In this document: in pieces, positions 1 through 64,000 of the stretch | How positions within the stretch are numbered: the stretch's first letter is position 1 | How the letters are laid out: every line of letters begins with the position of its first letter | Source: Acidobacteriota bacterium | Lineage (GTDB): Bacteria > Acidobacteriota > Aminicenantia > Aminicenantales > Saccharicenantaceae | NCBI GenBank assembly: GCA_039683095.1 | Contig: JBDKSB010000001.1 | Coordinates: forward strand, 450,567-514,566 | Length of the DNA stretch: 64,000 nucleotides | Reading direction: 5' to 3' | Made by a program: the position numbers and the translations under genes | The notes under the pieces: model-generated | Told to the model about the DNA's origin: nothing | What the model saw: only the letters and a program-made list of their open reading frames with translations | Databases searched by the model: none

Positions 1-2835
1 GCTGAACACGCCGAAGGCGACGGTCGGGATGTTGAAGGTGTAGCCTAGCTGCGCCCCGGTCGCCCCGATGTCGATGATGGGCCCGCCGAGCCCGCCGCCG
101 TCCCCGCCCGAGCCGGGCAGCTGGATCGTGTCCAGGATCTCCTTGACGAATTCTAGCGGCCCGGCGAACTCGAGCTTGGCGATCTTGGGATCGAAGTCGG
201 TCTTCTGGCCCTTCTTCGCGGTGAAGGCGAAGCGGTCGAACTTGATCCGGATCAGGCTGATGATGGGATTGACGAGATCGAGGGTGAAATCCTTCAGGAC
301 GCCCTTGAGCTCGTAGTCGGGCTCCCGGCCGTCGAGGTAGACGACGTTCTTGACGTCGATCGTCAGGCTGGCCTTGGTCCCGTCGCGGCCGGCGACGAAG
401 ATGGTGAAGTCCTGCAGGTCGGGCTTCCAGGTCATGTATGTGCGGACCGCGGACGGCAGGCCGGCGGCGTCCTGCTGGACCTCGTTCTTGATGGTCAGGG
501 CGGCCTCGCCGCCGGACATGAAGTCGGCCACGGCCCGGACGATGTCCTTGAGCAGGATGCCGCCGAGCAGCTTGGCCTCGTCGTTGAAGAACTTGGCCGG
601 GTCGAAGCGGCCGCCGATCGCGTCGCCGAGGGCGCTCTCGGCCGCGGCCAGGGGATCGCTCGCGCCCTCGGGCAGCAGGCCGCCGACCGGGCCCAGGGCC
701 CGGGACAGCCCGACGATGGGGAAGCTCGGCGAGGCCACCCCGCCGGACTTGTCGCCCTGGCCGGCGAAGTCGAGGACGGGCGCCGCGGCGATGGCCGCGA
801 AGACCTCGCCCTTGTTCGCCCCGCCCAGGCCGCTCTCGAGGTAGGCCTTGGGATAGCTGATGGCCGTGCCGCCCAGGCCGACCATGGCCTTCAGGGCCGG
901 GATGGAGACGGCCGCTTCCTCCATGACCGGGAAGAAGAGCGGCTGGTCCTGGTCCCGCCACTCGGCCGGCGTGACGCGGCCGGCCGGCGTCCGGGCGGCG
1001 AAGGTGATGGACTCGACCTCAAGGTCCGTGTCGCCCTTCTTGTCGCTCGCGGCGAAGGCGACCGTCTGGCCGTGGAGGGCCGGCCGCCGGCGCCCGAGCT
1101 CGGACTTCCGGCTGTATGTCGGGGCGACCGACTGCATCTTGTCGGGGTCGAAGGCGTAGGTGGCGTCGACGAAGGCCATGGGCATGGCGAACTCGACGCG
1201 CTCGCCGGTCCAGTCCGCGGCCGCGCAGTGGAACAGGAAATCCCTGTTCTGGACGCGCGGCCAGAAGGCCGACTGGAGGGCGCCGGGCAGGATCTCGCTG
1301 GCGCCGGGGTCCTCGAGGGGCGGGGTCAGGAGCGTCGTGATGCGGACCTCCCGGAACGGGATCTCGCGCCCGCCGGAGGGCTGGAACGGCGCCGGGAAGG
1401 CCTTGTCCGGGTTGCGGACGACGATGTACATGCGCTGGAACAGATAGGCGATCTGCCGGCCGTCGGTGCCCTTGCGGAACTTCCGCTCGGTGACCTTGAT
1501 GAGCGAGGCGGCGTGGCCGAACGGCATGAGGAAGCCCTTGTAGACGACCTTGACGTATTGGTCGCGGCCGAGGGTCGCCTTGTGGCGCCACTCCTCGACG
1601 GACAGGGGCGTCGGCAGCCATTCGCCCGAGGAATCGAGCCAGCCGCCGAGGGAGGTCAGCATCAGCCGGTCGACCTCGACGGGCTTGGGCTCCCACGGTT
1701 TCGTGCCGAGCTTGAGCGCGAAGTTGCTGGTCAGGTGGACGATCTCGTGGCGGTCCTGGCGGTCGAGCGACATCCGGAAAGGCGCGTTGGAATGGCCCGG
1801 GCCGGGCGCGGGCGCGTCGACCCTGCAGTCGGGCGACCAGACGGCCCGGACGGCCATGAGCGGGGTCCCCGCGTCGGCGATCGTCCCGTCCGGGTTGGCC
1901 GCGGCCAGGCGCGTATGCCAGAGCTCGGTCCGGCCGCCGCGGGTCACCGGCTCGACCGCGTGGGCCCAGACGTTGAGGGCATGGGGCGAGAGGAAGAGCC
2001 GGTAGGGCAGCTCGAGGGCGGTCTGATGGGCCGCCGGCTCGGCGATCTTGAGCAGGGCGGCGTTGATCTGGGCCGGGGTCAGGGCGGCGCGGGCCTGGTA
2101 GAGGTTCCGGTCCCTTGGGCCTCCGGGAAGGGCGACGGGACGGGAGTACGCCGTGAGGCGGGACGCCGAGCCGGCCGGACGGGCGCCGGCCGCGGCGGAC
2201 CTGGCCTGGGCCCGGCTGACGATCTTCGGCGCCACGGCCACAGGCACGAGGCTCGGCTCGAGATCTTCCCAGGCCAGGAGCGATCGGAGCGTGAGCGGGA
2301 TGGAATCTACGGCCTCGGGGACGAGGAAGGCCAGCCGGGAGGGGCCCGCGATCCGGGCCAGCACGGGCGGCGGCGCCGGCGTTTCGGCCGTCGTCGGCTC
2401 GGCCGGCGACTTGGGATCGGGCTTGAATTCGGGCGTGGTCTCGAAGAAGGCCTGCTCGGCGATGTGCTGCGGCGGGAAGTGGACGATGAGGTAGGCCGGG
2501 GCCGAGGCTTTCTGCCGGACGAGCCGCGGCGGCGCGCCGGGCTTGACCGTCAGGTTGACGCACTCGATGTCGAGGGCCAGGAGATCGTCGGGCCGCAGGA
2601 TCGGGATGTGGAGGCTCGAGGCGGACGGCGTGGCCTTGCCGGAGAGCTTGGGCCGGACGGCCTGGGGCCTCGTCCGCGTGATCTGGTCCGGATCGAGCCC
2701 GCCGAAAACCGGGCTGACGCCGGCGATGCCCGCCAGGTACAGGAAAGTGCGGCGGGAAAGCTCGGCGGTCCGGCCGTTCTTCTCCGTCTCGTCCTGCGGC
2801 AGCGCGTCGTCCCGTTCTTCCTCGTCTTGGCTCAT
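1..2835 (-). CDS. Large Tat-exported protein of unknown function (3' end beyond window)
   Basis: The minus-strand frame is open from the ATG at 2835 to the window edge, giving at least 945 codons; the C-terminus is missing. The N-terminus (MSQDEEERDD...) leads into SRRTFLYLAGIAG at about residues 32-44. This twin-arginine motif plus hydrophobic stretch predicts Tat export, so the protein probably folds in the cytoplasm. The rest is Pro/Ala/Lys-rich in its first third, then a mixed globular or beta-like sequence ending in a Gly-rich segment. I recognise no catalytic motif or family. A good promoter lies upstream at 2950-2978. Competing Arg-rich frames on both strands are GC-driven shadows. The frame and Tat signal are seen; function is unknown. 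Confidence 0.8.
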   Translation of the reverse strand, partial: MSQDEEERDDALPQDETEKNGRTAELSRRTFLYLAGIAGVSPVFGGLDPDQITRTRPQAVRPKLSGKATPSASSLHIPILRPDDLLALDIECVNLTVKPGAPPRLVRQKASAPAYLIVHFPPQHIAEQAFFETTPEFKPDPKSPAEPTTAETPAPPPVLARIAGPSRLAFLVPEAVDSIPLTLRSLLAWEDLEPSLVPVAVAPKIVSRAQARSAAAGARPAGSASRLTAYSRPVALPGGPRDRNLYQARAALTPAQINAALLKIAEPAAHQTALELPYRLFLSPHALNVWAHAVEPVTRGGRTELWHTRLAAANPDGTIADAGTPLMAVRAVWSPDCRVDAPAPGPGHSNAPFRMSLDRQDRHEIVHLTSNFALKLGTKPWEPKPVEVDRLMLTSLGGWLDSSGEWLPTPLSVEEWRHKATLGRDQYVKVVYKGFLMPFGHAASLIKVTERKFRKGTDGRQIAYLFQRMYIVVRNPDKAFPAPFQPSGGREIPFREVRITTLLTPPLEDPGASEILPGALQSAFWPRVQNRDFLFHCAAADWTGERVEFAMPMAFVDATYAFDPDKMQSVAPTYSRKSELGRRRPALHGQTVAFAASDKKGDTDLEVESITFAARTPAGRVTPAEWRDQDQPLFFPVMEEAAVSIPALKAMVGLGGTAISYPKAYLESGLGGANKGEVFAAIAAAPVLDFAGQGDKSGGVASPSFPIVGLSRALGPVGGLLPEGASDPLAAAESALGDAIGGRFDPAKFFNDEAKLLGGILLKDIVRAVADFMSGGEAALTIKNEVQQDAAGLPSAVRTYMTWKPDLQDFTIFVAGRDGTKASLTIDVKNVVYLDGREPDYELKGVLKDFTLDLVNPIISLIRIKFDRFAFTAKKGQKTDFDPKIAKLEFAGPLEFVKEILDTIQLPGSGGDGGGLGGPIIDIGATGAQLGYTFNIPTVAFGVFS

Positions 2836-2949
2836 GACAACCCCCGTCCAAGCGGATGGAGCCCCGGTTCCGGGATGGATGCAAGGAGAAAAGATCCGGA
2901 AGCGATACGGCGGCCCGGTCGGAGACTCGCGCGCATGATTGTTCGTATC

Positions 2950-2978
2950 CTTATAAATGAATTGCCCGGCCGAGTCAA
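2950..2978 (-). promoter_or_regulatory. Sigma-70-type promoter of the Tat-protein gene
   Basis: On the minus strand, TTGACT (2978-2973) is separated by 17 bp from TATAAG (2955-2950). The predicted start near 2943 leaves a leader of about 107 nt before the ATG at 2835. The match to consensus is strong. Confidence 0.65.
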
Positions 2979-3331
2979 CTGGGAGAAAGCCGAAGCTTTC
3001 CGCCCCGTTGTAATTGATTGAAAAACAGGCAGTAAGGCTCGAGCGGAAGAGGGAAGCGCCGGCGCGGGAACGGACGCGATGGCGCCGGTGACGCCGATGC
3101 GCCGGGGACAGGGCCGCTTTTCCGCTCCCGGCGAAAAATTTTTTTTATTTTGTTCGCGCCGGGTTTTATGGTAACCTATCGGTCCCCTCCCTAACGGGGG
3201 GCGCGGGTCGAATAAAGGCACGGAGGCCTGAGGCCCAAACAGCCGGCGATCTCCTCTCCTTTATTGCGATCGATTTTTTGGAAAGGGCCGTTCGCTTGCC
3301 AACGGACGGGCCCTTCGTCGAAGGAGACGAG
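2979..3331. other. Non-coding gap with the leader of the RRM gene
   Basis: There is no credible gene here. On the plus strand an A/T tract (3134-3150) is followed by a weak candidate promoter, TTTATT (3144-3149), 17 bp, TATGGT (3167-3172). The leader that would result, about 150 nt, contains a C-run/G-run hairpin near 3183-3202. Close to the start codon is a hairpin pairing 3283-3289 with 3309-3315; it ends just before the AAGGAGA ribosome site at 3321-3327. Such a structure could control access to the ribosome site, but this is inference. Confidence 0.35.
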
Positions 3332-3622
3332 ATGAATATTTACGTCGGCAACCTCTCTTTTAACCTGTCCGAGGACGACCTTCGGGCGGCCTTCCAGGCC
3401 TACGGCACGGTCGAAAAGGCGGCCATCATCACTGATAAGATGAGCGGCCAGTCGCGCGGTTTCGGCTTCGTCGAGATGCCGAACAAGGAAGAAGCCGTCA
3501 AGGCCATCGAAAGCCTGAACGGCAAGGACCTCAAGGGCCGCAACCTCAAGGTCAACGAGGCCCAGCCTCGTCCGGCCGGCGGCAACAGGGGCGGGTTCGG
3601 CGGCGGCCGCGGCCGTTACTGA
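3332..3622 (+). CDS. RRM-family RNA-binding protein
   Basis: This 96-residue protein is a single RNA recognition motif with a short Gly/Arg tail. RNP2 is IYVGNL (residues 3-8) and RNP1 is RGFGFVEM (42-49), both with the expected aromatic residues. The C-terminal tail (GGNRGGFGGGRGRY) resembles the glycine-rich tails of bacterial RRM proteins, which bind single-stranded RNA and are often cold-responsive. The ATG at 3332 follows an AAGGAGA ribosome site; the longer upstream frame lacks one. The long structured leader and the strong terminator at 3757-3794 mark a monocistronic unit. The family is certain; the RNA targets cannot be deduced. Confidence 0.93.
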   Translation: MNIYVGNLSFNLSEDDLRAAFQAYGTVEKAAIITDKMSGQSRGFGFVEMPNKEEAVKAIESLNGKDLKGRNLKVNEAQPRPAGGNRGGFGGGRGRY

Positions 3623-3756
3623 GCTCGGCTTAATCCCGTCCCGGGAACGGGGACGACCCGAGGGAAGGGTCCCTGGGGACCATTCCCTTAAGGCCGGCGC
3701 AGACCGCGTCGAGCGGTCCGCCCCGGCCGGAACGTTCCATTCTGTTCGCAGATGAA
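3623..3756 (+). other. Structured 3' untranslated region of the RRM gene
   Basis: This is about 130 nt between the RRM stop and its terminator, with no gene. It holds at least two stable inverted repeats, including GGGAA/GGTCC pairing with GGACC/TTCCC around 3662-3688 and a CGTCCC/GGGACG hairpin around 3635-3655. It may be a stable 3' RNA or a processed small RNA; nothing identifies a known RNA family. Confidence 0.3.
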
Positions 3757-3794
3757 GGCGGACGCTCCCGCAAAGGAGCGTCCGCTTTTTTTTT
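3757..3794 (+). terminator. Rho-independent terminator of the RRM gene
   Basis: A perfect 11-bp stem (GCGGACGCTCC at 3758-3768 with GGAGCGTCCGC at 3775-3785) is followed by nine T residues (3786-3794). It is the strongest intrinsic terminator in the window. Confidence 0.93.
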
Positions 3795-3848
3795 GCCGCA
3801 GCATAAGCCGTGACCGGGCGGCCCGCCCCGGCGGTCGCATCGTCCGCC

Positions 3849-3878
3849 TTGACATGAAGTCCCGGGCCTCGCTAAAGT
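3849..3878 (+). promoter_or_regulatory. Sigma-70-type promoter of the 3899-7257 unit
   Basis: TTGACA (3849-3854) is followed by an 18-bp spacer and TAAAGT (3873-3878), with a perfect -35 hexamer. The predicted start near 3885 is just before the GGGAGG ribosome site and the ATG at 3899. Confidence 0.7.
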
Positions 3879-3898
3879 GAGGGGCAGGGAGGTTGGCC

Positions 3899-4453
3899 AT
3901 GATCGCTCCGGCAGGTTTGTTGAGAGCCCTTGCGCTTACGGCTGCTGTCGCCGCGCTTGCGGCGGCCGCCGGCGCCGCCGACAAGATCTCCGACGATGCC
4001 AAGGCCTATCAGGCCGAGCTCGAGGCGATGAAAGGCCAGGCGCCGCCGAAGGTCCTGGACAAGCTCGCTTCCTGGAAATTCGAGCTCATGGACGCCTGGA
4101 TGGCGGAGGGCGCCGCGTCCCCGGATCTCAAGATGCACAACAAGGGGAAGACGAAGTTCTCCAAGAAGGAGATGGCCGAACTCCTGACGCCGGCCGGAAA
4201 GTACAAGTTCGCGCTCTACGGGATCCAGGTCGCCGCGGATTCCGCCACCATGGGCACGATCGACGAGCTGGGCATGAGCTATCAGAAGGACGCCACGGTC
4301 GATCTGCGCGTCTTCACCGTCGTCCGCATCACCTTTCGGGACGACCAGCTGGTCGACGTCCGGACCTGGCCCAAGCTGGAAAGCTCCTCGATCGGCGGCG
4401 GCACCTGGTATCTTCGGCACGGGCCCGGGCAGCAGGGGCCCCTGTTTCAATGA
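3899..4453 (+). CDS. Small secreted protein of unknown function
   Basis: A 184-residue protein with a typical signal peptide (hydrophobic Ala/Leu stretch, residues 5-25, cleavage likely after AGA). The mature part is mixed alpha/beta and Lys-rich, with no motif I recognise. I chose the ATG at 3899 because GGGAGG lies seven bases upstream; a TTG two codons earlier is possible. The stop overlaps the start of the rhamnosidase gene by four bases (ATGA), so the two are translationally coupled. Context suggests a periplasmic partner or product-sensing role in rhamnoside use; this is inference only. Confidence 0.8.
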   Translation: MIAPAGLLRALALTAAVAALAAAAGAADKISDDAKAYQAELEAMKGQAPPKVLDKLASWKFELMDAWMAEGAASPDLKMHNKGKTKFSKKEMAELLTPAGKYKFALYGIQVAADSATMGTIDELGMSYQKDATVDLRVFTVVRITFRDDQLVDVRTWPKLESSSIGGGTWYLRHGPGQQGPLFQ

Positions 4454-7257
4454 GGCTCCGGGCCGCCGCCCTCGTCGCCGGGATCAGCATCGCCTCCGCG
4501 CTCGCCTGCGACGGCGGGATCTCCGTCCGCAACCTGACCTGTGACAACCGTCCGGAGGCCGCCGGCGTCGGCGTCGACCGGCCCGTTTTCGGCTGGGAGA
4601 TCGCTTCCGGCGCCAGGGGAGAAGCGCAGCGGGCCTGCCGCATCCTCGTGGCCGCCTCTCCGGAGCTTTGCCAGCCCGGCCGGGCCGATGTTTGGGATTC
4701 CGGGCGGCTCGAGACGTCCGAAAGCCAATTCGTCCCCTACGGCGGGAAACGGCTCGACGGCGGCCGGGCTTATTTCTGGAAGGTCGGCGTCTGGGGCCGG
4801 CGGGGCCGGGCGGCGGCGTGGAGCGCGGCCGCCCGCTTCGTCACCGAGCTGGCCGGCCCAGGTGATTGGTCCGGGGCCCGCTGGATAGCCTACGAGGAGC
4901 TGCCGGAGGCCCTGAAGATCGTGCCCGGCGTTCACGGCGGCGGCGACGATCTCGGCGAGCGGGGCCGGCGGCGGGCGGTCGTCCCGGCCTTCCGCAGGGA
5001 CTTCGTGGTCCGGAACGAGACCGTCGCCCGGGCCCTCGTTTTCGTCTCCGGGCTGGGCCATTACGAGCTGCGCCTGAATGGGCGGCCGGTCGGCGACTCC
5101 TTTCTCGCGCCGGGCTGGACCGATTACCGCAAGACCTGCCTTTACGACACGTATGACGTCACGGACCTCGTGAAGGCGGGGCGGAACGCGATCGGGGCCA
5201 TCGTCGGCCCGGGCTTCTTCAACGTCAGCCGGGAGCGCTACCGGAAGCTCGTCATCGCCTACGGCTGGCCGATGCTCGTCGTCAAGCTCGACCTCGCCTA
5301 TGCGTCCGGACGCCGGGAGACGATCACGAGCGGCCCGGATTGGCGGACGGCCCCGTCGCCCGTCGCCTTCAGCAGCATCTACGGCGGCGAGGACTACGAC
5401 GCCCGGCTCGAAGCGGCCGGCTGGGACGCCGCGGGCTTCGACGACTCCGGCTGGCGCGCGGCCCGGCCCGTCGCCGGGCCGGAGGGCGCGCTCGAGCCGG
5501 AGCGGGACTTCCCTCTAAAGGTCGAGGAGCGGATCGAGGCCCGGCGGATCCTCGAGCCGCGGCCGGGCGTCTTCGTCTATGATTTCGGGCAGAACGCCTC
5601 GGGGATCGTGGCCCTGAAGGTCCGCGGCCGGCGCGGCGCGACGGTCACGATCTCGCCGGGCGAGCTGCTGAGCGGGGACGGCACGATCGATCAGCGGATG
5701 TCGGGCGCGCCCTACCGGCTCGTCTACACGCTCAAGGGCGAGGGGGACGAGGAATGGCGGCCCCGCTTCACCTACTACGGGTTCCGCTACGCCCAGGTCG
5801 AAGGGGCCGCGCCCGGAGGGACCGACGGGCCCGCCGATGCGCCCCGGATCCTCGGCCTGACGATGCTGCATACCCGGAACTCGGCGCCGTCCGCAGGGTC
5901 GTTCTCCTGCTCGAAAGAGCTCTTCAACCGGACCTTCGCCCTCATCGATTGGGCCATCCGCAGCAACCTGGCCAGCGTGCCCACGGATTGCCCTCACCGG
6001 GAGAAGCTCGGCTGGCTCGAGCAGACCCACCTCATGGGCGGCTCCATCCAGTACAACTACCGCATCCTGACGCTCTATCGGAAGCTGGTCAGGGACATGA
6101 TGGAGGCCCAGCTCGACGACGGGCTCGTCCCGGACATCGCCCCGGAATTCGTGCCCTTCGTCGGCGGCTTCCGTGATTCGCCCGAGTGGGGGAGCGCCGC
6201 GGTCATCCTGCCCTGGCTCCTCTACGAATGGTACGGCGACCGCGAGACCATGGCCTCGGCCTTTCCGATGATGAGGCGCTACGTCGATTATCTCGACACG
6301 AAAGCCGACGGTCACATCCTGTCCCACGGGCTCGGCGACTGGTGCGACCTCGGGCCGCGGGGGCCGGGCGAGGCCCAGCTGACGCCCAAGGCGCTCACGG
6401 CGACGGCCATGTTCTATCGCGACCTCGACCTCCTGGCGCGGATGGCGTCGCTCCTCGGCAGGGCGGACGAGGCCGCCTCGTTCGCGCGCCGGGCGGAGGA
6501 CGTCCGCCGGGCGTTCAACGGAAGGTTCTACGATGCCGCGGCCAAGGTCTACTCGACCGGCAGCCAGACGTCCTTCGCCATGCCGCTCCATTTTGGGATG
6601 GTCGAGCCGGCGGACAGGCCCGGGGTCTTCGCCAATCTCGTCCGCTCGATCCGCGCGGGCGGCGGCGCGCTGACCGCCGGCGACGTCGGCTTCGATTATC
6701 TCCTCAAGGCCCTCGAGGATGGCGGCGCCTCGGACCTCGTTTTCGAGATGAACGCCCGCGAGGACGTGCCCGGCTACGGCTATCAGCTGGCCCGGGGGGC
6801 GACGGCCCTGACCGAGTCCTGGGCCGCCCTCAGGGAAGTCTCCAACGATCACATGATGCTGGGCCACCTCATGGAGTGGTTCTACTCGGATCTCGCGGGC
6901 ATCAGGCAGGCGGCCGGCTCGAAGGGCTTCGAAACGGTCGAGATCGCGCCCCGCCCCGTCGGGGACATCGCCTGGGTCAAGGCCCGTTATCATTCGATCC
7001 GGGGCGAGATCGCCTGCGACTGGCGGATGGAGAAAGGCCGCTTCTTCGCCGACATCGTCATCCCCGCGAATGCCAGGGCCCTCGTCCGCATCCCGGCCGC
7101 GTCCGCGTCGTCCGTCGAAGAGGGCGGCGTTCCGGCCCCGCGCGCCGCCGGCGTCGCTTTCCTCAAGATGGAGGACGGCCGGGCCGTTTTCGCCGTCGGC
7201 TCCGGGTCCTACCGCTTCGCTTCGAACGTCGGAACGGCCGCCCCCCGCCGCCCCTAG
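4450..7257 (+). CDS. Alpha-L-rhamnosidase, GH78
   Basis: A 935-residue exported enzyme predicted to release terminal alpha-L-rhamnose from polysaccharides or glycosides by inversion. After a signal peptide (residues 1-20, possible lipid attachment at Cys20) come the family's N-terminal beta-sandwich regions and then the (alpha/alpha)6 catalytic barrel. The hallmark DCPHREKLGW lies near residue 512, followed by GLGDWCDLG near 627 and SWAALREVSNDHMMLGH near 790, which carries the conserved late His. A C-terminal beta-sandwich ends the protein. Length and motif order match complete GH78 enzymes. It is coupled to the upstream secreted gene and driven by the promoter at 3849. Family assignment is very secure; exact substrate is unknown. 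Confidence 0.95.
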   Translation: MRLRAAALVAGISIASALACDGGISVRNLTCDNRPEAAGVGVDRPVFGWEIASGARGEAQRACRILVAASPELCQPGRADVWDSGRLETSESQFVPYGGKRLDGGRAYFWKVGVWGRRGRAAAWSAAARFVTELAGPGDWSGARWIAYEELPEALKIVPGVHGGGDDLGERGRRRAVVPAFRRDFVVRNETVARALVFVSGLGHYELRLNGRPVGDSFLAPGWTDYRKTCLYDTYDVTDLVKAGRNAIGAIVGPGFFNVSRERYRKLVIAYGWPMLVVKLDLAYASGRRETITSGPDWRTAPSPVAFSSIYGGEDYDARLEAAGWDAAGFDDSGWRAARPVAGPEGALEPERDFPLKVEERIEARRILEPRPGVFVYDFGQNASGIVALKVRGRRGATVTISPGELLSGDGTIDQRMSGAPYRLVYTLKGEGDEEWRPRFTYYGFRYAQVEGAAPGGTDGPADAPRILGLTMLHTRNSAPSAGSFSCSKELFNRTFALIDWAIRSNLASVPTDCPHREKLGWLEQTHLMGGSIQYNYRILTLYRKLVRDMMEAQLDDGLVPDIAPEFVPFVGGFRDSPEWGSAAVILPWLLYEWYGDRETMASAFPMMRRYVDYLDTKADGHILSHGLGDWCDLGPRGPGEAQLTPKALTATAMFYRDLDLLARMASLLGRADEAASFARRAEDVRRAFNGRFYDAAAKVYSTGSQTSFAMPLHFGMVEPADRPGVFANLVRSIRAGGGALTAGDVGFDYLLKALEDGGASDLVFEMNAREDVPGYGYQLARGATALTESWAALREVSNDHMMLGHLMEWFYSDLAGIRQAAGSKGFETVEIAPRPVGDIAWVKARYHSIRGEIACDWRMEKGRFFADIVIPANARALVRIPAASASSVEEGGVPAPRAAGVAFLKMEDGRAVFAVGSGSYRFASNVGTAAPRRP

Positions 7258-7268
7258 CGCCGGACGGC

Positions 7269-8285
7269 TTACTTGACCGTCCTCTCCATCGGCGTGACGA
7301 CCATGATGAAGGTCAGGATGAGGAAAATGAAGGTCAGCAGGGGAAAGACGGCCCAGAAGAGCCGGCTGAGCTGGGAGGGCCGGTCCCTTCGGCCGTCCAT
7401 GACCTCCCGGTCCTCGAGCGGCCCGGCCACGGCGACGAGCCCCAGGAGCGAGAGCGTGGACGCCGAGATGATGAAAGCGCACGCGGACGCGATCTCGGCG
7501 ATCTCCCTGTGGACGAAGCCGAAGAGGGCCTGGATGAGGCCCATGAGCAGGCCGGCCAGGCCGGTCAGGGCGAAGCCGATGGTCCAGGCTCGGGCCCCGG
7601 CCCCGCCGCCCATGAAGAGCGCCAGGGCGACGGTCCCGCCGATGACCGCCAGGATCGCCGGCGGGTGGAACAGGACCTTGCCGAGGGGCAGCGGGCCGCC
7701 CGGCCGCTGACCTCCGACGAGCAGGAGAATGGTCAGGACGATCACGGCCGCGAAAAGAACGTAGCCCGCGATCCGGCCCAGGCTTGCGGTCCGGCCGGGC
7801 GCCGCCGCAGGCCCCGTCGGCCCGGCGCTTCCGGCCTTGCCGGAAAGCTTGATGGCCGGCACGAGACAAACGATGGCCGCGACCAGGCCGTAGAGCGTGA
7901 CGATGAACGACCGGATCATCCGGCTGCCGGCATCCGCGATCCCCTCGCTGCCGGTCCCGAGGACGATGGTGAAATTGATGGCGCTGCCCATGGCGCCGAG
8001 GATCCAGGCGTTGCGGGCGGCCGCTTCCCAGAAATAGGCGGACCTGGCAAGGGCCGCCGCGGGACCGTCGTGCCCCGCCGCATGGCCGAAGGCCGCGGCG
8101 ATCTCGCGGCCGGTGAAACCCATCAGGCAGGCCGCGGCGCCTCCGAACAGGACATAGAGCAACCCGGCTTTGTTCGTCAGGCCCGGAAAGAGCCCGGAGG
8201 CGACGATGGCGACGATCAGGGCGGCGGCGAAGACCCAGCGCCCGGCGGCCAGGCCCTTGGCGGAACGGCTTCCGGCTTTTGTCAT
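7269..8285 (-). CDS. Multi-pass inner-membrane protein of an ECF sigma operon
   Basis: A 338-residue integral membrane protein with about eight hydrophobic segments, grouped as four before and four after a Gly/Pro/Ala-rich linker near residue 160. The start at 8285 follows AAGGAGAT; the longer frame has no ribosome site. No family is recognised; the repeated small-residue helices are loosely reminiscent of MotA/ExbB-type proteins but the match is weak. It is the last gene of the 9763-7269 operon. Its C-terminus (FIMVVTPMERTVK) resembles the C-terminus of the first gene's product (ILVVTPIEK), which suggests a shared functional tail. A role as sensor or target of the sigma system is inference. 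Confidence 0.75.
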   Translation of the reverse strand: MTKAGSRSAKGLAAGRWVFAAALIVAIVASGLFPGLTNKAGLLYVLFGGAAACLMGFTGREIAAAFGHAAGHDGPAAALARSAYFWEAAARNAWILGAMGSAINFTIVLGTGSEGIADAGSRMIRSFIVTLYGLVAAIVCLVPAIKLSGKAGSAGPTGPAAAPGRTASLGRIAGYVLFAAVIVLTILLLVGGQRPGGPLPLGKVLFHPPAILAVIGGTVALALFMGGGAGARAWTIGFALTGLAGLLMGLIQALFGFVHREIAEIASACAFIISASTLSLLGLVAVAGPLEDREVMDGRRDRPSQLSRLFWAVFPLLTFIFLILTFIMVVTPMERTVK

Positions 8286-8289
8286 GGTC

Positions 8290-8601
8290 CTATCTCCTTG
8301 TCGTATCGAGGATCGCATACGCCGCCTTGAGCGACGAGATCCGCTCGGCCAGTGGGGTCGAGGGCTTTTTGCCCTGGAGGAGGATGCCCGCGAGGAGCAT
8401 CAGGATCGAGACGGCGGCCCAGACGGGCTTGCGGGCATACCAGGCCCGGGCCGCTGCCCGCCCCGCCGGCGCCCGGTTTTCGGCGAGAACGCGATCGATC
8501 CGTTCGCGCATCCCGGCCTGGGCCTCGGGCGGAAGGTCGTCGGCCAGGGCCTTTCGCAGCAAGTCATCAACGCCGGCCTCTTCGCGCCTTTGTTCGATCA
8601 T
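8290..8601 (-). CDS. Single-pass membrane protein, putative anti-sigma factor
   Basis: This 103-residue protein has a charged cytoplasmic N-terminal region (about 60 residues), one transmembrane helix (about 61-77, WAAVSILMLLAGILL) and a short outer tail. Its start overlaps the stop of the ECF sigma gene by four bases (ATGA). That coupling and topology fit an anti-sigma factor that holds its sigma factor at the membrane. The usual zinc-binding HxxxCxxC motif is absent, so the assignment rests on context. It lies four bases from the downstream membrane-protein gene. Confidence 0.65.
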   Translation of the reverse strand: MIEQRREEAGVDDLLRKALADDLPPEAQAGMRERIDRVLAENRAPAGRAAARAWYARKPVWAAVSILMLLAGILLQGKKPSTPLAERISSLKAAYAILDTTRR

Positions 8602-9191
8602 GATCTCGACTCCCTGCCGGCCCGATCCGGCCTCCCGGCGCAGCCGGGGAACTGGCGGGACAGCCGCCGGGCCAGGCCGGCCCGGCCGCGCATGACGTGG
8701 ACCCGGGCCGTCGATTCCGAGCAGCCCATGGCCCGGGCGATATCCTCATAGGAGCGTTCCTCGATGACATGAAGGAGGAGCGCCGTCGCCTGCCGCCGGG
8801 GCAGCCGGCCGATGGCGGCGAGGACAGCCGCCCGGAGTTCCCGGTCTTCGAGCCCCTTTTCGGCCGTAGCCGAAACCCCGTCGTCCCCGGGATCGGTCAG
8901 GCCGTGGACCTCGTGGCGGAGGAAGCGCCGGCTCTTGCGCACGGCGTCGTAGGCCGAGGAGACGGCGATCCGCAGGATCAGGGCCTCGGGCCGTGGATGC
9001 CGGGCGATCGCCTCCCGCTTCTTCCAGACGACCGTCAGGGCGTCCTGGAGGGCGTCCTCGGCCGCCTCCCTCTGGCGGACGATCCGCCAGATCGAACGCA
9101 TCATCCGCGGCTCGAGCGGCCGGACCAGGGCGTCGTAATCGAATTCCCGGCTCTCCACCGCGTCCGCCCTTTCGGGGACAATGTAATCCAT
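8598..9191 (-). CDS. RNA polymerase ECF-family sigma factor
   Basis: A 197-residue sigma factor. Region 2 spans about residues 18-85 (FDYDALVRPLEP... then REAAEDALQDALTVVWKK, the core-binding and -10-recognition helices). Region 4 spans about 120-175 (LPRRQATALLLHVIEERSYEDIARAMGCSESTARVHV, a helix-turn-helix for -35 recognition). The ATG at 9191 gives a normal-length protein. A GTG at 9251 would overlap the previous stop (GTGA) and add 20 residues, and is an alternative. It is expected to direct transcription of its own operon and other genes under the control of the adjacent membrane protein. Confidence 0.92.
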   Translation of the reverse strand: MDYIVPERADAVESREFDYDALVRPLEPRMMRSIWRIVRQREAAEDALQDALTVVWKKREAIARHPRPEALILRIAVSSAYDAVRKSRRFLRHEVHGLTDPGDDGVSATAEKGLEDRELRAAVLAAIGRLPRRQATALLLHVIEERSYEDIARAMGCSESTARVHVMRGRAGLARRLSRQFPGCAGRPDRAGRESRS

Positions 9192-9247
9192 GGACGCGGG
9201 AGAATCAAACCCCGGCCCGGGCGCGGCGCCATCTCCGTTTGCCGGCC

Positions 9248-9763
9248 TCACTTCTCGATGGGTGTGACGACCAGGATGACCATGCCGAGAAGGTCGCGGA
9301 CGGCCTCCTGGCTCCGGCCCGCTTTGTGCGCGGCCAAGGCGGAATCGAGAAGCCGGCCGCAGATCTTGACGGCCAGATCGATGCCCTTCGCCGGCTCCTT
9401 GACGGACTTGAGCTCCTCGGGGATCGTCCAGGCCGTGCCGCCCGAGACCGATCCGTAGGCCAGGCCGAGGTCCCGGTACGCTTCGTCGGAGAAGAGCCCG
9501 TCCGCCTCGACGATCTTTTTGACACCCTCGATCCGCGACCGGGTTCCTCCGGCCTGGTCGGTCCGGGGAAGGATCAGGAGCGAGGCGTCCAGGGCGTCGA
9601 CCAGGGCCCTGGTGATGGCCTCGCGGCCGGGGTCGGGGGTCATGACGACGGACCGGGCCCGGGCGATGAGGGCCTCCGGCCCGGTCTGCGCGCTTCCGGC
9701 GGCGGGGATCGCGGCGAGAAGAGCGATGATCGCGATGAGAACGGACGTGCGCTGCCTTTTCAT
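9248..9763 (-). CDS. Secreted protein of unknown function, first gene of the sigma operon
   Basis: A 171-residue protein with a clear signal peptide (MKRQRTSVLIAIIALLAAIPAAGSA) and a predicted helical mature domain of about 145 residues without recognised motifs. The ATG at 9763 follows GGGAGG. It ends ILVVTPIEK, similar to the end of the membrane protein encoded at 7269-8285. As the first gene of an ECF operon, it may be a periplasmic sensor or effector; this is inference. I found no convincing ECF-type autoregulatory promoter between it and the repeat at 9838. Confidence 0.78.
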   Translation of the reverse strand: MKRQRTSVLIAIIALLAAIPAAGSAQTGPEALIARARSVVMTPDPGREAITRALVDALDASLLILPRTDQAGGTRSRIEGVKKIVEADGLFSDEAYRDLGLAYGSVSGGTAWTIPEELKSVKEPAKGIDLAVKICGRLLDSALAAHKAGRSQEAVRDLLGMVILVVTPIEK

Positions 9764-9837
9764 TGCGGCCTCCCGGAAAAAGGTTGACGGTCTTTCATAT
9801 CCACCCGATAACCGTCCGCCCCCCCGTTATTGTTTAC

Positions 9838-9982
9838 AAAATGGGGGACACGATACCTATTTCCGATTTTCCTGCCTGATTAAAATGCGGGACATGATAT
9901 CCACTTCTCTTTTCCTGGCCCATATCGGGGGAGAGGCACCCGCCGCCCGAAAAATAGGAAATAGGTATCATATCCCCCATTT
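9838..9982. repeat. Palindromic repeat element, RAYT/MITE-like
   Basis: A left arm (9838-9871, beginning AAATGGGGGACACGATACC) and a right arm (9949-9982, the same sequence reversed) match at about 28 of 32 bases. A third, diverged copy in the left orientation lies at 9882-9916 (AAATGCGGGACATGATATCC). No transposase gene is present, so it looks like a non-autonomous element or a remnant. The right arm contains the last four codons and the stop of the MATE-like gene. The similarity to repeats that accompany REP-associated tyrosine transposases is from memory and is unverified. Confidence 0.7.
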
Positions 9983-11275
9983 CAGGATGGAGACGCTTGT
10001 GAGATACCCGGCCGTGAGCGCCGGCCCGACGGCCAGGGCTCCGACTATCTTCAGGACCAGGACCATCAGGACGAAAACCGCGGTCGTTATGGCCAGCTGG
10101 GCGCCCACCGCGATGCCGATCGGGGCGGTGCGGTGAGCCCGGACGAGGACGCCCCTCTCCAGCGACAGGATGGACTCGAGGAAGGGGAGGAGCGAGAGCA
10201 TGGCGCCGGGCACGACGGCGAAGGCGGCCAGGTCCGGCGCCAGGCCCGAGACCTGCCGGTACCAGACCAGGCCCAGGGGGGAGACCGTGACCAGGGCCAG
10301 GGCGACCGTGGAGATCGCGCCGAGACGGACGGTGAAGCGGCCGAGGACGCTCCGGCCCGCGCCGTCGTCGCCGAGGAGGGCGATGACGACCTCCTGCATG
10401 GCGATCCCGGCCGAGCGGAACACGAAGGCCAGCCCGGTGATGACCGGCAGCGCGGCCAAAGACTCGAGCGGCATGCGGCCGCGGGCCAGGAAGAAGGTCG
10501 TCAACGGATTGATGAAGAAGGTCAGGAACGAGGTCAGGGCCAGCGGCACGTAGAAGCGCAGGATGCGGACGGCGGTCAGCGCGCGGCCGAAGGCGCAGGC
10601 CGCCTCGTCCTGGCGGAGAAGGCGCCGGACGGTCCGCCGGGCCATGAACCAGCTGGCCGCGGCCTCGGCCACCACGCCGGCGCCGAGCGCGCCCGTGCCG
10701 ACGCTGGCGCCGGGCAGCCGGACGACGAGGGCCAGGAACAGGCCGGTCGCGGCCATGGCCGAAAGGCGGATGACCGTGCCCCAGGTCACGGCCTGCGGCC
10801 GGCCGTCGCGGATGAGGACGCCCTGATAGAACCGGCGGAAGCCGATGGCCCCCGGCCAAAGGACGAGGAAGATCATCGACCGGCTGGCCAGTCGGGCCAG
10901 GTCGGGCGAGAGGCCCATGACGCCCCGGGCGACGAAGCCGAAGACGGGCGGCGTGATCAGGACGATCATGACCGCCGTGACAGCCGCGTTCATCGCGTTC
11001 GAGAAGCGCCGCATCTTCCGGCAGGCGACGCCGTCCCCGACGAGGGCGTTCGAGGCCGAGAGCATCATGATGATGGGCGATTCGACCATCCAGGCCAGGG
11101 CCGTGGCCACGGCGAAGGCGGCCAGGTTCTCCTTCGGCGAGGCGAGACGGGCGATGACGGCGGCCACGAACGGCCCCTCGGCGGCCATCATCAGCCAGGT
11201 GGCCTCCAGGGGCAGCCAGAAGCGGGCGACGCGGCGCGGCGTCAGGTCGTTCGGCGAGATGTAGTGGGCGCGCAT
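9968..11275 (-). CDS. MATE/MOP-superfamily-like integral membrane transporter
   Basis: A 435-residue polytopic membrane protein with about 12 hydrophobic segments arranged as two six-helix halves. Features reminiscent of MATE/polysaccharide-flippase proteins include the N-terminal WLPLEATWLMMAAEGPFV and the repeated LVLWP...FRRFYQG half-site. The substrate is unknown. The start at 11275 has no ribosome site but sits about six bases after the predicted transcription start. The C-terminal codons KWGI and the stop are formed by the palindromic element at 9949-9982, so the native end was probably altered by insertion. Membrane transporter is near certain; the family is moderately supported. Confidence 0.75.
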   Translation of the reverse strand: MRAHYISPNDLTPRRVARFWLPLEATWLMMAAEGPFVAAVIARLASPKENLAAFAVATALAWMVESPIIMMLSASNALVGDGVACRKMRRFSNAMNAAVTAVMIVLITPPVFGFVARGVMGLSPDLARLASRSMIFLVLWPGAIGFRRFYQGVLIRDGRPQAVTWGTVIRLSAMAATGLFLALVVRLPGASVGTGALGAGVVAEAAASWFMARRTVRRLLRQDEAACAFGRALTAVRILRFYVPLALTSFLTFFINPLTTFFLARGRMPLESLAALPVITGLAFVFRSAGIAMQEVVIALLGDDGAGRSVLGRFTVRLGAISTVALALVTVSPLGLVWYRQVSGLAPDLAAFAVVPGAMLSLLPFLESILSLERGVLVRAHRTAPIGIAVGAQLAITTAVFVLMVLVLKIVGALAVGPALTAGYLTSVSILKWGI

Positions 11276-11287
11276 GTTTGGCGCAAT

Positions 11288-11316
11288 AGGATAGCACGTC
11301 GAAGCCGGCCCGACAA
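11288..11316 (-). promoter_or_regulatory. Promoter of the MATE-like gene, leaderless start
   Basis: On the minus strand, TTGTCG (11316-11311) is followed by 17 bp and an extended TGC-TATCCT (-10 at 11293-11288). The ATG at 11275 begins 13 bases beyond the -10, leaving a leader of about 5-6 nt. Confidence 0.55.
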
Positions 11317-11451
11317 ACGGCCGCCCGGGATCGGGAGGGCGATTTACCTCAACGACGGCGCCTTCGACCGGATCTTTTTTCTGGCTGCCGGTTTCCGCAT
11401 CGACCAGCCGGCAAAAGACGGGCCGGACCGGCCGGGTCGCGAACGTTCCCG

Positions 11452-12855
11452 CTAGAACGCGATGCCCGCGCCGACCCCGAAAACGAGCCGTTTCGAGCCG
11501 TAGTCCATCTCGCCGCCCGGATAGGCCGAGGCCCCCCGGACGGCCGAGGCGTAGCGGAGGAAGACGTCGAACGACAGGTCGCTGACCCTCTCGCCGTCGT
11601 CCCAGATGGAGAAGAGCGGGCCCTCGTACCCGAAGCCGAGCGAATAGACGTTGCGCTCGAGGTCGGGATAGACGGGCGTCCGGCCGGTTTCGTCGACCGA
11701 GCTCCGCAGGCGGGCATAGCCGGTCCGCAGGGCGAGGTAGCGCCCGGGCCGGATCTCCAGCCCGGCTTTGATGTCCCGGGTGTCCCTGAGCGCCAGGGCC
11801 ACGCCCTGGACGCCGTAATCGAGCGACAGGCCGTAGAACTCCTGGTAGTCGGGCGTGAAGGATGGATTGAGAGCCTGGCCTTCCGCGTTCGAACGGAAGA
11901 TCCAGTCGCCGAAGCCGCTCCAGCGGTTCCATTGGACGTCGAGATAAAGGGAGACCGGCTTGACGGGCGTGAGGGCGATGCCGCAGGCGATCTCGCGGGG
12001 CAGGGTCAGGCGGGCCGTGACGTTCTGCGTGGCGTAGTAGAAATCGATGAGATCGGAAACGCGGCGCGACGGCCTGTAGGGATCGGGCACGGTGGCGCCC
12101 GAGATGTCCAGCATGCGGTTGAACACGTCCGTGCCGGCATAGTCGATCGAGACGCTCTGCTGGAACCGGGCCCCGATCTGGAGGGCCGGCAGGACCTTCC
12201 ACAAGGCTCCGGCCGTGAAGCCCAGGCCGTGGCCGCTCAAGGCCTGGCTGCTCTCGACGTCGATGTCCCGGTCGAGCGGATAGGTCTCGAGGTTGAAGGG
12301 GATGATGTGCCGCCAGCGCAGGCTCGACGACACGACGTCGACGCCGGCGCTCACGGCCAAGCCCTTGACGACCTCGACGGCCAGGGCCGTCCGGAAGAAG
12401 AGCGTCCGCAGGCGGTTGCGGGTCACGGCGCCCTCGGCGTCCCAGCCCGGCGACCAGTACGATTCGTAATTGAACGGGGAGAACAGGCCCGTGGCGACGG
12501 TCACGCCACGCAGGAGCTGCCAGGCCACGGCGAAGTCGCCCAGGAACTCGGACGGCTCCGACCGCCAGGTCCGGCCGCCGTCCGGCCAGGCCGCCGACGT
12601 CTTGCGGTTGTCGAACATGATGTTGGTCTTGAGGCGAAATCCGGACAGGAAGGCCAGCCCGGCCGGATTATAGAATAGTCCGGTGGCATCGTCGGACCGG
12701 GCCGTGAACGCGCCTCCCAGGCCGGTCGCCCGGGCGCTGGGCTCGTGGAACGTCAGGTCGTCGGCGCCCAGCCGGAACGGCAACGGAACCAGGATGAGCG
12801 CCAGGATGAGGGTCAGGCGGGGACCGCGAAGGAGCTTCGCCCGGATCATGTTCAT
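11452..12855 (-). CDS. OmpP1/FadL-family outer-membrane transport protein
   Basis: A 467-residue outer-membrane beta-barrel with a signal peptide (residues 1-31). The mature N-terminus has the FadL-type hatch signature: ARATGLGGAFTARSDDATGLFYNPAGLAFL (residues 42-71, NPAG conserved). The rest alternates aromatic and polar residues, as in transmembrane strands, and ends in Phe (GAGIAF). Family members import long-chain fatty acids or aromatic hydrocarbons. GGAGG precedes the ATG at 12855. The gene stands alone. The family is secure; the substrate is not. Confidence 0.9.
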   Translation of the reverse strand: MNMIRAKLLRGPRLTLILALILVPLPFRLGADDLTFHEPSARATGLGGAFTARSDDATGLFYNPAGLAFLSGFRLKTNIMFDNRKTSAAWPDGGRTWRSEPSEFLGDFAVAWQLLRGVTVATGLFSPFNYESYWSPGWDAEGAVTRNRLRTLFFRTALAVEVVKGLAVSAGVDVVSSSLRWRHIIPFNLETYPLDRDIDVESSQALSGHGLGFTAGALWKVLPALQIGARFQQSVSIDYAGTDVFNRMLDISGATVPDPYRPSRRVSDLIDFYYATQNVTARLTLPREIACGIALTPVKPVSLYLDVQWNRWSGFGDWIFRSNAEGQALNPSFTPDYQEFYGLSLDYGVQGVALALRDTRDIKAGLEIRPGRYLALRTGYARLRSSVDETGRTPVYPDLERNVYSLGFGYEGPLFSIWDDGERVSDLSFDVFLRYASAVRGASAYPGGEMDYGSKRLVFGVGAGIAF

Positions 12856-12882
12856 GATGCCTCCGCTTCTTAAAGGACGGCT

Positions 12883-12911
12883 ATCTTACCATTCGCGGCG
12901 GGGAATATGAA
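12883..12911 (-). promoter_or_regulatory. Candidate promoter of the FadL-family gene
   Basis: On the minus strand, TTCATA (12911-12906), 17 bp, TAAGAT (12888-12883). The -35 is a four-of-six match, the -10 is good. Confidence 0.4.
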
Positions 12912-12990
12912 GGAGCCATCGATCGACAGCGGCGCGGTCCGGCCCAACGACGGTCCCGGCCTGAGGCGGACATGCGTCCTCGCGGCGGGC

Positions 12991-15588
12991 TCATTTCCTG
13001 ACGACGCGGATCGTCCTGATCTCATACGGGGCGAGGGTGACCGCGATCGAGGGGCCCGAGCCGATCACGCCTCCGGCCGGACGCTCTATGAGGTCGGCCT
13101 CGCGGGCCTCGACCGGCCAGGGCAGCTCGATCTTCGCCTCGGTTTTCCGGCCCGCCGTCTCGTAGAGCCGGAGGATGAGGCCGCGCTCGGCGTAGCCCAT
13201 CTCCTTCTTGAGCGCGGACAGGACGACGTTAGACGGGCCGACCCGGATGAACGAATGGACCGGCGGCAGTTCCCCGCCGTGGACGAGAGGCACGCGGGCG
13301 ATGAGCGGGTTGCCGAGTTCGTAGCCCCGGCGCGTCACCTCGGCGGCCCTCCAGTCGCCGCGGTGGGGGACGATCGAGCAAAGAAGCTCGTGGCGGCCGC
13401 GGTCGGCCTCCGGGTCGGGATAGGTCGAGCCGTGGACGACGGACAGGCGCATGACCCCGCCCTTGACGTCGAAGCCGTACTTCGAGTCGTTGAGCAGGGC
13501 CGCGCCGTACTCGCCCGACCCTTCCGAGACGTCGATCCAGCGCAGGGCCGGCACCTCCGTGCCGTCGGACGGGCGGGCTATCGAGCCGTAGGGGATCTCG
13601 AAGCGGGCGGCCGCAGACTTGAGGGCGAGCGGGAAGGCGGCCTTGATCATGATGTTCCGCTCGCGCCAATCGAACCGCGTCCGGAAGTCCAGGCGCGGCA
13701 GGCCGGCGCAGAGGGTCAGGTCCTGCTCGAAGGTCGAGTCGCGGAAGCGGGACTTGACCCGGAGCACGGCCCGGACCGGGCCCTTCTCGACGAGCTCGAC
13801 GGCGGCGCCGGTCTCGCCGATCCTTCCGGCCAGGCCCTTGAGGCCGAGCTCCCAGGCCGACATCTCCTTGGGATCGTCGATGAACGCCTCGAGGACGTTC
13901 CCCGGCCCGGCCAGGACCTCGCGCCCGGCGGCCTTGTCGTACAGGCTCGTGATCCAGCCGGTCTTCGGGTCGACGCGGACCTTGAGGAACTCGTTCTCGA
14001 GCTCGTTCGCCCCGACCCTGAGGCCCGCCGCCGCGCCGCCGCCCGCCGCGCCCGCCGGCTCTTCCGCGGACACGCCGGCGGGGACCGCGCGATAGAGCCT
14101 GTAGCCCAGCGAGGGCACGTCGCGGGCCAGGAACAGGACGCGGAGGATCGCCGTATCGCCCTGGGCGCGCCTGTCGAGGACCTGGGCCGGAATGCTCCGG
14201 CCCCCGCCGTCGGTCAGCCGAACGGTCCCTTCCCACGGCTTCGCCGTCCCGGCGTCCGGCGGCACGGCGATCTCGGCGATGACGGGCTCTGTCCGGTCCC
14301 AGAAGAGCGGATTGTAGACGACGACGGGAAAGCCCTCGCCCCGCGTGTCGATCCGGCTCGAGATGGTCTCGAGCGAGAAGTCGAGGGCCCGCTCGCCGCG
14401 CATCCGGGCCTGGCGGTAAAAGCCGGCGACCTCGTCGTAAACGGGCCCGATGCTCGAGCCGTCGAGGATGTCGTGGAACTGGTTGCGGAGGACGATCTTC
14501 CAGGCCTCGTCGAGGTCCCGCTCGGGGTAATAATCGCGGTAGCCCGAGGCCACGGCGACGGCCGAGAACTTCTCCGCCGTGACGAGCAGGCTCTCGAGCT
14601 GGCGGTTGCTCTTCTTGGCCGCCGCCTGGGTCGTGTAGCAGGCCGGGAAAGTGAAGTTGAGCTCGCGCGAAACGAGCGGGAAGCCGGCCCCGTTCGCGGC
14701 CGCGTTCTCGAGGAAGGCCTGGGGAACGTCGAAGACGAGCTGCGGCTGGCCGGGATCGCCGCGGAACTTCTCGATGGCGGCGATGTCCGCGTCGCGCGGC
14801 CCGCCGCCGTGGTCCCCGGCGCCGTAGAGGAGCAGGAAGTCCTTGACGGCGGTGTTCTTGCGGGCCTCCTCCAGGATCTTCAGGGTCCCGTCCTGGAGGC
14901 TGACGTTGTACCAGCCCGGCGGGACGTAGCCGAGGACGCGGGAGCCGTCCATCCCTTCCCACCAGAAGAAGGGAGTCGGGTCGGGTCCCGGCGCGCAGCG
15001 GCCGAAGACATAGGAATCGATGCCGGCCCGTCGCAGGATCTGGGGCATCTGCCAGTTGTGCCCGAACGTGTCGGGGTTCCAGCCGACCTTGACGTCGACG
15101 CCGAACCTGTCCAGGAAGTAGCGCTTGCCGTAAAGGAGTTGGCGGGCCAGGGCCTCGCCGTCGGGCATGTTGGCGTCGGGCTCGACCCACATGCCGCCGA
15201 CCGGCACCCAGGTCCCCTCCTTGATCTTGCGGGCGATGCGGGCGAAGAGATCGGGCGACTCCCTCTCGATCGCGTCGTAGATCGCCGCCTGGCTCTGGGC
15301 GAAGGTCAGGCCTGGCAGCCGGTCCATCTGGGCCAGCGTCCCCCGGAAGGTGTGGACGGCGATGTCGGCCACGGTCTCCTCCCAGCGCCAGAGCCAGCTC
15401 AGGTCGATGTGGGCGTGACCGACGAGATGGGCGGTCAGGGACCGCGGCGGAACGGCCGCGGGGGCGGCGGACCGCTTCTGCCCGGGCGCGCCCGGGCCGG
15501 CGGCGGCCCGCGCGGCCGGCCCGGCCGAGGCCAGGACGGCGGTGGCGATCAGCAGGACGGGCAGGGCGGAACGAAAGCTGATCCTCAT
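12991..15588 (-). CDS. Secreted alpha-mannosidase, GH38
   Basis: An 865-residue retaining alpha-mannosidase with a signal peptide (residues 1-29). It carries the zinc-site HAHIDLSWLW (His60, Asp62), the nucleophile region GWNPDTFGHNW (Asp173) and the downstream metal-site segment NQFHDILDGSSI (near 375). The long C-terminal half is the beta-sandwich region usual for the family. Export implies it trims mannose from glycans in the periplasm or outside the cell. It follows the 15605-16549 gene by 16 bases and GAGGAG precedes the ATG, so the two form an operon. The assignment is secure; linkage preference is unknown. Confidence 0.95.
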   Translation of the reverse strand: MRISFRSALPVLLIATAVLASAGPAARAAAGPGAPGQKRSAAPAAVPPRSLTAHLVGHAHIDLSWLWRWEETVADIAVHTFRGTLAQMDRLPGLTFAQSQAAIYDAIERESPDLFARIARKIKEGTWVPVGGMWVEPDANMPDGEALARQLLYGKRYFLDRFGVDVKVGWNPDTFGHNWQMPQILRRAGIDSYVFGRCAPGPDPTPFFWWEGMDGSRVLGYVPPGWYNVSLQDGTLKILEEARKNTAVKDFLLLYGAGDHGGGPRDADIAAIEKFRGDPGQPQLVFDVPQAFLENAAANGAGFPLVSRELNFTFPACYTTQAAAKKSNRQLESLLVTAEKFSAVAVASGYRDYYPERDLDEAWKIVLRNQFHDILDGSSIGPVYDEVAGFYRQARMRGERALDFSLETISSRIDTRGEGFPVVVYNPLFWDRTEPVIAEIAVPPDAGTAKPWEGTVRLTDGGGRSIPAQVLDRRAQGDTAILRVLFLARDVPSLGYRLYRAVPAGVSAEEPAGAAGGGAAAGLRVGANELENEFLKVRVDPKTGWITSLYDKAAGREVLAGPGNVLEAFIDDPKEMSAWELGLKGLAGRIGETGAAVELVEKGPVRAVLRVKSRFRDSTFEQDLTLCAGLPRLDFRTRFDWRERNIMIKAAFPLALKSAAARFEIPYGSIARPSDGTEVPALRWIDVSEGSGEYGAALLNDSKYGFDVKGGVMRLSVVHGSTYPDPEADRGRHELLCSIVPHRGDWRAAEVTRRGYELGNPLIARVPLVHGGELPPVHSFIRVGPSNVVLSALKKEMGYAERGLILRLYETAGRKTEAKIELPWPVEAREADLIERPAGGVIGSGPSIAVTLAPYEIRTIRVVRK

Positions 15589-15604
15589 GGCGGGACTCCT
15601 CGCT

Positions 15605-16549
15605 TCAGTCGCGGACGTCGAACGTCACGGCGGAGAACTTGAAATCCTTGTAGACGGCCTCGGTCGTCGACCGGACGAAGGGCTTGCCGGAGTCCTTGAG
15701 ATAAGCTTCCTCCACGGACAGGCGGCCGGGGAAGCGGAGGCCGTTCTGCTCAACGCCGAGCTCGGCGCGGAAGGTCAGCCGGGGCGTCCGCTTGAAGAGC
15801 TCGCCCCGCCTGACGAAGACGTCGAAGCGGCCGGCCCGGCTCTCGCTCCACTCGATCCTGAGGATGTCGCCGGTGGCCGGATCGACCCAGGCCTGTCCGT
15901 GGAGACAGCGGCCGGCCGGGACGCCGGGCCTGGGCTTGGCCTCGATGACGACGGCGTCGACCGAGCCAATCCGGTCCCGTCCGGCGATCGAGAAGTCGAA
16001 TCCCGGCTGGACCCGCTCGCCGAAAAGGCCGACCGGCCCGAGAAGGGCGGAGCCGAAGACGTCGACGGATATCTGGAGCTCGGCGTCGGGAACGACCTTG
16101 CTCTTGCCGTTCTCCTCGAGCTGGGCGCGGACCTCGCGGAAGGCCCGCCCGGCCCGGACGCATCGGTAATCGTAGACGAACGAGCGCTTTATCTTCCTGA
16201 CGGTGCTGATCGTGAGCGTCGGTCCCAGGAAGGGCGATGTGCCGGATCCGGACGGCGGCGCCGCCGGCGAACGATCGAGCTTCGGGTCGATCGTCTCCCG
16301 GATCTCCTCGCGGCAGGCGAGATCGAAGGCCGAACTCTCGAGCCTGCGGCAATATCCGGCGGCCTTGGCCAGGAGCGAGGCCAGCTCGGCGGAAGCCGGC
16401 GGGGCGGTCTCTATCTTCTGCGGCGGCCGCTGGGGAAGGCGATGGTCCGGCGCCGGGACGGCCGCCACCGCTCGGATCGAGAGAAGAACGAGGGCCGCGC
16501 CGGCCGATGCCGCGGCCGCGACGGTTCCGGCGTGGCGAGACCTTCTCAT
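15605..16549 (-). CDS. Exported protein of unknown function, partner of the alpha-mannosidase
   Basis: A 314-residue protein with a signal peptide (about residues 1-30). The mature part is rich in beta strands, with segments such as AWVDPATGDILRIEW and LTFRAELGVEQNGLRFPG. These recall the LolA/outer-membrane lipoprotein-sorting fold, but the match is loose. The ATG at 16549 follows GGAGGAGG; a longer frame to 16624 lacks a ribosome site. It is the first gene of an operon with the mannosidase, driven by the promoter at 16596. Function unknown. Confidence 0.8.
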   Translation of the reverse strand: MRRSRHAGTVAAAASAGAALVLLSIRAVAAVPAPDHRLPQRPPQKIETAPPASAELASLLAKAAGYCRRLESSAFDLACREEIRETIDPKLDRSPAAPPSGSGTSPFLGPTLTISTVRKIKRSFVYDYRCVRAGRAFREVRAQLEENGKSKVVPDAELQISVDVFGSALLGPVGLFGERVQPGFDFSIAGRDRIGSVDAVVIEAKPRPGVPAGRCLHGQAWVDPATGDILRIEWSESRAGRFDVFVRRGELFKRTPRLTFRAELGVEQNGLRFPGRLSVEEAYLKDSGKPFVRSTTEAVYKDFKFSAVTFDVRD

Positions 16550-16595
16550 GCGCGATCCTCCTCCGGGAACGACGGTTTTTCGCCGCCCGCGGACC

Positions 16596-16624
16596 AGGAT
16601 AGGCCCGCGCCCCGGGGAAATCAA
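16596..16624 (-). promoter_or_regulatory. Promoter of the GH38 operon
   Basis: On the minus strand, TTGATT (16624-16619), 17 bp, TATCCT (16601-16596). It diverges from the CBM9 gene promoter at 16683. Confidence 0.55.
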
Positions 16625-16682
16625 GCTTGGGGGTTGGCCGGGAGTCCCGGGGGGAGGCCCGGTGCGTCGGGAAGGTGCAGGG

Positions 16683-16711
16683 TTGAGCGCCGGGGTGATT
16701 CATAGGATAAT
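16683..16711 (+). promoter_or_regulatory. Promoter of the CBM9-like gene
   Basis: TTGAGC (16683-16688), 17 bp, GATAAT (16706-16711). The start codon at 16732 follows a GGGAGG ribosome site. Confidence 0.6.
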
Positions 16712-16731
16712 GTGGCGGCCGGGAGGACCCG

Positions 16732-17574
16732 ATGGCGATGCGATACGGATGCGACGAGAACGATCTGGCCCATTATACGTGTTATCGAACGCTCCATAAG
16801 CCGCCGGTCGACGGCCGCCTGGACGGGCCGGCCTGGCGGGAGGCGCCGAAATCCCGGCGCTTCGTCGATCTCGTCAGCGGCGTGCCCGGCTTCCTCGAGA
16901 CGCGGCTGGCCGCGCTCTGGGACGACGAGGCCCTTTACGTCGCCTTCTGGGTGAGCGAGCCCGACGTCCAGGCCCGCCTGGCCGAGCGCGACGCGCTCGT
17001 CTGGACCGAGAACGACGTCGAGATCTTCATCGGCGGCGAGGACTGCTACTATGAATTCCAGATCAACGCCCTGGGGACGATCTACGAGGTCTTTTACGTC
17101 TGGCAGGACGCGCTGAAGAAGGGAAGCCGGTTCGACGCGCCGGAGTTCGACCTGCGCGAGCGGCGGGTCGACGTCATCGGCGGCTTCCAGGACGGCCTGC
17201 GCTACGGCCGGCACCCGCGGGGCCGGCGCTGGGCCTTCATGGACTGGGACTTCCCGGGATTGCGCGCGGCGGTCCAGGTCCGGGGCACGCTCAACGACGC
17301 GTCCGACGTCGACGAGGGCTGGACGGCCGAGATCGCCTTTCCCTGGAGCGGCATGAAGCATCTCGCCGGCGGCCGGCCGCTGCCGCCGCGCGACGGCGAC
17401 GTCTGGCGCATGGACTTCTCCCGCTTCGAGCTCCTCCGCAGCTGCGGCGTGACGGTGGAACCGCACCCGGGTTGGGCCCTCAACAAGCACGGGATCTACG
17501 ACTCCCATATCCCCGAGTGCTTTTCTTTTATCCACTTCCGAGCTGCCTTGGCTAACGCAAACGGCTCTAAATAA
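16732..17574 (+). CDS. CBM9-like carbohydrate-binding protein
   Basis: A 280-residue protein made of one CBM9-type beta-sandwich. Family features are PPVDGRLDGPAWREAP near the N-terminus, ALWDDEALYVAFWVSEPDV, WTENDVEIFIGG and YEFQINALGTIYEVFY, then DEGWTAEIAFPW. It has no signal peptide, so it is probably cytoplasmic, unlike most CBM9 proteins. The C-terminal residues AALANANGSK are encoded by a repeat that starts at 17544, so the native end has probably been replaced. GGGAGG precedes the ATG. Sugar specificity is unknown. Confidence 0.88.
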   Translation: MAMRYGCDENDLAHYTCYRTLHKPPVDGRLDGPAWREAPKSRRFVDLVSGVPGFLETRLAALWDDEALYVAFWVSEPDVQARLAERDALVWTENDVEIFIGGEDCYYEFQINALGTIYEVFYVWQDALKKGSRFDAPEFDLRERRVDVIGGFQDGLRYGRHPRGRRWAFMDWDFPGLRAAVQVRGTLNDASDVDEGWTAEIAFPWSGMKHLAGGRPLPPRDGDVWRMDFSRFELLRSCGVTVEPHPGWALNKHGIYDSHIPECFSFIHFRAALANANGSK

Positions 17575-17694
17575 AACAGATAACCGGAAATTGGGCCTGC
17601 CCATAAGCTGTTGATCCTGGCTTTTTAGGCCCTTTTTCGCGATTCCGAGGCCCATATTCACATCGGCATAGCCTGGAAAGCGTTGGTCCCAAGG
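17544..17694. repeat. Short copy of the 17-bp-TIR element
   Basis: It begins TGCCTTGGCTAACGCAAAC inside the end of the CBM9 gene and ends with a degenerate inverse (GCGTTGGTCCCAAGGC, to 17694). The interior (TCCTGGCTTTTTAGGCCC then TTTTTCGCGATTCC, near 17615-17650) aligns with the interior of the copy at 19151-19391. It supplies the last codons and the stop of the CBM9 gene. Confidence 0.7.
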
Positions 17695-17716
17695 CCGGGC
17701 CGGCAGGCGGGACTTT

Positions 17717-17746
17717 TTGCGTATGGGCGGCCGGGCTTTCTATAGT
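17717..17746 (+). promoter_or_regulatory. Promoter of the M24 peptidase gene, leaderless start
   Basis: TTGCGT (17717-17722), 18 bp, TATAGT (17741-17746). The ATG at 17759 is 13 bases beyond the -10, giving a leader of about 5-6 nt, and there is no ribosome site. Confidence 0.55.
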
Positions 17747-17758
17747 ACAATCCGCGTC

Positions 17759-19180
17759 ATGAACGCATCGCGCCGATCAGGATACGTCTTAGGATCAGCC
17801 ATCCTCGCCTTGGGGCTCATGACCGCGCTCGCCGGATGCGGCGGGCCGGATGCCAAGCCGGGCGCGCCTGGCTCCGCCGGAGCCGCTTCGGCTGAGGGGG
17901 CCGGACTGCCCGGCCTCAGGGACCGGGCGGCGCTTTACAACGGCTGGCTCAAGGAGCGCTTCGACCGCATCCTGCCGGAGATCATGCGCCGCGAGGGGAT
18001 CGATATGTGGGTTGTCGTCTGCCGCGAGCACGCCGAAGACCCGGTCTATCCGACGCTCATGCCCCAGCCGAACATGTTCGCCTGGCGCCTGTCGATGCTC
18101 GTCTTCTTCGACCGGGGCGCGGCGGCGGGAGTGGAGCGGCTTTCCGTCAACCCTTTCGGCAGCGGCGACTTCAACAAAGAAATCGGGGACTATTACGCGC
18201 CCGGCTGGACGAGCCAGGCCGAGGACCCATGGGCCCGCCTGGCGCGGATCATCCGGGAGAGGAACCCGAAGAAGATCGCGATCGACGAATCGGGGACGTT
18301 CGCCTTCGCCGACGGGCTGACGGCCGCGCTCAAGGCGGAGCTCGTCGCCGCCCTCGGGCCCAGGCTTGCGGCCCGCCTCGTTTCGGCGGAACGGCTGGCC
18401 GTCGGCTGGCTGGAGAAGCGGACGGCCGGGGAGATCGACTTCTACGCCCGGCTGGCCGCCATGAACCGCCGCGTCGCGGCCGAGGCGCTGTCCGATAAGG
18501 CCATCCAGCCCGGCGTCACCACGCTGGCCGACCTCTCCTGGTGGACGCGCGAGCGCTATGCCGCGCTGGGCGTCGAGCCCTGGTTCCAGCCGAGCTTTTA
18601 CATCGTGCGGCGGGCCGGCGGCCCTGCCGACGAAGCCCTGCGCCGGACCATCCTGCCAGGCGACCTCGTCCGCTGCGACATCGGCTTTTCCTGCCTGGGG
18701 ATGACGACCGACATCCAGGAAGCCGCCTATGTCCTGCGCGAGGGCGAGACCGAGGTTCCGGCCGGCCTGCGCCAGGCGATGCGGCTAGGCAACCGCCTCC
18801 AGGACATCCTGGCGGGCGAGTTCGCGGAGGGCCGGACCGGCAACGAGGTCCTGGCGGCGGCCCTTGGCAAGGCCCGGGCGGAGGGGATCAAGCCGAAGAT
18901 CTATTCGCACCCTCTCAATTATTACGGTCACGGCGCCGGCCCGAAGATCGGCCTGGGCGACATGCAGAACGGCGTGCCCGGCGTCGGCGACTATCCGCTC
19001 CACGCCGACACTTGCTGGGCCGTGGAGCTCAGCATCGGCGCGCCGGTTCCCGAGTGGGGCGGCCAGGAGATATCCTTCGCCCTCGAGCAGAGCGCCGTCT
19101 TCAACAGGGCCGGCGTCGTCTTTCCCGCCGGCCGCCAGACTCTTATTGGAGCCTTGGCTAACGCAACACACACAAAATAA
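17759..19180 (+). CDS. M24-family metallopeptidase (Xaa-Pro aminopeptidase-like) lipoprotein
   Basis: A 473-residue pita-bread-fold peptidase with a lipoprotein signal (lipobox LAGC, Cys28). The N-terminal creatinase-like domain runs to about residue 230. The catalytic domain has the five metal ligands: two Asp in CDIGFSCLGMTTDIQEA, His in YYGHGAGPKIGLG, Glu in WAVELSIG and Glu in FALEQSAVF. Predicted role: removal of N-terminal residues before proline, or a related cleavage, at the periplasmic membrane face. The last residues (ALANATHTK) and stop come from the repeat at 19151, so the native C-terminus is probably displaced. Start choice rests on the lipoprotein signal and the nearby promoter. 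Confidence 0.9.
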   Translation: MNASRRSGYVLGSAILALGLMTALAGCGGPDAKPGAPGSAGAASAEGAGLPGLRDRAALYNGWLKERFDRILPEIMRREGIDMWVVVCREHAEDPVYPTLMPQPNMFAWRLSMLVFFDRGAAAGVERLSVNPFGSGDFNKEIGDYYAPGWTSQAEDPWARLARIIRERNPKKIAIDESGTFAFADGLTAALKAELVAALGPRLAARLVSAERLAVGWLEKRTAGEIDFYARLAAMNRRVAAEALSDKAIQPGVTTLADLSWWTRERYAALGVEPWFQPSFYIVRRAGGPADEALRRTILPGDLVRCDIGFSCLGMTTDIQEAAYVLREGETEVPAGLRQAMRLGNRLQDILAGEFAEGRTGNEVLAAALGKARAEGIKPKIYSHPLNYYGHGAGPKIGLGDMQNGVPGVGDYPLHADTCWAVELSIGAPVPEWGGQEISFALEQSAVFNRAGVVFPAGRQTLIGALANATHTK

Positions 19181-19391
19181 ATGCAATAAGCCCGATCAGG
19201 AAGAATACCGTATCTTAAAGTCCTTGGTTTTCTGCCCGTTTTTCCGCATTTTCACATTTTTGCCTTTGGCATTTTAATCGTCAGGTTTGGGAAAGCAGGA
19301 AATTGTCCGAAAAAACCCCGAAATAAGCTGATCGGGCCCTTCGTTTTCTGAGCTATTGTTATTCTAATGAGCAGGTTGCGTTAGCCAAGGC
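19151..19391. repeat. 241-bp element with perfect 17-bp terminal inverted repeats
   Basis: GCCTTGGCTAACGCAAC (19151-19167) and its exact reverse complement (19375-19391) bound an A/T-richer, non-coding interior. An inner inverted pair (GCCCGATCAG near 19190, CTGATCGGGC near 19328) nests inside. It supplies the final codons and stop of the M24 gene and ends two bases from the stop of the convergent PlsC-family gene. There is no transposase and no obvious target duplication. It behaves like a MITE or a mobile bidirectional terminator. Confidence 0.85.
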
Positions 19392-19393
19392 AA

Positions 19394-20116
19394 CTAAGAC
19401 CCCAGCCGTTCGAGGAAGACGCGGCGGACGCGCTCGATGAGCTCGCCGGCCGTCTCCCTGGTATAGCCGGCCGTCGGCACGGCCGGCTCGATGGTCACGT
19501 TGACCAGCCCGGGCCGGATGACCAGGCTGCCCTTCCGCGCGATCTCGAAGGCCCCCTGCTGCACGATCGGCAGGATGTCGACGCCCGCCTCGATGGCCAT
19601 CAGGAATCCGCCGCGCTTGAAGGGGGAGAGCCGCCCGTCGAGCGTGCGCGTGCCTTCGGGCATGATGCCGAACGAGACCCCCGGCCGCTCCCTGATCCAG
19701 GCCGCGGCCCGGCGCAGGGTCTGGACCGCCCTGGCCGTATCCTTGCGACTCAGGGGGAACATGCCCATGCGGCTGAGGGTCGCGCCGTAGACGGGCCAGC
19801 GGAAGTGGCTTTCCTCCTCGGCGCCCCGCAGCGGCGGCGGGAAGGCGACCTGGTAAACGAGCGGGTCGAAAAAATTGACGTGGTTCATCATGGCGATGTA
19901 CTGCCGGCCGGGGACGATGTTCTCGCGGCCCCGGACGCGCAGGCGCACCCCGGCCGCCAGCAGGACGGCCCGGCAGCCGCCCTTGATGAGGGCCTCGAGC
20001 GCCCGGCCGCGGCAGAGGAAGGAGCCGATCACGATGCCCAGGCAGGCGGCGACGAACACGGGCAGGGTGACGATCCAGACGAAAAGCGACCGCAGCTCGC
20101 CGAGGCTCTCTCTCAT
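19394..20116 (-). CDS. PlsC-family 1-acylglycerol-3-phosphate acyltransferase
   Basis: A 240-residue membrane-associated acyltransferase. It has a hydrophobic N-terminal anchor (residues 11-33), the catalytic HX4D motif in NHVNFFD (His79-Asp84) and the acceptor-binding PEGTR (153-157). It is predicted to acylate lysophosphatidate to phosphatidate. It lies downstream of the lipid kinase gene (11-base gap), so the pair probably works in phospholipid remodelling. The start is ATG 20116; a GTG at 20125 is an alternative. The stop lies two bases from the terminal repeat of the element at 19151-19391. Confidence 0.9.
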   Translation of the reverse strand: MRESLGELRSLFVWIVTLPVFVAACLGIVIGSFLCRGRALEALIKGGCRAVLLAAGVRLRVRGRENIVPGRQYIAMMNHVNFFDPLVYQVAFPPPLRGAEEESHFRWPVYGATLSRMGMFPLSRKDTARAVQTLRRAAAWIRERPGVSFGIMPEGTRTLDGRLSPFKRGGFLMAIEAGVDILPIVQQGAFEIARKGSLVIRPGLVNVTIEPAVPTAGYTRETAGELIERVRRVFLERLGS

Positions 20117-20127
20117 TGGGCGCACGG

Positions 20128-21030
20128 TCAGGCCAGGAAGTCGAGTTCGTCCGGCAGGACCCTGATCCGCAGCGGCGTCCAGCCGACGAGCTCGCCGTCG
20201 GCCATCAGCCGCAGCGGCGGGTCGGCCTCGATCCCGATCGCGGCGGCCTGGCGCATGTGGACCCGGGGATGATCGGCGTGCTTGCCGGAAAAAACGCCCG
20301 AGAAGATGGAGACGATCTCGCGGCGGTTGACGTTGTTGAAGAGGACGATGTCCGCCCGGCCGTCCCCGGTCTCGGCCTTCGGGGCGATCATCATCTTGCC
20401 GCCGGTGTACTTCGAGTTGGAGACGACCAGGGCGCTGTTCGCGGCCTCGAGCCGCCGCCCGTCGGCCTCGATGACGATGCGGTTGGACATGCCGCGGGCG
20501 AGCCGGGCCAGCACCGCCACGCTGTAGCCGGCCGCGCCCAGGAACTTGAGGCGCTCGTTGGTCAGCCGGAGGATGTCGGCGATGAGGCCGACGCCGATGA
20601 TGTTGAGGGAATAGCGCCGGACGGTCCGGCCCCGCTCCCGCTCCTCGAACTCGACGAGATCGACCTTGCGGCGGCGCCCGGCCAATATCGCGTCGAGGGC
20701 CTGGTCCGGCGTCTCGATGCCGAAATCGCGGATGAACGAGTTGCCCGTCCCGGCCGGGATCTGGCCGATCTCGGGCCGGCGGCCGGGTCGGCCCTCGGCG
20801 TAGAGGCCGTTGATGAGCTCGTACGGCGTGCCGTCGCCGCCGAGGCAGACGATGCGGTCGTAGCCGGCGCCGGCCGCCTCCCGGCCGATCTCGACCGAGT
20901 GGCCCGGGTGCTCGGAGAACCGGACCTCGAGGCCGGGGAAGGCTCCCCGGAGGCGCGGCTCGAGCCGCTCGAACACCTTCCGGCCCCGCCCATGACCGGC
21001 GGCCGGGTTGACGAGAAGAAGCGTTTTCAT
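20128..21030 (-). CDS. Diacylglycerol/lipid kinase family protein (YegS/DgkB-like)
   Basis: A 300-residue ATP-dependent lipid kinase. It has the glycine-rich LLLVNPAAGHGRG start, the nucleotide-binding GGDGT (residues 64-68), and QIPAGTGNSFIRDFG. The C-terminal beta-sandwich contains FNNVNRREIVSIFSG and ends near the conserved DGE (MADGELV). It phosphorylates diacylglycerol or a related lipid; with the adjacent acyltransferase it forms a lipid-recycling pair. The ATG at 21030 lies only eight bases after a predicted -10, so the mRNA may be leaderless. Confidence 0.92.
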   Translation of the reverse strand: MKTLLLVNPAAGHGRGRKVFERLEPRLRGAFPGLEVRFSEHPGHSVEIGREAAGAGYDRIVCLGGDGTPYELINGLYAEGRPGRRPEIGQIPAGTGNSFIRDFGIETPDQALDAILAGRRRKVDLVEFEERERGRTVRRYSLNIIGVGLIADILRLTNERLKFLGAAGYSVAVLARLARGMSNRIVIEADGRRLEAANSALVVSNSKYTGGKMMIAPKAETGDGRADIVLFNNVNRREIVSIFSGVFSGKHADHPRVHMRQAAAIGIEADPPLRLMADGELVGWTPLRIRVLPDELDFLA

Positions 21031-21038
21031 GGCCCTAC

Positions 21039-21067
21039 CCTATAGCACAAGCCCCGGAAAATGAAAA
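21039..21067 (-). promoter_or_regulatory. Promoter of the lipid-kinase operon, leaderless start
   Basis: On the minus strand, TTTTCA (21067-21062), 17 bp, extended TGC-TATAGG (-10 at 21044-21039). The ATG at 21030 leaves a leader of about 2 nt. Confidence 0.5.
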
Positions 21068-21103
21068 GCGCCGGCGCGAGTCCTGGCCCGGGCGCGGCCA
21101 GGG

Positions 21104-21133
21104 TTGAGCCCGGGCCCCGTTTTGAGCTATTGT
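21104..21133 (+). promoter_or_regulatory. Promoter of the GH36 gene
   Basis: TTGAGC (21104-21109), 18 bp, TATTGT (21128-21133). The leader to the ATG at 21216 is about 75 nt. Confidence 0.5.
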
Positions 21134-21215
21134 GAGCGGGTCGGCCCGCGGGCCGGAGGACGGAGATGCGCCCGTCGCGGCCGGCCGGATGTCGCGGAGC
21201 ATGGGAGGACTGATC

Positions 21216-23267
21216 ATGAAGCGGGTTATCGGAGGAGCGATCGTGATCCTGGGAGCGGCCGTCCTGACCCTCTTTGCGGCGGCCGGCCCGCTGGCCGGCT
21301 GGGACCCGGCGGCCGCCCACGACCGGGCCGCCGCGGACGCTTTCGCCGCCGCCCACGCGACGAAGGGCTCGCTGCCGCCGTTCTCGTTCATCTACGGCGG
21401 CCAGGCCTCTTCCGGCCTCCTGGGACGCTGGACGGTCACCGCCGAGGAGAAGGCCGATGGCCCGAAGCTGGTCCGGACGTTCGTTTACGCCGATCCGGCG
21501 ACCGGGCTCCGCGTCACGGCGGTCTACACGCTTTACCGCGATTTCCCGGCCGTCGAGTGGGTGGTGCGGTTCAAGAACGCGGGCCGGGCCGACACGCCGG
21601 TCATCGAGACGGTCCGGTCCTGCGCCGTCTCGCTGGCTGGGTTCGCGGAGTCGGCCGCGGGGCCGGTCATGCTCTACCGGGCCCGTGGCAGCGCCGCGGA
21701 ACGGTCCGACTTCGGCCCGATCAACGAGCCCCTGGCGGCTAAGGCCGAGATCCGGTTCGGGCCGGCGGCCGGCCGGTCGTCGGACACGAACGCCCTGCCG
21801 TTCTTCAACGCCGCCGCGCCCGGCCACGGCGTCGTCGCGGCCATCGGCTGGAGCGGCCGCTGGGAGGCCGCGGTCGGTCGCAAGGGCGCCGACCCGCGCT
21901 CGCTCGAGCTGGCCGCCGGCCTGGCCGAAACGCACTTCCGGCTCCATCCTGGCGAGGAGGTCCGGACCCCGTCCATCGCGCTCCTCTTCTGGAAGGACCC
22001 CGACCGGATGGCCGGGCACAACCTCTTCCGCCGCTTCGTCCTGGCCCATCATATGCCGCGGCGGGACGGCCGGCCCGTGCCGCTGCCGATCGCCCACGGC
22101 GTCGGGTTCGGCGGGCCCCTGCCGTGCAACGAGTACGTCTGCGCCACCGAGAGCTACGCCATCGGCATGATCGAGCGGCTGCACCAGTTCGGCATCGAGC
22201 CCGACGCCTGCTGGATCGACGCCGGCTGGTACGAGAACCCGACCCCCTACTGGTGGTCCGGCGTCGGCACGTGGACGGTCAACACGAAGAACTTCCCGCG
22301 CGGCCTCAAGCCCGTGACCGATGCGGCCGGGAAATACGGCCAGGGGTTCGTCGTCTGGTTCGAGCCCGAGCGCGTCTACGAGAAGACCTGGCTCGACCGC
22401 GAGCACAAGGATTGGCTGACCGTGCTGCCGGGCAATCCCAACCGCCTGCTCGACCTGGGCAACCCGAAGGCCCTGGCCTGGCTCGTCGACCACGTCTCGA
22501 ACTTCCTGCGGGACGAGGGCGTGACCATCTACCGGCAGGACTTCAACTTCGATCCCCGGCCCTATTGGAAGGCCATGGACGCGCCGGACCGGGTCGGTAT
22601 CGCCGAGATGAAGCACATCGACGGGCTGTACAAGTTCTGGGACGCCCTCCTCGGGCGCAACCCCGGGCTCCTCATCGACAACTGCGCCTCGGGCGGCCGC
22701 CGCATCGACCTCGAGACGACGAGCCGGAGCATCCCGCTCTGGCGGACGGACTATAACTACTGGGAGCCGAACGGCTATCAGTGCCATACCTACGGGCTCC
22801 ATTTCTTCCTGCCGGCCAGCGGCACCGGCAACGGCGACCCGCGCAAGTACTGGTTCCGCAGCTCGATGGGCGGGGCCGTGGTCATGGGCTGGGAGCTCAC
22901 GTCGAGCTTCAACCTTCGCGCCGCCCTCGAGGACGTGGCCGAGTTCCGGGCGCTCCGGGATTATCTCTACGGCGATTACTACCCGCTGACGGGCTATGCG
23001 ACGGGCGACGACGCCTGGGCGGCCTTCCAGTGGGACCGGCCGGAAGCGGGCGACGGGATCGTGCTGGCCTTCCGGCGGCCGCAGGCGCCGCAGGCGGCCA
23101 TCGCGGTCAGGCTCGGCGGCCTCGAGGCGGGCGCGGATTACGAGGTGAGCTACGAGGACTACGGGGTCGCCGTCATCAGGAGCGGCCGCGAGCTGGCCGA
23201 CGGCCTGACGCTCAAGATCGCCGAGGCCCCGGGCTCGATGCTGATCAAGTACCGGCGGGTGCGTTGA
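21216..23267 (+). CDS. Alpha-galactosidase, GH36
   Basis: A 683-residue retaining alpha-galactosidase-family enzyme with a signal peptide or N-terminal anchor (residues 4-24). The N-terminal beta-supersandwich precedes a (beta/alpha)8 barrel with DACWIDAGWYENP, the nucleophile segment YRQDFNFD (Asp near 442, replacing the usual KWD) and the acid/base segment CASGGRRID (Asp near 498). The C-terminal beta-domain is present, so it appears complete. The ATG at 21216 follows GGGAGG; upstream in-frame codons have no such site. A 19-base gap links it to an ABC exporter. Substrate could be galactosides or a related sugar. Confidence 0.92.
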   Translation: MKRVIGGAIVILGAAVLTLFAAAGPLAGWDPAAAHDRAAADAFAAAHATKGSLPPFSFIYGGQASSGLLGRWTVTAEEKADGPKLVRTFVYADPATGLRVTAVYTLYRDFPAVEWVVRFKNAGRADTPVIETVRSCAVSLAGFAESAAGPVMLYRARGSAAERSDFGPINEPLAAKAEIRFGPAAGRSSDTNALPFFNAAAPGHGVVAAIGWSGRWEAAVGRKGADPRSLELAAGLAETHFRLHPGEEVRTPSIALLFWKDPDRMAGHNLFRRFVLAHHMPRRDGRPVPLPIAHGVGFGGPLPCNEYVCATESYAIGMIERLHQFGIEPDACWIDAGWYENPTPYWWSGVGTWTVNTKNFPRGLKPVTDAAGKYGQGFVVWFEPERVYEKTWLDREHKDWLTVLPGNPNRLLDLGNPKALAWLVDHVSNFLRDEGVTIYRQDFNFDPRPYWKAMDAPDRVGIAEMKHIDGLYKFWDALLGRNPGLLIDNCASGGRRIDLETTSRSIPLWRTDYNYWEPNGYQCHTYGLHFFLPASGTGNGDPRKYWFRSSMGGAVVMGWELTSSFNLRAALEDVAEFRALRDYLYGDYYPLTGYATGDDAWAAFQWDRPEAGDGIVLAFRRPQAPQAAIAVRLGGLEAGADYEVSYEDYGVAVIRSGRELADGLTLKIAEAPGSMLIKYRRVR

Positions 23268-23286
23268 GGGCGGGAAGGAGGGCGGC

Positions 23287-24018
23287 GTGATCGAGCTGAC
23301 GAACGTTTTCAAGAGCTACAACCGCGGCCGGATCAAGGCCGTGGACGACCTGACGCTGACCGTGCGGCCGGGCGAGATCTTCGGCTTCCTGGGGCCGAAC
23401 GGCGCCGGCAAGACGACGACCATCAAGATGATCGTCGGGCTGCTGCGCCCCGACGCGGGGCGGATCGCGGTCGACGGGTTCGATATCGCCGCGGACGGGC
23501 TCCGGGCCAAGCAGGTGACGACGTACGTGCCGGACATTCCGGCCGTCTACGAGCGGCTGACCGGGCTCGAATACCTCAACTTCATCGGCGACGTCTACGG
23601 CGTGCCGCGGGAGGAGCGCCTGGATCGGATCGGCAAGTGGCTGGAGGTCTTCGAGCTGGCTTCGGCCGTCACGAACCCGATCCAGAGCTATTCGCACGGC
23701 ATGAAGCAGAAGATCGTGCTCGCGGCGGCCCTGCTGCCCGCCCCGCGGGTCATGGTCCTGGACGAGCCGCTGGTCGGGCTCGACCCGCGGGCGGCCCACC
23801 AGATCAAGGAGATGTTCCGCGAGCACTGCGACGCGGGCAAGACGCTCTTTTTCTCGACCCACATCATGGAGGTGGCCGAGAAGCTGTGCGACCGGATCGG
23901 CATCATCCATCGGGGCCGGCTGGTCGCTTGCGGCACGATGGCCGAGCTCAAGGCCCTCGACCGGACCGAAGCCGGGTTGTCGCTCGAAGATATCTTCCTG
24001 GAGCTGACGGACAAATGA
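23287..24018 (+). CDS. ABC transporter ATP-binding protein (ABC-2 exporter type)
   Basis: A 243-residue nucleotide-binding subunit. Walker A is GPNGAGKTT (36-44), the signature is YSHGMK (135-140, an SHGM variant of SGGQ typical of ABC-2 exporters), and Walker B is VMVLDE (155-160), with the D-loop GLDP and switch His in STHIMEV. The GTG start follows GGAGGG. It overlaps the permease gene by four bases, and together they form an exporter of unknown cargo. Confidence 0.95.
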   Translation: MIELTNVFKSYNRGRIKAVDDLTLTVRPGEIFGFLGPNGAGKTTTIKMIVGLLRPDAGRIAVDGFDIAADGLRAKQVTTYVPDIPAVYERLTGLEYLNFIGDVYGVPREERLDRIGKWLEVFELASAVTNPIQSYSHGMKQKIVLAAALLPAPRVMVLDEPLVGLDPRAAHQIKEMFREHCDAGKTLFFSTHIMEVAEKLCDRIGIIHRGRLVACGTMAELKALDRTEAGLSLEDIFLELTDK

Positions 24019-25784
24019 GCGGGGAGAAGGCGTCGGTGCCGGGAGCGGCGGCCGGGCCGGCTGGCGGCGTGGGGGCCCCGCGGCGGCTGGCGGCCGTCGT
24101 CCGGGCGGGCCTGCGGTCGAGCTTCGGGCTGGCGACCCTGAAGCACCGTCTGTTCCGGGAGAAGAAGGACCGCTGGCTCGTGCCGCTCGTCGGGGCGGCC
24201 GCGCTGGGCGCCGTGCCGATGTTCTACGGCTTCATCCTGCTCATCGAGAACGTCTACCTCGCGCTCAAGCCGATGGGCCAGGAGCGGGCGCTGCTGTCCT
24301 TCGGCCTCCTGGCCGGGCAGCTGCTGGTGCTGCTCTTCGGCATCTATTACGTCATCGCGGCCTTCTATTTCTCGCGCGATCTCGAGCTGCTCATACCGCT
24401 GCCGCTGCGTCCCGGCGAGGTCATGGCCGGCAAGTTCGCCGTCGTCGTCGTCAACGAGTACCTGACCGTCGCGGCCGTGGTGCTGCCGGTCGTCGTCACG
24501 GTCGGCGTCCTGGCCCGGGCGGGGATCGGGTACTGGGCGAACGCCGCGCTGGTGTACCTGGCGCTGCCGGTCATCCCGCTGGCCCTCGTTTCGGCCGCGG
24601 TCGTGGTCATGATGCGGCTGGTCAACGTCAGCCGGAAGAAGGACGCGCTCATCCTGGCGGGCAGCCTCCTTCTCATCGCCGTCTCGTTCGGCCTCCAGTT
24701 CGCGCTCGGGCGATCGCAGGGGGCGGGCGGGCCGGCGGCCAGCGCCCGGTCGATCGCCGCGTTCTTCACCTCGCCGAACAGCCTGCTGAACAGGGTCGGG
24801 GCCGTCTTCCCGCCGGGGATCTGGGCGACCAAGGCGATCGCCGGCGGGTTCAGCGCGGAGGGGCTGGCGAACCTGGGCCTGCTCCTGGGCGTGTCGATCG
24901 CCCTTTTCGGCGGCCTGATCGTCGCGGCCGAGAAGCTCTTCTATCGCGGCGTCATCGGGCTGGGCGAAACGACGGGGAAGAGACGGCGGCTGACGCACGA
25001 CGAGATGTCGAGGCGGGTGACGTCCGGACGCCGGGCCTTCGCGGCCATCTTCGGGCGCGAGTGGAAGATCATGAACCGGACGCCGATCTTCCTGCTCAAC
25101 GGCCTCCTGGTCAGCGTCTTTGTGCCGGCCATCTTCATGCTCATGGCCACCCTCGCTCCCGGCTCGGGAGGTCACGGCCGGGGCGGCGACCCCACGGCCC
25201 TCATCAGGGCCATGATGGCGGCCGATCCGCTCGTCGTCATCCTGGGGGCGGCCCTGTTCATGACCGTCTGCGGCAGCCTCAACGGGACCTCGTCCTCCAC
25301 GTTCTCGCGGGAGGGCCTTCAGTTCTGGATCTCAAGAACGATCCCGGTCGCGCCGAGGGAGCAGGCGGCGGCCAAGTTCCTGCATTCCTACATCGTCGCG
25401 CTCGTCGGCGTGGCCACGGCCGGGATCGTGGGGGCGATCTTCCTCCATCTGAAGGCAGCGTCGCTGGCGGCGGCGGCCGGGCTGTCGCTGGTCGCGGGGG
25501 CGCTGCTGACGGCCGTGGGCATGATGATCGACCTGGCCAGGCCGCTCCTCGATTGGACGAACCCGCAGAAGGCCATCAAGCAGAACCTCAATGTCCTCCT
25601 GGGCATGCTGGCCGACATCGGCATCCTGACGGCGGTCTATTTCGGGATCAGGCCGCTGATCAGGGCGAAGCTCGCGACCGGCCTCGTGCTGGGGATCGTC
25701 TTCGTCGGCCTGGCGGCGCTCGCCGCCGCGGCTTACGCGGCCCTGCTCCGTTTCGCCGACCGGCGCTATCCCGAGATCGAATGA
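24015..25784 (+). CDS. ABC-2-type exporter permease
   Basis: A 589-residue membrane protein with about 12-14 hydrophobic segments in two halves joined by a hydrophilic stretch (about residues 315-345). It is longer than simple ABC-2 permeases, consistent with a fused two-half type. Its ATG overlaps the stop of the ATPase gene (ATGA), ensuring coupled translation. Cargo is unknown; co-transcription with an alpha-galactosidase does not by itself imply sugar export, since such permeases usually export lipids, peptides or drugs. Confidence 0.88.
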   Translation: MSGEKASVPGAAAGPAGGVGAPRRLAAVVRAGLRSSFGLATLKHRLFREKKDRWLVPLVGAAALGAVPMFYGFILLIENVYLALKPMGQERALLSFGLLAGQLLVLLFGIYYVIAAFYFSRDLELLIPLPLRPGEVMAGKFAVVVVNEYLTVAAVVLPVVVTVGVLARAGIGYWANAALVYLALPVIPLALVSAAVVVMMRLVNVSRKKDALILAGSLLLIAVSFGLQFALGRSQGAGGPAASARSIAAFFTSPNSLLNRVGAVFPPGIWATKAIAGGFSAEGLANLGLLLGVSIALFGGLIVAAEKLFYRGVIGLGETTGKRRRLTHDEMSRRVTSGRRAFAAIFGREWKIMNRTPIFLLNGLLVSVFVPAIFMLMATLAPGSGGHGRGGDPTALIRAMMAADPLVVILGAALFMTVCGSLNGTSSSTFSREGLQFWISRTIPVAPREQAAAKFLHSYIVALVGVATAGIVGAIFLHLKAASLAAAAGLSLVAGALLTAVGMMIDLARPLLDWTNPQKAIKQNLNVLLGMLADIGILTAVYFGIRPLIRAKLATGLVLGIVFVGLAALAAAAYAALLRFADRRYPEIE

Positions 25785-25796
25785 GGCGCCGATCGA

Positions 25797-26264
25797 TCAG
25801 GTGAAGATGATCTGGCCGCCGGCCGAGATCCCGTAGAACGTCCCGACGTTGATGATCGAGTCGACCTGCGGACAGAAGTCCTCTTTCTTCAGCCCGAACA
25901 TGTCGACGGTGGCCTTGCAGGCGTAGAGCTTGCATCCGGCGTCGGCGACCATCCCGATGAACTCGGGCACGGGCGGGATGTCGATCTTGTCCATGGCCTT
26001 CTTCATCATCGACGTGGCCAGGGCCGAGAGGCCCGGCAGGATGCCGATGAGCGAGGGCATGTGCAGGCCCGGGTTGCCGACGGTGGCGACCCTGATCCGG
26101 CCCATCCGCTTCGTCGTGATGGCGTCGAGGCCGAAGAAGGTGAAGAACAGGTTCGCCTCGATGCCCTCCATGCGGGCCCCGTTGGCCATGATCAGGCCCG
26201 GGTAGACGCCGTCCAGCCCGCCCTTGGAGATGATGATCGAAACCTTCTTGATCTTGTCGTCCAT
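25797..26264 (-). CDS. DsrE/DsrF-like sulfur-relay family protein
   Basis: A 155-residue protein of the DsrE2-like branch. It opens with KVSIIISKGGLDGVYPGLIMANGA, has the Gly/Met-rich linker expected for the group, and carries Cys111, Cys116 (YACKATVDMFG) and Cys131. The Cys in the ACKAT motif is the likely persulfide carrier. GGGAGGGG precedes the ATG. It is the last gene of a sulfur operon with a TusE-like protein and an SQR-like flavoprotein, which supports a role in passing sulfane sulfur in the cytoplasm. The family is well supported; the specific pathway is inferred. Confidence 0.88.
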   Translation of the reverse strand: MDDKIKKVSIIISKGGLDGVYPGLIMANGARMEGIEANLFFTFFGLDAITTKRMGRIRVATVGNPGLHMPSLIGILPGLSALATSMMKKAMDKIDIPPVPEFIGMVADAGCKLYACKATVDMFGLKKEDFCPQVDSIINVGTFYGISAGGQIIFT

Positions 26265-26279
26265 GATCCCCTCCCGGCC

Positions 26280-26597
26280 TCAGACGCAGCCCTCCGGCTT
26301 CTTCAGCCCGGCGATCCTGGCCGCCTTTTTGGCCGGGCCGCCGGGGAAGAGGGCGTAGAGGTCCTTGACGCTGATGACGCCGCTCTTGCTGAGGCGGCGG
26401 ATGCTCGGCGCCTGGCCGGTCTCCCGGGACTCCTTCTGCATGTACTCGAGGACCTTCCAATGGGCCGGCGTGAGCTCGGCGATCCCCTCCTCCCGGGCGA
26501 TGGCCGCGGCGATCTCGCGCGTCCACCGCGACGGGTCGGTCATGAAGCCCTCGGCGTCGACTTCGACGACGGCCGTTCCATACTGTTTCTGCGGCAT
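26280..26597 (-). CDS. tusE: DsrC/TusE-family sulfur-carrier protein
   Basis: A 105-residue protein, the typical DsrC length, with the flexible C-terminal arm ARIAGLKKPEGCV. The penultimate Cys104 is present, but the second cysteine of true DsrC, 11 residues earlier, is Ala93. That pattern fits TusE-like persulfide carriers rather than DsrC of dissimilatory sulfite reduction. The ATG at 26597 has GGAGG seven bases upstream; the GTG at 26603 is too close to it. It lies between DsrE-like and SQR-like genes. tRNA 2-thiolation versus sulfide-oxidation carrier cannot be settled from the window. Confidence 0.85.
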   Translation of the reverse strand: MPQKQYGTAVVEVDAEGFMTDPSRWTREIAAAIAREEGIAELTPAHWKVLEYMQKESRETGQAPSIRRLSKSGVISVKDLYALFPGGPAKKAARIAGLKKPEGCV

Positions 26598-26631
26598 TGT
26601 CACTCCTCCCTCCGGTTCGGTCCGGTTCTCT

Positions 26632-27885
26632 CTATCCCGTAGCGCCCGCGGCGGACGGGCGTTTCTTGCCGGCCATCGTCATCCGGTCGGAGATGAACGG
26701 CAGGGGCCGCCCCCGGATCATCAGACGCCAGTAGATCGGGCGGAAGGCGAGCTTGGCCCAATGGTTGAGGCGGCTCGGCTTGAGGAGCGGCAACGGGCCG
26801 ACGACCGGGAAGGGGAAGCGCCCGGGGAGCGGCTCGACCTCGTAGTTGAAGTCGATCAGGATGGCCCGGCCGCGACCCGTTTCGATGAAGCAGTTGGCGT
26901 GCCCCTCGAACTCCGCCGCCAGGGGCCGCCCGGCGACGGCCCGCTCGACGTTGCCGGCCACCGTCCGGGCCTGGAAGTGGACGACCGAGCCGGCCTTCGA
27001 CGCGGGCACGTTCGCCGCGTCGCCGATGACGAAGATGTTCTCGTGCCTCTTCGACCGGAGCGTCCTCGGGTCGGCCGGCACGAAGCGCAGCTCATCGCCC
27101 AAGCCGGAGGCCCCGATGACCTCGTCGCCCATGTTGGTCGGCACGGAGACGAGAAGGTCGTAGGCGACCTCGCGGCCGTCGTAGCCGACGAGCTTGCGGG
27201 CCGCGGCGTCGACGCGCTCGGCGACGAAATCGGGGACGACGCGGATCCCCCTTTCCTCGAGGAGGGCGCCGAGGGCGGCCGAGGCCGCGGGCCTGGTGAA
27301 GGGACCGGGCAGGGGGGTAACGTAAACGATGTCGACCGCGTCCCGCCGGCCGCGCCGAAGGAAGTGCCAGTCGGCGAGGAACGCGAACTCGAGCGGAGCG
27401 ACCGGGCACTTTATGGGCATCTCGTTGACATGGACGGCCAGCGTCCCGCCCGTGAACGACTCGAGCCGGCGGGCCAGAGCCGCGCTGCCGCCGGGCGTAT
27501 AGAAGTCGAAGGCCGTCTCGCGCCAGGCGTGGAGCAGGCCGGGCGTTTCCCCAGGCGCGATGTCGCAGCCGGTCGCGATAACGAGGATGTCGTAGGGAAG
27601 GGCCTCGCCGCCGCCGATCCGGACCTCGTTCCCGGCCGGGTCGATCCCCTCGATCGGGGCGATGACCAGCTCGACGCCGCCGGGCAGGAGCCCGGCCCGG
27701 TCCCTGACCAGCTGCCGGGGGGCATACAGGCCGAAGGGAACGAAGAGGAACCCCGGCTGGTAATAATGGTCCATGCTGCGGTCGACGACCGTGATGGCCC
27801 AGGCGGCCGGGGAGAGGCGCCGGCGGAGGATGTGGGCTATGGCGGTGCCGCCCGTCCCGGCCCCGAGGATGACGAGTCGTTTCAT
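26632..27885 (-). CDS. Sulfide:quinone oxidoreductase-like FAD flavoprotein
   Basis: A 417-residue pyridine-nucleotide-disulfide-reductase-fold protein. The FAD-binding GAGTGG lies at residues 8-13, the second dinucleotide motif region at about 147-155, and the late FAD motif in NIFVIGDAANVPASKAG. Cys107 (ATGCDIAPG), Cys160 (MPIKCPVAPLEF) and the Cys in HANCFIETG are candidates for the redox cysteines of sulfide:quinone oxidoreductase. The C-terminal helices (LNHWAKLAFRPIYWRL) could bind the membrane. It heads the sulfur operon and would deliver sulfane sulfur to the TusE- and DsrE-like carriers. A general NADH or thiol oxidoreductase is the alternative. Confidence 0.82.
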   Translation of the reverse strand: MKRLVILGAGTGGTAIAHILRRRLSPAAWAITVVDRSMDHYYQPGFLFVPFGLYAPRQLVRDRAGLLPGGVELVIAPIEGIDPAGNEVRIGGGEALPYDILVIATGCDIAPGETPGLLHAWRETAFDFYTPGGSAALARRLESFTGGTLAVHVNEMPIKCPVAPLEFAFLADWHFLRRGRRDAVDIVYVTPLPGPFTRPAASAALGALLEERGIRVVPDFVAERVDAAARKLVGYDGREVAYDLLVSVPTNMGDEVIGASGLGDELRFVPADPRTLRSKRHENIFVIGDAANVPASKAGSVVHFQARTVAGNVERAVAGRPLAAEFEGHANCFIETGRGRAILIDFNYEVEPLPGRFPFPVVGPLPLLKPSRLNHWAKLAFRPIYWRLMIRGRPLPFISDRMTMAGKKRPSAAGATG

Positions 27886-27916
27886 GGACAGCCCCTTTTG
27901 CCCCTCCGGCCCTGAA

Positions 27917-27945
27917 ATACTACCATTATTATAGGATTAATTCAA
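27917..27945 (-). promoter_or_regulatory. Promoter of the sulfur operon
   Basis: On the minus strand, TTGAAT (27945-27940), 17 bp, TAGTAT (27922-27917). The short leader carries the ribosome site for the ATG at 27885. A TATAAT hexamer inside the spacer has no matching -35. Confidence 0.55.
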
Positions 27946-28007
27946 GAGACCGGCGGCCGGGCGCCGGCGCCGCCGCTGTGCTAAGATGGCCGGCGGCGAG
28001 GTGCCGT

Positions 28008-28667
28008 ATGAGCGGACGAGCGAAAGGACAGGCGCGGACGGCGTCCGGGACCGGGACCGCGGCCGCAGCTGGGACGGGAGCCCGGGCAGGCCGGAGCCAT
28101 GGGGACAGGACCCGCTGCTGGGGCGCGCCCGACGATCCGTTGATGCGGGATTACCACGACTTCGAATGGGGCACGCCGCTCCACGACGACCGCAAGATCT
28201 TCGAGTTCCTCGTCCTGGAAGGCATGCAGGCCGGCCTGAGCTGGAAGCTCATCCTCGACAGGCGGGAGAACTTCAGGCGGGCCTTCCGGGAGTTCGATCC
28301 GGAGAGGGTGGCCCGGTTCGCCGGCCGGGACGTGCGGCGGCTGCTGGGGGACGCGGGGATCATCCGGAACCGGCTGAAGATCCTGGCTGCGATCAACAAC
28401 GCCCGCCGCTTCCTCGAGGTCCGGAGGGAATTCGGGACGTTCGATCGCTACATCTGGGGCTTCGTCGGCGGGAAGCCGGTGCAGAACGGGCTGCGGTCGT
28501 TCGCGGCCATGCCGGCGCGCACCCCCCTGTCCGACGCCATCAGCAGGGACCTCAAGGCCCGGGGCTTCAAGTTCGTCGGCTCGACCATCGTTTATTCCCA
28601 TATGCAGGCGACCGGCATGGTCAATGACCACCTGGTCACCTGCTTCCGGCACCGGGAGCTCCGATAA
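28008..28667 (+). CDS. tag: 3-methyladenine DNA glycosylase I
   Basis: A 219-residue base-excision repair enzyme that removes 3-methyladenine. The Tag zinc site is recognisable: Cys in TRCWG (near residue 36), the His of DYHDFEWG and the His and Cys of NDHLVTC. The catalytic-domain hallmark FEFLVLEGMQAGLSWKLIL is intact, as is YSHMQATGMVNDH. An unusual 34-residue Ala/Gly/Thr/Arg-rich extension precedes the first zinc ligand; no later in-frame start is available. The MFS gene follows after four bases. Confidence 0.94.
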   Translation: MSGRAKGQARTASGTGTAAAAGTGARAGRSHGDRTRCWGAPDDPLMRDYHDFEWGTPLHDDRKIFEFLVLEGMQAGLSWKLILDRRENFRRAFREFDPERVARFAGRDVRRLLGDAGIIRNRLKILAAINNARRFLEVRREFGTFDRYIWGFVGGKPVQNGLRSFAAMPARTPLSDAISRDLKARGFKFVGSTIVYSHMQATGMVNDHLVTCFRHRELR

Positions 28668-28671
28668 CGGC

Positions 28672-29949
28672 ATGACCCGGCCTTTTCGACCGATCCGCTT
28701 CGTCGCCGGCGAGTACGCCCGGGCATATCGCGGCCTGCCTCGGCGAGCCTGGATCCTCTTCGCGGTCAACCTGGTCAACTCGTCCGGTTCTATGGTCTTC
28801 TTCTTCCTGTCGCTCTACCTGACCCGGAAGATCGGCCTGACGGCGGCCCGGGCCGGCCAGGTCCTCAGCCTGTACGGCTTCGGCTCCCCGGCCGGGGCCT
28901 TCGCCGGGGGCTGGCTGGCCGACCGGATCGGGTCCATCCGCGTCCAGAAGCTGAGCCTGGCCGCCTGCGGCGTCCTGCTCATCGCCCTGGGCCGGGTCCC
29001 GACGCTGGCCGGGATCGTGCCCCTGCTCTTCGCCATGGCCCTCTTCGCGGGCATGCTCTTCCCGGCCAACGCGACATCGATGTCGAAGATCTGCCCGCCG
29101 GAGCTCCGGGTCAAGGGATTCGCTCTCAACCGGCTGGCCAACAACCTGGGGGCGACGATCGGCCCGGCCGTCGGCGGCGTGCTGGCCGTTCACAGCTACG
29201 GACTTCTCTTCTGGGCGGACGGGCTGACCTCGCTCGCGGCGGCCGCGCTGTTCGCCCTGCTCTGGAAGGGCGCGCGGCTTGGGGCGGGACCGGCGGGAGA
29301 GCCGGCGGACCGGGCCGCCGGCCTGGCCGACCCCGAAGGCCCCGCGGCTCCGCTCCCGGCGGCGGGCGCGCCGCGGGCCCGCTCGCCCTGGCGCGATGTC
29401 CCGTTCCTCCTGATGATGCTCATCTTCTTTGTCTGGAGCCTCGTCTTCGTCCAGGTCCTGACGACCTTCCCTATCTATATCCGGAACGTCTACGGCCTGG
29501 CCGAGAACCGGATCGGACAGCTTTACGCGGTCAATACCGTCCTGATCGTCCTCCTGGAGATGGTCCTGATGGAAAAGATCCGGAAGTATCCGCTGACCAG
29601 GATGATCAACCTGTCGTTCGTGCTGCTGGGCGCCGGACTGGGATCGATGCCGCTCGGGCGCGGGTTCGCGTTCGGGGCCCTGACCGTGGCGGTCTGGACG
29701 TTCGGGGAGATGCTGAGCATGCCGCTGGTGACGGCCCTGATCGCCGGGCGGGCCGACGACTCGAACCGCGGCCGCTACATGGGCTTCAACAGCTTCGCCT
29801 TCTCGCTGGCCTTCATCGTCGGCCCCGCCGCCGGCACCGCGGTCTATGACGGCCTGGGCCCCGACGCGGTCTGGTATGTCTGCGCGGCGGCCTGCGCCGT
29901 GATCGCCGCGGCCTTCGCCGCCTTGCGGCCCCATCTCGAACGGCGCTAG
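28672..29949 (+). CDS. MFS transporter
   Basis: A 425-residue major facilitator with 12 predicted membrane segments. The motif-A-like loop GGWLADRIGSIRVQK lies between helices 2 and 3, and a Pro/Gly/Ala-rich cytoplasmic loop (about residues 205-240) separates the two six-helix halves. The ATG four bases after the tag stop is preferred over an upstream in-frame codon inside tag. The substrate is unknown; drug or metabolite efflux is common for such proteins. A REP-like palindrome follows the stop. Confidence 0.9.
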   Translation: MTRPFRPIRFVAGEYARAYRGLPRRAWILFAVNLVNSSGSMVFFFLSLYLTRKIGLTAARAGQVLSLYGFGSPAGAFAGGWLADRIGSIRVQKLSLAACGVLLIALGRVPTLAGIVPLLFAMALFAGMLFPANATSMSKICPPELRVKGFALNRLANNLGATIGPAVGGVLAVHSYGLLFWADGLTSLAAAALFALLWKGARLGAGPAGEPADRAAGLADPEGPAAPLPAAGAPRARSPWRDVPFLLMMLIFFVWSLVFVQVLTTFPIYIRNVYGLAENRIGQLYAVNTVLIVLLEMVLMEKIRKYPLTRMINLSFVLLGAGLGSMPLGRGFAFGALTVAVWTFGEMLSMPLVTALIAGRADDSNRGRYMGFNSFAFSLAFIVGPAAGTAVYDGLGPDAVWYVCAAACAVIAAAFAALRPHLERR

Positions 29950-29953
29950 CGAA

Positions 29954-29995
29954 AAGAGGGGGTCAAACCTGACCCCTTCCGAAAAACCCCCTCTG
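29954..29995. repeat. REP-like palindrome, possible bidirectional terminator
   Basis: GGGGTCA (29959-29965) and TGACCCC (29970-29976) form a 7-bp hairpin. AGAGGGGGT (29955-29963) and ACCCCCTCT (29986-29994) form an alternative 9-bp stem. It sits between the stops of the convergent MFS and DUF5916 genes. The same 14 bases, GAGGGGGTCAAACC, recur inverted at 32880-32893. Confidence 0.7.
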
Positions 29996-30007
29996 AAATA
30001 CCGCCGG

Positions 30008-32758
30008 CTAGATGTTCCAGCGATAGGAGACCTTCAGCAGGAAGATGTTCTCGCCCGGGGCCGAGAACAGGTCGCCCAGGTCGCGCCCCAGCCGCAGGTC
30101 CCCGGGATTGGCGAAGTCGGCCCGGTTCTGGGTCCAGACGAAGTACAGCAGCGAACCCGGCCGGTACTCCCAGCGCAGGACCACGGTGCCGCGCAGGGAC
30201 TTGTAGTTGAAGTCCGGATTCCCGAAGCTGAACGGCGCGGCCGCTCCGGCCGCCCCGTCCGGGTCGACGGTGTAGATCCCGCTCGCTTCGTCGTAGGCGA
30301 TCGTCGACGGGCCGCCGCCCGCGCCGTACACGCTGTAGGCATACGTTTTCGGCGCGGCCAGCTCCTTGAACATGTCATAGCGGCCGACCGCGAGGTAGGG
30401 CTGGATGTAGGCCTGGAGCGTCAGCCTGGGCGTGAACGTCCAATCGACCCTGATCTCGCTCCCCAGGACCTTCTCGTCGATCCGCCCGAACACGTAGCGG
30501 CGGCCGTAGGTCGCGGTCATCAGCGCGTCGTCGACGCGCGTCACCCACTGGATGTCGTTCTTCGAGAGCTCGAGCGTCGGGCCGACCGACAGGCTCAGGT
30601 TCGACATCGGCTTCCACCGGGCCGCGAGCTGGCCGCTCCATTCCGTCCCGGCCCGCGGCCTCTGGTATGTCGTTCCGTAGATCTCGAACACGACCGGCTT
30701 CCGGCTGTCGGTGTTGACGCCCAGGTTCACCTGCCAGCCCGAGGGCATGAGCGCCAGCGGCCCGCCCCGGGTCAGGTTCTTGCTCATGGTGTCGGGGTTG
30801 TAGGCGAACATCGTGTCGAACGTCCAGAAATTCCTGAGCTGGCCCTGGAACTCGACCAGGCCGCCGTCCCAATTCTTGTTGCCGCCGAAATCGTAGTTCC
30901 GGAACAAGCCGCCGATGACGAGCGCGTAGCGGAAGACCTTGCCCGGCTTCGTCCACTGGTAGCCGGGGACGATCTGCAGGTTGACGATGTCGGACGCGCC
31001 GTATTGGAAGCCGATGTCGTTCGGGTCGAACCCCGGCGAGATGGCCCCGACGTTGGCCAGGAAGAGGAAGTTCCCGTTCTGCTTGGCCAGGTTGAACCGG
31101 CCCGCCCAGCCGCTCAGGCTCCTCGCCGCCGGGTCGACCTCGACATGGGTCGCGTCGGGCCGCTGGAAGTAGTGCATGGACGAGTTCTGGAGGCGGAGGA
31201 TGTCCGCGGCCGTGCCCTCGACGCGGGTCGCCCCCGCCCAGCCGCCGACGACCCAGCTCTTCTTCTTGTCGAGCGAGATCCAGCCGTCCGCGGCCAGCGA
31301 GAAGGCGTTCCTGTTCAGCAGGCCGGCGAGCGTCCCGTCCCCGGCGCCGGAGCCGCCGAGGTCGCGCATGACGGCCGTGGCCATGAGGCCCAGGCCGTTC
31401 CGTCCCTCGTTGAGATCCTTCTGGATGCGCAGCGCGCCGTAATAAGAGAGCGGTTCGACCTTCTGCCGCAGGCGCGTCCCGAGCCGGTCGATCTCGGCGA
31501 ACTCGTTCCCGGTGACGGCGTTGAGCCAGCCGACGTTCCAGCTGCCGCCCAGCTTGCCGGTCAGTTTGGCCGCGCCCAGGATCGTCGTCCGGTCGGGGGC
31601 GCGATAGAACCCTTCCCCGGTCACGTAGCCCTGCGGCTCGCGCCCGATCCGCCGGCTGTAGAAGAAGGTCGGCATCGGCCAGTTGATGTTGGCGTTCATG
31701 AAGACGCCGCCGCGGCCGAAGTTGTTGAACAGCGACGCGCCCTCGATGAAGAAGGGCCGCTTCTCCTCGTAGTAGGTCTCGTAGGCGGAGAGGTTGAGGA
31801 CGGCCGGGTCGACCTCGACCTGCCCGAAGTCCGGGTTGACCGTCGCGTCGAGCGTCAGGTTGCTCTTCAGGCCGACCTTGAGGTCGAAGCCGGCGTTGGC
31901 CAGCGCCCGGTGCCCGGTCTCGAACGGGTTGCCCTCCTGGGCCGGCCGGAACTGGGCCTGGGCCACGGCGTAGGGCATGAACTCGATCCGCCCGCCCGGG
32001 CTGATGCCGCGCAGGCCCTCGAGCCGGGCGAACCGCGAGACGAAGGCCGTCTCGCTCTTGGGCACCCAGCTGAAGCTCGACTGCTCGTTCTTGCGCCGGA
32101 TCATGCGGGCGAAGTTGATGCCCCAGACGTACTCGTCTTTTTTCGGGAAGCGGATCTGGTTGAAGGGGATGCGGATCTCGATGGTCCAGCCGTCGCCGTT
32201 GACGGCGGCCTTGTTCTCCCAGACGCCGTCCCAGGAATCGTCGTTGTTGACGTCGTTGGAGAGCGCCGCGTCGGTGATGGCCCCGGCCGGGTTCGCGTAA
32301 AAGGCGTAGCCGGAGCGCTTGTCGAAATAGGGATCGACGGCGACCATGAACCAGTCGGAGTCGGTCTGGGCGTCCCGGCGGCCGAGGCGCCGGCGGATCT
32401 TCGAGGGCTCGGAGTCGTGGCAGAAGGCGGCGACGTAGAGGGCGTGGTCGTCGTAAGCGACCCAGACCTCGGTCGATTCGGTGGCCGGGGCGCCGTCCTG
32501 GGGATCGTTCTGGGTGAAGCCGGAGGCGGCGGGCGCGGCCTTCCAGACCGCCTCGTCGAGGCGCCCGTCGACGGCGATGGGCCCGGCCGCGCGGACGGCC
32601 TGGACGCTCCTGGCGGGCAGGGGGGCCTGCTGGATCCTGGCGGCCGGCTTCCCGGCCCCGCGGGAAGCGGGCGAGGCCACGGGGGAAGCCGCGAGCGGGA
32701 CGGACGCGCAAGCCAGGGCGAGTCCCAGGGCCAAAGTGCGGAAAACGCGGTTCTTCAT
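30008..32758 (-). CDS. DUF5916-family outer-membrane protein with CBM9-like domain
   Basis: A 916-residue exported protein. A signal peptide (residues 1-25) is followed by a CBM9-like sandwich (about 50-240): IAVDGRLDEAVWKAAP, VAYDDHALYVAAFCHD, WTIEIRIPFNQIRF. Then comes a long region with alternating aromatic strands ending VSYRWNI, consistent with an outer-membrane beta-barrel closed by an aromatic-rich last strand. The hallmark NLTLDATVNPDFGQVEVDPAVLNLS and the EEKRPFFIEGASLF segment are typical of DUF5916 proteins. Their function is not established; surface glycan binding or uptake is plausible. CAGGAG precedes the ATG at 32758. Confidence 0.92.
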   Translation of the reverse strand: MKNRVFRTLALGLALACASVPLAASPVASPASRGAGKPAARIQQAPLPARSVQAVRAAGPIAVDGRLDEAVWKAAPAASGFTQNDPQDGAPATESTEVWVAYDDHALYVAAFCHDSEPSKIRRRLGRRDAQTDSDWFMVAVDPYFDKRSGYAFYANPAGAITDAALSNDVNNDDSWDGVWENKAAVNGDGWTIEIRIPFNQIRFPKKDEYVWGINFARMIRRKNEQSSFSWVPKSETAFVSRFARLEGLRGISPGGRIEFMPYAVAQAQFRPAQEGNPFETGHRALANAGFDLKVGLKSNLTLDATVNPDFGQVEVDPAVLNLSAYETYYEEKRPFFIEGASLFNNFGRGGVFMNANINWPMPTFFYSRRIGREPQGYVTGEGFYRAPDRTTILGAAKLTGKLGGSWNVGWLNAVTGNEFAEIDRLGTRLRQKVEPLSYYGALRIQKDLNEGRNGLGLMATAVMRDLGGSGAGDGTLAGLLNRNAFSLAADGWISLDKKKSWVVGGWAGATRVEGTAADILRLQNSSMHYFQRPDATHVEVDPAARSLSGWAGRFNLAKQNGNFLFLANVGAISPGFDPNDIGFQYGASDIVNLQIVPGYQWTKPGKVFRYALVIGGLFRNYDFGGNKNWDGGLVEFQGQLRNFWTFDTMFAYNPDTMSKNLTRGGPLALMPSGWQVNLGVNTDSRKPVVFEIYGTTYQRPRAGTEWSGQLAARWKPMSNLSLSVGPTLELSKNDIQWVTRVDDALMTATYGRRYVFGRIDEKVLGSEIRVDWTFTPRLTLQAYIQPYLAVGRYDMFKELAAPKTYAYSVYGAGGGPSTIAYDEASGIYTVDPDGAAGAAAPFSFGNPDFNYKSLRGTVVLRWEYRPGSLLYFVWTQNRADFANPGDLRLGRDLGDLFSAPGENIFLLKVSYRWNI

Positions 32759-32882
32759 GGTCGGCTCCTGATCGGCGAACGGTCGACGGTCCTTATGCGC
32801 AGGCCCCCCGGGCCGGATGGTCTGGAAGCGCCCTTTCCATAAAGGAATACGAAACGGCGAGCCGGAATGTTGCCTTGCCGGT

Positions 32883-32911
32883 TTGACCCCCTCCCGGGCT
32901 TGAGTTAAGAT
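32883..32911 (+). promoter_or_regulatory. Promoter of the UroD-like gene, leaderless start
   Basis: TTGACC (32883-32888), 17 bp, TAAGAT (32906-32911). The ATG at 32922 begins 11 bases beyond the -10, so the leader is about 4 nt, with no ribosome site. The -35 is embedded in a half-copy of the REP-like palindrome (32880-32893). Confidence 0.65.
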
Positions 32912-32921
32912 ACCGGTTGAA

Positions 32922-33926
32922 ATGGACACACGCTTCGCGAGATTCGTCAGGGACTTCCCGGGGCGGCTGGCCATGCCCCTCTGCGCCTTCTCCGGGCTGG
33001 CTATCACCGGAGAATCGGTCGAGGACATGGTCAGCGTGCCGGGCTCGCAGTTCAAGGCGGTCATGGCCCTCCAGGACCGCTATCAGACGCCCGTCCTCCT
33101 CACGGCCGTCGACGTGACCGCCGAGGCCGAAGCCTACGGTGTCGAGGTCAGGCTGGCGACCCGCGAGGCGCCGTCCGTGGTCGGGCGCGCCGTCACCGGC
33201 GCCGCCGACATCTCCTCGCTGGCCGACCCCTTGCCCGGCGATGCCCGGACCCGCGTCCCGCTCGAAACGGCCTGGCGCCTGACCGCCGAAGTCGGCGAAT
33301 CCGTTCCCGTCCTGGGCGCCATGCTGGGGCCGTTCACGCTGGCCACGCAGCTGTTCGGGCTCAAAGAAGCCCTGGCCGCCGTGCCGGCCGATCCCGACAC
33401 GATCGAGGCCCTGCTCGACACCGTCACGGGCTTCCTCTGCCGCTACGCCCTGGAGTTCCGCGAGACGGGGGCCTGGGGCATCCTGGTGGCCGAGGGCGCG
33501 GCCGGCCGCCTGGCGCCCGAGGACGCGGCCCGGTTCTCGACGCCCTTCGTCAGGCGCATCGTCAAGGCCGTCGAGACCCCGGATTTCGCCGTCGTCCTCC
33601 ACTGCTGCCGGGCCTCGAACGCCCACGTGGACGCGCTCCTCGAATCGGGCGCGGGGATGTATCATTTCGGAGGGCGCGTGGACATCGCCGCGGCGCTCGG
33701 GCGGGTCGCCCCGGAGACGGTCCTGCTCGGCAACCTCGACGCGGTGAAGCTCTTCGAAAAGGGGACGCCGCAGGCGGTCGGGGACGCGGCGCGGAGCCTG
33801 CTGGAGGCCACTCGTCCCTATAAGAATTTCGGCATTTCGTCCGGCTGCGAGCTCCCGCCGGGGTCGCCCCTGGCCAACCTCAACGCCTTCTTCCGCGCCG
33901 TCGCGGAATTCAACAAGCAGGCCTGA
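32922..33926 (+). CDS. Uroporphyrinogen-decarboxylase-like (MtaA/CmuA-type) protein
   Basis: A 334-residue TIM-barrel protein of the UroD/MtaA superfamily. The zinc-thiol motif of the methyltransferase branch is recognisable: HCC (VVLHCCRASN, near residue 227) and a later Cys in SSGCELPPG (near 306). The substrate-binding Arg/Asp pattern of true HemE at the N-terminus is not evident. Family members move methyl groups between corrinoid proteins and thiols. No corrinoid protein is encoded nearby, so its methyl donor is unknown. The start rests on the leaderless promoter spacing. Confidence 0.85.
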   Translation: MDTRFARFVRDFPGRLAMPLCAFSGLAITGESVEDMVSVPGSQFKAVMALQDRYQTPVLLTAVDVTAEAEAYGVEVRLATREAPSVVGRAVTGAADISSLADPLPGDARTRVPLETAWRLTAEVGESVPVLGAMLGPFTLATQLFGLKEALAAVPADPDTIEALLDTVTGFLCRYALEFRETGAWGILVAEGAAGRLAPEDAARFSTPFVRRIVKAVETPDFAVVLHCCRASNAHVDALLESGAGMYHFGGRVDIAAALGRVAPETVLLGNLDAVKLFEKGTPQAVGDAARSLLEATRPYKNFGISSGCELPPGSPLANLNAFFRAVAEFNKQA

Positions 33927-33938
33927 TCCCCTCCGGCG

Positions 33939-36056
33939 TCATTCGCCGATCGATACCGCCACCAGGTACCAGGCGGCGTGGGGCAGCCACTGCTCGGCCC
34001 AGCGCCAATCGTCGTCCTTGCCGGTCTGGGCATAGCGCAGGCCGAAGTCGATGCCGTCGACGTCGCCGTCCGCGTATCCGCCCGTGACGCCGTTGCAGAT
34101 GCCGCCGGGCGCGTTCGTGTACTCGGGGGAATCGAAGAACATGTAGGCGATATTGTTGCGGCCGTGGCCTTGGAGCATGCAGGCGTCATAAGGATTGAGC
34201 CCCAGGATCCAGTCGAGCTGGGCCCGGCCGAAGGCGCGCAGGCGGCCGGCGAAGCCCGGGCTGCCGACAGGGCCGGCGGGCGGCTTCACTCCGGGCGGAC
34301 CGGCCTCCCCGGCCGTCCCGTCGAGCCCGGCCGCGGAGAGCGATCGGGCCGCCAGGCCCGCGGCCGCGGCCATCGACCCGAGACGGGCGTTCTCGCCCTG
34401 CCACCAGGGCGCGGTTTCGGTGTCGTGGGGGAAGAAGAAGGCCGACCGGCGGCTGGCCGCCCCATCTTTCGACTGGACGAGCTGGCGGCTGTAGCCGAAG
34501 GGGTTGGCGACCTCGCCGCTGATAGCCAGCTCGAAGGCCAGGGACTTGCGGACGGCCTCGAGCGCCCGGGCCCGGGCCGGCCCGTCCGCGACTTCCGCGT
34601 AGGCGACGAGCGCGACGACGGGCAGGCCGGCGTCGACGGGGTGGAAGAAGGGGCGGTCGCCTCCCGGGCCGTCGGCCCGCCAGTAGTTCTCGTAAGCCGC
34701 CCCGCCGCGGCTTGTCCAGGACGTCGATCGCGCCTCGAGCGAGGCCGCGCGCCGGTCCGCGGCCTCCATGTAGACGGGCTTTCGCGTGGTCCGGTAGAGC
34801 TCGACGGCCGCGACGAGAGCGCAATAATCGTCGACGATGTTCTCCCGGCCGTCGTTCGTGAACGTCAGGTTGTTCTTCTCGAGGAAGGCGAAGGCGTCCT
34901 CGGCCGCCTTCAGGTAATCGGTCGCCGCGAAGTCGCCTTCGCCCCGGCTCATCCCGTAGCCCTCGCTCCCGGGGGCCCCGGCCGGTCCGCCGCGCGCCGC
35001 GGCCATGGCCAGGGCGGCGATGCCCAGGCCCGCGCCTTCCCGGTAGCCGGCCTCGTACGCGGCGTCGCCCGCGATCCGCTCCCGCCCGTAGTCGCGGAAC
35101 TTGTCCTTGGTATCCGGCGTCAGGATGATGTGCCGTCCGGCCTTTGGGGCGATGCGGCGATCTTCCGGCTTCTTCTCCGGGCCGCGCCCGGAGACAGTGA
35201 TGTAAAAAGACCCGCGCGGGTCCTTGACGCGGACGAGGTAGTCGGCGCCGAAGAGGGCCTCGTCGAGCAGGCGCTTCCGGTATTGCCTGAGGGCCGGGCC
35301 GTCGCGCCGCTCGATCTCTCGCAGGGCCGTGAACAGGCCCCAGGCGGCGAGCGAGATCTGCTGGGGATTGAAATAGGTCGAATACGACAAGTGCGAAAGG
35401 TGCTTGCCGTAGTCGCCGGTCGCGTCGAACCAGCCGCCGTGGACGTCGACGACGCCGGGCCGGCCTTCGAACGTCATGGTCCGGTCGGCCTTGTCCCAGA
35501 GGCCGGACGAGCGCTGGCCCTTGAAGTAATAGAGGACGTCGGACAGGGTGCTGAGGGTGAGGGCGTTCTTCCGGACGAGGATGGGCTGGGAGCGGAGGAG
35601 GGGAGCGGGATCGGGAAAGGAGGAAGCGGCCCGTGACGGATCGGCCGAGGCGCCCGCCCGGTTCGCGCCGCCGGCGACCTCGATAATATATGCGCCTTCC
35701 GCCGTGACCGCGCTCCAATCGACCGTCCAGAAGTCCCAGCCCTTCCACTTGGCGACGGGCCCGGCATGGACGGGCAGGCCGCTGAGGACGGTCTCGCCGC
35801 CGGGGAAGCTCCTGACCGTGAACGAGGCGAACGAATCGCCGTCGCTGCCCTGGATGACGGCTTTCTTGGCCCCGCCGGGCTCATAGCCGACCTGATTGAC
35901 CAGGATGCGGGCGGCGGGCGGCGGGACCTGGGCCTGAGCCGGGCGGCCGGCTTTGCCCGGGTCCCCCGACGGGCTCGAACCGCAGCGGGCCAGGCCAAGA
36001 CAGAAGAGAGAGCAGAGAGCCAAAGACAGGGGCGTTCTCTTGAGTGCCGGAGGCAT
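33939..36056 (-). CDS. GH9-family glycoside hydrolase lipoprotein
   Basis: A 705-residue lipoprotein (lipobox LARC, Cys25). An N-terminal Ig-like CelD_N domain (ILVNQVGYEPGGAKKAVI through IIEVAGG, about 48-130) precedes the (alpha/alpha)6 GH9 barrel. The nucleophile segment GGWFDATGDYGKH is near residue 205, and the late region has WQGENARLG, ILGLNPYDACMLQGHG and WAEQWLPHAAWYL, whose Glu is the probable acid. A strong ribosome site (TTAGGAGGG) precedes the ATG. Likely an endoglucanase- or exo-glucosaminidase-like enzyme for periplasmic beta-glycan breakdown; the family is secure, the substrate is not. Confidence 0.93.
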   Translation of the reverse strand: MPPALKRTPLSLALCSLFCLGLARCGSSPSGDPGKAGRPAQAQVPPPAARILVNQVGYEPGGAKKAVIQGSDGDSFASFTVRSFPGGETVLSGLPVHAGPVAKWKGWDFWTVDWSAVTAEGAYIIEVAGGANRAGASADPSRAASSFPDPAPLLRSQPILVRKNALTLSTLSDVLYYFKGQRSSGLWDKADRTMTFEGRPGVVDVHGGWFDATGDYGKHLSHLSYSTYFNPQQISLAAWGLFTALREIERRDGPALRQYRKRLLDEALFGADYLVRVKDPRGSFYITVSGRGPEKKPEDRRIAPKAGRHIILTPDTKDKFRDYGRERIAGDAAYEAGYREGAGLGIAALAMAAARGGPAGAPGSEGYGMSRGEGDFAATDYLKAAEDAFAFLEKNNLTFTNDGRENIVDDYCALVAAVELYRTTRKPVYMEAADRRAASLEARSTSWTSRGGAAYENYWRADGPGGDRPFFHPVDAGLPVVALVAYAEVADGPARARALEAVRKSLAFELAISGEVANPFGYSRQLVQSKDGAASRRSAFFFPHDTETAPWWQGENARLGSMAAAAGLAARSLSAAGLDGTAGEAGPPGVKPPAGPVGSPGFAGRLRAFGRAQLDWILGLNPYDACMLQGHGRNNIAYMFFDSPEYTNAPGGICNGVTGGYADGDVDGIDFGLRYAQTGKDDDWRWAEQWLPHAAWYLVAVSIGE

Positions 36057-36127
36057 CGGACCCTCCTAAGGCAAGGTTGCGGCCCGACGGGGCCGAGCTC
36101 ATTCTACACTAACCCGGGAGGAACGGA

Positions 36128-37594
36128 TCAATGCGATTCCCGCCCCCCTGTTTTCCCTGCTTCGAACAAGGTCCAGGGTTGGGCTTTCATGTCCTTCAGA
36201 TACGGCTTCTGCCAGGCGAACTCGGGATGCTTGGCCAGGAAATCAGCCGCGATGAAGTCCCTCCCGCACGGATGGCCCATGTGGGCCCAGATCTTCATCT
36301 CTTTGACCAGGGCCGTCGATGTCACCTTGCCCTGGACCGAGCCGGCCGGCGAGAACGGGGCCCAGCTGAACTCGGGGGTGCCCTTGGGATCCTCGTCGAC
36401 GTGGCCGCAGAGAACGTTGCTGTTGGATCCCGTCCGGCCGGTCGCCAGGTCGACATGGTCCGCCTCGAAGAGCTTGCCGTCCTCGACGTCGATGTAGCCC
36501 CTGTATTCGGCCATCAGCTGCTCCCAGCGGGCCTTCCGGACGAGCACGGACTGCCCTTTGTTCGACGGATCGAAGGTGGTCTCCTCGGCGACGACCTTCT
36601 CGTCGCCGGGGAAGTTCGAGCCGACGAAATAGCCGTCCCTGGTCCGCCAGAGCCTCTGGTTCTTCAAGCCCAGCTCGTACTTGGCGATCTCGCCCGTCTT
36701 GGTGTCGCCGACGAGCCAGTCGTTGGCGTAGGCGCCGTTGCTGTCGGCGCTCATGATCCGGACGAAATCGTTGATCGAGGCCGCGTACTGGGCCGCCTTC
36801 CGGGCCCTCATGAACTCGGGCGTTCCTCCTTCGCGGAAGCCCTTGAACGTGCCCATGGTCGTCTCCGTGTAGACGAGCCCGGCGCCGTTGACGACGAAGT
36901 CGTCGCCGCTGTGGATGGCCCCGGGCAGGCAGTCCATCAGGATGCGCCGGCCCGAGGCCGGGACGATATCGGCGATGACGTTCCAGCGCGCCCCGACGGC
37001 GTAATCGACCCAGTTGTTGTGGCCGATGACGATGCCGCCTCCCTCGGTCCAGCTGCCCGTGGCGATGAAGGCGCTGCAGTAGCCGGGGGCCTTGTTGTCG
37101 CCGGCGCCCGCCTCAGCCTGGCCGTCGAGGTAGGGGACGTAGTACCAGGCCAGCTCGATCCAGCCGTTGAGGGCGGTGATGTCGGTCCGGTCATACGCGG
37201 AGCGGGGGAGGCGGGCTTTCAGTCCCGCGGCGATGCCCTCGATCTCCGCCTGATATTCCGGCTCCAGCTTGGGCCAGAACATCCGCTCGGCCGAGGCCCT
37301 GAAGAAGGCCCAGTCCCGCCTGGTCGAGCCCTGGAGGAAATGGGCCAGCGTTTTCAGCAGGTCGTCGATCTCCGGAGCCAGCAGCCAGCCGTGCTGGAAG
37401 CCGATCTGCCGCGGCGTGCCCTCGAGATGGATGTTGATCCAGCCGTTGGTGTCGGCGCGCGAGGCCCCGGCCAGCTCGGCCGGGGCGGCCGGCCCGGCCT
37501 CCTTCTTCGCGCAGGCGCAGGTGAGGGCCAGGAAACCGCAGAGCGTGACCAGGATGACGGCCGCGCCGGTCCGTGCACGGGTCTTTGATCGCAT
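36128..37594 (-). CDS. C45/phospholipase B-like Ntn-hydrolase lipoprotein
   Basis: A 488-residue exported protein, probably a lipoprotein (LALTCAC near residues 23-28). The motif GYCSAFIATG (Cys near 173), followed by IVIGHNNWVDYA, matches the self-processing N-terminal-nucleophile hydrolase fold of the C45/phospholipase B-like family; the Cys would become the nucleophile after cleavage. The segment GTPRQIGFQHGWLLAPEI near the start is also typical. Substrates in the family range from acyl-CoA/penicillin precursors to phospholipids, so the reaction here is unknown. Promoter at 37681. Confidence 0.82.
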   Translation of the reverse strand: MRSKTRARTGAAVILVTLCGFLALTCACAKKEAGPAAPAELAGASRADTNGWINIHLEGTPRQIGFQHGWLLAPEIDDLLKTLAHFLQGSTRRDWAFFRASAERMFWPKLEPEYQAEIEGIAAGLKARLPRSAYDRTDITALNGWIELAWYYVPYLDGQAEAGAGDNKAPGYCSAFIATGSWTEGGGIVIGHNNWVDYAVGARWNVIADIVPASGRRILMDCLPGAIHSGDDFVVNGAGLVYTETTMGTFKGFREGGTPEFMRARKAAQYAASINDFVRIMSADSNGAYANDWLVGDTKTGEIAKYELGLKNQRLWRTRDGYFVGSNFPGDEKVVAEETTFDPSNKGQSVLVRKARWEQLMAEYRGYIDVEDGKLFEADHVDLATGRTGSNSNVLCGHVDEDPKGTPEFSWAPFSPAGSVQGKVTSTALVKEMKIWAHMGHPCGRDFIAADFLAKHPEFAWQKPYLKDMKAQPWTLFEAGKTGGRESH

Positions 37595-37680
37595 GGATGA
37601 CTCCTTCCGGCCCCCGCATCTCTCCGTCCCGCCGTGCCGGCGGAGGGCGGGCGAGGCGGGCGGCGTCGATGACGGGGCCG

Positions 37681-37709
37681 AGGATACAACGGCCCGGGCG
37701 ATTATTCAA
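37681..37709 (-). promoter_or_regulatory. Promoter of the Ntn-hydrolase gene
   Basis: On the minus strand, TTGAAT (37709-37704), 17 bp, TATCCT (37686-37681). It diverges from the promoter at 37741. Confidence 0.6.
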
Positions 37710-37740
37710 GCCGCCCGATCGACGTCCCGTTGGGGCGAAC

Positions 37741-37770
37741 TTGCCAAGGCCGGGGCCGCTCGTTTACAAT
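37741..37770 (+). promoter_or_regulatory. Promoter of the duplicated-Cys-domain gene
   Basis: TTGCCA (37741-37746), 18 bp, TACAAT (37765-37770). A GAGGAAAGGA ribosome site precedes the ATG at 37803. Confidence 0.6.
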
Positions 37771-37802
37771 GGCCCGGCGCGCAGGCGAGGAAAGGAACGC
37801 CG

Positions 37803-38696
37803 ATGAGGGGAGCTCCGAAGTTCCGGCCCGGGGATCGCGTCACCGTGCGTCCCCTCGGGGAGATCCTTCGGACCCTCGACGGGACCGGGGCTCTCGAAGG
37901 CCTGCCGTTCCTGCCCGAGATGGTGAAGTACTGCGGCCGCACCTTCACGGTCCGCCGCCGCGTCGAGAAGCTCATCCAGGAAGGCGTCGGGTCGAGCCTG
38001 CGGCGCATCAGGAACGCCGTGCTGCTCGAGGACACGATCTGTGACGGCCGGGCCCACGGCGATTGCCGGAGGGCTTGCTTCCCCTTGTGGAAGACCGCCT
38101 GGCTCGCGGGCCCCGGCCTCCCGCCCGCCGGCCGGCCTGCGGCGTCCCCGGCGCCGGCCTCGCTCCCGTCCCGCCGGGGCTGCCAAGTCACGGACCTGAT
38201 GAGGGCGACGACACCGCTCCGGGTCTGGGATCCTATCCGCTATATCCTCGACGTCACGTCACGGACCTATTCGCTCCGGGAATATGCCGCTTATGTCCTG
38301 GGCGCCCTATATCGCAAGACGGTCAAGCGCCTGGCCGGCACCGGCCGGAAGGCCGCGGCCCCGGCCGAAGCTTTCCTTCCCGGCGATTTGGGCCTGCGGC
38401 CGGGCGATATCGTCGAAGTGAGGTCCGCCGCCGAGATCCGGGCCACGCTCGACGCCGAAGGCAAGTGCCGGGGCCTCTATTTCATGCCCGGCATGTGGGC
38501 CCACTGCGGCCGCCGCTTTCGGGTCCTCCACCCGGTCGAGCGGATGATGAGCGAAAGGACCGGGGAGATGCGGGCCCTGAGCCGGACCGTCATCCTCGAG
38601 GGGGTGACGTGCGACGGCAAGGCCAACGGCGGCTGCCAGCGGGGATGCCTGGCCTTCTGGAAGGACGCCTGGCTGCGGCGCTGCGGGGAGGAGTGA
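37803..38696 (+). CDS. Protein with a duplicated four-cysteine domain, function unknown
   Basis: A 297-residue cytoplasmic protein with two homologous domains (about residues 5-100 and 195-294). Both follow one pattern: RPGDxVxVR, EIxxTLD, GLxFxPxM, CGRxFxV, VExxxxE, LExxxCDG, then CxRxC and WKxAWL. Each repeat thus has four invariant Cys, at CGR, CDG and CxRxC, a good metal- or iron-sulfur-binding set. The linker between the repeats contains VWDPIRYILDVTSRTYSLREYAAYV. I do not recognise an established family function. It has its own promoter and neighbours the EPS locus end-to-end. Confidence is high for a real gene, low for function. Confidence 0.85.
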   Translation: MRGAPKFRPGDRVTVRPLGEILRTLDGTGALEGLPFLPEMVKYCGRTFTVRRRVEKLIQEGVGSSLRRIRNAVLLEDTICDGRAHGDCRRACFPLWKTAWLAGPGLPPAGRPAASPAPASLPSRRGCQVTDLMRATTPLRVWDPIRYILDVTSRTYSLREYAAYVLGALYRKTVKRLAGTGRKAAAPAEAFLPGDLGLRPGDIVEVRSAAEIRATLDAEGKCRGLYFMPGMWAHCGRRFRVLHPVERMMSERTGEMRALSRTVILEGVTCDGKANGGCQRGCLAFWKDAWLRRCGEE

Positions 38697-38706
38697 GAGG
38701 GCCGGC

Positions 38707-39606
38707 CTAGGAAGAGAACGCCAGGATGTTCCGGATGGCCTTCTCCAGGGACATCCGTCGGGTCCAGGCTGCCTGGAGCCTGGGGATATCCGAGAGGTAG
38801 ACCGGATCCTGGACCCCGGGCTCGAGGTCGACGTACTCGGCCGGCACATCCCGGCCGGCGATCCGGCCGAACAATTCGGCGACCTGCTCGTTCCGGACCC
38901 CGGGCGCGACGATATTGTAGCGGCCGCCCCGGCCGCCGTGCGCGGCCTGGATGATCAGGTCCACGGCCTCTTCGATGGGGATGAGATAGGCGAGATGGCC
39001 CGCGTTGATGCGGACCGTCCTGCGTTCGAGCACGCCGGCCGCGAGCTGGCTGACGAGCTGAGAGGGATGCCCGCCGGCGGTCATGACCGAACAGAGCCGG
39101 AGGTGGAGGACCGCCGTGCCGGTCCCCTCGAACGCGGCCTCCAGATACTTCTCGGCCGCCAGCTTGGCGATCCCGTAGGGCGTCGAAGGGCGAGGCTCGG
39201 TCTCAGACGAGATCGGGCCGGCATTGAGATGGCCGTAGACCTTGAGGCTCGAGATGTTGGCCAGGGCGCGGGCCCCCGACCGGGCCAGCCAATCCCAGAA
39301 GCCCTCCAGGGCCCGGATGTTGCGGTCGATCTCGAAGGCCAGCTGCCCGGCCCTCGAAAGCTCCCTCCGGACCTCCCAGTGGGCGTTGATCGCCAGATCC
39401 GGCCGCGGCAGCCCGCGCAGGTCGTCGTCGCCGCGGACGCGCAGGGGCGTCGCCCGTCCCGGCCAGGGGATCCTCTTCGGGCGGTCGGGGTATCCTCCCA
39501 GAACGACGGGGACCACGTCCGCGCCGAGCTCCTCGAGGCGGGCCGTCAGCTCCGCGCCGAGCCGGCCGGTAGCCCCCGTGACCAGGACCGTCGAACCCGA
39601 GAGCAT
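38707..39606 (-). CDS. NAD-dependent epimerase/dehydratase (short-chain type)
   Basis: A 299-residue extended short-chain dehydrogenase fold. NAD-binding is GATGRLG (residues 11-17) and the catalytic set is SS...YGIAK (YxxxK, near residues 144-148), with the Ser in ISSLKVYG. The C-terminal half (sugar-nucleotide binding) includes LAYLIPIEEAVDLI. It most likely converts a nucleotide sugar for the exopolysaccharide. It is the last gene of the 49229-38707 operon, three bases after the preceding gene. The specific sugar cannot be predicted. Confidence 0.9.
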   Translation of the reverse strand: MLSGSTVLVTGATGRLGAELTARLEELGADVVPVVLGGYPDRPKRIPWPGRATPLRVRGDDDLRGLPRPDLAINAHWEVRRELSRAGQLAFEIDRNIRALEGFWDWLARSGARALANISSLKVYGHLNAGPISSETEPRPSTPYGIAKLAAEKYLEAAFEGTGTAVLHLRLCSVMTAGGHPSQLVSQLAAGVLERRTVRINAGHLAYLIPIEEAVDLIIQAAHGGRGGRYNIVAPGVRNEQVAELFGRIAGRDVPAEYVDLEPGVQDPVYLSDIPRLQAAWTRRMSLEKAIRNILAFSS

Positions 39607-39609
39607 CGG

Positions 39610-40608
39610 CTATTCCCAGGACTTGAGGACCTCTTCGGACAGCATCGCCTCCGGAGCGTAGGGCAGGCTCCGGAACCAGGCGATCGTGCGCGCCAGCCCT
39701 TCCTCGATCCCCACGCGGGGGGCGAATCCGAGAAGCGCCTTGAAGCGAGAATTGTCGCCCAGGTGGCGCAGGACGTCCCCGGGCCGGGCTGGGTGGAACT
39801 CGATGAACTTCCCGGGATCGAGCGAGAACGCCTGGCAGACAAGCTTGGCTATCTCGAGGACGGACGTCTCGACGCCCGTGCAGAAATTCAGCTGCTGCCC
39901 GCGGCAGGACTCGTTCGCGGCGACCGCCAGGATGGCCTGGGCCGCTTCTTCGACGTAGATGAAATCGCGGGTCTGGGACCCGGCGCCGAAGACGCCCAGG
40001 GGTTTCCTGTTCATCGCCCGGACGATCATCTTGGGGATCAGCTCGCCGCGCTGGCCCTGCCAGTGGGAATTAGGGCCGTACATATTGAACGGCCGGACGG
40101 TCGCCCACGGCAGCCCGTAGGTCCTTCCGTAGCTCGCGACGTACATGTCCTGGGCGACCTTGGCCGCGGCGTAGGGCGTTTCCGGGTTCAGGGGATGGCC
40201 CTCGTCCATGGGGATCCTCAGCGCCGTGCCGTAGACCTCGGACGAGGAGCAGTTCAGGAACAGGCCGACGCCGGCGCGGCGGGCGGCCTCGAGGCAGCTG
40301 ATCGTCCCGTCGACGATCACGTCGTTGACGGCCCGGGGATCCCTGATGGACTCGCGCAGGCAGAGCACGGCGAGATGGACGACGGTCCGGCATCCCTCGA
40401 AGGCTTTCTGTACGTCCCGGGCCTCCCGGATGTCGCCGCGGAGGACTTCCAGCCGGGGATGGCCGGCGACGGCCCGGAGGTGCGCTTCCTTGCCGTTCGA
40501 GAAATCGTCCAGGATCCGGACCTCGCGGCCCTGCTCGAGCAGGAGGCGGACAACGTGTGAGCCCAGGAATCCGGCTCCTCCCGTCACGGCGACTCTCTCG
40601 ACGGCCAT
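39610..40608 (-). CDS. NAD-dependent nucleotide-sugar epimerase (GalE/WbpP-like)
   Basis: A 332-residue extended SDR enzyme: NAD-binding TGGAGFLGSH (residues 9-18), catalytic Ser in CSSSEVYG and the YAAAK pair (YxxxK, near 147-151), then RPFNMYGPNSHWQG, common in UDP-sugar 4-epimerases and dehydratases. FIYVEEAAQAI is the conserved late motif. It supplies a nucleotide sugar in the EPS operon between the Wzc-like and second SDR genes. GalE-, WbpP- or RmlB-type activity are all possible. Confidence 0.92.
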   Translation of the reverse strand: MAVERVAVTGGAGFLGSHVVRLLLEQGREVRILDDFSNGKEAHLRAVAGHPRLEVLRGDIREARDVQKAFEGCRTVVHLAVLCLRESIRDPRAVNDVIVDGTISCLEAARRAGVGLFLNCSSSEVYGTALRIPMDEGHPLNPETPYAAAKVAQDMYVASYGRTYGLPWATVRPFNMYGPNSHWQGQRGELIPKMIVRAMNRKPLGVFGAGSQTRDFIYVEEAAQAILAVAANESCRGQQLNFCTGVETSVLEIAKLVCQAFSLDPGKFIEFHPARPGDVLRHLGDNSRFKALLGFAPRVGIEEGLARTIAWFRSLPYAPEAMLSEEVLKSWE

Positions 40609-40621
40609 GATGTCCTCTCGA

Positions 40622-42871
40622 TCAGCGGTAATATTTATAGTACTGCCTGGCGTAATAACCGTCCTGCTCGACGATGTTGACGCCGTTCAGGATGACGCCG
40701 AGGCTCTTGAGCCGGTGGGCATCGAGCTTCTGCTTCGCCTGCTTCAGGGCGTTGATGGGGGTCCGGCCGCCCCGGGCGACCAGGATGACGCCGTCGACGA
40801 GAGGGCCGAGGGCCAGGGCGTCGGACACCGCCAGCAGCGGCGGGGCGTCCATGAGGATATGATCGAAGTTCTGCTTGAGGACGGCCACGAGGTCGTCCAT
40901 CTTGCTGGAGTTCAGGAGCTCGATCGGGTTGTCGACCGCGGGACCGCTGGTGATGATGCTCAGGTTCGAGAAGCGCGTCGGACGGACGAAACCCGTATAG
41001 CCCGCGGGCGACGCCAGGAGCGTCGAAAGGCCCTCCCGGTTATCGATCCCGAAGATCTTGTGCTGCTTCGGCCGGCGCAGGTCGGAGTCGACGATGACGA
41101 CCCTCTTGCCGGCCTGGGCCAGGGTCACCCCCAGATTGGAGACCGTCGAGGACTTCCCCTCCCGCGCCAGGGCGCTGGTGAACAGGACCGACTTGATCCG
41201 GCCGGGCGGCGAGGAGACGAGCATGGTCGTCCGGATAGACCGGAAGTTCTCGGACTGGATCGAGCCCGGACTCTGGGAAACGATCAGCTCGATGCATTCG
41301 CCGTCCCCGCGGTCCTGCCGTTCCGGCAGGATGTTCTCGGCCAGGCGGCTCGACGGCCGCCCGTGATCCCACAGCTTCTCCCGGGAGTACGGCCTCGAGC
41401 CGTCCCGGCTCAGGAGCAGGTCCCCCAGCCGCCGGAACTCGGCCCGGGGCGACCGGGTCGCGATCTCGTGATCGAACGCCGGGATGACGCCGAGCGTCGG
41501 GAGGCCAGTGCTGGCGGCGATGTCACGCGATGTCTTGACTGATTGGTTCAGGAACTCGATGACGAAGGTCAGCCCGATCCCGCCCAGGATCCCGAAAGCG
41601 AGGCCGAGGGCCAGGTCCCGCCGCTTGTTCGGCGACGTCGGCCGGAGGGGCAGCGAGGCCCGGTCCACGATCCAGACGTTGCTCGACTTCGTCGATTCGA
41701 GCCGCGAGGTCATGTCGGTTTCGCTCTGCCGGGTGATGAGCGCGCTCAGCAGGCTCTTCTTGTTCTCGATCTCGGCCTTGAGGCTGTTATAGACGATGGA
41801 GTTGCTCTGGGCGCTGAAAGCCTGGGTCTTCTCCTTTTCGAGCAGCTGCTGCAGTGACTGTTCCTTCGCCAGGGCGGCCTGATAGTCGGAGAAGGCCGCC
41901 CCGATCATGTTCTCCCTCTCCTTTTGCAGGGCCGTGTTGATGGACTCCATCTCGGACTTCATCCGCACCATGTCGGGGTATTCCGGCCGGACCGTGGCCA
42001 GCTTGCGCGCATACTCCTGGCTGATCGTCGCGTACTGCTCCCGCAGCCTCTGGATGAGCGGGTTGTTCCGGGACGAGGGGATGTTCTCCAGCGTCCCGGC
42101 CTTGAGCAGGAGGTATTCGTCGTTCTTCTTCACCCGCTCGACCGTGGCCTGGGTCAGCTCGCGGCTGAACTCCGCGATCCGGCTGACCGTCGGGGTCTCC
42201 GCCTGGGTGAGGGGGAGGATGTCCTGCGCCGAGCCCATGGCATTGAGCTTCTTCTCGCTGTCCGTGAGGTCGTTCCGGACGGCGTCGATCTGGGAGTTCA
42301 GGAACTTTGAGGCTTCCTCCGTGGCCTGGAACCTCTGGCGGGCGACCATGGCGATATAGCCGTCGAACAGGGCGTTCAGGGTGTCGGACGCGAATTTCGG
42401 GTCGCTGTCGTCGAATTGGACCTCGACGATCCGGGTCCTCAAGAGGGGGGCGACCGCGATCCGGCTGATGAAATTATCGACCAGTTCTTCGCGGAAGAAC
42501 GGATCCTGGGGATCCACGGACTTCTTGCCCTTGCGCTCCCCGACGAAATGGGGGTTCTGGTAGAGCTTGAGCGTCTCGATCGTCTGGGCCGCCAGGGCGC
42601 GGCTCCGGAACAGCTTGGAGTGGCTTTCCAGGAAGCTGCCGGCGTCATAGCGCAAAACGTCCTCGAAGGGCAGGATATTGGGGTCGTTCTCGATCCAGAC
42701 CCGGCCGACCGCCGTGAAGACAGGCGCCCTCAGGAACGTATAGGCGGTCATCGCGGCCACGATGATCAGGGCCGTCGCGAAGGCCGTCCACTTCCACTTG
42801 AGGATGACGGCCAGGACGTGCTGGAGCGACGTCAGAAGGCCGCCCTTCCCCTCCGTTATCTGGTCTGTCAT
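40622..42871 (-). CDS. Polysaccharide co-polymerase fused to BY-kinase (Wzc-like)
   Basis: A 749-residue inner-membrane chain-length regulator. The N-terminal Wzz region has a helix at about 29-48, a periplasmic coiled coil (about 160-430) and a second helix (about 435-455). The cytoplasmic tyrosine kinase has Walker A (ALAREGKSS, near 571), Walker A' (VVIVDSDLRRP, near 594) and Walker B (ILMDAPP, near 668). The C-terminal tyrosine cluster YYARQYYKYYR is the expected autophosphorylation tail. It cooperates with the Wza-like protein to control EPS length and export. Confidence 0.95.
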   Translation of the reverse strand: MTDQITEGKGGLLTSLQHVLAVILKWKWTAFATALIIVAAMTAYTFLRAPVFTAVGRVWIENDPNILPFEDVLRYDAGSFLESHSKLFRSRALAAQTIETLKLYQNPHFVGERKGKKSVDPQDPFFREELVDNFISRIAVAPLLRTRIVEVQFDDSDPKFASDTLNALFDGYIAMVARQRFQATEEASKFLNSQIDAVRNDLTDSEKKLNAMGSAQDILPLTQAETPTVSRIAEFSRELTQATVERVKKNDEYLLLKAGTLENIPSSRNNPLIQRLREQYATISQEYARKLATVRPEYPDMVRMKSEMESINTALQKERENMIGAAFSDYQAALAKEQSLQQLLEKEKTQAFSAQSNSIVYNSLKAEIENKKSLLSALITRQSETDMTSRLESTKSSNVWIVDRASLPLRPTSPNKRRDLALGLAFGILGGIGLTFVIEFLNQSVKTSRDIAASTGLPTLGVIPAFDHEIATRSPRAEFRRLGDLLLSRDGSRPYSREKLWDHGRPSSRLAENILPERQDRGDGECIELIVSQSPGSIQSENFRSIRTTMLVSSPPGRIKSVLFTSALAREGKSSTVSNLGVTLAQAGKRVVIVDSDLRRPKQHKIFGIDNREGLSTLLASPAGYTGFVRPTRFSNLSIITSGPAVDNPIELLNSSKMDDLVAVLKQNFDHILMDAPPLLAVSDALALGPLVDGVILVARGGRTPINALKQAKQKLDAHRLKSLGVILNGVNIVEQDGYYARQYYKYYR

Positions 42872-42898
42872 GACAACCTCTTCAGGGACGGCCGGGGC

Positions 42899-43777
42899 CT
42901 AAGGGATGATCACGACGTCCCCGTCCTCCAGGATGATATCCGAGAGCTTGTTGCTGATGATGTTCTTCAGGTTGACCGGGATCTTGATCTCCTTGCCGGT
43001 CTGGGGGTTCTTGCGCGTGATCGTGACCTTCGACCTGGACGCCCACTCGGTCGGGCCTCCGGCCTGGGCGATCGCCTGAAGGAGCGTGATCTTCTTGGAC
43101 GCCTTGTACTGGAGGGCGCCGGGGTTCCGGACCTCGCCGTAGACGAAGACCGTCAGCGTCTGGTCCGCCGGGATGAAGATGACGTCCTTGGGCTGCAGGG
43201 TGACGTTGAGGTCGTATTTCCCGTTGATGGTCAGGTCCCTGATGTTGACGGAGAGCCGGGTCTTGCGGCCGTTAGGCTCGTCCCGGTAGATGTACAGCTC
43301 GTTGGCGGCTTCGGTCGTCATCCCTCCCGCCTGGGAAATGATCTGGAGCAGGTTCGTCGGCCCGACGATCTCGTACTGACCGGGACGTCCGACGGCGCCC
43401 AGGATCGAGACCCGCTGGTATTCCTGGATGAACACGGTCACCTGGGGGTCGTTTATGTACTTTTCCTTGAGCAGCGCGACGAGCTTCTTCTCCAAGTCCT
43501 GGGCCGTCAGCCCCGAAACCGCGACTTTGCCCAGCAGGACGAGCGTCACGGACCCGTCCTCGGAAACCCGGACGGTCTGGTTGAGCTCGGCGTGCTCGAA
43601 GATAGTGATCTGCAGGAGGTCCCGCGTGCCGATCCGGTAGTCGATGACGGGCAGCGAAGCCTCCTGGGCATCCTGGCCGATCCCGAACGCCGGCAGGATC
43701 GAGAGGATCAATCCCAGGGAGAAGAGGACCTCGGCCCGCCTTCGCGGACCCGATACGGGACCCCTCGAGTTCTTCAT
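42899..43777 (-). CDS. Polysaccharide export protein (Wza/SLBB-type)
   Basis: A 292-residue exported protein with a signal peptide (about 1-35). The Poly_export domain begins IDYRIGTRDLLQITIFEH and includes VRVSEDGSVTLVLLGKVAVSGLT. Two SLBB domains follow: VSILGAVGRPGQYEI and VFVYGEVRNPGALQY, each ending near an AQAGG/ISQAGG motif. No lipobox Cys or C-terminal amphipathic helix of E. coli Wza is evident, so the outer-membrane channel may be the barrel protein encoded next door. The start at 43777 is chosen over 43801 because the signal peptide then begins properly. Confidence 0.93.
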   Translation of the reverse strand: MKNSRGPVSGPRRRAEVLFSLGLILSILPAFGIGQDAQEASLPVIDYRIGTRDLLQITIFEHAELNQTVRVSEDGSVTLVLLGKVAVSGLTAQDLEKKLVALLKEKYINDPQVTVFIQEYQRVSILGAVGRPGQYEIVGPTNLLQIISQAGGMTTEAANELYIYRDEPNGRKTRLSVNIRDLTINGKYDLNVTLQPKDVIFIPADQTLTVFVYGEVRNPGALQYKASKKITLLQAIAQAGGPTEWASRSKVTITRKNPQTGKEIKIPVNLKNIISNKLSDIILEDGDVVIIP

Positions 43778-43822
43778 GATCGCTTTCCCTTGTCTTCCCA
43801 TTCTAGCATAACTCGCCCGCTC

Positions 43823-45133
43823 TCAGCGGGCGGTGGGATCGACGATCGCCGTCGTCGCCCCCGGCGAAACGCCGTAGCTCAGGCCGAAACCGAAGAAGTT
43901 CCGCCCGCCCGGCCGGATCAGGACGCTCGAGCTCCTCGTGGAAAAGCTCGCGAGAAGGTTGAAGAAGAGGTTGCGCTTCAACTGGGTGCCGAGACGGATG
44001 GAATGGACCCGATAAGCGCTCCGGAGCTGGGAGGACGGCTCCTCCGAGGAGCCGCTCTCGGGGTAGGACAGGCGGCTCATGGCGAAATCGTAGGACAAGG
44101 TGATGCGCCGGGTCAGGGCCCTCGTCACCCCTCCCCCGAAGCTCGTCTGGAGAAAATAGGACATCCCCGCGAAGACCGAGAACTCGGCCCCCCGCTCGAA
44201 GAACCCGTTCGCCGACGTGTGCCGCATCAGGGGGATGGTCAGCCTTGCGCTGCCGGCCAGCCCGGCAAAGTCCATCTGCGCGGGATCGCGCAGATCGAAC
44301 TTGCCGTACCCGAGCCGGATCGCCCCCGTGATCTGCCGGTTCAGCGGATTGGTGGCCGCCTCGGGGTTGATGTCGACGCACGCATAGGCCCCGTAGCTCC
44401 GGGCGTCGCGGAAGTGCGTGGGGTCCTGCGTGAACGAGAAATCCCCGTATTCCCCGTCCAGGTAGTACCTGACCTTGGCGATCTGCCTCAGGTAGGCCCG
44501 GACGTTGATGTAATCCTCGATCCGATTCAGCCTCTCCCGGATGCCCGTCTCGCCCGTTTCGCCGTAATTATAGGCCGCCCTCCGGTATTGAAGGGCCAAG
44601 GATGTCTGCTTGGAGACCTGCCAGAGGGCCAGCCCCGTCAGCGCCGCCTCCTGCCGCCGGATGTTGACGTCCAATTCCGGCCCCAGGCGCTCCCGCATGT
44701 TCCGGTATTCGCCTCCGGCCAGAAAGTAAAGCCGATCGAGGACCAGGTGCAGGCTGCCGCTGGCGATCCCGTTGAAGGCCCGCTCCCCCCTGGTGCGCAG
44801 GAAGAAGAGATACTCGGGGGTGGCCGAGGCCTCGGCGATGAGCTTCCGGCTTAAGGGCAGCATGCCCCGGACGCTGGCGCCTGCCGTGGCCGTATAATCC
44901 GGGGTCGGCTCGGGGGTCGAACCATAGAAGATGTCGGAGGAGTAGCCGGCGTTCCCCAGGGTCAAGACCCCTCCGCCCCGCAACAGGCCCGATCGCCAGC
45001 GCAGGGCGTTATAGGCCTCTTCGAGATCGATGCCGATCCAGGTGTTGCCCCAGCCCCGGGCCTCCTGCGGCCGGCACAAGGCCAGCGCGAGGGCGGCCAG
45101 GGCGATCTTTCGGAGGGTCGGTCTCGCTCTCAT
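43823..45133 (-). CDS. Outer-membrane beta-barrel protein of the EPS operon
   Basis: A 436-residue exported protein (signal peptide about 1-26, APEARG-like cleavage region). The mature sequence is full of alternating aromatic/polar strands (for example LYFLAGGEYRN, SFGGGVTRALTRRITLSYDFAMS) typical of a barrel. No family is recognised, but its place between the Wza-like gene and the priming transferase suggests a barrel porin for polysaccharide export, analogous to AlgE/PgaA-type or GumB-partner barrels. The specific role is inference. Confidence 0.78.
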   Translation of the reverse strand: MRARPTLRKIALAALALALCRPQEARGWGNTWIGIDLEEAYNALRWRSGLLRGGGVLTLGNAGYSSDIFYGSTPEPTPDYTATAGASVRGMLPLSRKLIAEASATPEYLFFLRTRGERAFNGIASGSLHLVLDRLYFLAGGEYRNMRERLGPELDVNIRRQEAALTGLALWQVSKQTSLALQYRRAAYNYGETGETGIRERLNRIEDYINVRAYLRQIAKVRYYLDGEYGDFSFTQDPTHFRDARSYGAYACVDINPEAATNPLNRQITGAIRLGYGKFDLRDPAQMDFAGLAGSARLTIPLMRHTSANGFFERGAEFSVFAGMSYFLQTSFGGGVTRALTRRITLSYDFAMSRLSYPESGSSEEPSSQLRSAYRVHSIRLGTQLKRNLFFNLLASFSTRSSSVLIRPGGRNFFGFGLSYGVSPGATTAIVDPTAR

Positions 45134-45178
45134 GGGCTCACGCGTCCGCCGTGATGATATCCGATGCCCGGAACCGCA

Positions 45179-46585
45179 TCAATAGGCGCCGATCCCGAAA
45201 ATGACGACGGGGACCGTCTTCAGCAGGATCTTGATATCCAGCCAGAGCGACCAGTTGTCCAGATACTCGAGGTCGAGCCTCATCCAATCCTCGAACGAGA
45301 GGTTGTTGCGGCCGTTGACCTGCCACAGGCAGGTGATGCCGGGCTTCATCGAGTGCCGGCGTCGCTGCCAGTCCTTGAATTTCTCCACTTCGTCGGGGAC
45401 GGTCGGGCGCGGGCCGACGATGCTCATGTCCCCGATGAAGACGTTGATGAGCTGGGGCAGTTCATCGATGCTGAACTTCCTCAGGATGCGCCCGACCGGC
45501 GTGATCCAGCTCAGCTTCTTCCTCCGGAACTCGGGGCTGGACATGTCGTTGAGATCGGAGACGCCGTTGAGCTCCCGCTCGGCCCCGGTCCTCATCGTCC
45601 GGAACTTGTAGAGAGTGAACTTGCGGCCCGAGAGGCCCAGCCGCGACTGCTTGAAGAAAATGGGCCCCTTCGAGGTCGCCTTGATCATGATGGCGCTGGC
45701 TAAGAGGATCGGTGAGAGGATGACGATCCCGAACCCCGAAGTGATGAAATCGAAGATCCGCTTGAGCAGGAGCTCCCATTCCTTGGCCAGGGTCGTCTTG
45801 AAGTGGAGGAGGGGCAGGCCGTCGAGCTCGGCGACCGAGGACCGGGCCAGCTTCGTGTCGAAGAGGTCAACGGCGATCGTCACCACGACCCCCTCCGTCT
45901 CGCAGTCGTCGATCGCGCCCTGCAGGGCGTTCAGGCGCGACCGGGGGACGACGAAGACGACCCCGTCGACCGCGTCCCGATGGAAGGTCCGGGGGATATC
46001 CTCGAGAGTCCCTATGACATCGAGCCGCCCGACCTTCTGGATGCCGCGGCCGGGCTCGTCGTCGATCGCGCCGAGCAGTTCGAAGCCCCATTCGGGATGC
46101 TGGTCGACCTTCTTGATGAAGGCGATCGCCCGCTTCCCCGTACCCACGATGAGGAGGCGGAGCGTGTTGAGGCCCTGGCGGCGGACGTAATGGGAGCTCA
46201 TGAAGATGATGGACTTCTCGAGCCCGATAAGGAGGAAGCTGAAGCCCATGAAGAGGAGGAAGAAGAGCCGGCTCATGAACGTCAGCTTGAACAGGAAGAT
46301 GAAGGTCCCCATGAGCAGGAAGGTCACCGTGGCCGCCTTGATCACCGCCCAGAGGACCTCCAGGTAGGTTCGGGTCCTCATCGACTGGTACATGCCGTTG
46401 GCGTAAAGTGTCAGGCACCAGTAGGGGACAGCGAACGTGAGGGCGAGCCAATATTTCCAGAGGGGGGCGTGAGCCTCGCCCAGGAGATGGGTGAAAAGCG
46501 AGGCGATGAGATAGGCGACGGCGATCACGCAGGCGTCGGCGAAGATCAGGAATCTGCGTAGAGCCTTCTCCCTTTCCTTGAACAT
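45179..46585 (-). CDS. Polyprenyl-phosphate sugar-1-phosphate transferase (WbaP/WcaJ type)
   Basis: A 468-residue initiating enzyme that loads the first sugar phosphate onto undecaprenyl phosphate. Four N-terminal helices (about 12-130) precede a CoA-binding-like domain (about 143-245). The catalytic domain follows the membrane hairpin at about 282-305: KRIFDFITSGFGIVIL, GPIFFKQSRLGLSGRKFTLYKFRTM, then LSIDELPQLINVFIGDMSIVGPRP-type motifs and W.VNGRNNLSFEDWM. All key sites of the bacterial sugar transferase family are present. The ATG at 46585 starts the first helix. Confidence 0.95.
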   Translation of the reverse strand: MFKEREKALRRFLIFADACVIAVAYLIASLFTHLLGEAHAPLWKYWLALTFAVPYWCLTLYANGMYQSMRTRTYLEVLWAVIKAATVTFLLMGTFIFLFKLTFMSRLFFLLFMGFSFLLIGLEKSIIFMSSHYVRRQGLNTLRLLIVGTGKRAIAFIKKVDQHPEWGFELLGAIDDEPGRGIQKVGRLDVIGTLEDIPRTFHRDAVDGVVFVVPRSRLNALQGAIDDCETEGVVVTIAVDLFDTKLARSSVAELDGLPLLHFKTTLAKEWELLLKRIFDFITSGFGIVILSPILLASAIMIKATSKGPIFFKQSRLGLSGRKFTLYKFRTMRTGAERELNGVSDLNDMSSPEFRRKKLSWITPVGRILRKFSIDELPQLINVFIGDMSIVGPRPTVPDEVEKFKDWQRRRHSMKPGITCLWQVNGRNNLSFEDWMRLDLEYLDNWSLWLDIKILLKTVPVVIFGIGAY

Positions 46586-46623
46586 TGGTTTGGACCCCTC
46601 TGTCTAAAAAGCCCTCTCATTAT

Positions 46624-47103
46624 CTATTTTTTTTCGATCGTGCGCAAGGGCCTGGCCGGGTTGCCGGCCACGATCGTCCAGGGGGCGACGTCCTTGGTGA
46701 CGACCGCGCCCGCCCCGACGATGGCCCCCTCGCCGACCGTCACGCCGGCCAGGATCGTGGCGCTCGAGCCGATGGAGGCGCCCTTGCGTATGAAGGTCGG
46801 CACGACCTTCCAGTCGGCCTCCGTCTGGAGCTCGCCGCCCTCGACCGTCGAGCGCGGATACATGTCGTTGATGAAGGTCACGTTGTGCCCGATGAAGACA
46901 TCGTCCTCGACGGTCACGCCCTCGCAGATGAACGTGTGCGAGGAGATCTTGCAGTTCTTCCCGATGAAGGCGTTCTTCTGGATCTCGACGAACGTGCCGA
47001 CCTTGGTGTTGTCGCCGATGGCGCAGCCGTAGAGGTTGACGAAGGCGAAGATCTTGACGTCCTTCCCCAGCTTGACGTCGGGCGATACCCGGCAGAATTC
47101 CAT
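46624..47103 (-). CDS. Left-handed beta-helix N-acetyltransferase (WbpD/WlbB-like)
   Basis: A 159-residue acetyl-CoA-dependent transferase made of hexapeptide repeats (for example IFAFVNLYGCAIGDNTKVG, IGSSATILAGVTVGEGAIVGAGAVV). NDMYPRSTV with an internal HTF/HNVTF His is as in WbpD-type enzymes. It is predicted to acetylate the 3-amino group of a UDP-2-acetamido-3-amino-uronic acid. It follows the oxidoreductase and aminotransferase genes, the three enzymes of that short pathway, with small gaps. Confidence 0.93.
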   Translation of the reverse strand: MEFCRVSPDVKLGKDVKIFAFVNLYGCAIGDNTKVGTFVEIQKNAFIGKNCKISSHTFICEGVTVEDDVFIGHNVTFINDMYPRSTVEGGELQTEADWKVVPTFIRKGASIGSSATILAGVTVGEGAIVGAGAVVTKDVAPWTIVAGNPARPLRTIEKK

Positions 47104-47113
47104 GGAAGCTCCT

Positions 47114-48133
47114 TTACAGCTCGACGCGCTTTCCGCCGGCCTTGAGGGACTTGTCCGCGGCTTCCAGGAGGCGGACGACCTGGAGCCCGGCCTGGCCGTT
47201 GTTGAACGGCTCGGCGCTCTGCTCGACGCATTTGACGAAATACTGGGCCTCGGCCTTGAGGGCCTCGGTCGCCTCGAGCCGGGGGATGTGGACGTCGCCC
47301 GACCGGTAGCTCACGAGAAGCTCGTGGATGCCGTCCTTGGCGCCGTTGGCGCTCCGGACATCGACGCCCCGATCATAGATCTTGACCTTCTCGTCGGCGC
47401 TCAGGTCGTCCCAGACGAGCATCCTCTTGTCCCCGCTGATCAGGGTCTGGCGGATCTTGACCGGGCTGAGCCAGTTGACGTGGAAATGGGCGATGAAGCC
47501 GTTGCCCTCGAACTCGATGGCGACGTAGGCCATGTCCTCGAGGCCGTGCGGGAAGTGGATGGAGCCGTGGGCCGAGATGGCCTCCGGCTTCTTGTCGATG
47601 ACGTGGGCCATGATGGACAGGTCGTGGGGTGCCAGGTCCCAGATGACGTTGACGTCGTGCTGGAAGAGCCCCAGGTTGACCCGGACCGAGTCGTAGAACA
47701 GGAGCTTGCCCAGCTCGCCGGACTCGATGACCTGCTTGATCTTCCGCACGGCCCCCGTGAAGAGGAAGGTGTGGTCGACCATGATCCGGAGGTTCTTGCC
47801 GGCCGCGAGATCGATCAGCTCGCGGGCCTGGGCGCTCGTCGTCGTGAACGGCTTCTCGACGAAGACGTGCTTCCCGGCGAGGAGGGCCGCCTTGGCCATC
47901 TCGTAATGGGCGAAAACCGGCGTGACGATCGCTACGGCGTCGATCCCGGTCGACCGGATGAGCTCCAGGGGGTCCTTGATCACCTGGATGGAGGGAAAAT
48001 TGCTCCGGGCCAGGGCCAGGCGCTTGTCCGCGACGTCGCTGACCGCGACGAGATTGGCGCCGGCCAGGCCGTGGAAGTTGCGGGCCACGTTGGGCCCCCA
48101 ATAGCCGTACCCGATGACGCCGATATTAAGCAT
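47114..48133 (-). CDS. Gfo/Idh/MocA oxidoreductase (WbpB/WlbA-like)
   Basis: A 339-residue NAD(P)-dependent oxidoreductase. The Rossmann motif is GVIGYGYWGPN (residues 5-15), the catalytic lysine is in GKHVFVEKP (near 95) and the catalytic His in WDLAPHDLSIMAHV (near 175). In this context it oxidises C3 of a UDP-GlcNAc-uronate before transamination. It overlaps the aminotransferase stop/start by eight bases, so the two are coupled. Confidence 0.93.
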   Translation of the reverse strand: MLNIGVIGYGYWGPNVARNFHGLAGANLVAVSDVADKRLALARSNFPSIQVIKDPLELIRSTGIDAVAIVTPVFAHYEMAKAALLAGKHVFVEKPFTTTSAQARELIDLAAGKNLRIMVDHTFLFTGAVRKIKQVIESGELGKLLFYDSVRVNLGLFQHDVNVIWDLAPHDLSIMAHVIDKKPEAISAHGSIHFPHGLEDMAYVAIEFEGNGFIAHFHVNWLSPVKIRQTLISGDKRMLVWDDLSADEKVKIYDRGVDVRSANGAKDGIHELLVSYRSGDVHIPRLEATEALKAEAQYFVKCVEQSAEPFNNGQAGLQVVRLLEAADKSLKAGGKRVEL

Positions 48134-49229
48134 GGTAGAACTCCTTGATCGATTCCGCGACGTGGGCGATCATCTCGTCCGTCAGCTCGGGGTACATGGG
48201 CAGCGACAGGATCTGTTCCTGGCAGGCGTAGGCGACGGGGAAGTCCGCCGGGGTGTGGCCGAGGTACCTGTAGGCGGGCATCAAGGGCAGGGCGTAGGGG
48301 TAGTGGATGCCCGTGGCGACGCCCCTGGTCTTTAGGAAGGCGGCCAGGTCGTCCCGGCGCTCGGCCCGGATGACGTAGAGATGGAAGATGTGGAAGGTGT
48401 CGGGGCGGAGCTTGGGAGCCTTGACCTGCTCTACCCCGGCGAGAAGCTCGTTATACTTCAAAGCATGGCTGTTCCGGGCCCCGTTCCAGTCGTCGATGTG
48501 GCCGAGCTTGATCTTCAGGACGACGGCCTGGAGGGAGTCGAGCCGGCTGTTGATGCCCTCGATCTCGTGGATGTACTTTTGGAGCGAGCCGTGGCAGGCG
48601 AACATCCTGGCCCGGCGGGCGAACTCCTCGTCGTTCGAGATGATCGCGCCGCCGTCCCCATACGCGCCGAGGTTCTTGCCCGGGTAGAAGCTGAACGTCC
48701 CGACGGCGCCGACCGTCCCGGTCTTGCGGCCCTTGTAGGTCGAGAAGTGCGACTGGGCGCAATCTTCGATGACGCGGACCCCATGCTTTTCGCAGATGGC
48801 CTTGACCGCGTCCAGGTCCGCCGCCTGGCCGAAGAGGTTGACGGGGATGACGGCCTTGGTCCTGGGGGTGATCTTGGCCTCGATCTTGGCGGGATCGATG
48901 TGGAAATACTCGTCGATGTCGACGAAGACGGGCTTGGCGCCCGCCTGGGTGATGGTCTCGGACGTGGCGATAAAGCTGTTGGCGGCGGTGATCACCTCGT
49001 CCCCGGGGCCGATGCCCAGGGCTTTGAGGGTGATGTAGATGGCGTCCGTGCCGTTGGCGCAGCTGACGCAGTTCTTGACCCCGAACTTCTCGGCGAAGGC
49101 CTTCTCGAAGCCGTCGACGTACTTGCCTCCGACGAAGGCGGTCTCGTTGAGGACGTTCTGGATGGCGGGATCGATCTCGGACTTGATGGACTGGTATTGG
49201 GCTTTAAGATCGACGAACGGAACGTTCAT
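48126..49229 (-). CDS. PLP-dependent sugar aminotransferase (DegT/DnrJ/EryC1; WbpE/WlbC-like)
   Basis: A 367-residue aminotransferase that would install the 3-amino group. Cofactor motifs are complete: Asp156 (VIEDCAQSH) binds the pyridine nitrogen, Lys185 (FYPGKNLGAYGDGG) forms the Schiff base, and CANGTDAI (58-65) binds phosphate. The ATG at 49229 is preceded by AAGGAG. It is the first gene of the 49229-38707 operon, with a promoter and a leader sequence upstream at 49230-49411. Confidence 0.95.
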   Translation of the reverse strand: MNVPFVDLKAQYQSIKSEIDPAIQNVLNETAFVGGKYVDGFEKAFAEKFGVKNCVSCANGTDAIYITLKALGIGPGDEVITAANSFIATSETITQAGAKPVFVDIDEYFHIDPAKIEAKITPRTKAVIPVNLFGQAADLDAVKAICEKHGVRVIEDCAQSHFSTYKGRKTGTVGAVGTFSFYPGKNLGAYGDGGAIISNDEEFARRARMFACHGSLQKYIHEIEGINSRLDSLQAVVLKIKLGHIDDWNGARNSHALKYNELLAGVEQVKAPKLRPDTFHIFHLYVIRAERRDDLAAFLKTRGVATGIHYPYALPLMPAYRYLGHTPADFPVAYACQEQILSLPMYPELTDEMIAHVAESIKEFYHA

Positions 49230-49266
49230 GGTGATCTGTCACTCCTTGCCTTTCGAGATCAATGGT

Positions 49267-49371
49267 GTCCAAATATCGGACATACATATTCGGTCTCCGA
49301 CTTTTCAGGCATAGGCTAGAGGATGTCCTCCCTCCTCTACCATCACCGCGGGGGGGTATTTCTGGGGTGAT
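49267..49371 (-). promoter_or_regulatory. Leader of the amino-sugar/EPS operon, with shared modules
   Basis: It contains, in minus orientation, module A (ATCACCCCAGAAAT, 49371-49358), module B (GGTGATGGTAGAGGAGGG, 49347-49330) and a GTCC-N7-GGAC dyad (49281-49267). Close relatives of all three occur at 56082-56186. A GGGGTGATA/TATCACCCC hairpin covers 49365-49394. The leader could be a DNA operator region or a structured RNA. Confidence 0.45.
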
Positions 49372-49383
49372 ATTCCCCCTGAG

Positions 49384-49411
49384 TTTATCACCCCTAAAGG
49401 GGAGGTCGCAA
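49384..49411 (-). promoter_or_regulatory. Promoter of the amino-sugar/EPS operon
   Basis: On the minus strand, TTGCGA (49411-49406), 16 bp, GATAAA (49389-49384). It overlaps the end of the O-antigen polymerase/ligase gene and would give a leader of about 145 nt. Confidence 0.45.
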
Positions 49412-50806
49412 GGGCGCTCCAAGATCCAGGTTCTTGGCGGGCTCTTCCCATGGCGCCGGGCTCGGCCGGGCCGTCGCGCCGGGCCAGACCATGATGGAAC
49501 TCAGGAGGAACAGGAGCCAAAGCAGCGAATTGGGCTTTCCCAAGCTCGTCTCGGTGAAATTATGGAAGATGACCATCGCGAAGAAGACGATCTTGAGCTT
49601 TCCGAAATCCGGCTTTTCCCGGGACGTCCGCATGATGTTCTTGTACGTCTGGATGATCAGCAAGAGCAGGCCGAGTAGGCCGACGATCCCCAGATCCAGG
49701 AAGGTGTCGAGATAGCCGTTGTGGGCGGTCGTCGGGGTCCAGTCGACCCTTCGCCAGACTTCCATGACCCGGTTGGTGTCGAGCCAGAACGAGGCGAAAC
49801 CGGAGCCGACGAAGGGGGACCGCGCGCCCATCTTGACGAGTTCCTGCCATAGGGGGACGCGCCCCGTGAAGCTGGAGTCCCGTCCGGCCGACGCGAAGAA
49901 GGCCGGCGCCAGGGACTTGTTGAGGACGGTGACCGCCAGGGACTGGACGACGAAGACGGCGATCAGGGCCGTGACGACGCCGCGATTGAACTTCCGGACA
50001 TCGCCCTTGATCCGGGACTGGACGACCAGCAGGCCGACGCCCAGAAGGAAGACGATGATCGACGTCTGGCTCTTGGCCCCGACCAGCAGATAGCCGGTCA
50101 GGGCGAGAAGCACAATATCCAGGGGGTCGACCTTGGGCCATTTCTTGAGGCTTCGCCAGACCAGGGCCACTCCAGTATAGGCGCAGAGCATCCCCAGCTG
50201 GTTCTTGTGGCCGGTGACCCCCACCCACATCTGGGTGCCGTAGGTCGTGTAGATCCGGCCTAGCTGGCCGTAGTACCGGATGAAAAGGACCGACAGGGGA
50301 AGCAGGATGATCGCGACCCGCCGGATGATCTGGTCGGTCATCTTTTCCGGGTCGACGTCCGTCAGGATCAGGAGGATGGCGACGATGTCCCCGACGAAGC
50401 GGATCCAGCGCTTGAGGGCCACGCCCTGGTAGTCCGACCAGGAGATGCTGACGAGCGCGAACGCATAGAAGGCGAAGAGCCAGCCGTTGTCCTCGAAGGT
50501 GAGACGGAAGCGGCCGTGCCGGCGGATCAGGGCGATCAGGCCGAGACCGATGAGGGCGATCATCAGGTTCCGTTCGAGCGGATTGTTCTGGATCAGGTCG
50601 ATGCTTTGCTGCTCCCAGGCGAGCCTCTGATTGAAGGCCACGGCCTGGCTGGGATAGACCCAGTAATTGATTGATCTCGAGGCGCCCAGGGCGATCCAGA
50701 GAAAGGAGATCCAGGAGGCCGGGTCCGACCGGCCATGTTCGCGGGCATCGCGCCTCAGGGCGTAGACGATGAACGCGATGGTCACGAGAAGGGCGATCTG
50801 GGCCAA
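49394..50806 (-). CDS. O-antigen polymerase/ligase-like membrane protein (Wzy/WaaL type)
   Basis: A 470-residue polytopic inner-membrane protein with about 11 helices and a periplasmic loop (about 305-370) holding the Wzy_C-like segment FTGRVPLWQELVKMGARSPFVGSGFASFW then TAHNGYLDTFLDLGIVG, whose Arg and His are typical of this superfamily. It polymerises or ligates lipid-linked repeat units outside the membrane. The stop lies in the CCCCTTTAGGGG palindrome of the following leader region. Last gene of the 56007-49394 unit. Confidence 0.92.
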   Translation of the reverse strand: MAQIALLVTIAFIVYALRRDAREHGRSDPASWISFLWIALGASRSINYWVYPSQAVAFNQRLAWEQQSIDLIQNNPLERNLMIALIGLGLIALIRRHGRFRLTFEDNGWLFAFYAFALVSISWSDYQGVALKRWIRFVGDIVAILLILTDVDPEKMTDQIIRRVAIILLPLSVLFIRYYGQLGRIYTTYGTQMWVGVTGHKNQLGMLCAYTGVALVWRSLKKWPKVDPLDIVLLALTGYLLVGAKSQTSIIVFLLGVGLLVVQSRIKGDVRKFNRGVVTALIAVFVVQSLAVTVLNKSLAPAFFASAGRDSSFTGRVPLWQELVKMGARSPFVGSGFASFWLDTNRVMEVWRRVDWTPTTAHNGYLDTFLDLGIVGLLGLLLLIIQTYKNIMRTSREKPDFGKLKIVFFAMVIFHNFTETSLGKPNSLLWLLFLLSSIMVWPGATARPSPAPWEEPAKNLDLGAPLRPPL

Positions 50807-50810
50807 GGCA

Positions 50811-52022
50811 TCACTCCGCGGCGCCCCGGCCGGACCGGGGGCCCGCCAGCCGGGCGAAGAGCAAGGCCAGGCCCTTGTACATCGTCGCCTGGGCCCAATG
50901 CAGCATCGGGGTCCGGTCGACCAGCCCGGTCCGGTAGCGGCGGAAGTAGAAATGACCGCTCTTCCGGTCCTGCATGGCGTCGATGGCCCAATCGGCGACG
51001 CGGACGGCCAACGGCAGCGCCTCGGGATCGTCGCCCGCGAACTTGGCCAGCGTCTCGACGGCCTGGCTCATGCACTGGCTGTCGATCGGGTAGGTCCGGT
51101 CATGGTAGTACCTGGGCGTCCCGTCGGGAAGGAAAAAGCGCTCCTTGAAGAAGGCGAAGCCCTTCTTCAAATGGTCCCGGTAAACGCTGTCGCCCGTCGC
51201 CTCGATGTAGCACTTCAGGCTGTCGAGATTGTAGGCCGTATGATAATTGTCGATCCAATGGAGGTCGGGGGCTTCCCCGTACCACCAGGAACCGTCGGGA
51301 CGCTGCCGCGAACAGCTGTAGAGCATGGCTTCCCGGGCGGCCGGAACGAGCCGCGTGTCGGACAGATAGCCCGAGGCCCGGGCCAGCAGGGCGGCCCCGA
51401 GCATGTTCGAATTGTGGATCGACTCCTGGGTGTAGGCCACGTAGCTCAGACAGGATCCGGCGCTCGTCCTCTCCCGGGGCAGGGCCAGGATCCAGTCGCA
51501 GGCGCTCCGGACGACGGCCAGGGATCTCGGCTGGCCCGTCTGCTCGTAGGCGTCCAGGAACGTCTGGCCGATCAGGCTCGTCCAGACGATGATCGGCTCG
51601 TCGGCCGGGAGCCGGCCGGTCCGGCTCGAGAAGGGGAAATAATTCCCCCAGCTGTGGCCGGCGTATCCCTCCGCCTTGTGCCGGTCCAGCCAGTCGAGGC
51701 ACAGCTCCGCCTTTTTCAGGTAGTCCGGATCCCCCGTCACCCGATGCATGGCCAGATAGCCCGCGGCCATGAAGCCCCGCCCCTTTGTTGATTCCTTTTG
51801 GGTCACGCCGATCAGGGGCCGGATATTGACAGGGGACCAGCGGACGGCCTGCTGGAGGAGCCGCTCCAGGAAAAGGTTGTCGAAGGTCAGGGCCTGCAGG
51901 GGGGAGGACAGGCCGTCGAAGGGTTCGTATCCCCGGTAGCCGTGGCCTTCGACCCACCGTTCCAGCCGCTTCAGGCTGTCGTAAAGCTTCGTCGTGAAGG
52001 AGGTCATGTAGTTCCCGCTCAT
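50811..52022 (-). CDS. Alpha/alpha-barrel protein, EPS-associated
   Basis: A 403-residue soluble protein with about seven helical hairpin repeats, consistent with an (alpha/alpha)6 barrel like N-acylglucosamine epimerases, uronyl hydrolases or polysaccharide lyases. No clear catalytic motif is recognised; motif-like segments include GNYFPFSSRTG, ESIHNSNMLG and DGSWWYGEAPDLHWIDNYHT. It overlaps the GT2 gene by four bases (ATGA) and precedes the polymerase gene by four. Function in sugar isomerisation or chain cleavage is plausible but unproven. Confidence 0.8.
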   Translation of the reverse strand: MSGNYMTSFTTKLYDSLKRLERWVEGHGYRGYEPFDGLSSPLQALTFDNLFLERLLQQAVRWSPVNIRPLIGVTQKESTKGRGFMAAGYLAMHRVTGDPDYLKKAELCLDWLDRHKAEGYAGHSWGNYFPFSSRTGRLPADEPIIVWTSLIGQTFLDAYEQTGQPRSLAVVRSACDWILALPRERTSAGSCLSYVAYTQESIHNSNMLGAALLARASGYLSDTRLVPAAREAMLYSCSRQRPDGSWWYGEAPDLHWIDNYHTAYNLDSLKCYIEATGDSVYRDHLKKGFAFFKERFFLPDGTPRYYHDRTYPIDSQCMSQAVETLAKFAGDDPEALPLAVRVADWAIDAMQDRKSGHFYFRRYRTGLVDRTPMLHWAQATMYKGLALLFARLAGPRSGRGAAE

Positions 52023-52894
52023 CGGGGGGTCCTTCGGAGACCGAAGGCCGAGCCCAGCCTCCGCATCTGCTCCCGGCGGCAGAATCTGACGACCTCAGGA
52101 GGCGCCGGCCTCTCCATGCGGGTGACAAGCGCGGCCAGATAGCCCGCCAGGATGGTCATGCCGCCGACGCCGAAGGGCTTGAACTTCATCTGATAGACAG
52201 CCCGGAAGGCCTCCCAAAGCGGATGATTGCCAAGATAATAATCCTTGTTCCCCTGGCGGTAGAGGGCCCCGAGCGCCTTCTGCGTCCCGGTCCCGATCTT
52301 GCGGTGATGGAGGACGGTCCTTTCGGTGAAGGTCCGCGTCCTCCAGCCCCTCATCCGGGCCGTGGTGACGGCCAGCCAGTCGATGCCCCCGCCCTTGATG
52401 GGCTTGTATCCCCCGATAGCCTCGAAGCACTCCCGCCGGAACAGCTGGCAGGCCCCGGATACGTGCTCGATGTTCGTGAACCGGTAATCGTACGGCGCTG
52501 CGGTTTCCTCGACGAACGGGACGCCGGCCACGCCGAGTTCCGGGTCGGCGGCGAACCGGTCCATGAGGAAGGCCATGGCGTCGGGCGCGAAGGTGAGATC
52601 GGCGTCGAGATTCCCGATGACCTCATAGGGCGCGTCCCCGACCAGGGCCTGGCCCGCGGCGAAGGCCTGGGCCTTGGCCGCGAACTGGCGGTCGGCGTGC
52701 TCCGGCCGTCTAAGGTAGCGGATCCAATCGTGGGCTGCCGCGTAGGCCTTGATGATCTCGTCGGTCCGGTCCGTCGAGCCGTCGCTGACGATCACCCAGC
52801 GTTCCGGACGGACGGTCTGTCTCGTGACCGAGAGGATGGTCCCCTCCAGGAAAGCCTCTTCGTTTCGGGCGGGCGTGATCAAGACGTAGCGCAT
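52019..52894 (-). CDS. Family 2 glycosyltransferase
   Basis: A 291-residue GT-A fold enzyme: LITPARNEE (residues 5-13), VIVSDGSTDRTDEII and the metal-binding DAD in NLDADL (Asp97, Asp99). The acceptor-side motif GGYKPIKGGGIDWLAV near 185 and the HHRKIGTG segment follow. It ends in a possible hydrophobic helix (GGMTILAGYLAALV). It would add one sugar to the lipid-linked repeat. It sits between the FemAB-like and barrel genes. Confidence 0.93.
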   Translation of the reverse strand: MRYVLITPARNEEAFLEGTILSVTRQTVRPERWVIVSDGSTDRTDEIIKAYAAAHDWIRYLRRPEHADRQFAAKAQAFAAGQALVGDAPYEVIGNLDADLTFAPDAMAFLMDRFAADPELGVAGVPFVEETAAPYDYRFTNIEHVSGACQLFRRECFEAIGGYKPIKGGGIDWLAVTTARMRGWRTRTFTERTVLHHRKIGTGTQKALGALYRQGNKDYYLGNHPLWEAFRAVYQMKFKPFGVGGMTILAGYLAALVTRMERPAPPEVVRFCRREQMRRLGSAFGLRRTPR

Positions 52895-52903
52895 GGTCCT
52901 CCG

Positions 52904-53974
52904 TCACCCCATGTGGCGATAGCAGAATTCGCCGACCCAGCGCGACAGGGGAGCGGGGATCCTCTCGGAGGAGAAGAAGCGCGCCAGCCGGTATTTCCAG
53001 GACTTTTCCAGCCGCTCCGTTCTCAAGGCCGCGTCGGCCGGATAAAAAAAGTGCGGCAGCTCCCGGACGGACGTCCCCCAATGCCGCTTGAATTCGAGGA
53101 GGCTCGCGTTCGCGGGGGACGTCCTCCCGAAATCGAAAGTGCGGTATCCCTGCTCATGCGCCCATCGGATCGCGTGCCAGAAGAGGCCGTGGACCGGGCT
53201 GAGGCCGTTGAACGCGTCGTCGGAGCCGAGGATCTCCGCCGAGACCCGGTCCTTGTAGACGAGCAGGACCAGGCCGGCGGCGATCCGGCCGTCCTTTTCG
53301 GCGAGCAGGAGACGGAGCTTGCCGTCCGGTCCGAACACGTTCCAGAGCGACTCGATGAACCGGTAGGGCTGAGCCGGCAGGGACCTCCGGCGCCTCGTCA
53401 GCGTCAGGACCCTGTGAAAAGCCCGCAGGTCCGCCTCTTCCCGGCCGGCCCGGATCTCCAGCCCGCTCGACTCGGCGCGCGAGATCCTCTGGCGGACGCA
53501 GGAGCGGTGGAACGATCTCCAGAGGCCGTCGAGCGGCTTCCCGAGGTCGAGGGCGTGGGTGAGATAATAGCGCGATTCCCCGAATCCCCTCCCGGCCAGC
53601 CATGGCCCTGTCTCCAGGGTCCGGATCTCGATATAACCGGCGCGGGCCTGCCGCGAGAGCGCCCGGGCCTCGTCCAACAGGGGACCCAGGTCGTCCGGCC
53701 CCGCGACCAGCGGGTCCATCAGCGTCGCGAACGGCGCCGAGATCAGCCGGGTGCCGGTCAATCGGCTTCGGACCACGTAAAGCGGAAGCCCCGTCCTTAT
53801 GTCCCCGTTCCGGTCGTCGCAGGCGGCCAGGAAACGGCCGCGGATATGGCCGAAACAGGATTCGAGGACCGTCTTCCAGCCCGACAGGTGGTAGATCCGG
53901 CCCAGCGGATGGGCGTCCACGAAGCGATCCCACCGGGGAGCGTCGCCGGGGCCGAGCTCGATGACGCCGCTCAT
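52904..53974 (-). CDS. FemAB/GNAT-like transferase (copy 1)
   Basis: A 356-residue protein with two GNAT-fold halves as in FemABX peptidyltransferases. N-terminal HPLGRIYHLSGWKTVLESCFGH is typical of the EPS-associated branch. The second half has FIESLWNVFGPDGKLRLLLAEKDGRIAAGLVLLVYKDRVSAEI and YRTFDFGRTSPAN. The reaction may be N-acylation of an aminosugar by an aminoacyl or acyl donor. Its start overlaps the deacetylase stop (ATGA). Confidence 0.85.
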   Translation of the reverse strand: MSGVIELGPGDAPRWDRFVDAHPLGRIYHLSGWKTVLESCFGHIRGRFLAACDDRNGDIRTGLPLYVVRSRLTGTRLISAPFATLMDPLVAGPDDLGPLLDEARALSRQARAGYIEIRTLETGPWLAGRGFGESRYYLTHALDLGKPLDGLWRSFHRSCVRQRISRAESSGLEIRAGREEADLRAFHRVLTLTRRRRSLPAQPYRFIESLWNVFGPDGKLRLLLAEKDGRIAAGLVLLVYKDRVSAEILGSDDAFNGLSPVHGLFWHAIRWAHEQGYRTFDFGRTSPANASLLEFKRHWGTSVRELPHFFYPADAALRTERLEKSWKYRLARFFSSERIPAPLSRWVGEFCYRHMG

Positions 53975-54960
53975 GCCAGACCGGAGCGGCGGGAATTCTG
54001 TCGGGCCCCGTTCAGGGCGTTCAGGATGCCGGAACTCGACTCGCGGGGGAAGTCCTGCGCCGCCCAGAAGGCCGCGAGCTCCCTGGCCAGAGGCTGCCAG
54101 TAACGGCCCCGGTAACGGTCCTTGACGTACTCGAGGAAGTCCTCGTAATAGGCGATGGGATATTGTTCCGGCCCGCGCCGGCCTCCGCCGAAATCCATGT
54201 AGTCCGGATGGGCGTCGACAAGGGCCATGCCGCCCTTTTCCGCGAGCCAGTCGAGCTTGCCCTTCCAGGTCCGGTTGTCCTTGTGCCTGAAGATGATGAA
54301 CAGGCTGTGGTCCTGGGGCAGCGTGTAGGGGATCTCTATGAACCCGCCGTCCCGGGATTGGCGGGGGACCCAGAAGGGGAAGATCGTGCCGGCGCCCTCC
54401 GGCTGGGGCTCGAACGGGTCCGTGTCGAACGTCGAGATGCTGTAGGCCATGTCGAGGTCCCCGATCCAGGCCAGGTTCCTGTGCATGGACGGCGAGCTGA
54501 ACCCGACGGCGTCCCAGTCCTTCAGGTAGCGGTTGACCCTCCCGGCGCGCTCGTCGAAGATCTTCCTGGAGCGGAACATCTTCCCGTCGTGCCGGAGCCC
54601 GTGGACCCCGACGTCGAACCCGGCGTCCTTGATCTCGCGGCGGAGCTCCGGGGAGACGGCGTAGCCTTCGGGAACGAAATAGAAGGTCGACCGGAAGCCC
54701 AGCCTCCTCTCCACCTCCAGGAGCCGGAGGCAGTTCTCGCGGCCCCGCATCGTGTCGACATCGTGGCTGAGGACTAACGCGAACATCTTGTTTTCGGGCC
54801 AGCCCGACCAGCCCAGCGGCGGCCGCGCCGCGCGCGCATCGATCGGCCAGACCGCCTTGTGCCGGACGAGCTTGACCCGGGCGATGACCCGGCGCAGGAA
54901 GATCTGTACCGGTCTCGGGATCATCGGCTTGATAACGTAGTAGGCGTCGAGCATCGTCAT
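53971..54960 (-). CDS. Polysaccharide deacetylase (NodB-like)
   Basis: A 329-residue enzyme of the NodB homology family. The metal-binding SHDVDT (65-70) supplies the catalytic Asp and a ligand, and HGLRHD (120-125, His120 and His124) supplies the two other ligands. The preceding basic helix (19-34) may attach it to the membrane. It would remove N-acetyl groups from the polymer or a repeat unit, creating free amines that the adjacent transferases could acylate. GGAAGAC precedes the ATG. Confidence 0.88.
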   Translation of the reverse strand: MTMLDAYYVIKPMIPRPVQIFLRRVIARVKLVRHKAVWPIDARAARPPLGWSGWPENKMFALVLSHDVDTMRGRENCLRLLEVERRLGFRSTFYFVPEGYAVSPELRREIKDAGFDVGVHGLRHDGKMFRSRKIFDERAGRVNRYLKDWDAVGFSSPSMHRNLAWIGDLDMAYSISTFDTDPFEPQPEGAGTIFPFWVPRQSRDGGFIEIPYTLPQDHSLFIIFRHKDNRTWKGKLDWLAEKGGMALVDAHPDYMDFGGGRRGPEQYPIAYYEDFLEYVKDRYRGRYWQPLARELAAFWAAQDFPRESSSGILNALNGARQNSRRSGLA

Positions 54961-54969
54961 GGCGTCTTC

Positions 54970-56007
54970 CTATCCGATGTGCCGGTACGCCAGGGTGCCG
55001 AAAAGCCGCAGGAGGGGGAGAGGGGCCCGGGCGGCCAGCCGCGACCAGATCTCCGGGCGCGGCCTTCTGCGGCCGGTGACGAACGCTTCCGCCTTGAAAG
55101 AATATTGATGATAGTCGACGGTCGATTCGTCCCCTCCCCAGGCCCGCTTGAAGCGCAGAAGCCCGTCGTTCTCGGGCTCCGTCCGTCCGAGGTCCAGGTG
55201 CGTCTGGCCGTTCGCTTTCAGCCACAGGATGGCGTCCCACATGAGCAGGTTGTTCGGCCGGAGGTTCTGGCGGGACCGGTCCGAGGCCCCGTATTTGAAG
55301 ATCGCCCGGCCGCCGAACAGGAGGAACACCGAGCCGGCGACGGCCCGGCCGGCGTGGTGGGCCAGGGCGACGATCCCGAGCCCTTTTGAAAGAACGTGAT
55401 CATGGAGCTTGTCGAAGAACCGGAACGGCTGAGGCGGTAGGCCGTGCCGCCGGCGCGTCCGGCAATTCAGCCGGTAGAAGGCCTCGAGCGAACGCATCGA
55501 CCCGTCGATGGAGGTCGAGACGCCTTCCCGCATGGCCTTCCGGATATTCCTTCGATTGGCGGCCGGCAGGCCCGCAAAAAGCGCCGATTCGCTCTTCCCG
55601 AGGAAAATGTCGTGCCGGAAATAGGTCTCATGCGCGGCCGGGCCGGCCCCGGCCGGAGCCCCGTCCCTCCACTCGATGAACCGCCAGCCGGCCCGCCTCC
55701 CGTATTCGAGCGCCCTGGCGCGGGCGGCCTCGATCAGCCGCCCGTCGACCGCGAAGGGCGGGCAGAGGTCCGTGAACGGCAGGGAGACGCCCCGCGAACC
55801 CGTAAGAATGCTCCGGACCTCCATGAGGGGCATGACGAGCGAGAACTTGGCCTGGTCCCTGCCCGCCAAATAGAGGGGAGTGAACTGATACGTCTCGGCC
55901 AGGACGGCGGCCCAGGCCGCGGAGTGGAAGAACGTCGGATCCCCGCTCGCAAGGAGCGCGGCATCCCAGCCGGGTTCCGACCGGGGATCCACGATCTCAA
56001 TATCCAT
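54970..56007 (-). CDS. FemAB/GNAT-like transferase (copy 2)
   Basis: A 345-residue protein with the same two-GNAT layout as its neighbour: PTFFHSAAWAAVLAETYQ near the start, LPFTDLCPPF, then AVAGSVFLLFGGRAIFKYGAS, RQNLRPNNLLMWDAILWL and a C-terminal FKRAWGG. Weak but consistent similarity to copies 1 and 3 suggests duplication with divergence. It is the first gene of the 56007-49394 operon, starting from the bidirectional control region. Donor and acceptor are unknown. Confidence 0.85.
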   Translation of the reverse strand: MDIEIVDPRSEPGWDAALLASGDPTFFHSAAWAAVLAETYQFTPLYLAGRDQAKFSLVMPLMEVRSILTGSRGVSLPFTDLCPPFAVDGRLIEAARARALEYGRRAGWRFIEWRDGAPAGAGPAAHETYFRHDIFLGKSESALFAGLPAANRRNIRKAMREGVSTSIDGSMRSLEAFYRLNCRTRRRHGLPPQPFRFFDKLHDHVLSKGLGIVALAHHAGRAVAGSVFLLFGGRAIFKYGASDRSRQNLRPNNLLMWDAILWLKANGQTHLDLGRTEPENDGLLRFKRAWGGDESTVDYHQYSFKAEAFVTGRRRPRPEIWSRLAARAPLPLLRLFGTLAYRHIG

Positions 56008-56058
56008 GGGGACCTGGCGTCATCCTCCCATCGTCTTCCATCGTCAACCGACGGCCGC

Positions 56059-56087
56059 AATCTATTATTTTTCGGCGGCCAAGTCAA
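56059..56087 (-). promoter_or_regulatory. Promoter of the 56007-49394 EPS operon
   Basis: On the minus strand, TTGACT (56087-56082), 17 bp, TAGATT (56064-56059). The -35 overlaps the conserved AATATCGGAC sequence. Confidence 0.6.
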
Positions 56088-56110
56088 TATCGGACGCGCC
56101 TGCCGGAGCG

Positions 56111-56139
56111 TTGCGGGGAGTCCGGAATCCGGATATAAT
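56111..56139 (+). promoter_or_regulatory. Promoter of the ACP/amidotransferase operon
   Basis: TTGCGG (56111-56116), 17 bp, TATAAT (56134-56139), a perfect -10. The leader to the ATG at 56286 is about 140 nt. The two divergent -35 boxes are only 23 bp apart. Confidence 0.7.
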
Positions 56140-56285
56140 CTCCCCGCCGGAGGTGATGGTGGAGGGGCCAAAATCACCCCGGAAATCACCAGCGCGGGCG
56201 ATTTCGAGCCCGCAGGCGGGCCGTTTATGCTAGGTCCCGCGAACATCGGAAGGGTTCGGCGGCCCCGGACAAGAAGGAGCACGAT
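56140..56285 (+). promoter_or_regulatory. Structured leader of the ACP operon with shared modules
   Basis: It contains module B (GGTGATGGTGGAGGGGCC, 56152-56169) and module A (ATCACCCCGGAAAT, 56173-56186), which can pair as GGTGAT/ATCACC, plus a GCGGGCGA...GCCCGC hairpin (56193-56216). No known riboswitch class is recognised. Confidence 0.45.
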
Positions 56286-56564
56286 ATGGACATGGTCAAA
56301 ACGGATGATGCGAACATTAAATCGTCCTTGAGGGAGTTCCTGACCGCCTCGGTCCTGCCCTTGGCGAGGGTGGACGATTTCCAGGACGGCGATTCGTTCC
56401 TCGAAAAGGGGATCCTGGATTCCACCGGCGTGCTCGAGCTCGTCGGCCACATCGAGACGCAGTATGCTATCCGGGTCGAGGCCGACGAGATCACGCCGGA
56501 TAACCTCGATTCCCTGGACAAGCTCGTGGCCTTCGTCGCCCGGAAGACAGGCCGCGCCAGCTGA
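56286..56564 (+). CDS. Acyl carrier protein
   Basis: A 92-residue ACP with the phosphopantetheine site in LDSTGVLELV (Ser46), the conserved helix II following it and the Leu/Asp-rich C-terminal helices. It is a specialised copy rather than the fatty-acid ACP because it heads an EPS amidotransferase operon. It may carry an acyl or aminoacyl group for transfer by the FemAB-like proteins. An AAGAAGGAGC ribosome site precedes the ATG. Confidence 0.9.
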   Translation: MDMVKTDDANIKSSLREFLTASVLPLARVDDFQDGDSFLEKGILDSTGVLELVGHIETQYAIRVEADEITPDNLDSLDKLVAFVARKTGRAS

Positions 56565-56590
56565 CCGGCCGGGAGCCAGGAGGGACCCCG

Positions 56591-57562
56591 ATGAACTTCC
56601 ACAAGGATGTCCTCGTCATGGACGCCGGCCGCGAGGCCGACCGGATCGTCTCCTTCATCCGCGATTACGCCCGGTCCGCGCGAAGGAACGGGGCGGTCAT
56701 CGGCCTCAGCGGCGGCATCGATTCCGCCCTCGCCTCCGAGCTCTGCGTCCGGGCCCTCGGCAAGGACAACGTCCACAGCCTCATCCTCCCCGAACGGGAC
56801 TCGAACCCGGTCAGCGCCGAATACGGCCTGAAACAGGCCCGGAAGCTCGGCATCACCTCGGAAACGATCGAGATCACGCCGGTCCTCGAAGCGCTGGGCG
56901 CCTATGAGAAGCGGGACAGCGCGGTCCGGAAGTTCTTTCCCGACTACGAGCCGGGCTGGACGATGAAGATCAGCCTGCCGCCGGATCTGCTCCACAAGGA
57001 GGCGTTCAACGTCTTCACCCTGACCGTGACGGACAGCCGCGGCCAGGTGCGGACGGCGCGGCTGGACAAGGACGGTCTCAACGGGATCGTGGCCGCGACC
57101 AACACGAAGCAGCGGACCAGGATGGTCGAGCTCTACCTGGCCGCCGAGCGCCGGAACTATTTCGTCTGCGGAACGACCAACCGGACCGAGAACCTTCAGG
57201 GATTCTTCGTCAAGTACGGCGACGGCGGCGTGGACATCGAGCCCCTGGCCCACCTGTTCAAGACCCAGATCTTCCAGCTTTCCGCGCACCTCGGCGTCAT
57301 CGGGGAGATCCTCCGCCGCAAGCCCAGCCCGGACACCTACAGTTTCGCCGTCAGCGATGAGGAGTTCTTCTATCGGATGCCCATCCCGACGCTGGACCTC
57401 CTCCTCCACGGCTGGGAGAACAAGGTGCCGGTGGAAGAGGTCGCCAAGGTCATGGACCTCACGGAGGACCAGGTCAAGCGGGCCTTCCGCGATTTCGCCA
57501 GCAAGTTCAGCGGGACGGAACACGTCCGCCAGGCCCCTCCGACGCTGCCCGATCCCAGATGA
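56591..57562 (+). CDS. NAD-synthetase-family (NadE-like) amidating enzyme
   Basis: A 323-residue ATP-dependent amidating enzyme. The pyrophosphatase loop is SGGIDS (40-45) and the active-site segment GTTNRTENLQGFFVKYGDGGVDIEPL (near 197-222) matches NadE. It has no glutaminase domain, so it would use free ammonia. An extra segment of about 45-60 residues (about 115-160) is inserted relative to short NadE enzymes. The gene lies 26 bases after the ACP gene. Either it makes NAD, or it is a paralog that amidates a sugar or acyl-carrier intermediate; the operon favours the latter. Confidence 0.87.
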   Translation: MNFHKDVLVMDAGREADRIVSFIRDYARSARRNGAVIGLSGGIDSALASELCVRALGKDNVHSLILPERDSNPVSAEYGLKQARKLGITSETIEITPVLEALGAYEKRDSAVRKFFPDYEPGWTMKISLPPDLLHKEAFNVFTLTVTDSRGQVRTARLDKDGLNGIVAATNTKQRTRMVELYLAAERRNYFVCGTTNRTENLQGFFVKYGDGGVDIEPLAHLFKTQIFQLSAHLGVIGEILRRKPSPDTYSFAVSDEEFFYRMPIPTLDLLLHGWENKVPVEEVAKVMDLTEDQVKRAFRDFASKFSGTEHVRQAPPTLPDPR

Positions 57563-58521
57563 TCGCGGGTCCCATGTCCCAGACAACGAAGACGATCAGC
57601 TACAAAGGCAAGGAGTATCGTCTTCGGGCCCTGCCCCTCGGACCGGACCTGGATATCGTCATCCAGGGGAGGATCATCAAGATCGGGAAGATCCGGAACG
57701 AGTTCTGGATGCGTTCGAAGGACATCCCGGACATCCCGGCGATGGTCGAGCAGCTCCGGGGAATGCCCGGCCGGCCGGACCTCCTCATGGTCACCCAGAA
57801 GCTGCCGGACGTCCGGGTCCGCTATCCCTATCGTCTCGAATGGGACAATCTGGCGGTCGCGCATTTCGACAGCTATGACGAATGGTTCAAGGACCAGGTC
57901 GCCCGCGACGCCAGAAGCCAGATCCGGAAAGCCGGGCGGGAAGGCGTGAGGACCGAGGTCGTGCCGCTCACCGACGAGCTGGCCGAAGGCATCTGCGCGA
58001 TCTACAACGAGATCCCGGTCCGGCAGGGACGGAAGTTCTGGCACTACGGCAAGGACGCCGCGGCGGTGAAGCGCGAGAACAGCAGCTACCTTGACCGGAG
58101 CCTGTTCATCGGCGCCTATCATGGCCAGGAGCTCATCGGCTTCATCAAGCTGGTCTTCGACGGCCAGGTCGCGCACATCCTCCAGATCCTCTCGAAATCC
58201 TCCCACTTCCTCAAGCGGCCCAACAACGCCCTGCTGGCCAAGGCCGTCGAGGTGGCCGTCTCCCGGGGGGCGCATGACCTGACCTACGGCGGCTTCGTCT
58301 ACGGGAAGAAGGAACACAGCAGCCTCATCGAGTTCAAGAAGAGCCTCGGGTTCCAGAGGGTGGACGTCCCGCGCTACTGGATCCCGCTGACCGCCAAAGG
58401 ACGGCTGGCCCTCAAGCTGGGGCTCCAGCGGGGCCTGAAAGAGCGCATCCCGGCCTCCCTGATCTATTTCGGATCGGACCTTCGGCTCAAGCTCTATCGT
58501 CTCCTCGGGAAAAGCCGTTGA
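57559..58521 (+). CDS. FemAB/GNAT-like transferase (copy 3)
   Basis: A 320-residue protein with a GNAT-type core: KDQVARDARSQIRKAGREGV, LFIGAYHGQELIGFIKLVFDGQVAHILQIL and DLTYGGFVYGKKEHSSLIEFKKSLGF, a pattern shared with FemAB-like EPS proteins. Its start overlaps the NadE-like stop (ATGA), so they are coupled. With copies 1 and 2 it makes three related transferases in one locus. The donor is unknown; the ACP upstream is a candidate partner. Confidence 0.83.
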   Translation: MIAGPMSQTTKTISYKGKEYRLRALPLGPDLDIVIQGRIIKIGKIRNEFWMRSKDIPDIPAMVEQLRGMPGRPDLLMVTQKLPDVRVRYPYRLEWDNLAVAHFDSYDEWFKDQVARDARSQIRKAGREGVRTEVVPLTDELAEGICAIYNEIPVRQGRKFWHYGKDAAAVKRENSSYLDRSLFIGAYHGQELIGFIKLVFDGQVAHILQILSKSSHFLKRPNNALLAKAVEVAVSRGAHDLTYGGFVYGKKEHSSLIEFKKSLGFQRVDVPRYWIPLTAKGRLALKLGLQRGLKERIPASLIYFGSDLRLKLYRLLGKSR

Positions 58522-58636
58522 CCTTCGCCGCGGCGCCAGGGAGGGCTTGTGTCGCCCGGACGGATGTTCGAAGATATTCCCCCGGGCGGGCCGAAGCTTC
58601 GGGCGCCGAAGGGGATCCACGGATGCTGGGGCGATC

Positions 58637-60487
58637 ATGACGGGACTCTGCGGGATCGTGGGCGGAAAGCGGCCGGACGTCTGCGGCCGCCAGCTCGAGA
58701 TCATGCTTTCCTCGATGCGCGATGAGGATTTCCATCGCTCCGGAACGTTTCGGCAGGAGGAGATCGGCCTCTACGCCGGCTGGACCTGCCATCCCGGGTC
58801 CTTCGCCGACGGCCTTCCCGTCGCCAACGAGACCGGCGACGTCCTTGCGCTGGTGGCCGGCGAGATCTTCCCCTCGCCGGACGAGGTATCCGGACTGAAG
58901 AAGGCCGGGCACGCGTTCGAGGGCTCCGGGCCCGATTATCTCGTCCATTCGTACGAGGAGCTCGGGCCCGCCTTCGTCGGGCGGCTGAACGGCTGGTTCC
59001 ACGGCCTTCTCTTCGACCGGAGAAAAGGGACCGGCTATCTTTTCAACGACCGCTTCGGCATGAGGCGCCTCTTCGTTCATGAGGAGGACGGGCAGATGTT
59101 CTTCGCCGCCCAGGCCAAGGCCATCCTCGCGGCGCTGCCGGCGACGCGCGATTTCGACCCCTCCGGCCTCTCCGAGTACCTGGCCTGCGGCTGCACCCTG
59201 GGCGCCCGATCCCTGTTCAAGGGGATCGAAGTCCTTCCGGGCGGGACCCTCTGGACGTTCGGCCGCCGCGGACCCGAGAAGCGGGCGCTGTATTTCGACC
59301 GCCGGGAGTGGGAAGACCAGCCCCGGCTCGAGCCGGACCGCTATGCCGAGGACATGCGCGCGCTCATGCCTCCGGTCATCAGGGCCTATGGCGGGAGAAG
59401 GCTGCCCCTGGCCGTCTCGCTGACCGGCGGCATCGATACGCGGCTGGTCATGTCCTGCCTGGACCTGCGCCCGGGGGATACTCCCTGTTATACGTTCGGC
59501 AGCATGTACCGCGACACCTTCGACGTTTCCCTGGCCCGGCGGATCGCGCATCGCTGCGGCCAGGACCACTCCTCGATCGTCCTGGGCCGGGAGTTCCTTC
59601 AGGATTTCCGGCCCGGTCTCGACGCGGCCTGTCTACGGTCTGACGGCTGCCTGAGCCTGTCCGGGGCCGCCTACCTCCATGTCAACAGGCTGGCCCGGCG
59701 CATCGCGCCCATCCGCCTGACGGGGAATTTCGGGAGCGAGTTGCTGCGGGGGGTCCGGACCTTCAAGTCCCAGAAGCCGAAAGTGCCGTTCTACGATCCC
59801 GCGATCGCCCCGCATCTGGAGGCCGCCCGGCGGACCTTCGAAGGCCTGGCCGCGGTCGACCCGATCTCGTTCTCGCTCTTCTTCCAGGCGCCCAACCTTG
59901 GATACGGACTCCTGTCCGTCGAAGAATCGCAGCTCGTCATGCGCACGCCCTTTTTGGACAACGAGCTGGCCAAGCTGGCCTACCGGGGGCCCCGGTCCTA
60001 TGCCGCCGGACTCGACCTGTCCGTCGCGGTCATCCGGGACAACCGTCCCGAGCTCCTCGACATCCCCACGGACTTCGGCTACCTGGGAAGGGGAGGCCGG
60101 CTCGTCCGCTCGGTCCGGAAGGCGCATCACCAGGCCCTCTTCCGGGGCGAATACCTGGCCAGCCACGGGATGCCGCGCAGTGTCGCCCTGCTGATCAAGC
60201 TGGCGCCCTGGCTGTCGCCGGAGAAGCTGCTGCTGGGACGCCACAAGTACCATCACTTCCGGACGTGGGTCCGGCGGGAGCTCGCGGTAGACATCCGCGA
60301 CGTCCTGCTGGCCGGGCCGGATTTCCCTTCCTGCCTGGACAGGCGCTCGGTCGAGGGCATGCTGGAGGCCCATCTCGCGGGGCGCGATAATTTCCTCGAT
60401 GAGATCGAGAAGGCGCTGACCGTCGTTCTCGACCACCGGCTGCTGTTCCATCCGGCCGCGGACCGCCCGGGGGCGGACCCGTGCTGA
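58637..60487 (+). CDS. Asparagine-synthase-like amidotransferase
   Basis: A 616-residue two-domain amidotransferase. The N-terminal glutaminase-type domain starts MTGLCGIVGG, placing the nucleophile-like Cys at position 5 instead of 2, so activity would need processing. The Asn-rich pocket motif FNDRFGMRRLF is near 136. The synthetase domain has a variant pyrophosphatase loop LTGGIDTR (near 261-268) and LDLRPGD. The target is probably a sugar carboxylate (WbpS-like role) or a carrier-bound acid. It overlaps the YdjC-type gene by seven bases. Confidence 0.9.
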   Translation: MTGLCGIVGGKRPDVCGRQLEIMLSSMRDEDFHRSGTFRQEEIGLYAGWTCHPGSFADGLPVANETGDVLALVAGEIFPSPDEVSGLKKAGHAFEGSGPDYLVHSYEELGPAFVGRLNGWFHGLLFDRRKGTGYLFNDRFGMRRLFVHEEDGQMFFAAQAKAILAALPATRDFDPSGLSEYLACGCTLGARSLFKGIEVLPGGTLWTFGRRGPEKRALYFDRREWEDQPRLEPDRYAEDMRALMPPVIRAYGGRRLPLAVSLTGGIDTRLVMSCLDLRPGDTPCYTFGSMYRDTFDVSLARRIAHRCGQDHSSIVLGREFLQDFRPGLDAACLRSDGCLSLSGAAYLHVNRLARRIAPIRLTGNFGSELLRGVRTFKSQKPKVPFYDPAIAPHLEAARRTFEGLAAVDPISFSLFFQAPNLGYGLLSVEESQLVMRTPFLDNELAKLAYRGPRSYAAGLDLSVAVIRDNRPELLDIPTDFGYLGRGGRLVRSVRKAHHQALFRGEYLASHGMPRSVALLIKLAPWLSPEKLLLGRHKYHHFRTWVRRELAVDIRDVLLAGPDFPSCLDRRSVEGMLEAHLAGRDNFLDEIEKALTVVLDHRLLFHPAADRPGADPC

Positions 60488-61236
60488 TCATCAACGCGGA
60501 CGACCTCGGACGGGACCGGGCCGCGTCGGACGCCTGCTTCATCGGCCATGAGCGCCGCGTCATCACTTCCGCCAGCCTCATGGTCTTCATGGCGGATTCG
60601 GCCCGGGCCGCGGAGCTGGCCCGGCCGGCCCGGCTCGAGACGGGCCTTCATATCAACCTGACGCAAGCCTATGACGGGCCCGGCGTTCCGGCCGCCGTCA
60701 GGGAGTCCCAGGAACGCGTGGCGCGCTACCTGCGACTGGGAAAGTGGCCCCAGGTCGTCTATAACCCCCTGCTGAAGGGAGCCTTCGCTTCGACCTTCGC
60801 CTGGCAGCTGGAAGAATACCGGCGCCTGCTCGGGCGGGACCCGGACCATTACGACGGCCATAACCACATGCACCTGAGCATGAACATGATCGTCGGCGGC
60901 TTCATCCCGGAGGGATCCAGGGTCCGACGCAGCTTCACCTTCCGCCGCGGCGAGAAGAGCGCCCTGAACAGGCTCTACCGCCGGCGCCTCGACGCCTGGC
61001 TCATCGGCCGGCACACCACGACCGGCGCCTTTTTCAGCCTCGATCCCGTCGGCGACCGGCCCCGGCTGCAGAGGATCGTCGACCTCGCCCGGACGGCCGA
61101 CGTGGAGCTCATGGTCCATCCCTGGAGGGACGACCAGTTCGCCCTCCTGATGAGCGGCCCGTTCAGGGACCTTGTCGGCTCCGTCCCCTGCGGCGCGCAG
61201 GGCGATCTCCAGCCCGGTCAGGCCAGGCGCGCCTGA
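60481..61236 (+). CDS. YdjC/ChbG-family carbohydrate deacetylase
   Basis: A 251-residue metal-dependent deacetylase. Metal ligands lie in NADDLG (residues 5-10), LHINLT (His near 59) and DGHNHMH (near 122-128). The GTG start overlaps the preceding stop. It would remove N-acetyl groups from oligosaccharides or a lipid-linked sugar, complementing the NodB-type enzyme encoded nearby. The last residues (QARRA) are basic and unremarkable. Family secure; substrate unknown. Confidence 0.9.
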   Translation: MLIINADDLGRDRAASDACFIGHERRVITSASLMVFMADSARAAELARPARLETGLHINLTQAYDGPGVPAAVRESQERVARYLRLGKWPQVVYNPLLKGAFASTFAWQLEEYRRLLGRDPDHYDGHNHMHLSMNMIVGGFIPEGSRVRRSFTFRRGEKSALNRLYRRRLDAWLIGRHTTTGAFFSLDPVGDRPRLQRIVDLARTADVELMVHPWRDDQFALLMSGPFRDLVGSVPCGAQGDLQPGQARRA

Positions 61237-61257
61237 GACGCCCGGGGCGGGCCCGGA

Positions 61258-62391
61258 TCACTGCTTGGTGAGCTTGTGATAGATCGCCCGGACGGGATGT
61301 TTCTTCTGCGTCCGGAAACGGCGGATCGTCGTCCAGTCCCGGGTCAGGGCCAGGAACTCCTGTTCGGTCATCCCCATTTCCTTTAGGAAGGGCTCCAGGG
61401 CGGCCGGCCGGCCGGCCCGGGCCCGTTCCTCGGCGTCCTCGGCCAGCGCGGCGGCCCTCGTGATCTTGCCCATGCGGACAAGCCCCGCCCGATGTATGGT
61501 ATGGCCGGCCAGGTCGGGGAACTTGAGGCTTTGAATGTACCCGGCGACGCCGTGGAGCGTGCAATCGAGATGCTCGGCGTTCGTTTCGTCTCCCGCGCTC
61601 CAGCCCATCTCCTTCTTGATGATGCCGTAGATCTTTTCGTAATCCGGTTCGAAATGGTCGTAGAGCCGGGCATAAAGCGACCGGGACAGCTGGGGCCGGT
61701 TCAGGACGCGCCCGGCGATCCGGAGGAGCCGGTCGACGTTCCAGGAGCTGACGTTCTGGAGCAGCGGGGCGATCTCTTCCCGGATGGGCTCCCCCCCGAC
61801 GACGTTGCGGAAGAAATCGACCTGGCCCTCCTGATAGACCTCAGGGACCCCGGCCAGATAAGTGACCTGCCATCCCGTCCCCGACACGGTCAGGGGGATG
61901 CCGTATTTCGGCGCGACGCTGAGGGCCAGGCCGATGCCCCGCAGGCAGGCGGGACAGAAGGTCCCGGTCTTCTCGAGGAACAGCCGGTAGAGCCTGAGCA
62001 TGGTCGGCCGGTTGACGGTGATCATCATGTGGTCGGCCCGGGTCGAGCGGATCGCGTTCCGGATGTTCGCCTGGGCGTGGGGGGAGAGGAAGCCGTTGTC
62101 GAAGGTGACCCCGAGGCACTTCAATCCGTAAACCCGGTCGCAGAGATAGAGGGCGTAGGTGCTGTCCTTGCCCCCGCTGAGCGGGATCAGGCAATCATAA
62201 GGGCGGCGCAGGCGCCGGGCCCGTTCGACGATGGCTTCGAATTCCCGGCGCTTCCTCTCGCCCGCGTCCAGGTACTCCTCCTGCCGTTTCCGGTAGTCAG
62301 CGCAGAGAGGGCACAGGCCGTCGTCGTTCAGCCTGACGCTGGGCAGGCTCGCGGGAAGGATGCAATTCGCGCAGCGGATCCCCTCTTCCAT
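61258..62391 (-). CDS. N-acetyl-sugar amidotransferase (WbpG-like)
   Basis: A 377-residue PP-loop enzyme. An N-terminal zinc-finger-like set (Cys7, Cys10, Cys27, Cys30) precedes the loop LSGGKDST (71-78); a further CxxC (FCPACLRG, near 147-150) lies in the core. WbpG-type enzymes make acetamidino sugars together with a glutaminase (HisH2) and HisF2, neither of which is present here, so ammonia may come from elsewhere. It ends convergently 21 bases from the YdjC-type gene. Confidence 0.9.
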   Translation of the reverse strand: MEEGIRCANCILPASLPSVRLNDDGLCPLCADYRKRQEEYLDAGERKRREFEAIVERARRLRRPYDCLIPLSGGKDSTYALYLCDRVYGLKCLGVTFDNGFLSPHAQANIRNAIRSTRADHMMITVNRPTMLRLYRLFLEKTGTFCPACLRGIGLALSVAPKYGIPLTVSGTGWQVTYLAGVPEVYQEGQVDFFRNVVGGEPIREEIAPLLQNVSSWNVDRLLRIAGRVLNRPQLSRSLYARLYDHFEPDYEKIYGIIKKEMGWSAGDETNAEHLDCTLHGVAGYIQSLKFPDLAGHTIHRAGLVRMGKITRAAALAEDAEERARAGRPAALEPFLKEMGMTEQEFLALTRDWTTIRRFRTQKKHPVRAIYHKLTKQ

Positions 62392-62469
62392 GGTACTCCA
62401 CCTCTTGCCCGGAGTTTACGAGGGGAGGCCGAACGTGTCAAGGGCCGGCTCAGCGCCGCGAACATGGGC

Positions 62470-64000
62470 CTAGCGGGCCAGCATGTCCCTGATCAGTCCC
62501 CGGAACATGAGGATGGGCTTCAGGCCGCCGAACAGGGCGATGACGGCGGCCAGATAGAAGGCGGGATAGGCCGCCGTCCCGATGGCGATCCTCACGAGGG
62601 GAGATAATCCTCCGTAAAAGACGGCAAGCGGCTGGATCTTGTCGAAAACAGCCCAGAAGAGCAGGCTGGAAACGGTCGCCGCGGCCCAGTATCTCCAGAG
62701 GATCCCGACGCAGAAGCGGGCCCCGATCCCGGCCGGCCGGCCGGCGTACGAGAGCGCGGGGATGAGCAGGACATAGAACATGACGGAATAGGCTATCGCG
62801 ACCCCATAGGGGCCGAACTGAAGGCCGATGAAGTAAGCCCCCAGCGAGACCCCGAGGACGATGAAACCCCATTTCAGGAGGCGGTCGGCCCGGCCGAGCG
62901 AGATGTGCAGCCAGACATTGGTGTTGTAGATCACGAACGCGCCGATGCCCGGACCTAGAGCGGCGAAGATCGACCCGGCGATGCTCCAGCGGTCGCCGAG
63001 GAGGATGATGATGATGTCCTTGCCCAGGATCGTGAACAGGGCGCTGCCGGGGAATCCGATGAAGGCCAGGACGGACAGCGCCTTGGAGAAATAGGTCCGG
63101 TATTTCGGGGGATCGTCGACCAGGCGGCTCAGGGTGGCGATCCCCACGCCCGAGAGGGCGACGGTCAGCTGGTTCGGCAGGACCGAGGAGAGCTGCGAGG
63201 CCCGGTCGTAATGACCGAGAGGGGTCTTCCCGAAAGCCCGGCCGACGAAGATCTTGTCGAGGTTGTTCCGCAGATAGCCGAGAAGGTAGTTCCCGTAGGT
63301 TTTGTACCCGAAGGTCAGGATCGACCGGATCGACGTCCCTTTGGCCGGGGCCCCGGGCTTCCAGCGGCAGAACAACCAGGCGAAAAGGGTCGTGACCAGG
63401 GGAAGGGAAACGCGGCGGGCCACCAGCGACCAGAAGCCGAATCCGCCCACGGCCATGGCGATGCTGAGCCCCGTGCTGATCACCGCGGCCAGGACCTGGG
63501 CGATCGCCGAGAGATTGAACTTCATGTTCCGGCTCAGCAGCGCCAGGTGGCATGTCCCCAGGCCGCTGAAGATGATCGACAGGGCCATGCCGGCCGAGAT
63601 GCTCTTGAGCTGGGCCTCTCCGAAGAACCAGGCGATGGCCGGGGAGATGGCCACGAAGAAGACGGTCAGGCCGATCATGATCAGGGCGTTCACCCAGAAG
63701 AGCTTCCTCATCTGGTCATCGGTCAGGTCCCTCTTCTGGATGATGGCCTCGGTGAAGCCGTTGAGGCCGAAGTTCTGGACCAGGATGCTGAACGTGGCCA
63801 CCATGGAGACGAGCCCGAAATCCTCGGGGCTCAGGATGCGGGCCAGGATGATCGTGCCGACGGTCTGGACGCCGTAGTTGAAGGTCTGGGCGAAGACGGA
63901 GAAGCCGGCCCCGACAAGGGCCTTTTTCTTGAGCCCCTCGCGCAGGTGGCCCGCGTCCAGGAGGTCGCCTGATCGCGTCCCTGCCTTGCGCGCGTCATCG
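62470..64000 (-). CDS. Lipid-linked oligosaccharide flippase (Wzx), 5' end beyond window
   Basis: The frame is open to the window edge, so the protein is at least 510 residues; the start is not visible. N-terminal KKKALVGAGFSVFAQTFNYGVQTVGTIILARILSPEDFGLVSMV, with the later IIQKRDLTDDQMRKLFW, is typical of Wzx flippases. About 12 hydrophobic helices follow and the sequence ends RGLIRDMLAR. It would move the undecaprenyl-linked EPS repeat to the periplasm. An internal ATG at 63804 is not the true start because the flippase N-terminus continues upstream. Confidence 0.9.
   Translation of the reverse strand, partial: DDARKAGTRSGDLLDAGHLREGLKKKALVGAGFSVFAQTFNYGVQTVGTIILARILSPEDFGLVSMVATFSILVQNFGLNGFTEAIIQKRDLTDDQMRKLFWVNALIMIGLTVFFVAISPAIAWFFGEAQLKSISAGMALSIIFSGLGTCHLALLSRNMKFNLSAIAQVLAAVISTGLSIAMAVGGFGFWSLVARRVSLPLVTTLFAWLFCRWKPGAPAKGTSIRSILTFGYKTYGNYLLGYLRNNLDKIFVGRAFGKTPLGHYDRASQLSSVLPNQLTVALSGVGIATLSRLVDDPPKYRTYFSKALSVLAFIGFPGSALFTILGKDIIIILLGDRWSIAGSIFAALGPGIGAFVIYNTNVWLHISLGRADRLLKWGFIVLGVSLGAYFIGLQFGPYGVAIAYSVMFYVLLIPALSYAGRPAGIGARFCVGILWRYWAAATVSSLLFWAVFDKIQPLAVFYGGLSPLVRIAIGTAAYPAFYLAAVIALFGGLKPILMFRGLIRDMLAR

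Follow-up and report, generated by a model that had tools for sequence, protein, structure and literature searches.

Dispersed inverted-repeat elements at the 3' ends of genes in an Aminicenantes genome: very probably miniature relatives of a Y1 transposase element

In the window, that is, the whole stretch of 64,000 nucleotides analysed here, two genes on the plus strand, one encoding a CBM9 protein and the other an M24 peptidase, end inside copies of the same repeat. Both enter the tip of the repeat in the same frame and take their last codons and their stop from it, ALANANGSK in the first case and, from the arm at 19151..19245, ALANATHTK in the second. This raises the questions of what these repeats are, how they came to lie there, and why they are found where genes end. 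The original prediction was that of a repeat family supplying gene ends, with a 241-bp element carrying perfect 17-bp inverted ends and a shorter relative upstream. The long copy, at 19151-19391, is as described: its length was confirmed, its inverted ends are identical over exactly 17 bp, and its other end is separated from the PlsC stop by 2 nt. As for the shorter copy, placed at 17544-17694, the relationship stands, as it has the tip (16 bp) in common with the long one and agrees with its interior at 39 of 78 bases in an ungapped alignment; its start is shifted by one base, to 17545, and the right end proposed at 17694 was abandoned, no recognisable second end being detected there by a position-weight scan. 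Three matches to the motif occur in the window, versus 0.23 expected by chance. The features are listed in Table 1.

Table 1. Repeat elements and the genes they adjoin, in positions of the window
Feature	Position	Strand	Basis and remarks
Two-ended short element (MITE-like), 241 bp	19151..19391	.	Exact 17-bp inverted ends; lies where the M24 peptidase and PlsC genes converge
End unit (arm): tip GCCTTGGCTAACGCAAC, AT box, phased AT tracts	19151..19245	+	Ungapped 43-arm consensus, PWM scan
Second end unit, faces PlsC stop 2 nt away	19297..19391	-	Arm consensus
Single end unit; supplies CBM9 last codons ALANANGSK and stop	17545..17639	+	Arm consensus, PWM scan
Inserted stretch, about 190 bp, missing from G002	17545..17733 (right limit approximate)	+	Empty-site comparison
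CBM9-like carbohydrate-binding protein gene, element replaces 3' end	16732..17574	+	Pfam CBM9_2, CBM9_1; ORF
M24 metallopeptidase gene, element replaces 3' end	17717..19180	+	Pfam Peptidase_M24; ORF; actual start possibly 3' of 17717
PlsC-like acyltransferase gene, own stop retained 2 nt from element	19394..20125	-	Pfam Acyltransferase

The repeat is dispersed over the genome. A 17-mer allowed up to two mismatches was searched in the 3.29-Mb genome from which the window is taken, and gave 41 occurrences, versus none for the reversed word used as a control. These resolve into 13 two-ended copies of 204 to 260 bp, one copy of about 1 kb, and 15 single ends, the last a tally that varies with the motif threshold. 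A position-weight scan added one weak end and nothing else over threshold (0 matches in the control); none of the single units proved to have a degenerate second end. The unit common to all is an end of about 95 bp (95 to 100 bp), as defined by 43 ends aligned without gaps. It starts with GCCTTGGCTAACGCAA at positions 0-15, followed by a variable stretch, WGATAATAAA at 21-30 and WTA at 35-37; its inner part holds a CAGnTTAG-like block at 62-67, five Ts at 77-81, a GC block, and A-rich sequence from 88 on. Across positions 20-105, AT content is phased at 10.5 to 11 bp. Copy interiors differ among family members, so that many copies are old or diverged. A search of Rfam gave no match. Copies are clustered in a few regions of 10 to 30 kb (C4:41-68 kb, C9:43-57 kb and C11:112-150 kb), and neighbouring copies tend to resemble each other, as if spread were local. 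One pair of 1,968 bp (C12:916211-918178), considered as a candidate insertion sequence, was discarded, as its two single end units enclose ordinary host genes.

The copy of about 1 kb contains the transposase with the same ends that had been suggested as a check. The genome has two Y1_Tnp genes by Pfam search, and one of these, at C9:52929-53696, is bounded on both sides by the tip, in inverted orientation, within an element that measures 1,040 bp end to end. Its product of 256 amino acids matches PF01797 with 30.4 bits (cut-off 23) and the NCBIfam model NF047646, REP_Tyr_transpos, with 58.8 bits, which is below the cut-off of 80; the HxH and Y residues are kept by the transposase in all four aligned homologs, and no relative was found among solved structures by sequence search. 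The second Y1_Tnp gene (L074:1129-1827, on the minus strand of C9; 232 amino acids) is distant and lacks ends of this family. Short elements have the structure of the 1,040-bp element minus its transposase gene. As a Y1 gene lies between the same inverted ends in the long copy, the short ones are best read as non-autonomous, MITE-like derivatives. At the 13 two-ended copies, no flanking word in common was seen when the flanks were read by eye; lack of a target-site duplication is expected with a Y1 enzyme as partner.

The explanation that we favour, and consider very probable, is that these are lineage-specific miniature non-autonomous transposable elements, moved in trans by a Y1 (HUH) transposase and persisting mainly at stop codons. 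A full short copy would be two end units of about 95 to 100 bp, inverted with respect to each other and without the transposase gene, and many copies would be a single end unit. The mover would be the RAYT/TIRYT-type Y1 tyrosine transposase at C9:52929-53696: judging by its position between the same ends, it most likely moves the copies of the family. It presumably cleaves single-stranded DNA, as do characterised relatives in its family, and may still be active. Copies would persist mainly directly at stops, where an element would cost least because translation entering its tip soon meets a stop, whatever the frame (LG, ALANA... or PWLTQ..., each ending in a stop). Their position at gene ends could then reflect either insertion being drawn there or the purging, by selection in a compact genome, of insertions elsewhere.

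That these elements have been inserted is best seen at the CBM9 gene. Comparisons are between species, G002 being the nearest available relative; the M24 protein is 81% identical to its counterparts in the comparison genomes. Since these are different species, junctions are not base-exact, with the exception of the CBM9 site. In G002, which keeps the gene order and lacks this repeat, the CBM9 site is uninterrupted and the gene ends ...FRTAFL and stop, reading ...TTCCGGACGGCCTTTCTATAG. The window reads ...TTCCGAGCT, then has an insert of about 190 bp, and then GGCTTTCTATAG. The old end is thus found downstream of the insert, which places the insertion three codons short of the former stop, and insertion at this site is demonstrated. 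Orthologs in repeat-free relatives do not have the C-termini seen in the window: the M24 gene of G002 ends in EIHLVGAPAGAKTAK and a stop. M24 and PlsC genes are convergent, with no element between them, in both G002 and G001, and the PlsC end, ...DRLGE and stop, is the same in the two as in the window. The view of a dispersed repeat family inserted at the 3' ends of genes is thus borne out by the 41 genome copies, the same-ended transposase, and the repeat-free relatives.

The family itself has a narrow distribution. Among 12 genomes of the same genus, its motif was found nowhere, a single mismatched match excepted, and homologs of the transposase are patchy. The homologs in G011, G013, G020 and G058 each lie between inverted ends of their own, different from those of the window family. 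G020 has 42 copies of its own tip. Copies in G011 are few and built on the same 100-bp plan. In G013 there are about 30 elements, each exactly 110 bp long, which have a TGATAATAAA box in common with the window family; their interiors (L077, loci L227-L256) are strongly patterned yet variable, and two of these copies flank the G013 transposase gene itself. At a larger scale, among species-representative genomes, the enzyme is widespread, being present in Desulfobacterota, Nitrospirota, Planctomycetota, Pseudomonadota, Candidatus Aminicenantes and one archaeal MAG. Inverted ends were found at 44 of 68 wider homolog loci with flanks, versus 2 in the control; they are mostly GGGGTCGGRCC, then CTAAC and TTGATA. 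The archaeal record is a Methanococcoides MAG contig (L283) on which the homolog has GGGTCGGACC-type ends, suggesting either that it has spread across domains or that the contig was wrongly binned. In a tree of the transposases, those of the window genome, G011, G013 and three further Aminicenantes lineages form one supported clade (98/96), whose tips are of the TTGGCT type, some of them degenerate. End and enzyme have therefore changed together, and, as read from tree and tip sequences, the end sequence has switched within the transposase clade from GGGTCGG to TTGGCT types. Such a switch within one clade makes end recognition testable by swaps.

The closest known kind of element is the TIRtron, which has its own TIR-associated tyrosine transposase (TIRYT) and dispersed copies of its TIRs (Di Nocera et al. 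2013, PMC3733652; with discussion in PMC6006769) and is related to REP/RAYT systems. As in TIRtrons, a RAYT-like Y1 transposase lies between terminal inverted repeats unrelated to GTAG REPs, and the repeats form moderately abundant dispersed families of single, paired or grouped copies. The window family differs by its tip, GCCTTGGC, which is without the GGGGWSAS motif of many TIRYT ends (a motif common to many, not all, TIRs and thus an optional feature; PMC3733652), by end units of about 100 bp with AT tracts phased at 10.5-11 bp, and by its short two-ended deletion derivatives. The GGGGTCGG ends of relatives differ at one position from GGGGWSAS. With REP and REPIN-RAYT systems, the family shares a species-specific repeat population served by one related transposase gene, as well as, with REPs, a location downstream of genes, near or supplying stop codons. 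Its ends are much longer than those of REPs and REPINs, and its arms are without complementarity beyond the tips, which do pair. No GT[AG]G foot stands beside a hairpin on either side of the tip in the 43-arm logo, and GT[AG]G-footed REPs or REPINs are excluded as the family for this reason. Bacterial MITEs such as Correia/NEMIS, RUP and ERIC (PMC3733652) are likewise non-coding, 70 to 300 bp long and bounded by terminal inverted repeats, with an autonomous partner that has the same ends; here, in contrast, the partner enzyme is of the Y1/HUH type, target duplications are not seen, and interiors are diverse. The transposase fold family (Y1/HUH, PF01797) is that of IS200/IS605, whose ends bear subterminal hairpins rather than terminal inverted repeats. 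As far as we have searched the literature, this Aminicenantes family, its long phased ends, the end-type switch within one clade and a three-species comparison of gene ends are new. Together they provide a full TIRtron case in an uncultured phylum, with transposase, matching ends, derivatives, an empty site, and replicates with different ends.

Conserved ends, variable interiors, local clusters and repeats at the 3' ends of genes are also what the attC sites of a chromosomal integron's cassette array would offer. We nevertheless regard an integron as hardly conceivable here: one copy has a Y1 transposase inside it, and copies lie between convergent genes or singly within a conserved syntenic gene order. 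Moreover, the tip GGCTAAC presumably does not match the attC core. A host role deserves more thought, namely that the elements are regulatory modules at 3' ends (terminators or mRNA stabilisers) selected by the host, with mobility merely their origin. Strict positioning at stop codons and a T-run at a fixed 77 to 81 nt from the tip would fit such modules, as would the finding that whole elements, owing to their inverted ends, fold better than shuffles. The selection for terminator function envisaged in the original prediction is not supported by the sequences: three terminator-like sites were found, versus 2.7 expected, and no consistent GC hairpin precedes the T-run. An inner hairpin between the T5 and A5 blocks was likewise rejected as inconsistent among copies. 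As for a paired-arm RNA hairpin under selection, the two arms of an element resemble each other no more than they resemble arms from other elements, which argues against any paired-stem selection beyond the tips. The T/A block is present in the ends of autonomous copies too, and the repeat is absent from sister species that have the same gene order. We thus hold the regulatory explanation to be quite improbable.

Under the preferred reading, of miniature elements moved in trans, it has to be asked whether insertion is merely tolerated at stops and gene ends or is actively targeted to them, guided, for instance, by transcription termination, by single-stranded DNA or by a host factor. Genes were called with a simple codon model and have approximate starts; gaps were capped in the null model for stop proximity. 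Of 44 ends considered, 28 face the 3' end of a gene, one of them being a false match within a gene; 15 reach into the final codons and 8 begin 2 to 6 nt past the stop, five at exactly 3. In all, 19 of 29 elements touch the stop region. Fine position is non-random: the tip lies 2 to 6 nt from 8 of 12 retained stops, versus 11 to 16% expected (P 1e-4 to 5e-6), and in-gene insertions are in one codon phase in 11 of 15 cases (P 0.005). All 15 gene ends that can be compared with G002 were struck in the interval from -42 to +4 nt relative to the ancestral stop, and unrelated tips in G020 and in G001 and G002 show the same closeness to stops; those in G013 do so less. These observations speak for targeting. 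Against it, broad enrichment at gene ends is modest once the last 42 coding nucleotides are counted as a tolerated landing zone (P between 0.003 and 0.38 according to the gaps permitted). Of the idea of insertion directed to gene ends, the non-random fine position stands; insertion there may be targeted or only tolerated. Flanks have only a weak [GT][TC] preference, with no stop-like motif at 5'-facing ends, and sites are marked neither by hairpins or terminators (P 0.10 for energy, 0.37 for z) nor by homology to the tip (P 0.13). Moreover, REPs are known for the same habit: their occurrence near the 3' ends of genes, with termini that supply the stop codon, has been described (PMC3733652, section 15), and E. 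coli REPs near stops have been discussed (PMC12306157). Active targeting is, in our judgement, possible and somewhat unlikely. The family offers a clean system for asking whether REP-like elements come to lie at stops by targeting or by selection, and whether mobile elements supply real C-terminal residues.

Several observations count against our own explanation, of miniature elements inserted by a Y1 transposase: the diverse interiors of the copies, the REP_Tyr_transpos score below its cut-off, the lack of a solved relative by sequence, and a single clean site of simple insertion. At five of six two-sided sites the spacer of G002 is missing too, a loss not expected from plain insertion. The spacer may have been removed by insertion or may have turned over by other means; transposition that replaces inverted repeats is known for IS1272 (PMC5678879), which serves here as a mere analogy. 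A bolder proposal, and one we think rather unlikely, is that this Y1 group, with unrelated ends in each species, targets gene ends at the stop and replaces the spacer, and that successive families turn over there, rewriting C-terminal tails and the intergenic DNA of convergent genes. A GGGGTCAARCC family has 24 and 34 copies in G001 and G002, respectively, and one in the genome of the window. At one convergent gene end (C4:61193-61431, L032:6193-6431), different repeat families occupy the site in sister species, with ends of the window family's type here and of the GGGGTCAARCC type in G001 and G002. Elsewhere, 2 nt separate an element at C4:63564-63802 (L032:8564-8802) from the ATG of the gene that follows, and the GGAGG ribosome-binding site present there in G002 has given way to the element; the AAGG of its tip may now serve as ribosome-binding site instead.
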